DNA from: a virus
Direction: 5' to 3' (one strand)
IMG/VR virus record: IMGVR_UViG_3300048025_000146
Coordinates: 1-20,029 of that record
DNA: 20,029 nt
Shown here: piece by piece, positions 1-20,029 of the stretch
How positions within the stretch are numbered: position 1 is the stretch's first letter
Layout of the letters: each line of letters begins with the position of its first letter
Notes under the pieces: model-generated
The model's database searches: none
What the model was told of the DNA's origin: nothing
Seen by the model: only the letters and a program-made list of their open reading frames with translations
Made by a program: the position numbers and the translations under genes

Positions 1-93
1 GACGCAAGGCTCGACTCAGGGGAAGGCTTTCCCCTCCAAACGCCAAGACGCATCGATAAACCTGTGATAGTCAGTCACTTAGGTAGACTCTAA
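1..93 (+). CDS. Possible 3' end of an upstream gene (partial)
   Basis: The first frame is open from the window edge to a TAA at 91-93, giving about 30 residues that end in PVIVSHLGRL. No family is recognisable in so short a piece. The second frame is also open, to a TGA at 64-66, so the reading frame is not certain. A perfect 7-bp hairpin (AGGGGAA, loop GGCT, TTCCCCT, 18-35) lies inside and is not followed by a T-run, so it does not look like a terminator. This may simply be non-coding DNA. Confidence 0.25.
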   Translation, partial: DARLDSGEGFPLQTPRRIDKPVIVSHLGRL

Positions 94-228
94 CCCTACA
101 GGAACACCGAACGACGGAAACTTGGGGACATAGGTGATAGTAACGGCTTGGACATCAACGGCTTACGGATACAGGAACCGTGTTACGCGACTCGGCGGTA
201 GCCGTAGGTGCGTGCACGGTTGGACCGA

Positions 229-264
229 GGACCGAAGGTCCGAGGAAACGAGGTCCGAAGGACC
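229..264. repeat. Pair of GAA-triloop hairpins
   Basis: GGACC-GAA-GGTCC (229-241) and GGTCC-GAA-GGACC (252-264) are two perfect 5-bp stems, each closing a GAA triloop with a C-G pair. The stem sequence is swapped between them, so they could also pair with each other. C-GNA-G triloops are known to be unusually stable in single-stranded DNA. A third hairpin of this type with a different stem, GCTGC-GAA-GCAGC, lies at 362-374. Confidence 0.7.
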
Positions 265-270
265 GAGGGA

Positions 271-321
271 GCATCGGCTCTGCGATGCGACTGGGTGGGC
301 GAGGCATCGGCTCTGCGATGC
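271..321. repeat. Duplicated stem-loop GCATCG-GCTCTG-CGATGC
   Basis: The 18-bp sequence GCATCGGCTCTGCGATGC occurs twice, at 271-288 and 304-321, exactly 33 bp apart. Each copy is a perfect 6-bp stem with an identical 6-nt loop. Identical loops as well as stems suggest recent duplication or a bound protein or RNA function. Neither copy is followed by a T-tract, so they are not intrinsic terminators. Confidence 0.7.
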
Positions 322-379
322 TGAGGGGCGAGCTCGGTTCTACGAGCGAGGGGCAAAGCGAGCTGCGAAGCAGCGAGCT

Positions 380-421
380 AATTCTTCCAGGGAATGAAGC
401 AATTCTTCCAGGGAATGAAGC
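380..421. repeat. 21-bp tandem repeat with a third dispersed copy
   Basis: A 21-bp unit with core TTCTTCCAGGGAATGAAG is present twice head to tail (380-400 and 401-421). Nineteen of its bases recur at 458-476, between two GCGAGCGAAGCGAGC copies. The unit has weak internal symmetry (ATTC/GAAT). It appears to be one word of the surrounding mosaic. Confidence 0.7.
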
Positions 422-440
422 AATTCTACCGAACCTAAGG

Positions 441-630
441 GCGAGCGAAGCGAGCATATTCTTCCAGGGAATGAAGGGCGAGCGAAGCGAGCTATATTCA
501 TATACACCGATGATAGTAACGAGCGAAGCGAGCCTACTACATTCATACCGAACATAAGAGCGAGCGAAGCGAGCACATTCTACCGAACCTAAGCTACATT
601 ATACAGGGAATCAGGGCGAGCGAAGCGAGC
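441..630. repeat. Five dispersed copies of (GC)GAGCGAAGCGAGC
   Basis: Copies lie at 441-455, 478-492, 521-533 (13-bp form), 560-574 and 616-630, all in the same orientation. A related longer form sits at 358-378. Each is GCGAGC-GAA-GCGAGC, a direct repeat around GAA, and contains the heptamer GCGAAGC, known as an exceptionally stable DNA mini-hairpin. Spacing is irregular (about 37 to 56 bp) and the intervals are other repeat words, so this is not a CRISPR array. Confidence 0.8.
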
Positions 631-669
631 ATATGTACACCGAACCTTCCAGAACCATTTATGTTTGAT

Positions 670-685
670 GGGGGGCAATGGGGGG
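670..685 (+). other. Two G6 tracts in a short direct repeat
   Basis: GATGGGGGGCAATGGGGGGAATC holds two runs of six G (670-675 and 680-685) separated by CAAT, within an ATGGGGGG repeat. Such runs are rare elsewhere in this AT-rich window. Two G-tracts are fewer than the four usually needed for a simple intramolecular quadruplex, although each could be split into shorter tracts. The role is unknown. Confidence 0.4.
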
Positions 686-770
686 AATCAAGGAAAAACG
701 TATGATAGGGTCCCTACTAGCTCATCCAATTTTGAATTTTTAAGAAAAAGTAGTGAACATATGTATAAAT

Positions 771-1020
771 GTAGACGCTTGTGACACCGTGTAGACACTT
801 TTTTTTTGTAGGTGGCTGTTATAAGTCTTAAGTATTATCAACGACTTACGACTTTGTAGACGGAAAGTACACTTTTTTCTAGGTGTTAAACAAAACTGTT
901 GCAAGACCTCCAAAAAAGTGTCATAAGTGTCTACACTTCCCTAAGTCGTTGATAATACTATAATATAACGACAGACACCTACCCTGTTTTTGGTGTCTAC
1001 AAGGTGTCATAAGTGTCTAC
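771..1020. repeat. Giant imperfect palindrome (about 250 bp, axis near 895)
   Basis: Base-by-base comparison of the two halves gives paired blocks on one axis: 771-798 with 993-1020 (25 of 28 pairs), 808-819 with 971-982 (11 of 12), 831-848 with 942-959 (18 of 18), 855-861 with 929-935 (7 of 7), 869-878 with 912-921 (10 of 10) and 881-884 with 906-909 (4 of 4). A small AACA/TGTT loop stem lies at the centre. Only a one-base shift separates the outermost block from the inner axis. No gene is visible inside. As DNA it could extrude a cruciform; as RNA it would fold into one long hairpin. It could be a replication origin, a packaging or resolution site, an operator, or a decayed palindromic insertion. 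It ends about 50 bp before the terminase operon. Confidence 0.85.
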
Positions 1021-1024
1021 ACTT
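918..1024. repeat. 21-bp direct repeat in the right arm; iteron-like GTAGAC motif set
   Basis: GTGTCATAAGTGTCTAC followed by ACTT is repeated exactly at 918-938 and 1004-1024, 86 bp apart. Its reverse complement recurs in the left arm as GTAGACGCTTGTGACAC (771-787, 15 of 17) and, more degenerate, at 856-872, 85 bp apart. Two extra GTAGACAC cores lie at 791-798 (+) and 993-1000 (reverse). Four 17-bp copies in mirrored orientation with equal spacing resemble binding sites for an initiator or regulator. No matching protein is visible in the window. Confidence 0.6.
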
Positions 1025-1026
1025 TC

Positions 1027-1055
1027 TTGACATTTGAACCAAAATCGTTCATAAA
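1027..1055 (+). promoter_or_regulatory. Putative sigma70-type promoter for the terminase operon
   Basis: A perfect TTGACA -35 (1027-1032) is followed after 17 nt by CATAAA (1050-1055), which matches four of six -10 positions. It overlaps the edge of the giant palindrome and lies just upstream of the first packaging gene. Transcription would begin around 1062, leaving almost no leader if translation starts at 1068. The -10 is weak, so this is tentative. Confidence 0.35.
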
Positions 1056-1067
1056 CCATTGTATCGA

Positions 1068-1568
1068 ATGAAAAAAAGACCTTTACAGGCACAGCGTAAG
1101 ATCGATGCGAAGAGATCCAGATGCCATAGAAAACGAATGAAAGCAGAAGATGACATGAAACAAGCTCAAAAGGAGCTAAAGAAAGTGGAGAAGACATTAG
1201 ACACCAAGAAGCAATTCATGGATATGATGTCCAAAGCACCGACGCCGAGTGAGCAACGCAAAGCATTACTAGCTATGTTTGCCGAGCGAGGGATCAATCC
1301 GATCGAGGAGCTTATGAACTACACTCAGGATGACTCAGTGGCTAAAAAGGACAAGATAGCCATCTGGAAGGAGCTTGCCAGCTTCACTCAGCCAAAACTT
1401 AAGAGTGTTGATGTGCAGCAGAATATCACAGGAGAAATGAAGATATTATCAGTAGATTTCTCAAAAGTTGCTAAATCCGACCTTGCCAAAGAGGTACAAG
1501 CAGACATAGTAGAAGAAGAAGGGTATGACGAATTTTTAAGCGAAGAAGAAAAACATGGCGATAACTGA
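1068..1568 (+). CDS. Putative terminase small subunit
   Basis: The product is 166 aa from the ATG at 1068; an in-frame TTG at 1059 is possible but less likely. The first ~50 residues are strongly basic and coiled-coil-like (KKRPLQAQRK, then QAQKELKKVEK). A central part reads PTPSEQRKALLAMFAERGINPIEELM (59-83) and then IAIWKELASFTQPKLKSVDV (98-116). This 'age/Ile-Pro-hEEL ... WKELA.f..PKLKsV' pattern is seen in small-terminase-like proteins encoded just before podovirus large terminases. The C-terminus is acidic. The expected role is to recognise concatemeric DNA and recruit the large subunit. Position two genes before TerL supports this; no helix-turn-helix can be confirmed by eye. Its end overlaps the next gene by 14 nt. 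Confidence 0.6.
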   Translation: MKKRPLQAQRKIDAKRSRCHRKRMKAEDDMKQAQKELKKVEKTLDTKKQFMDMMSKAPTPSEQRKALLAMFAERGINPIEELMNYTQDDSVAKKDKIAIWKELASFTQPKLKSVDVQQNITGEMKILSVDFSKVAKSDLAKEVQADIVEEEGYDEFLSEEEKHGDN

Positions 1569-1797
1569 GGATCATGATGAGTTATTTGATAGAGTTAGAG
1601 GTAATCTAGGCGAGCACTTCACTAACTACATGTTCGTTGTGATGGATGACGATGGCGATTTATACTATGACTACAGTAATTTCAGGGTTGGCAGAATGCT
1701 GATCAAAGAGACCCACGAAGACATGGAAGGTAAGACTGACATGATTGATGTGTTGTGGGAAGCTGAACAAGAAGACGACATACAAGAAGAAGAATGA
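1555..1797 (+). CDS. Small acidic protein of unknown function
   Basis: This 80-aa protein is not recognised. It is strongly acidic, with a DDDGDLYYDY stretch (30-40) and a Glu/Asp-rich tail (EQEDDIQEEE). No signal peptide or membrane segment is seen. It starts 14 nt inside the putative small terminase gene, and its TGA overlaps the large terminase ATG (ATGA), so all three are probably translationally coupled. The location suggests an accessory packaging role or a DNA-mimic-like protein, but that is inference from charge and position only. Confidence 0.7.
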   Translation: MAITEDHDELFDRVRGNLGEHFTNYMFVVMDDDGDLYYDYSNFRVGRMLIKETHEDMEGKTDMIDVLWEAEQEDDIQEEE

Positions 1798-3107
1798 ACG
1801 TACAAGTACCTGCCCAGGGATGGGAGCCAAGGGATTACCAGCTCCCTTTAATCAAATACATGACGCAGAACAAACGCAGCTTGCGAGCTGTTGTTGCTTG
1901 GCATCGTCGTGCTGGTAAGGATTTGACCTGTGTTAATATCGTAGCAATGAAGGCATTGCAGCGTGTGGGTACATATTGGTACGTCCTCCCCTATGGTAAT
2001 CAGGCTAGACGTATTGTTTGGAATGGTATGACAGGGGAAGGTAAAAAATTCATTGACTACTTTCCAAAGGAGTTAGTTGAGAAGAAGAGTGAGCAGGAGA
2101 TGCGTATTCATCTAAAGAACGGTAGCGTCATCCAACTTATGGGTTCTGACGACCCAGATAAGATGGTGGGAGCAAACCCAGTAGGATGTGTATTCTCTGA
2201 GTACAGTATTTCAGATCCCAGTGCGTGGCAGTTGATCAACCCCATCTTGGCAGAAAATGGTGGGTGGGCGTTGTTCAATGGAACACCTCGTGGTGAGAAT
2301 CATTTTTACAAGATGTTGTTAAAAGCCCAAGCCGACGGAGCATGGTATAGCAGTCATCTATCTGTAAAAGACACAAAGGCGATAGCACCAGACGAGTTAC
2401 GTAAAGCTAGAGATGAGTTAAACAATGAAGCACGTTTCCAGTCGGAGTACATGTGTTCGTTCAAGACTCCAGTGGAGGGATCATACTATGGTACATATAT
2501 GACCAAAGCGTATAAGGACAAACGTATTTTAGAAGAAGTACACCCAGAGCCGATGTTGCCAGTACACACGGCGTGGGATCTTGGTATGGATGACGCAACT
2601 AGTATATGGTTCTTTCAAATATTTAAATCGGAGATTCGGTTGGTGCATTATTACGAGAATAGTGGGGAGGGTCTTCCCCATTATGCTCGTGAGTTAAACA
2701 AGTGGGCAGCTATGAAAGATGTTAGTTATGGAAAGCATTACGCCCCACACGATATTAAAGTACGTGAGTTAGGCACAGGTAAGAGTCGATTAGAGATCGC
2801 ACGTAGCATGGGATTAAAATTTACCACAGTAAGGAAGTTACCAGTTATCGATGGTATTGACGCCGTGAGAGCCCTGCTACCAAGGTGCTGGTTTAACAAG
2901 ACGCAGTGTGCTAGAGGTATCGAGGCGTTAAAGGGGTACCACAAGGAGTGGGATTCAAGTAAGCAAGTATTTAGAAAGCAAGCTGTACACGACTCTAATT
3001 CTCATGGAGCTGACGCATTTCGTACAATGGCGGTAGGTTTAAAGCAGCCGTCACTAGACAACAAGAAGAAATCAACTACGTATGAAGTCCAGAACATTAC
3101 CTGGTGA
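1794..3107 (+). CDS. terL: Terminase large subunit (packaging ATPase and nuclease)
   Basis: The 437-aa product is the motor that cuts concatemeric DNA and pumps it into the procapsid through the portal. The ATPase half shows a Walker A-like HRRAGKD (37-43), a Walker B segment GCVFSEY (131-137) with SE in place of the usual DE, and the coupling motif NGTPRG (162-167). The nuclease half has WDLGMDDATS (261-270), an APHD segment (317-320) and HDSNSHGADAFR (399-410), the expected metal-binding acidic clusters of the RNase H-like fold. Length is close to the shorter podovirus terminases. The start overlaps the preceding stop as ATGA, and the end overlaps the next gene by 26 nt. Serine at the first Walker B position occurs in related phage terminases and need not mean loss of function. 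Confidence 0.95.
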   Translation: MNVQVPAQGWEPRDYQLPLIKYMTQNKRSLRAVVAWHRRAGKDLTCVNIVAMKALQRVGTYWYVLPYGNQARRIVWNGMTGEGKKFIDYFPKELVEKKSEQEMRIHLKNGSVIQLMGSDDPDKMVGANPVGCVFSEYSISDPSAWQLINPILAENGGWALFNGTPRGENHFYKMLLKAQADGAWYSSHLSVKDTKAIAPDELRKARDELNNEARFQSEYMCSFKTPVEGSYYGTYMTKAYKDKRILEEVHPEPMLPVHTAWDLGMDDATSIWFFQIFKSEIRLVHYYENSGEGLPHYARELNKWAAMKDVSYGKHYAPHDIKVRELGTGKSRLEIARSMGLKFTTVRKLPVIDGIDAVRALLPRCWFNKTQCARGIEALKGYHKEWDSSKQVFRKQAVHDSNSHGADAFRTMAVGLKQPSLDNKKKSTTYEVQNITW

Positions 3108-3441
3108 TCTAACATTATATGATGAGGCGATAATTAACTACAACTCCGTCGGAGAAGACTTCGAAGAGCTAGTTAGTTGGCATCATAGAAGTGGTGGAGT
3201 AGTATTACACACACCTTTGTGGTTATTGTTGGGTATAGATGTTAGAGGTGAGTATTGGCAAATAGGGTACGCTGCTGCTAAATTACCTAATCCAATTAAG
3301 CTGTTTATGGATTTAGCACCATATCGGCTTGACAAAGTGGCAATTAGTAGATATCGAGATATACCAAAGAATACAGAAGATGTATTTAAATTTTATTCAT
3401 GGAGCAGATTATACAAAAAAGTAAGTAGTCATGGGAATTAG
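3082..3441 (+). CDS. Conserved-looking phage protein of unknown function
   Basis: This 119-aa protein is not firmly recognised. It starts 26 nt inside terL in another frame and ends 11 nt inside the next gene. A hydrophobic PLWLLLGIDVRGEYWQIGYA core (45-64) is followed by an aromatic and basic C-terminal half. A short hydrophobic strand, a Gly-Glu-Tyr-Trp turn and a charged tail faintly recall small GNAT-like phage proteins such as T7 gp13, but no acetyl-CoA motif is visible. The middle is not long enough to be a confident membrane span. It is probably real because of its tight coupling, extended open frame and codon usage like its neighbours. Confidence 0.65.
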   Translation: MKSRTLPGDLTLYDEAIINYNSVGEDFEELVSWHHRSGGVVLHTPLWLLLGIDVRGEYWQIGYAAAKLPNPIKLFMDLAPYRLDKVAISRYRDIPKNTEDVFKFYSWSRLYKKVSSHGN

Positions 3442-3751
3442 AGCATTTAGAAACAAAAAGGTTCAGCCTATACTAAAGGCTATGGCAGGTATTAAGGCTA
3501 GACCAGGTCTTATGAAAGAGCCCCTCCAAACTCAAGCACGCCAGTTGCAGAAAAAAGAAGCTCCTGCTCCTGCTCCTGCGGCACCAAAACCTAAAGCACC
3601 AACTATTGGTGGTTATACACCGTTAGCAGGACATACAACTGACGCAGTCACAGCGTATAAAAGAAAAGCAAAAACCAGGAAACCTATTCAAGTTAAAGCA
3701 AGAGTAGGAAGACAGGTTATGCCTGTTACCCTTGGGAAGGGTTTAAACTAA
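3431..3751 (+). CDS. Basic protein with Ala/Pro linker, LGKGL ending
   Basis: The 106-aa product is basic throughout. An N-terminal third rich in Lys/Arg (FRNKKVQPILKAMAGIKARP) leads into an APAPAPAAPKPKAP linker (46-59), then another basic segment ending in TLGKGLN. No enzymatic motif is present. The protein encoded just downstream is also basic and proline-rich and ends in GLGKGLF. Small proline-rich proteins are common next to portal genes in tailed phages, and a virion or head-assembly role is possible. Function is unknown. Confidence 0.65.
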   Translation: MGIRAFRNKKVQPILKAMAGIKARPGLMKEPLQTQARQLQKKEAPAPAPAAPKPKAPTIGGYTPLAGHTTDAVTAYKRKAKTRKPIQVKARVGRQVMPVTLGKGLN

Positions 3752-3757
3752 TTTATT

Positions 3758-3964
3758 ATGGGAAGAAAAAAACCAAAAGCACCAGAACCTCCACCTCCGC
3801 CGCCTGCACCAGCACCGCCGCCAACTCCGATCGCAGCAAGACCTATTAAACAGGCATCTGCGAAAACACAGGTACGTAGCCCACAACAAGTGGCTAGAAT
3901 GCTTTTTAAAGACAAAAAAAGAACAAGGGCGTTATTTTCTGGCTTAGGTAAAGGCTTATTTTAA
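3758..3964 (+). CDS. Short proline-rich basic protein before the portal, LGKGL ending
   Basis: The 68-aa product has a PEPPPPPPAPAPPPTP tract (10-25) after a GRKKPK start, then a basic segment with PQQVARMLFKDKKR and the terminal GLGKGLF. Its stop codon abuts the portal start (TTTTAATGC, overlapping by one base), so it is probably coupled to the portal. The pattern of a proline tract followed by a short basic tail ending in a Gly-Leu motif recalls small head-associated proteins near portal genes. The shared ending with the previous gene suggests related proteins or a common binding partner. Function is unknown. Confidence 0.7.
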   Translation: MGRKKPKAPEPPPPPPAPAPPPTPIAARPIKQASAKTQVRSPQQVARMLFKDKKRTRALFSGLGKGLF

Positions 3965-5574
3965 TGCATAAACTATTACAAAGATATGAAGAGCTAAAGC
4001 TCTTACGGTCTAATTTAGATCACATGTTTGAGGACTCACAAAGATATGTGCGTCCAAACTCAAACAAGTTTGATCATGGGCACACTCCTACGCAGGTAGA
4101 TGGATCACAGGAAATTTACGACGACACAGCTGTGTGGTGTAATCAAATGTTTGCCAACGGTCTTTCCTCCAATATGATACCTAAGTCAGACAGATGGATG
4201 TATCTTAAGGTAAAGGATGTGCCTACAGGGCAACTTTCCGAAGAAGAGCTTATTTACTTGCAGAATGTGGCTGACAGAGTGTTGCACGAGCTATCAATCC
4301 CTCAATCACAGTTTTACGCTACTAGTCACGAATGTTTCTTAGATATAGGTGCTTATGGTACTGCACCAGTACAGGTTTCATACATTAATGGGGTTGTTAC
4401 CTTTAAAGCTAGACCACTAGCTGATGTGTTCTTTGATACAGATGATAATGGGGTAATTGACACTGTTTACTATAGATGTTACAAGACAGCTAGACAATTG
4501 TTGCAGACATTCCCAGACATCGAAAGACTAGATGGTTTTGATGGTACAAAAGGTGTGCACGACAAATATGAGTTAGTATACACTATTGAGCCTAGTGAAA
4601 ACGGCAAGAAAGGTGGTAGAGTAGGTAGTGAGAGACCTTACACAGTTACTTATTGGTCTCCTGCATTTAAAGAGCCAATTAAAGTAGATGGTTCATCATA
4701 TATGACTTTCTTAGTACCACGTTGGGCTAAACTTGCAGATGAAGTTTACGGACGTGGACCAGCATTCACATGCTTGTCTCAAATACGTGTACTAAACAAG
4801 ATGGTAAAAGAAGCTTTGACTTCTGCTGAGTATTTAAACTTTCCTACGCTTACAGCTGAGGAAGACAGTATCATGCTTCCGATGAAGTATGGCTCTAGAC
4901 AAGTTATGTTTCACGAGCCAGGTAGTGAAAAGCCATCACCAATTTTAGCAGGTAATCAACCACAATACATAATGGAGATGATCCGTATGTATCGTGAAAC
5001 TATTAATCGTTCATTCTTTGTGGATCAAATTATTAGACAAGAGAAGAAAGAACGTCAGTCCGTTATAGAAATACAAGACAGCAGAGGTCAGATGTTAAAT
5101 CAACTAGCCCCACTGCTTAACAGACTAGAGTCTGAGTATTTAGGACCTGCTATTAATATTACATACAGTTTATTAGAAAGAAATAAACAACTACCTCCTG
5201 CACCAGAATCTCTAAATGGTGCGAGACTGGAGGTAACATACACAAGCCCAAGTGCACAAGCACAGTACGCTACACGACTAAGTGACATTAGTGCGTTTAT
5301 GCAAGACCTAGCTCCTCTAGCCCAAGTTAAACCAGAAGTGTTGGAAGCGATCAACGAACGAGAGTTATTTGAAAGCTACGCAAAATATAGAAATATATCA
5401 CCTACAGTAATAAAATCACAGGAAGAGTTAGACCAACAACGTGAGGCTCAAGCCCAACAACAGCAAGAACAACAAGCTATACAAGCTGCACCACAAATAG
5501 GTGGAGCTATGAAAGATGTTGCTCAAGCTAAGCAGGCTGATCCAGAAGGTATTGGTGGCTTACTAAATATATAA
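3964..5574 (+). CDS. Portal (head-tail connector) protein
   Basis: The 536-aa product matches the T7 gp8-type portal in length (gp8 is 536 aa) and character. The opening LKLLRSNLDHMFEDSQRYVRPN (12-32) followed by a W/Q-rich segment with NQMFANGLSSNMIPKSDRWMYL (59-80) is the typical start of this head-tail connector family. The C-terminal ~50 residues are Gln-rich (489-505) and end in a Gly-rich tail. Twelve copies would form the ring at the portal vertex through which DNA is packaged and ejected, docking TerL and later the tail tubular proteins. The final TAA overlaps the next ATG (TAATG). Confidence 0.93.
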   Translation: MHKLLQRYEELKLLRSNLDHMFEDSQRYVRPNSNKFDHGHTPTQVDGSQEIYDDTAVWCNQMFANGLSSNMIPKSDRWMYLKVKDVPTGQLSEEELIYLQNVADRVLHELSIPQSQFYATSHECFLDIGAYGTAPVQVSYINGVVTFKARPLADVFFDTDDNGVIDTVYYRCYKTARQLLQTFPDIERLDGFDGTKGVHDKYELVYTIEPSENGKKGGRVGSERPYTVTYWSPAFKEPIKVDGSSYMTFLVPRWAKLADEVYGRGPAFTCLSQIRVLNKMVKEALTSAEYLNFPTLTAEEDSIMLPMKYGSRQVMFHEPGSEKPSPILAGNQPQYIMEMIRMYRETINRSFFVDQIIRQEKKERQSVIEIQDSRGQMLNQLAPLLNRLESEYLGPAINITYSLLERNKQLPPAPESLNGARLEVTYTSPSAQAQYATRLSDISAFMQDLAPLAQVKPEVLEAINERELFESYAKYRNISPTVIKSQEELDQQREAQAQQQQEQQAIQAAPQIGGAMKDVAQAKQADPEGIGGLLNI

Positions 5575-5846
5575 TGTCAGTACTAAACAGCCTACAAAGA
5601 CTTAGACAAAAAGCTAAGTTGAAAGACGACCTTGTCACTATATTAGAGACTCCAGCAGGTAAGAGATTCTTTGAAGTCTTGCTAAAAGAGTGTCATGTTA
5701 CAAAGCCTGTCTTTCATTCAGACACAAACAAACTCCGAGAATGTGAAGGTAGACGTAGGTTTGCTATGAGCCTTTTATCGCTATTGGGTCAAGACGATCC
5801 ACAGCAATTAATCACAAAATTAGAATTAGAGAATAAAGATGTCTGA
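5574..5846 (+). CDS. Bbp19-like phage protein
   Basis: This 90-aa protein has the layout of the small Bbp19 family of tailed phages: TPAGKRFFEVLLKEC (26-40), then an aromatic and polar spacer, then ECEGRRRFAMSLLSLL (57-71), and a short acidic/hydrophobic tail. The conserved 'eGRR..a..L' element is the main evidence. The family's function is unknown; its genes usually sit between portal and scaffold or capsid genes, as here. It is coupled to the portal by TAATG and overlaps the scaffold start by 8 nt. Confidence 0.7.
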   Translation: MSVLNSLQRLRQKAKLKDDLVTILETPAGKRFFEVLLKECHVTKPVFHSDTNKLRECEGRRRFAMSLLSLLGQDDPQQLITKLELENKDV

Positions 5847-6762
5847 AGAAGAAAACACAACAACCTTGGGTGGAGGACTTGAATCCGCACCACAAGAAAC
5901 ACAACAAGCTGCACCAACACAAGGAATAGATTTTGCTAGTCCTGATGTGTATAAACAGTTTGTTAGTTCATTGCCAGAGAATTTACAGTCTGTGCAATCA
6001 ATTCAAAGCACAGAGAACTTCCAAGCACTAGCTGACCAAATGGTTAATGCTCAAAGTGCGTTAGGAAAGAAACGACTAGAGGCACCCCAACAGGATTGGA
6101 CACAAGAACAGTGGGATGGCTACTATGAGTCGATACGACCAGAGGGTGGTGAGTATGAGATACCAGACTCTGTAAGTCTACCAGAGGGTTATGATCCAGA
6201 GAGCGTACCGCAGTTTGAGGATGACACTATGCAAGAGATTGTGGACTTAGCAGGTACTATGGGGCTGTCACAACAACAGTTCGATCAGTTATATGGAGCG
6301 TACAGTACAATGATTATGGACGCAGATAAAATCAGTACGCAAGAGCAAACTGAAACCTTAAATAAATACAACATGGATCTTCGTGGAGAGTGGGGTCAAT
6401 TGTATGATAAGAACGTCGAAGCCTCAAACCAAGCGTATGAGGCTATTGCTACTGACATACCTGAAATCAGGGAGTTAGTTGAAGCAAATCCATATGTTGC
6501 AAATCACCCAGGTGTTTTAAAACTATTTAACAAAATCGCAGAAATATCAGGAGATTCTTTACCTGTAGTGAATAACACAGATCCAACATCTGGATTTGGG
6601 AATGAGAATGTGCATTCACTTAGAGCACAATTACAGGATATAGATACAAACAATAAAGACCTGTTGTTAACGAATCCAGCGTCATTGCCGCTTGATAAGC
6701 GATCAGAACGTGACGCAATCTTAGCAAAAAGAGAACAATTATTTGCTAAACTGTACTCTTAG
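5839..6762 (+). CDS. Capsid assembly scaffolding protein
   Basis: The 307-aa product is acidic and rich in Gln/Glu/Ser, with no enzymatic motif. An unstructured N-terminus (EEENTTTLGGG) leads into SLPENLQSV...ENFQALADQMVNAQSALGKKRLEAP (44-82), a pattern typical of T7 gp9-like scaffolds: 'lp..l.s..s......LA..yvnaqs.iGk..l..P'. The segment around 89-120 (W..YYESIRPEGGEYEIP) fits too. The C-terminus is basic and helical (KRSERDAILAKREQLFAKLY), like the capsid-binding end of known scaffolds. It would guide capsid assembly and leave before or during packaging. It lies directly before the capsid leader. Confidence 0.88.
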   Translation: MSEEENTTTLGGGLESAPQETQQAAPTQGIDFASPDVYKQFVSSLPENLQSVQSIQSTENFQALADQMVNAQSALGKKRLEAPQQDWTQEQWDGYYESIRPEGGEYEIPDSVSLPEGYDPESVPQFEDDTMQEIVDLAGTMGLSQQQFDQLYGAYSTMIMDADKISTQEQTETLNKYNMDLRGEWGQLYDKNVEASNQAYEAIATDIPEIRELVEANPYVANHPGVLKLFNKIAEISGDSLPVVNNTDPTSGFGNENVHSLRAQLQDIDTNNKDLLLTNPASLPLDKRSERDAILAKREQLFAKLYS

Positions 6763-6774
6763 TCGTAAACAGAC

Positions 6775-6803
6775 TTGACATTATCTACAAAGTAGGCTAT
6801 TCG
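6775..6803 (+). promoter_or_regulatory. Possible weak promoter before the capsid gene
   Basis: A perfect TTGACA (6775-6780) lies 13 bases after the scaffold stop. With 17 nt spacing the -10 would be TATTCG, which matches only three consensus positions. The element overlaps the left arm of the hairpin that follows. TTGACA also occurs at 1027, before the terminase operon, so it may be a shared -35 element. Weakly supported. Confidence 0.2.
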
Positions 6804-6828
6804 ATGTGTATTGGGTAGCCTATTTTTT
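6791..6828 (+). terminator. Terminator-like hairpin between scaffold and capsid
   Basis: AGTAGGCTA (6791-6799) pairs with TAGCCTATT (6816-6824) in a 9-bp stem with one G-T pair and a 16-nt loop. The 3' arm runs into six T (6823-6828). This is an acceptable intrinsic terminator but the loop is long. Alternative structures use the same bases, so readthrough may be regulated. Confidence 0.5.
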
Positions 6829-6942
6829 AGGTCCAATTAACAGCTTTGGAAAGCCGCTGGTATCGTAAAACTAGATGAGTCCGAAAGGGTAGCTTATTGA
6901 AAACAAACTATTCATTCTAAATTCTAATTATTATATAAAATC
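6829..6942 (+). promoter_or_regulatory. Capsid mRNA leader with alternative RNA pairings
   Basis: ATTGG (6810-6814) pairs with CCAAT (6833-6837) and CCTA (6819-6822) with TAGG (6828-6831), a hairpin that would break the terminator. The terminator's left arm (6791-6802) can instead pair with 6887-6898 over 12 bp including four G-U pairs. Further local stems are CAGC/GCTG (6841-6844, 6856-6859) and CC-GAAA-GG (6881-6888). The last ~40 bases before the ATG are AT-only-like and lack a Shine-Dalgarno sequence. Confidence 0.4.
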
Positions 6943-8034
6943 ATGGCAAATGTAGGTTATCAAGGATATTCGTACGGTGCTAATAACCCTAATGGTAATA
7001 CATCAACAACTGGTGCATACCCTGGGGGAGCAGCTGCGGATAACCAAATAGAAAAAGCATACGTTGAAGCTTTCAAAGCTGGTTTCGAACAAGCATTCCA
7101 GCAAACAGAATCGAAACTTCAACCGTATTTCGAACAAGAATCCCAAAACGAAGAGTATCAATACTTCGATAGAATCGGTGCAGCCGAAGATATGGAGGAG
7201 AATACAACTCGTTTTGGAGACAATCCAAACTCTGAGATCGCACACGACAGACGTCGTATCGGTCTTGTAGACTACGAGTTAGGTAAATATGTTGATGAGA
7301 AAGATCTCAAACGAGTTCTTACTGATCCAATGAACGCTTACACACAAGCTTTATTAGCTTCTGGTAAACGTAAAATTGATGACATTATTATCGACTCCTT
7401 ATACGGAACTGCTTACACAGGTAAGTCAGGAGGAACATCAGTTACATTCTCACGTGCTGCAACAGCCGAGGGAAATGCTGACATCGCAGTTGGTACCATC
7501 TCTAAAGGTATCACAAACCCAGTTACAACAGTTGGAGATTACACTCTAGTCGCAGGCGACACAGAAGGTTTCTCAGTTGGAGCTGATTATGGTGGTGCGA
7601 ACACTGGTCTCACTCTTGCCAAACTTAAAGCAGCTCGCCAAACAATGTTACGTTTGGAAGCAATCAGTCAAGACGACGTTGTTAATGTGTTCTGTACACA
7701 TACACAACTTATGGATCTACTAGGGATTGATGAAATTATTAACTCAGACTATGCAGTACGTAAAGCACTAGCAGAAGGATCGGTTACTACATTCATGGGA
7801 TTCCGTTTCATCCATACTGAGCGTCTACAGATGTCAACTGGTGCAGCAGCTGATGAGCGTCGTGTTATCGTCGCAACTCCTAAGGCACTTAAGTTCTCAA
7901 CTGGTACATCTCTTAAGGGAGACGTATGGAGAGTTCCTTCTAAGAAGAACATTCCTTACATCTACTTCAAGATGTGTGCAGGTGCTTCACGTATGTGGGG
8001 TGAGGTTGCAGGAGAAATCCGTTGTAAAGAGTAA
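6943..8034 (+). CDS. Major capsid protein
   Basis: The 363-aa product should be the main head subunit. It has a flexible Gly/Asn/Ser N-terminus (1-32), an acidic and Gln-rich helix (35-85), then RRRIGLVDYELGKYVDEKDLKRVLTDPMNAYTQALLASGKRKIDDIIIDSLYGTAYTGK (103-161). That 'D...DP...Y.qAl..a..RkiDd.ii..l.GtA.tG' signature is typical of the HK97-fold-like capsid proteins of non-enterobacterial podoviruses. The later half is beta-rich with a basic segment near ATPKALKFSTG. It stands alone between a leader/terminator-like region and a strong terminator, consistent with separate high-level expression. The ATG at 6943 is preceded by TATATAAAATC, with no Shine-Dalgarno sequence. No slippery frameshift site like that of T7 gene 10 is evident at the end. 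Confidence 0.93.
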   Translation: MANVGYQGYSYGANNPNGNTSTTGAYPGGAAADNQIEKAYVEAFKAGFEQAFQQTESKLQPYFEQESQNEEYQYFDRIGAAEDMEENTTRFGDNPNSEIAHDRRRIGLVDYELGKYVDEKDLKRVLTDPMNAYTQALLASGKRKIDDIIIDSLYGTAYTGKSGGTSVTFSRAATAEGNADIAVGTISKGITNPVTTVGDYTLVAGDTEGFSVGADYGGANTGLTLAKLKAARQTMLRLEAISQDDVVNVFCTHTQLMDLLGIDEIINSDYAVRKALAEGSVTTFMGFRFIHTERLQMSTGAAADERRVIVATPKALKFSTGTSLKGDVWRVPSKKNIPYIYFKMCAGASRMWGEVAGEIRCKE

Positions 8035-8048
8035 TTATCTTATCGAGT

Positions 8049-8086
8049 TACCTCCTAGCTTATATGCTAGGGGGTACTCCCTTTTT
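8049..8086 (+). terminator. Strong intrinsic terminator after the capsid gene
   Basis: TACCTCCTAGC (8049-8059) pairs with GCTAGGGGGTA (8066-8076) in an 11-bp stem with one G-T pair and loop TTATAT. A run of five T follows at 8082-8086. A shorter competing hairpin, AGGG/CCCT (8069-8072 with 8079-8082), sits immediately before the T-run. Position directly after the capsid gene matches the late terminator of T7. Confidence 0.8.
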
Positions 8087-8091
8087 AAATA

Positions 8092-8898
8092 ATGGCTACA
8101 CCCACTACTTTTACATTATATGATATCTTAAACAGCGGTTTAAGAAAGATAGGCAGTCCTGAGGTTGCTTCTGATGATACTACTAGTATCTCATATACCA
8201 CAGCTTATGGTGCATTAAAAGATGCCCAATTTTCTATTTTTGGAACCAATGTGTTTCAATACAACACACGAACAGTATTGATGACTGGTAATGATGTTAA
8301 TGCTTCTGATTACAACACTACACAAAGTCCACCATACTATGGGTCTTCAGCCGCTTATGGACACACGGATGAGAAACAGAGTCCAGTCCCCTCGGTTTTG
8401 ACATACATGTATAATCTGCCGTCGGATTTTAACATGCTTATTAATTTAAGAACTAAAGACGGATTGTATAGCTTACCTTACCAATTTTCAGGTCACTCTA
8501 TGGGGGACGCTGATTACACTTCAGGAGATCATGACGAAAACGTGGAAAACGAGTCATCAATCCCTAGACTATTTACAGATCACTCAGAAGCACAATTAAC
8601 ATATTCATTTGTACCCAATTTATTGGGACTTGGTGTTGGCAACAGTCATCACACAGCAGCTGACCAAGTAAAAAGAATGCCAGAGTTTTTGTATGATGTT
8701 GTTACTACATATATTGCCCAAGCGATTTGTGTACAACTGACAGGCTCAGAACAGCGAGCAGATGCTTTATATGAACGCTATTTAAAAGCGTTAAGCAGAG
8801 CGAGAATATTAGAAGGGCGTTCTAGTCCAGTACAGGATTTTATAGGTGATAGTAGTTCACGGTTGTTAGATTCTCACAGAAGGTATGGCAAGATATAA
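8092..8898 (+). CDS. Tail tubular protein A (gatekeeper)
   Basis: The 268-aa product is assigned from order and content. It begins TFTLYDILNSGLRKIGSPEV (6-25), typical of T7 gp11-like proteins ('...INs.L..iG..pV'). A conserved-looking helical C-terminal half, RMPEFLYDVVTTYIAQAICVQLTGSEQRADALYERYLKAL, follows, matching the 'p..f..al...lA..la..lt.s......l...y...l' pattern. It is longer than T7 gp11 (196 aa), with an extra Gly/Ser/Tyr-rich stretch around 70-150. It would form the ring between the portal and tail tubular B. Its end overlaps the next gene by 14 nt. Confidence 0.85.
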   Translation: MATPTTFTLYDILNSGLRKIGSPEVASDDTTSISYTTAYGALKDAQFSIFGTNVFQYNTRTVLMTGNDVNASDYNTTQSPPYYGSSAAYGHTDEKQSPVPSVLTYMYNLPSDFNMLINLRTKDGLYSLPYQFSGHSMGDADYTSGDHDENVENESSIPRLFTDHSEAQLTYSFVPNLLGLGVGNSHHTAADQVKRMPEFLYDVVTTYIAQAICVQLTGSEQRADALYERYLKALSRARILEGRSSPVQDFIGDSSSRLLDSHRRYGKI

Positions 8899-11800
8899 AT
8901 CAGTAGTATCTAACTTCTCTGGGGGTCTTGTAAGCCCAAACTTAGTAGGTCGTGTAGATATTGAGAGAACAAAGTCGTCTCTTACTGAGATGACAAACTT
9001 TTTCCCTGATTTACAAGGACCGATGTCATACAGACCTGGCTTTGTAGTCAATCAGAAATGGAGACCACCAGAGAATTCTGTTTCCGTTAACATATTGTTA
9101 GCAACAAACAGGTCATACCAATGTATTTTCTTTCCTGAGGGTTTACATATCATTCGTAGTGATGGAGCAATTATGACATCGTTTGTTGATGCGAACAATG
9201 ACGTGATTCTCAACCCTATTTCCACACCTTATGGAGCAGGTGCTTTAAAAGATTTACGATTTAGTGCGGAAACAGATGTTTTGTATGTGACACATGGAAC
9301 ATATAAACCAAGAAGATTGTTTCCTGGGTTAACCTTTAACAGTGCACAACTCAGATCAACTGAGGGTAATTCTGTGTACAACAACCTGCAATCACAAGAA
9401 GTGGATGCAGATGGTAATCCAACAGGAAACTTAAATTTGTACGCAGAAGTTGAAGTTACAGGTGATGATGTTTGGACTTTTGAGGAAATTAGTTTTGATA
9501 GAGAGCCGTTCTTAGATCTTGATGAGTCTGGTGACAGATTAACAGCATCTAGCATACAGAGAATTACTAAGCTTGAATCTAGTTTTTCATCAGACTTTGA
9601 CGAAATAGCAAATTCCGCAAACCCAACTGATTACTATGTTGAGTATGAAGTAGATAACGTATGGCTTTTAGGTAAGGTTATCACACAATCCGCAAACTAC
9701 CCAGAAGTTGGACTACCCAATGCAGGTGATGGTTTTATATATGTAGAGCCTGTAGACTCAGTTGTTGATATTGAAGACAAAGAAGCCAGACTTTATTTGG
9801 TAGATAACAATGGCGACACAAGTGGGAGCACTAGCGATCAAGATGTTTTAAAGAGGTTTGGAGTGCCAGTTGGTGATATTGTTGTTCGCTCTGATGTTAG
9901 AATTTTTTCCAACAACCAAGCAGGTGCTTGGATAAGAGTTGCTGACGATAGGAGAGCCCTTGATCTGCCTTTACAGAATGACAGGAGTAGGACTAGGTGG
10001 CAGAAAATTAAACAACACAATGGTGTTAAAAGGCACGCTGTTGACTATATAAGAGGACAAGCTACATTAAATGAAGCAAATTATAATGCTGGAGATGTAT
10101 ATAAGTTTTTACGTTTGGGTGGTGCTGATATTGATGTAAAGCATATAAATGACGCTGGTAACGCACATATTGTTGCTGGTGTCTTGCCAAGTGGTTTAGC
10201 TGGCTCTACTGGTACATTTACAATGTACACGGCATTCCACAACAATGGGGGAAATACTGATAGAGTAGCTGCAGCTGCCGATGACACAAACATTGTCGCT
10301 AACTTAACAACTACAATTGAAGTTGACGAAGTAGAGTGTGATTCAACTGCAGACGTGGTAGAAGAGCACACAACAAACCACACAGCTGGAAGACTTATTT
10401 CAACTACAGGTAGTTTAACTGTTACAGTGGTAGCCAATGAGATTACAATTAACTCAACAGGTAACACATTTAACACAACAGACGTAGACAGGCATTTGTT
10501 AGGTACACTAACAGAGAACCATGTGTACTTTAAGATTAAGAGATTTGTTTCAGCTACGCATGTTGTAGCAGAGTTGTTATCACCATTCCCTAAGAACCCT
10601 GTAACAAACACACTTCAAGACAGTGGTAGAATAGATTCCTTTAGGTTGGGTGCTTGGTATACAGACAACTACCCACGGACAGTTGCAAAATATGAGCAAC
10701 GTAGGGTTTACGGAGGTACGTACAAACAACCTAATTATGTGTTCTTTAGTAAAGTAGGGGAGGAATTAGATTTTAGTCCAGTTGAGCCTAATAAACAAGT
10801 TTTAGACACAAATGGTATTTCATACCCTTTATCTAATATAAACTCATCCATTAGGTGGATAAAGAGTGGTACTCAGCTTATCATAGGTACAACAGGTGGT
10901 ATTTTTAGATTACTTCCAAATCAGTTTGCTGCGTCAGTCAGCCCAACATCAGTCAGAATTGAGATGACAGACGATGAGGGTTGTGACAGAGATGGGATAT
11001 TAGTTGGTTCTTCTGTATTCTTTCCTGATCAATCTAACTCTAGGTTGATGGAGTACAACTACGAAGGGGCAAATGGTAATTTTACAAATGATGTATCTAA
11101 GCTTTTATACCCAATATTCGTTGATGACAGTATAAAAACAGTTGCTTACCAACACACACCGCAACCTAGACTTTGGTTATTAACAGAGCAACATAGAGTG
11201 TATGTACTTACTTACTACAAAGCTGAAAACTTCTATGCTTGGTCAAAAGTTGAGATTGATGGTGACATACAAGACATATGTGTTATGCGTGAAGGCTCTG
11301 TAAATGATATTGATCAGGTGTGGATAACAGTAAAAACAGAATCAGGTCTTACACATCAATACTTAGATTTTTCACTAAACTGCTATCTAGATAGAGCCAC
11401 TGTTGGATTTGCTACAAGTTCTTTTGGTAACCCTGGAAGTGGAGCTCCTATGTTCTTTACTAGCCTCAGTACTCAGTTAATAAGATCTGATTCCGCAGCA
11501 ACCACAGTGGGGACTACAACCTTAACAGAGACTGGAGCTAACTGGGTTGTTGATCAATATGTGTCTTACGCCGTAACGTTCGTTACTCCAGAGCATCCAT
11601 TATATGGACAGCATTTTGACATTGTTTCAAATACAGCTGACACACTTACAGTAACTGGTGATATGTCGGCTGCTTCAGATGGGGACTATTACAGGCTAAT
11701 AGACTATAAACGAGAATCCTTAACAGATTTACATAGTCAAGGTGATGAGCTTGATTTAGTAGTTAATGATGTGTATATAGGCACTAAGACTATAACTACA

Positions 11801-12235
11801 ACTATGGGAAATACTTTTGCTGTAAGTGTAAATGAGAGTGAGCTTATAGAAAAAGGTGCGATGAATGATACTACTCCAGGACAGATTTTAAATTATTGTT
11901 TAGGTAAGAAGTATACAGCTAAAGCAAAACCAATGAACCCAAGTTATGATATTTCTAATGGAAACGTGTTTGGAACAGAAGAGTCTCGTGTAGTTACCGC
12001 TAAAGCTTTAATAGCGTCTGGGCTTACGTACGAGATAGGTGTTGGCGATAGTTTCCAAAAAGTAGCTTTAAAAACTTTGACAGCTTACGACAAAGAACCA
12101 TACTCAGGTTTTGACAAAGAAAAGCCTTTACCTAACTCAATGTATGGAGAAGATAAGATACCTCAAATAAGGCACAGTGAACCTTATCCGTTAACAATTT
12201 CAGCACTAATAACTAAGTCAGACATACACGTATAA
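8885..12235 (+). CDS. Tail tubular protein B (nozzle), enlarged
   Basis: The 1116-aa product starts KSVVSNFSGGLVSPNLVGRVDIERTKSSLTEMTNFFPDLQGPMSYRPG (5-51), the signature opening of T7 gp12-like tail nozzle proteins. The usual QRRVYGGTYKQPNYVFFSKVGEELDF segment follows near 600-625. The ending SEPYPLTISALITKSDIHV fits the family C-terminus. It is considerably longer than T7 gp12 (794 aa). Extra Thr/Val/Asn-rich beta sequence lies roughly at 400-590, and a further beta module at about 872-941 reads TGANW...SNTADTLTVTG...YYRLID. The protein would form the tail tip through which DNA leaves, and the extra beta domains could add surface-binding activity. The start at 8885 overlaps the previous gene. 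Confidence 0.9.
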   Translation: MARYKSVVSNFSGGLVSPNLVGRVDIERTKSSLTEMTNFFPDLQGPMSYRPGFVVNQKWRPPENSVSVNILLATNRSYQCIFFPEGLHIIRSDGAIMTSFVDANNDVILNPISTPYGAGALKDLRFSAETDVLYVTHGTYKPRRLFPGLTFNSAQLRSTEGNSVYNNLQSQEVDADGNPTGNLNLYAEVEVTGDDVWTFEEISFDREPFLDLDESGDRLTASSIQRITKLESSFSSDFDEIANSANPTDYYVEYEVDNVWLLGKVITQSANYPEVGLPNAGDGFIYVEPVDSVVDIEDKEARLYLVDNNGDTSGSTSDQDVLKRFGVPVGDIVVRSDVRIFSNNQAGAWIRVADDRRALDLPLQNDRSRTRWQKIKQHNGVKRHAVDYIRGQATLNEANYNAGDVYKFLRLGGADIDVKHINDAGNAHIVAGVLPSGLAGSTGTFTMYTAFHNNGGNTDRVAAAADDTNIVANLTTTIEVDEVECDSTADVVEEHTTNHTAGRLISTTGSLTVTVVANEITINSTGNTFNTTDVDRHLLGTLTENHVYFKIKRFVSATHVVAELLSPFPKNPVTNTLQDSGRIDSFRLGAWYTDNYPRTVAKYEQRRVYGGTYKQPNYVFFSKVGEELDFSPVEPNKQVLDTNGISYPLSNINSSIRWIKSGTQLIIGTTGGIFRLLPNQFAASVSPTSVRIEMTDDEGCDRDGILVGSSVFFPDQSNSRLMEYNYEGANGNFTNDVSKLLYPIFVDDSIKTVAYQHTPQPRLWLLTEQHRVYVLTYYKAENFYAWSKVEIDGDIQDICVMREGSVNDIDQVWITVKTESGLTHQYLDFSLNCYLDRATVGFATSSFGNPGSGAPMFFTSLSTQLIRSDSAATTVGTTTLTETGANWVVDQYVSYAVTFVTPEHPLYGQHFDIVSNTADTLTVTGDMSAASDGDYYRLIDYKRESLTDLHSQGDELDLVVNDVYIGTKTITTTMGNTFAVSVNESELIEKGAMNDTTPGQILNYCLGKKYTAKAKPMNPSYDISNGNVFGTEESRVVTAKALIASGLTYEIGVGDSFQKVALKTLTAYDKEPYSGFDKEKPLPNSMYGEDKIPQIRHSEPYPLTISALITKSDIHV

Positions 12236-12238
12236 ACC

Positions 12239-12817
12239 ATGGGAGTAGCATTAGCAGTAGTAGGAGCAGTAACAAGTTATCAAGCTCAAAGAGACCAAGC
12301 CAAGGCTATGGAGTATCAAGCTCAAGCCGCTAGGCAGCAGGCTGAGTACAATGCTACTGTACAACAACAAAATGCATTATCAGAGGAGCAAGTTGCTAAT
12401 TTCCGAGCGTTAGGTGAGGAGAGGAAGAAGACTGATGCTTTGATTGCATTAGAAAGAACGTTAGAAACTTCTAAAAGAAAAGACTTGTATTCATTGGGTA
12501 AACTAAAGAACCAAGGTGCTTACATGGGTGCTGATTTTGACTTTGTTTTAGAGAGCGGTATGCAAGACATGTTCTCTCAAGAGGTGGAGACATATGTGGA
12601 AGCATCAAGAGCAGGGGCACAATACACTGCACAAGCAGATGAGTTTCGACGTCAAGGTGCAGCTGCACTTAGTGCTGGCTTTACTAAAGCAGACATGACT
12701 ATTATGGCTGGCAATAACAGGGCTAATGATTTAGAAAATGCTGCGTCTACAACACGAACAAACGCATTAGGAAATTTAGCGTCAGGCTTAGCAGAAGCTT
12801 CACAGATGGAAAATTAA
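12239..12817 (+). CDS. Internal virion protein, T7 gp14-like
   Basis: The 192-aa product matches T7 gp14 (196 aa) in length, position and style: a short hydrophobic Val/Ala/Gly start (GVALAVVGAVTSYQ), then a long Ala/Gln-rich helix (QAQRDQAKAMEYQAQAARQQAEYN, 15-38) and further Ala-rich helical sequence with LKNQGAYMGADF. In T7, gp14 is ejected and forms a pore in the outer membrane. The hydrophobic start resembles that of related proteins and is not a cleavable signal peptide. Only three bases separate it from tail tubular B and from the next internal protein, so it sits in the ejection-protein operon. Confidence 0.8.
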   Translation: MGVALAVVGAVTSYQAQRDQAKAMEYQAQAARQQAEYNATVQQQNALSEEQVANFRALGEERKKTDALIALERTLETSKRKDLYSLGKLKNQGAYMGADFDFVLESGMQDMFSQEVETYVEASRAGAQYTAQADEFRRQGAAALSAGFTKADMTIMAGNNRANDLENAASTTRTNALGNLASGLAEASQMEN

Positions 12818-12820
12818 TTT

Positions 12821-15487
12821 ATGGATATTAGAGTACAAGCAACAAAACAGTCAGAAGCATCGTTAGAGTCATTTGGGTCTTATAGTGCTCAAATAAGCAC
12901 TCCATCTACCGTGGGTCAAAGTCTGACAAACGTTGGAAAGACGCTTAACTCAATAAAGCAAAAGAAACAAAAAGAGTCCGACTTGTTGACATCTGATAGA
13001 TTGTTTTCTGATTGGAGTGCTGATTTCACAATAGCAGTTAACAAGTTAAAATCTAAAGACATAAACGAAGTTAAACAAGGTCAAGAAGAGGCTGCAGCAC
13101 TTGATCCAGATTCATTAGATTTTGAAGCATATGGTGCATCTAAAAACTTAGCACCACTGTATGATGAAAATAGTTTTGCAAAGTACAAAAACAGAGCAAG
13201 ACAACTCTGGGAAGTTGAGAATGCGTTAGCTGGAAGTAGAGAGGCTGACAGACACAGGGCTACAGGTATTAAAAACAATGTAAATGCATACTCCCAAACA
13301 TTTTCTGACAACCTTGACATGAGTAGGGGATATGATACTGACCTTTTAAAGAGTCAGATAGATTATTTCAGTAGTGAGAGATTTCAAGCCACAGTAGAAG
13401 CTGGAGGTGAGGGTCTTGCATCAAGCATTTATCAGGGGCACACTGAGCCTTTGATAGCGGCTTTAAAACACCAACTTAACTCAGCAATGACTCCACAAGA
13501 GTATGAAGATGCACTAGAGGTACTTGAATATGCGAATGAAAGTATCCCTGCTGAGATGTACAAAGATGAGCTTACAGACACCCTAGGGGCTACTGTAAGA
13601 GCCGCAGAGAAGAGGGTAAATGACCCTAATAGTATTGCTGGTTTACTCAAAGTACAGGCAAACGATATAAGTAATAAGGCAGCCTCTTTGGTGGATGTTA
13701 ACTCTGTTGTAGGTATGAGCCACAGTGCAGAAGACTTACTTGGTCAGTTAGATGCAACTATAGAAACATATGGTCATGTACTAAAAGAGGGTTCCTCAGA
13801 AGACTTAAAGATTAAAGCTGACAGAGAGTACCTAGGGCTATACCGCATGAATGATGAAGGAACATCATTATTTTACGCATCTGCTGCTGCTGTGTTGAGT
13901 AATCAAGATCCACAATTTAACCTTACATTACAAAACTTACCCAACAACTATAAAAGTAGGTTTAAGAATCACGTAAATAACTTTGTAAAAAAATTTAAAA
14001 CATCTTTGGAAAATGGTGACCCTCAAGCATTTGCTATGATAGACCCAGAATACGCAATTGCGTATGAAGCGTATAAAAGAGGTGATGGGAGTGTAACAGC
14101 TTCACAACTCAGAGCAAAGTACAACGAAGCGAGGGAAATTGCACAAGCATTACCCAATTTAACTATACCTGAGTTCTTTGCAAACAACTCAATTACTGAG
14201 AAGTTCCCAGAATCTACCGATATTATTGGAAGAAGAAACTATATTACAGAGATGGTTACCAACAACGATGTCACAGGGCTTCATGCAGCATCTAGAAAAG
14301 TGGGTATCTCAGGGGAAGAGGAGTTGATGTTACGCTATGCAGCCTTTCAGGTTTCTTCTGGAGTTAGTCAAAGTGAGGTAGAGCGAGGTGCTCAGTGGTG
14401 GGCAACTACTTTTTCAGACTCAAAACTTGAAAATACGAAACTAGTTAACAACCTAGTTGAAGAACTTAAATCAGACCCAGAGGCTTATGAATCTGAGATG
14501 TTTAATATGTATCGTGTCTATCAAGTTTCAGGTGATTCTACAATGGCAAGTGCTTATCTAAAAGGGTTTAAACAACTTCTCGATGAAGCGTATGTTCAAA
14601 ATCCAGGAGGTAGTTCAAAAAAGATCATAGCATATACAAGAGATCTTGAGAAAAAATACTTGACTAGACAAGGCGTGTACAGAAGTGCTAACGGCAGAGA
14701 TACTTTCATACCTTCTTCACTAAACGAGCATATTGACCCTAATATGAACCAAGGCTTGCTTGCAGGACCAACTCAGTTAATTAAGGACAAACTGTCTTCG
14801 GATAATGGAGTTCGTGCTGTTGAGGCAGGTGTTTTTGTTGAGGTGGCGAAACAAATGGAAGCAGTAATACCTAGAGCTATTGAACAAGCTGTTTTAAAAT
14901 CACCACAACTCGTCAGAGAGTTGATGCCTGACTTGTATGATAGTATGTCAGAAGAAGAACAAGCCGAGTTGTTGGAGTTACAACAAAAGTATGCGTCTGG
15001 TGCTGGAGGGATTACTGCCCTTGCACCTAATATGCCTGCATACAGTGCTATTAGAAATTATCTTACTGAAGACAAGAGAAGAGAGATGGCAAGAGGTTTG
15101 TATTTTAACACATATAGAATAGGTGTAAAAGATGTACCCATTGCAAAATTAGAGTATACTGAGGAAAATGGTGTTCAGGGGTATCGAGTAAGACTCCTTG
15201 ACGTAACCACAGGAAAACACACAATGTACCTCGAAATGGACGACAAAGATAAAACAAAGTTATTTGTCCCTGTGGAGAACATTAAAGGATCAGTTAATGC
15301 ATCAAAAGAGCGGCACATAAATGTAGGTATATTTAGGGATAGAAGCGAAGATGGTGCTTTCTTACAAAACCCAGCAGTGGGTATGATAAGAGATATTGGT
15401 GCGTCTGCTTTTGACACACCATTTGGGTTATTTATGAAAGACAACAGATTTATGGACGCTACCTTAAATTTTCACGGTATAGAATAA
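12821..15487 (+). CDS. Large internal virion protein, T7 gp15-like by position
   Basis: The 888-aa product lies between the gp14-like and gp16-like genes, where T7 has gp15 (747 aa). It is mostly helical and hydrophilic, rich in Ala/Glu/Ser/Lys/Asn, with heptad-like stretches near the start (LTNVGKTLNSIKQKKQKESD). No catalytic motif, signal peptide or membrane span is visible. Large, soluble helical proteins of this kind form the tube that spans the periplasm during ejection in T7. The assignment rests on gene order, length and composition rather than on a specific motif. The neighbouring gene starts one base after its stop. Confidence 0.75.
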   Translation: MDIRVQATKQSEASLESFGSYSAQISTPSTVGQSLTNVGKTLNSIKQKKQKESDLLTSDRLFSDWSADFTIAVNKLKSKDINEVKQGQEEAAALDPDSLDFEAYGASKNLAPLYDENSFAKYKNRARQLWEVENALAGSREADRHRATGIKNNVNAYSQTFSDNLDMSRGYDTDLLKSQIDYFSSERFQATVEAGGEGLASSIYQGHTEPLIAALKHQLNSAMTPQEYEDALEVLEYANESIPAEMYKDELTDTLGATVRAAEKRVNDPNSIAGLLKVQANDISNKAASLVDVNSVVGMSHSAEDLLGQLDATIETYGHVLKEGSSEDLKIKADREYLGLYRMNDEGTSLFYASAAAVLSNQDPQFNLTLQNLPNNYKSRFKNHVNNFVKKFKTSLENGDPQAFAMIDPEYAIAYEAYKRGDGSVTASQLRAKYNEAREIAQALPNLTIPEFFANNSITEKFPESTDIIGRRNYITEMVTNNDVTGLHAASRKVGISGEEELMLRYAAFQVSSGVSQSEVERGAQWWATTFSDSKLENTKLVNNLVEELKSDPEAYESEMFNMYRVYQVSGDSTMASAYLKGFKQLLDEAYVQNPGGSSKKIIAYTRDLEKKYLTRQGVYRSANGRDTFIPSSLNEHIDPNMNQGLLAGPTQLIKDKLSSDNGVRAVEAGVFVEVAKQMEAVIPRAIEQAVLKSPQLVRELMPDLYDSMSEEEQAELLELQQKYASGAGGITALAPNMPAYSAIRNYLTEDKRREMARGLYFNTYRIGVKDVPIAKLEYTEENGVQGYRVRLLDVTTGKHTMYLEMDDKDKTKLFVPVENIKGSVNASKERHINVGIFRDRSEDGAFLQNPAVGMIRDIGASAFDTPFGLFMKDNRFMDATLNFHGIE

Positions 15488-15488
15488 C

Positions 15489-18400
15489 ATGTTTTTACAC
15501 ACAAGAGTCGAAGACTATAAGACAGACATCAAGAAGCTGCCTTACAACATAACAAAGTACGATTTACCTGCACAATTTGTAGAGTCTGTTAGCTCAGGGT
15601 TTAGAAACAACCTATTGGGTCAGAGTATAGAAGCAACACGTAGGGCGTCTGCTCAACATTACGACGAGAGCGACCCAATCACAGAGGAGCAGTTTAAACT
15701 AGCTACCAAAGGTCTTGAGAGCCTAGGACTTCAGCATGAAGAAGGTGAAAAACCTCTTGCTACTAGTTATAGAATTGATGCGGCATTGCGTGATAGTTTA
15801 ACAGAAGAGATTGTTGATCAAGATGCTGGTTTAATTAGTATTCAGGGCTTAGGGTTTATTGGTGGTTCTTTACTTGAGCCTATTTCTGCACTACCACCTG
15901 TAAAAGCACTTACTGCAGTTAAGGCGATTCACGCAGCAAGAGCAGGTAAAAAGATTTCAGCTGGTTTTCACACAATGACTAACTTTGTAAAAGCATCGGC
16001 TGTTACCAATACTTTATTTGAGGTGCCTTATTCTGGTCTTATGCGGTACAACGACAGACAGGAGTACACTGCTTTAGATTCAGCTGTAAATATACCACTA
16101 AGTACAGCGTTCGAGGCAGCTACATTTGGTATAGTGTCAACAGGGGTGAACATGAGAAAAGCAAGTAAGATCAATAAGACTACTAGGGTCAACAAACAGA
16201 TCAGTAAAATGCTTGATGAGGGTGATTACGAAGGTGCTTTAAATTACGCATACAGTAACGACCCAACAGCTCGTAAAATGGCTAGTAAGTTTAAACATTT
16301 ACGTAAGTTTATTTCAGACGCTAACAAACCACTCACAGATGAAGCTGTTACAGAGGCGTTAGATTTTATACGGATATACAATGCGACATCTAAACGGATG
16401 GAGTTAGATAAAATTATATCCAACAGGTTCTTAACTGACCTAAAAACAGGTGAAAAAACTTTAAGAGATTTAAAGACTGAAAACAGTGCTTTGTATAAAA
16501 GATTAGACGAAGCATTTAAAACAGGAAATATCAACAAACTTACTGACAATGATAAAGCTATCTTAAGTGAAGCTGGGATAGAGGTTCGTAGGGTTGGTGA
16601 TGAGAAAGTTGGAGACGGTCCAGAGATTGTTGAAAAAACAGGATTTCAGTCTGACGAAGATACAAAACTTGCAAACAAAGACCCTGAGACTAAAAAAGAG
16701 TTAGAAGTAAAACTAGGTCAGATGGAGCTAGACTTCAATCCAACACAAACACCAGAGGTTGGACCTAGGAAAGCTAGAACATCAGAGTCATTTAACAATA
16801 GAGCTAAAGAACTGGATCAGGTTCGTAATGAGCCAGAAAAGTTCTTTGTTGACACCATAAATGAAATTATTGGTGATGAGCAGGCATCAGCTATACTCCT
16901 TAGCGAGCCAAAGAAAGGTCAGCGTGATAAACACTACAAAGAAGTAGTAGAGAAGTTAAAAGAGCTAGGTTATGAAGAAGGCAGCTTTGTGTTTAAAGTC
17001 ATACCAATCTTAAAGAAGATTAACAAAGATACAGGTTTTCGTGTTGCTGAGGCAACTAAGATAATGAGTGGTAAGCTTGATCCAACTAAAGCAAAGGTAT
17101 TAGATTTTGAAGACCTAACAAGAGTCTTGTACATTAAGAACGACCCATCCCTAACTCCTGGTGAGAAGCGTAAGTTAATACAAAGACATATTAACGTAGA
17201 GAAGAATGCAAAAATTACTCGTACAGTGCTTGACCAAGTAGCAGTCGTAAACGCTATAAACAAAGTCGCAGCTGGAACTAAGAACGGAACACTGAATGAA
17301 GCAATAGCACTAAGTACAAAAGAGCGGATTCGTTTACTACAGAACCATCTTGATGGTGTTGTCACAAGTGGCGTAAATTCTACGTCATCTGTTGATATGG
17401 CACTAAGATCCAAGGTTCAAGAAGACTTAGTACCTATACTAGAGGTAATAGAAGATTTTGGTCTTAGAAACTTATTCTTGGCTGAGAACTCTTTAAATTG
17501 GGGTTTAGCATTTAAAAACAATGATTTAGCTGACTCGTATAGACTTTATGGTGAGAACCTAAAACAAGCCTCAAATAAGTTTAACCGTGACATCCTAGAA
17601 GCTATGCAGGGAAGAATGCCTGAAGCATGGAAGGGTGTTGAAGGTTTTGAAGAGTTGATACGTGTTATAAAACAAGTGCAACGAAATCAACTGACTGATA
17701 TGAATAAGATTGGTATACCTATCTTAGAGAGTAGAGGTTTTATTGGTTTGACACAGACATATAGCCGAGAGGCAATAACTAAGATGTCTAAACAAGACTT
17801 CGTTAACAAGATGCTTTCATTTATAGACTTGGACCAAACAACTAGGTTGCATGGTGGTATAATGAACACAGGTAAAGGTGTTAAAAAGTTTAATGTGGTT
17901 GAGATGTTAGATCACATGTATGATCAAATCGTGCGAGGAGAATTTGATGAGGTTACAGGTAATGTAAATGCTTCTGCAGCAAAATCTAGAAAGATTGCAT
18001 TCAAGAAAGCTACTGAGGTTGATGCTATATTAACTTTTAGTGGTTTTGACAATATTGGTAAACTTATGGTTGACCAAATAAGAGGTAGGTCAGAGCAGAT
18101 AGCAGTAGCACGACACATGGGTTCTGATCCATCAGCAACATTTAGCCAAATATTGAAAGAGTTAAACATTGACGAAGCTGCGGCTAAAAGTGGTAGAGCT
18201 TCAATACAGTACAAAGTATTAAACGCAACACATGAATATTTGTCAGGTAATCTTGATAATCCTGTAGACGCCCACTTATCACTTATTGGTAAGAAAATAA
18301 GACAAATCTCTAACATTATATTCTTACCTGGATCTGGTTTGTCTACACTAACTGACGTGCCTATGATTGCTAGTCAGATGAGGTTGTTGGGTGCTGATTA

Positions 18401-19481
18401 TGATGGTCACATCAAAGAAATGTTACACAGCTACCAAGAAAGTGCAAAACGCAGGTTTGGAGACAAGCAGAACGAAACAACAAAATGGTTGTCAGCTCAA
18501 GCTGCAGGATTTGATATACTGCTTAGGACCTTAGCTTCTCGTGTTGCTATTGGTGAGTCTGGAAGCATGGATTTGACAGGTAAGTTAAACAACTTATTGT
18601 TCACAGTAAATGGCTTAACTAAGCTTACTACAATACACCAAGATATTTTCTTAAACTTAGCTACACAACACTTAGCAGCTGAGTTACCAAAAGGTTCTAA
18701 CGCTAGTCCACAGCTACTGAGAGAGTTAGCTGATTTTGGATTTACACCTGCCGAAGTAAAGAAACTAAAAAAATACATAGAGAAGACACAAGATGGGGTA
18801 AAGAGAATAGGACCCACGTCTATTGGAGATGACGCTCAGTTGTCATCGAAGTTAAGACAGTTTTTACTTACTCACATGAGACAAGCAGTTATGGAGCCAG
18901 ATGCTGGCTCACAAGCAATGTCTCGTGGTTTGTTTCAGGCTGGTACACCTATGGGAGAGACAGCTAGAACAGCATTTCAATACTCTTCGTTCCCACTGTC
19001 TATGGGTCGTATTATGTTAGCTAGGTTCTTAACTGGTTACCAAGGGGATCACCCATTCGGTGCTCGTAGAATGTCTGAGTTTTTAGCTTACACAAGTTCA
19101 GCACTAGCTATGAGCTACTTTGTAACTGTGTTAAAAGACTTGTCTAGATTTGAAGAGCCTTTAAATCCTTTGGATATGAACGGCAGAGAGTGGTTTAGAA
19201 TAGTAAAGGGCTCTGGTATTGGAGGACCTTTAGAGTATCTGATAGACCCAATTATGTTTGGTGGACCACAAGAAATACTAGCCCCACTTCCAGGACAGTT
19301 ATTGGAATTAACTGGAGATGTAGCTACTTTAGACCTAGAAGGTGTAGGCAAAGGCTTAGAACCATTCACTATGAGCAACTACCCATTAATTGGAAAACCC
19401 ATCCAAGAGATGATTGCAGTCGGTTTTGGTGAGAGTTTGAACGATATTATAACGCACGAGCTTGACGTTTTGGGAGAATGA
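15489..19481 (+). CDS. Giant internal virion/ejection protein, T7 gp16-like
   Basis: At 1330 aa this is very close to T7 gp16 (1318 aa) and takes its place. The C-terminal part holds family-like segments: FLPGSGLSTLTDVPMIASQMR (near 945-965), then GLFQAGTPMGETARTAFQYSSFPLSMGRIM (near 1147-1176), the 'GT..Ge..R...QfksFP' element common in gp16-like ejection proteins. Hydrophobic segments occur near 115-136 (LISIQGLGFIGGSLLEPISALP) and 1196-1215 (SEFLAYTSSALAMSYFVTVL). The N-terminal lytic transglycosylase domain of T7 gp16, with its catalytic Glu-Ser, is not visible. A charged, repetitive-looking middle (around 370-440) may be a linker. The protein would be ejected into the cell envelope ahead of the DNA. 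Confidence 0.85.
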   Translation: MFLHTRVEDYKTDIKKLPYNITKYDLPAQFVESVSSGFRNNLLGQSIEATRRASAQHYDESDPITEEQFKLATKGLESLGLQHEEGEKPLATSYRIDAALRDSLTEEIVDQDAGLISIQGLGFIGGSLLEPISALPPVKALTAVKAIHAARAGKKISAGFHTMTNFVKASAVTNTLFEVPYSGLMRYNDRQEYTALDSAVNIPLSTAFEAATFGIVSTGVNMRKASKINKTTRVNKQISKMLDEGDYEGALNYAYSNDPTARKMASKFKHLRKFISDANKPLTDEAVTEALDFIRIYNATSKRMELDKIISNRFLTDLKTGEKTLRDLKTENSALYKRLDEAFKTGNINKLTDNDKAILSEAGIEVRRVGDEKVGDGPEIVEKTGFQSDEDTKLANKDPETKKELEVKLGQMELDFNPTQTPEVGPRKARTSESFNNRAKELDQVRNEPEKFFVDTINEIIGDEQASAILLSEPKKGQRDKHYKEVVEKLKELGYEEGSFVFKVIPILKKINKDTGFRVAEATKIMSGKLDPTKAKVLDFEDLTRVLYIKNDPSLTPGEKRKLIQRHINVEKNAKITRTVLDQVAVVNAINKVAAGTKNGTLNEAIALSTKERIRLLQNHLDGVVTSGVNSTSSVDMALRSKVQEDLVPILEVIEDFGLRNLFLAENSLNWGLAFKNNDLADSYRLYGENLKQASNKFNRDILEAMQGRMPEAWKGVEGFEELIRVIKQVQRNQLTDMNKIGIPILESRGFIGLTQTYSREAITKMSKQDFVNKMLSFIDLDQTTRLHGGIMNTGKGVKKFNVVEMLDHMYDQIVRGEFDEVTGNVNASAAKSRKIAFKKATEVDAILTFSGFDNIGKLMVDQIRGRSEQIAVARHMGSDPSATFSQILKELNIDEAAAKSGRASIQYKVLNATHEYLSGNLDNPVDAHLSLIGKKIRQISNIIFLPGSGLSTLTDVPMIASQMRLLGADYDGHIKEMLHSYQESAKRRFGDKQNETTKWLSAQAAGFDILLRTLASRVAIGESGSMDLTGKLNNLLFTVNGLTKLTTIHQDIFLNLATQHLAAELPKGSNASPQLLRELADFGFTPAEVKKLKKYIEKTQDGVKRIGPTSIGDDAQLSSKLRQFLLTHMRQAVMEPDAGSQAMSRGLFQAGTPMGETARTAFQYSSFPLSMGRIMLARFLTGYQGDHPFGARRMSEFLAYTSSALAMSYFVTVLKDLSRFEEPLNPLDMNGREWFRIVKGSGIGGPLEYLIDPIMFGGPQEILAPLPGQLLELTGDVATLDLEGVGKGLEPFTMSNYPLIGKPIQEMIAVGFGESLNDIITHELDVLGE

Positions 19482-19495
19482 TGTATTAAGGCTTT

Positions 19496-19717
19496 ATGAG
19501 AAACTACAGAAAAGAGTATGACAATTATCATGCTAGACCAGAGCAGGTAGAAAGAAGGTCATCAAGAAACAAAGCACGAAGGAAAGTAGTTAAATATCGT
19601 GGCAAAGCTGCGGTAAATGGTAAGGATATTGACCACAAAGATAGGAACCCAATGAACAATTCTCGTAGAAATTTACGTATTCAATACAAATCAAAAAACC
19701 GATCAAATAATAAATAA
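19496..19717 (+). CDS. Small HNH-motif protein (putative endonuclease)
   Basis: The 73-aa protein is very basic. KDIDHKDRNPMNNSRRNLRI (43-62) is the compact HNH signature: D46-H47, the central N54-N55 and the N59-Leu-Arg end. The preceding N-terminal part (NYRKEYDNYHARPEQVERRSSRNKARR) is a pattern often found before this motif in short phage proteins. It could nick or cut DNA as a free-standing homing-type nuclease or assist packaging. It lacks the long HNH domains of larger enzymes, so activity is unproven. It lies between the gp16-like gene and a beta-rich small protein, 14 bases after the former. Confidence 0.75.
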   Translation: MRNYRKEYDNYHARPEQVERRSSRNKARRKVVKYRGKAAVNGKDIDHKDRNPMNNSRRNLRIQYKSKNRSNNK

Positions 19718-19719
19718 AT

Positions 19720-20025
19720 ATGTCCTCAACTCCCAAAAACATTGGAATAGTAGACACCACAAGTTTTAACCAACTTACTGTTACTGATTCTGCTTCTGTT
19801 GACGCACCTACATTAAAAAATCTTACAGAGTCTGTATTTCTAGATGTTGTAGATACAGATGTACTTGTGTCATTTAATGGTACAGACCCATCAGCAACAA
19901 ATGGTCACACCTTATACGCTGGAAAAGATTACTTTTTCTATGCAGGTATGATTAAGACAGCTAAGTTTAAGACAGCTTCTGGTACTTCTAAAGTAAATAT
20001 AACTCAGTTAAATGGGTACGCCTAA
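19720..20025 (+). CDS. Small beta-rich protein, possible virion surface component
   Basis: The 101-aa protein is not assigned to a family. It is Thr/Ser/Asp/Val-rich, with alternating hydrophobic residues and a VLVSFNGTDPSATNGHTLYAG segment (49-69), followed by FFYAGMIKTAKFKTASGTSKVNIT. The 'sfdGtDPtatnGh.l.aG' pattern is common in small structural phage proteins with a beta-sandwich look. Position after the ejection proteins, where tail-fibre genes usually start, suggests a decoration or fibre-associated role. That is inference. Its stop overlaps a following ATG (TAATG). Confidence 0.7.
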   Translation: MSSTPKNIGIVDTTSFNQLTVTDSASVDAPTLKNLTESVFLDVVDTDVLVSFNGTDPSATNGHTLYAGKDYFFYAGMIKTAKFKTASGTSKVNITQLNGYA

Positions 20026-20029
20026 TGCC
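20025..20029 (+). CDS. Probable start of the next gene (cut by the window end)
   Basis: The TAA of the preceding gene at 20023-20025 overlaps an ATG at 20025-20027, the same TAATG arrangement used for the portal/Bbp19-like pair. Only ATGCC is visible, so nothing can be said about the product; a tail-fibre or adsorption gene would fit the order. Confidence 0.3.

Follow-up and report, generated by a model that had tools for sequence, protein, structure and literature searches.

A conserved mirror-symmetric array of phage-specific sites upstream of the terminase genes in a group of marine podoviruses

The origins of SaPI (PICI) elements carry element-specific iterons on both sides of an A/T-rich stretch. 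The concatemer hairpin of phage T7 is an inverted repeat near packaging functions, and a hairpin end was reportedly described for T7 concatemers by Chung et al. in 1990 (cited in PMC4925675). In iteron origins, the repeated initiator sites are clustered, are specific to the phage or element and, in lambdoid phages, lie beside an A/T-rich region (PMC7466680, PMC7145576). The stoperators of Cluster A mycobacteriophages are many copies of one site, which differs between phages in step with the regulator (PMC6550527). The locus described here, a palindrome at nt 770–1021 (axis 895) of a 20,029-bp virus record (the window), shares features with several of these systems.

The palindrome is real and not a product of chance, as the original prediction had held. 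When all axes of the window were scanned without gaps, axis 895.0 gave the highest complementarity (50% of 124 opposed positions), against a background mean of 25.6% (sd 4.0%) and 43.5% for the runner-up. The main arms are 808–887/903–982 (71%) and 767–798/993–1024 (88%). The minimum free energy of nt 760–1030 folded as RNA is −118.1 kcal/mol, far below that of shuffled sequences (−57.1 ± 4.2; z = −14.5), and none of 200 shuffles gave a comparable fold; the DNA value is −67.9 versus −24.5 ± 3.4 (z = −12.7). The predicted fold is a single unbranched hairpin of 87 pairs running from 770 to 1021. A nucleotide search of phage records returned no match. The complementary blocks, described originally as separate, proved not to be independent: a single 8-bp motif accounts for most of them, and the arms pair because this motif recurs in direct and inverted orientation.

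Relatives were found through the terminase large subunit (TerL; nt 1794–3107, plus strand; PHROG 2, E = 3e-29), and conservation was counted over those loci from related marine podoviruses in which 1 kb or more precedes TerL (n = 71). The same palindrome was sought upstream of the terminase and is present at the same place in all of these loci: the left core (see below) is found within 2 mismatches in 71/71, at −1045 to −729 from TerL, and the right core lies 105–108 bp beyond it. Most of the 71 loci show a single hairpin fold, the outgroup L078 being an exception. A pattern search of the viral collection returned 35 contigs, many of them overlapping with these relatives, and the three that were re-examined (L186, L194 and L208) all carry the same array. 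In eight more distant phages, no convincing palindrome was seen upstream of TerL. A weaker imperfect hairpin of ~130 nt lies ~0.9–1.05 kb before TerL in the more distant phage MW202510.1 (L115/L112), with a z of about −4.3 against simple shuffles. The same array, together with a TerL of 88% identity, occurs on a contig of a metagenome-assembled genome labelled Sneathiella, which is a weak hint as to the host.

No clear genes are present in the 1.6–1.9 kb that hold the array and separate leftward early/replication genes from a rightward late operon. The early genes specify a family A DNA polymerase, an AEP-type primase, UvrD-like and SNF2-like helicases and a Pam3 gp34-like protein. On the late side, TerL is preceded by a small gene (nt 1059–1568, plus strand), called the terminase small subunit (TerS) by position; its product has no PHROG or Pfam match above cut-off, and is conserved across motif classes. 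The window also encodes a head-tail adaptor and a major head protein. In one relative, an early cassette (L173:10132–13607, minus strand) resembles a ubiquitin-like pathway, with a ThiF/E1-like protein (PRTRC_ThiF, below its cut-off), a PRTRC_A-like protein, a small protein like a ubiquitin-type modifier and a weak E2-like match; similar genes occur in other relatives.

Relatives include circular genomes of about 40.5–42.3 kb. That the locus is a telomere or resolution site in a linear, plasmid-like genome, or else a palindromic insertion that has decayed, would account for the palindromic shape only, and is extremely improbable. Assemblies of complete relatives are circular and run through the locus, with arbitrary breaks elsewhere, whereas at a protelomerase telomere the genome ends at the palindrome; the arms keep consistent asymmetries; and the array occupies one fixed place in 71/71 loci, unlike an insertion. 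The terminus and the degenerate insertion offered by the original prediction are both disfavoured by these data.

Left of the array, the alignment shows a conserved box at nt 709–740, GGTCCCTACYNGC...CAATTTT (also written GGTCCCTAC...CAATTTT). Further left, nt 155–640 of the window is a GC-rich non-coding stretch with many GCGAGCGAAGCGAGC-like repeats, which probably contributes both to breaks in assembly and to the abrupt divergence of L064 and L066. By eye, there are many occurrences of GTGATAGT within and near early genes (about 2600–4500 in L099, about 64–520 in the window). About 11 contig left ends, by hand count, fall 1000–1250 bp before TerL, above the neighbouring bins, and the simplest reason for this clustering is assembly trouble at repeats.

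The anatomy of the locus was derived from an alignment of 40 arrays and extraction of the site copies. Each arm carries six copies (three outer, one inverted and two inner) of an 8-bp site, NNNNACAC, and a 13-bp core, and the order from left to right is A B C, inverted D, core, E F, apex, F' E', core', D', C' B' A'. In the window, the plus-strand sites of the left arm are A (GTAGACGC, nt 771–778, also evident in the alignment), B (TGTGACAC, 780–787, 9 bp from A), C (GTAGACAC, 791–798), E (GTAGACGG, 856–863) and F (AAGTACAC, 865–872, 9 bp from E and followed by a T tract). Site D (812–819, minus strand) is degenerate in the window (GTGGCTGT) and a clear GTGTGAC in phages of the TCACAC class. 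The left core, TATCAACGACTTA (836–848, plus strand), is nearly invariant. At the apex (873–917), T/A tracts surround an unconserved centre that the pair counts show to be mostly unpaired. The right arm is read on the minus strand and comprises F' (reverse complement TATGACAC, 918–925), E' (reverse complement GTAGACAC, 927–934), the right core TAAGTCGTTGATA (942–954), C' (reverse complement GTAGACAC, 993–1000), B' (reverse complement TATGACAC, 1004–1011) and A' (reverse complement GTAGACAC, 1013–1020), with D' (ACAGACAC, 971–978, plus strand) opposite in direction to the other sites of this arm. The right core is less conserved than the left, both in the alignment and in the core search across loci, and is TAAGTCCTTGATA in many relatives. 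The A–C spacing is exactly 20 bp in 40/40 aligned phages, the C–E and E'–C' spacings are each 65–66 bp, and the starts of F and F' are 52–55 bp apart. The core spacing (~106 bp) is close to ten helical turns, which may reflect helical phase. In the alignment, the apex also has A/T tracts, and the arms contain TATAAT-like stretches.

While the scaffold is constant, the sequence of the site changes from phage to phage, and does so in concert. The site consensus is GTAGACAC in the window and, in other phages, GCTCACAC, ATCACAC, GTTCACAC, GTTGACAC, ACAGACAC, CCAGACAC or TGTGACAC, with GGTACAC, GGTCACAC, ATAGACAC, CCTGACAC and CTAGACAC as further variants and AGTACAC in the outgroup. With site D left out of the statistics, two copies from the same phage differ at 1.41 of 8 positions and the same copy between phages at 2.68, compared with 2.80 (sd 0.02) in a label-shuffled control that ignores phage kinship. 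The difference is seen at site positions 3 and 4 (mismatch 0.11 and 0.09 within a phage versus 0.48 and 0.58 between phages), and positions 5–8 are equally constant within and between phages. For pairs such as L041/L042 and L014/L017, all ten copies compared differ in the site. Most copies fall within the array (8/8 of GCTCACA in G005, 6/7 of ATCACAC in G001), with further copies outside it in G002 and G032–G035. Like iterons, the locus thus repeats a short phage-specific site several times in a single non-coding place, and its sites are concentrated in the array, not dispersed through the genome like stoperators. If one protein reads all copies, change across the separate copies is to be expected; copying between repeats could contribute.

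The repeated sites also explain what looks like covariation of a stem. Both sides of the paired blocks do vary, with 375 cells in the pair counts changed on both sides versus 183 expected by shuffle, but this apparent covariation sits in the repeated sites. Motif positions pair in 91% of cells and other positions in 64% (some site edges being counted as spacer), the apex and alignment columns 53–57 are mostly unpaired, and a C–C mismatch in the core is kept in 34/40 sequences. Selection for pairing should make mirror copies more alike than other same-type copies. The mismatch is 0.25 for mirror versus 0.30 for non-mirror copies at positions 1–2, and 0.09 versus 0.09 at positions 3–4, so there is no clear mirror effect. 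The outgroup L078 has the same sites and cores, yet folds weakly (z = −2.4), and outside the repeated sites no maintenance of the stem by compensatory change, as in a T7-like packaging hairpin, was found. On these results we rejected a selected hairpin, and a formerly perfect one is not supported. Judged from the aligned sequences, the locus is very probably a binding-site array, and we read the palindrome as a by-product of the inverted placement of one site. The case would also be a warning that inverted repetition of a protein site can give rise to a hairpin that is predicted to be strong and has covarying arms.

The same data bear on two other explanations. Foldback DNA (a cruciform or hairpin) serving concatemer processing or packaging, as in the T7 hairpin end, would be in keeping with the adjoining terminase genes, with the very stable fold in the window and with the T7 precedent, known by title; the poor pairing of spacers and apex, the conserved mismatches, the lack of a clear mirror effect and the weak folding of an outgroup with the same sites make it unlikely, as does the conservation of TerS while the sites change. 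The latter also led us to reject TerS as the reader of the sites, and with it the packaging signal proposed originally, in so far as TerS would read it. A long structured RNA from the region, such as a processing hairpin or decoy, would agree with the RNA fold (z = −14.5), but is very unlikely: the conserved promoter-like element is to the right of the array and points away from it, Rfam contains no family matching the palindrome region, the outgroup RNA folds poorly, and pairing outside the repeated sites is not kept.

The promoter-like element adjoins the array. It consists of TTGACA (nt 1027–1032, plus strand), which is −35-like, and, 17 bp after it, a weak −10-like CATAAA (1050–1055, plus strand), both recognised in the alignment. 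TTGAC is invariant in 18/18 aligned loci not chosen for it, and ATA is conserved 17–18 bp after TTGACA in 47 sequences selected for TTGAC; a scan with the sigma-70 consensus gave no promoter at threshold. An operator or enhancer array, through which a phage activator or repressor of changing specificity would switch the late promoter (TTGACA-N17-CATA) and possibly also early transcription, without any origin, is a possibility to be taken seriously, if not one we expect. The array ends a few bp before the conserved −35-like element and separates early from late genes, and in mycobacteriophages the stoperator motifs and their repressor diverge in parallel (PMC6550527). However, strict mirror symmetry and two cores exceed the needs of one promoter, no counterpart promoter was seen left of the array, and no repressor or activator gene was recognised except for a 100-aa protein with a sigma-70 region 4 domain in contig G002 (L088:1453–1752).

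Base composition gives a hint about replication. In G032–G035, the GC skew is positive over both the minus-strand early genes and the plus-strand late genes, while the AT skew changes sign. A GC skew of one sign on both gene strands points to unidirectional replication, with which it fits wherever the origin may lie; the uniform skew argues against bidirectional initiation at the array, and a bidirectional origin there was rejected.

Our preferred explanation, held tentatively and at somewhat less than even confidence, is an iteron-type origin with control of the late promoter, built as a mirror-symmetric nucleoprotein array. The two rigid half-arrays, each of six 8-bp sites (NNNNACAC) and one core (TATCAACGACTTA or its mirror), would face each other across the A/T-tract apex as a dyad-symmetric nucleoprotein site. 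We infer that the copies are read by a phage-encoded, sequence-specific protein with a history of repeated changes in specificity, and that its cooperative binding compacts the region into a folded complex, much as happens when initiators bind iterons. The array would then serve as a replication origin and also set the adjoining late promoter, although the TTGACA beside it fits a purely transcriptional role equally well. An origin was among the functions listed in the original prediction; the hairpin reading given with them is unsupported.

Searches for the reader protein recognised no initiator, Rep or HUH protein in the genomes examined. The best candidate partner is p286 (~280–315 aa), the product of an early gene close to the array, with an average identity of 36% between motif classes and 69% within them; neighbouring proteins also diverge strongly. 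After correction for TerL distance, the correlation with the motif is highest for its neighbour p128 (0.67) and is 0.40 for p286 itself, so these sequence statistics are suggestive only: they single out no protein, and linkage and shared ancestry may contribute. The C-terminal domain of p286 is predicted to form three helices (mean pLDDT 80), its model has no match among solved or viral structures, and it is absent in L164/L165. On these grounds, and with p128 tracking the motif better, p286 was not accepted as an established reader. Contig G002 (L066/L139) was left out of the co-variation test as possibly chimeric. From about position 2578 of L066, L066/L139 are about 97–100% identical to L064, and before it they are unrelated, the early part departing abruptly from L064 ~330 bp left of the array. 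G002 may be a chimera or a real recombinant between array and early genes; if real, it would be evidence against p286.

That the locus is a new kind of phage origin or control element, a rigid 12-site mirror array that diversifies as its copies switch recognition sequence in concert, driven by a fast-evolving binder, to give a lineage-private code, is somewhat doubtful. If true, the private code would perhaps keep co-infecting relatives from using each other's machinery, and would show a route to lineage-private replication. For this group of marine phages, represented here by metagenomic sequences alone, the array would point to the origin or the master switch. Its recognition codes, at least ten on a constant scaffold, are a natural experiment in the joint change of a multi-copy array and its reader.

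Among described systems, the T7 concatemer hairpin differs from the array, the stem of which is itself not conserved. With the Cluster A stoperators the array shares multiple copies and phage specificity; stoperators lie scattered across the genome, most of them in a single orientation, whereas the array sites are compact and mirror-symmetric. SaPI (PICI) origins are similar in their described layout, and no SaPI-type Rep was recognised here. Lambda ori (bound by the O protein) and the RepA_N-type origin of the PLE satellite have clustered repeated sites, as does the marine phage array, which differs from iteron origins in its 12 8-bp sites, two mirror half-arrays and two cores, and in its intergenic position beside a late promoter. 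Without claiming membership in a named family, we regard the array as most likely a variant of the iteron/operator kind.
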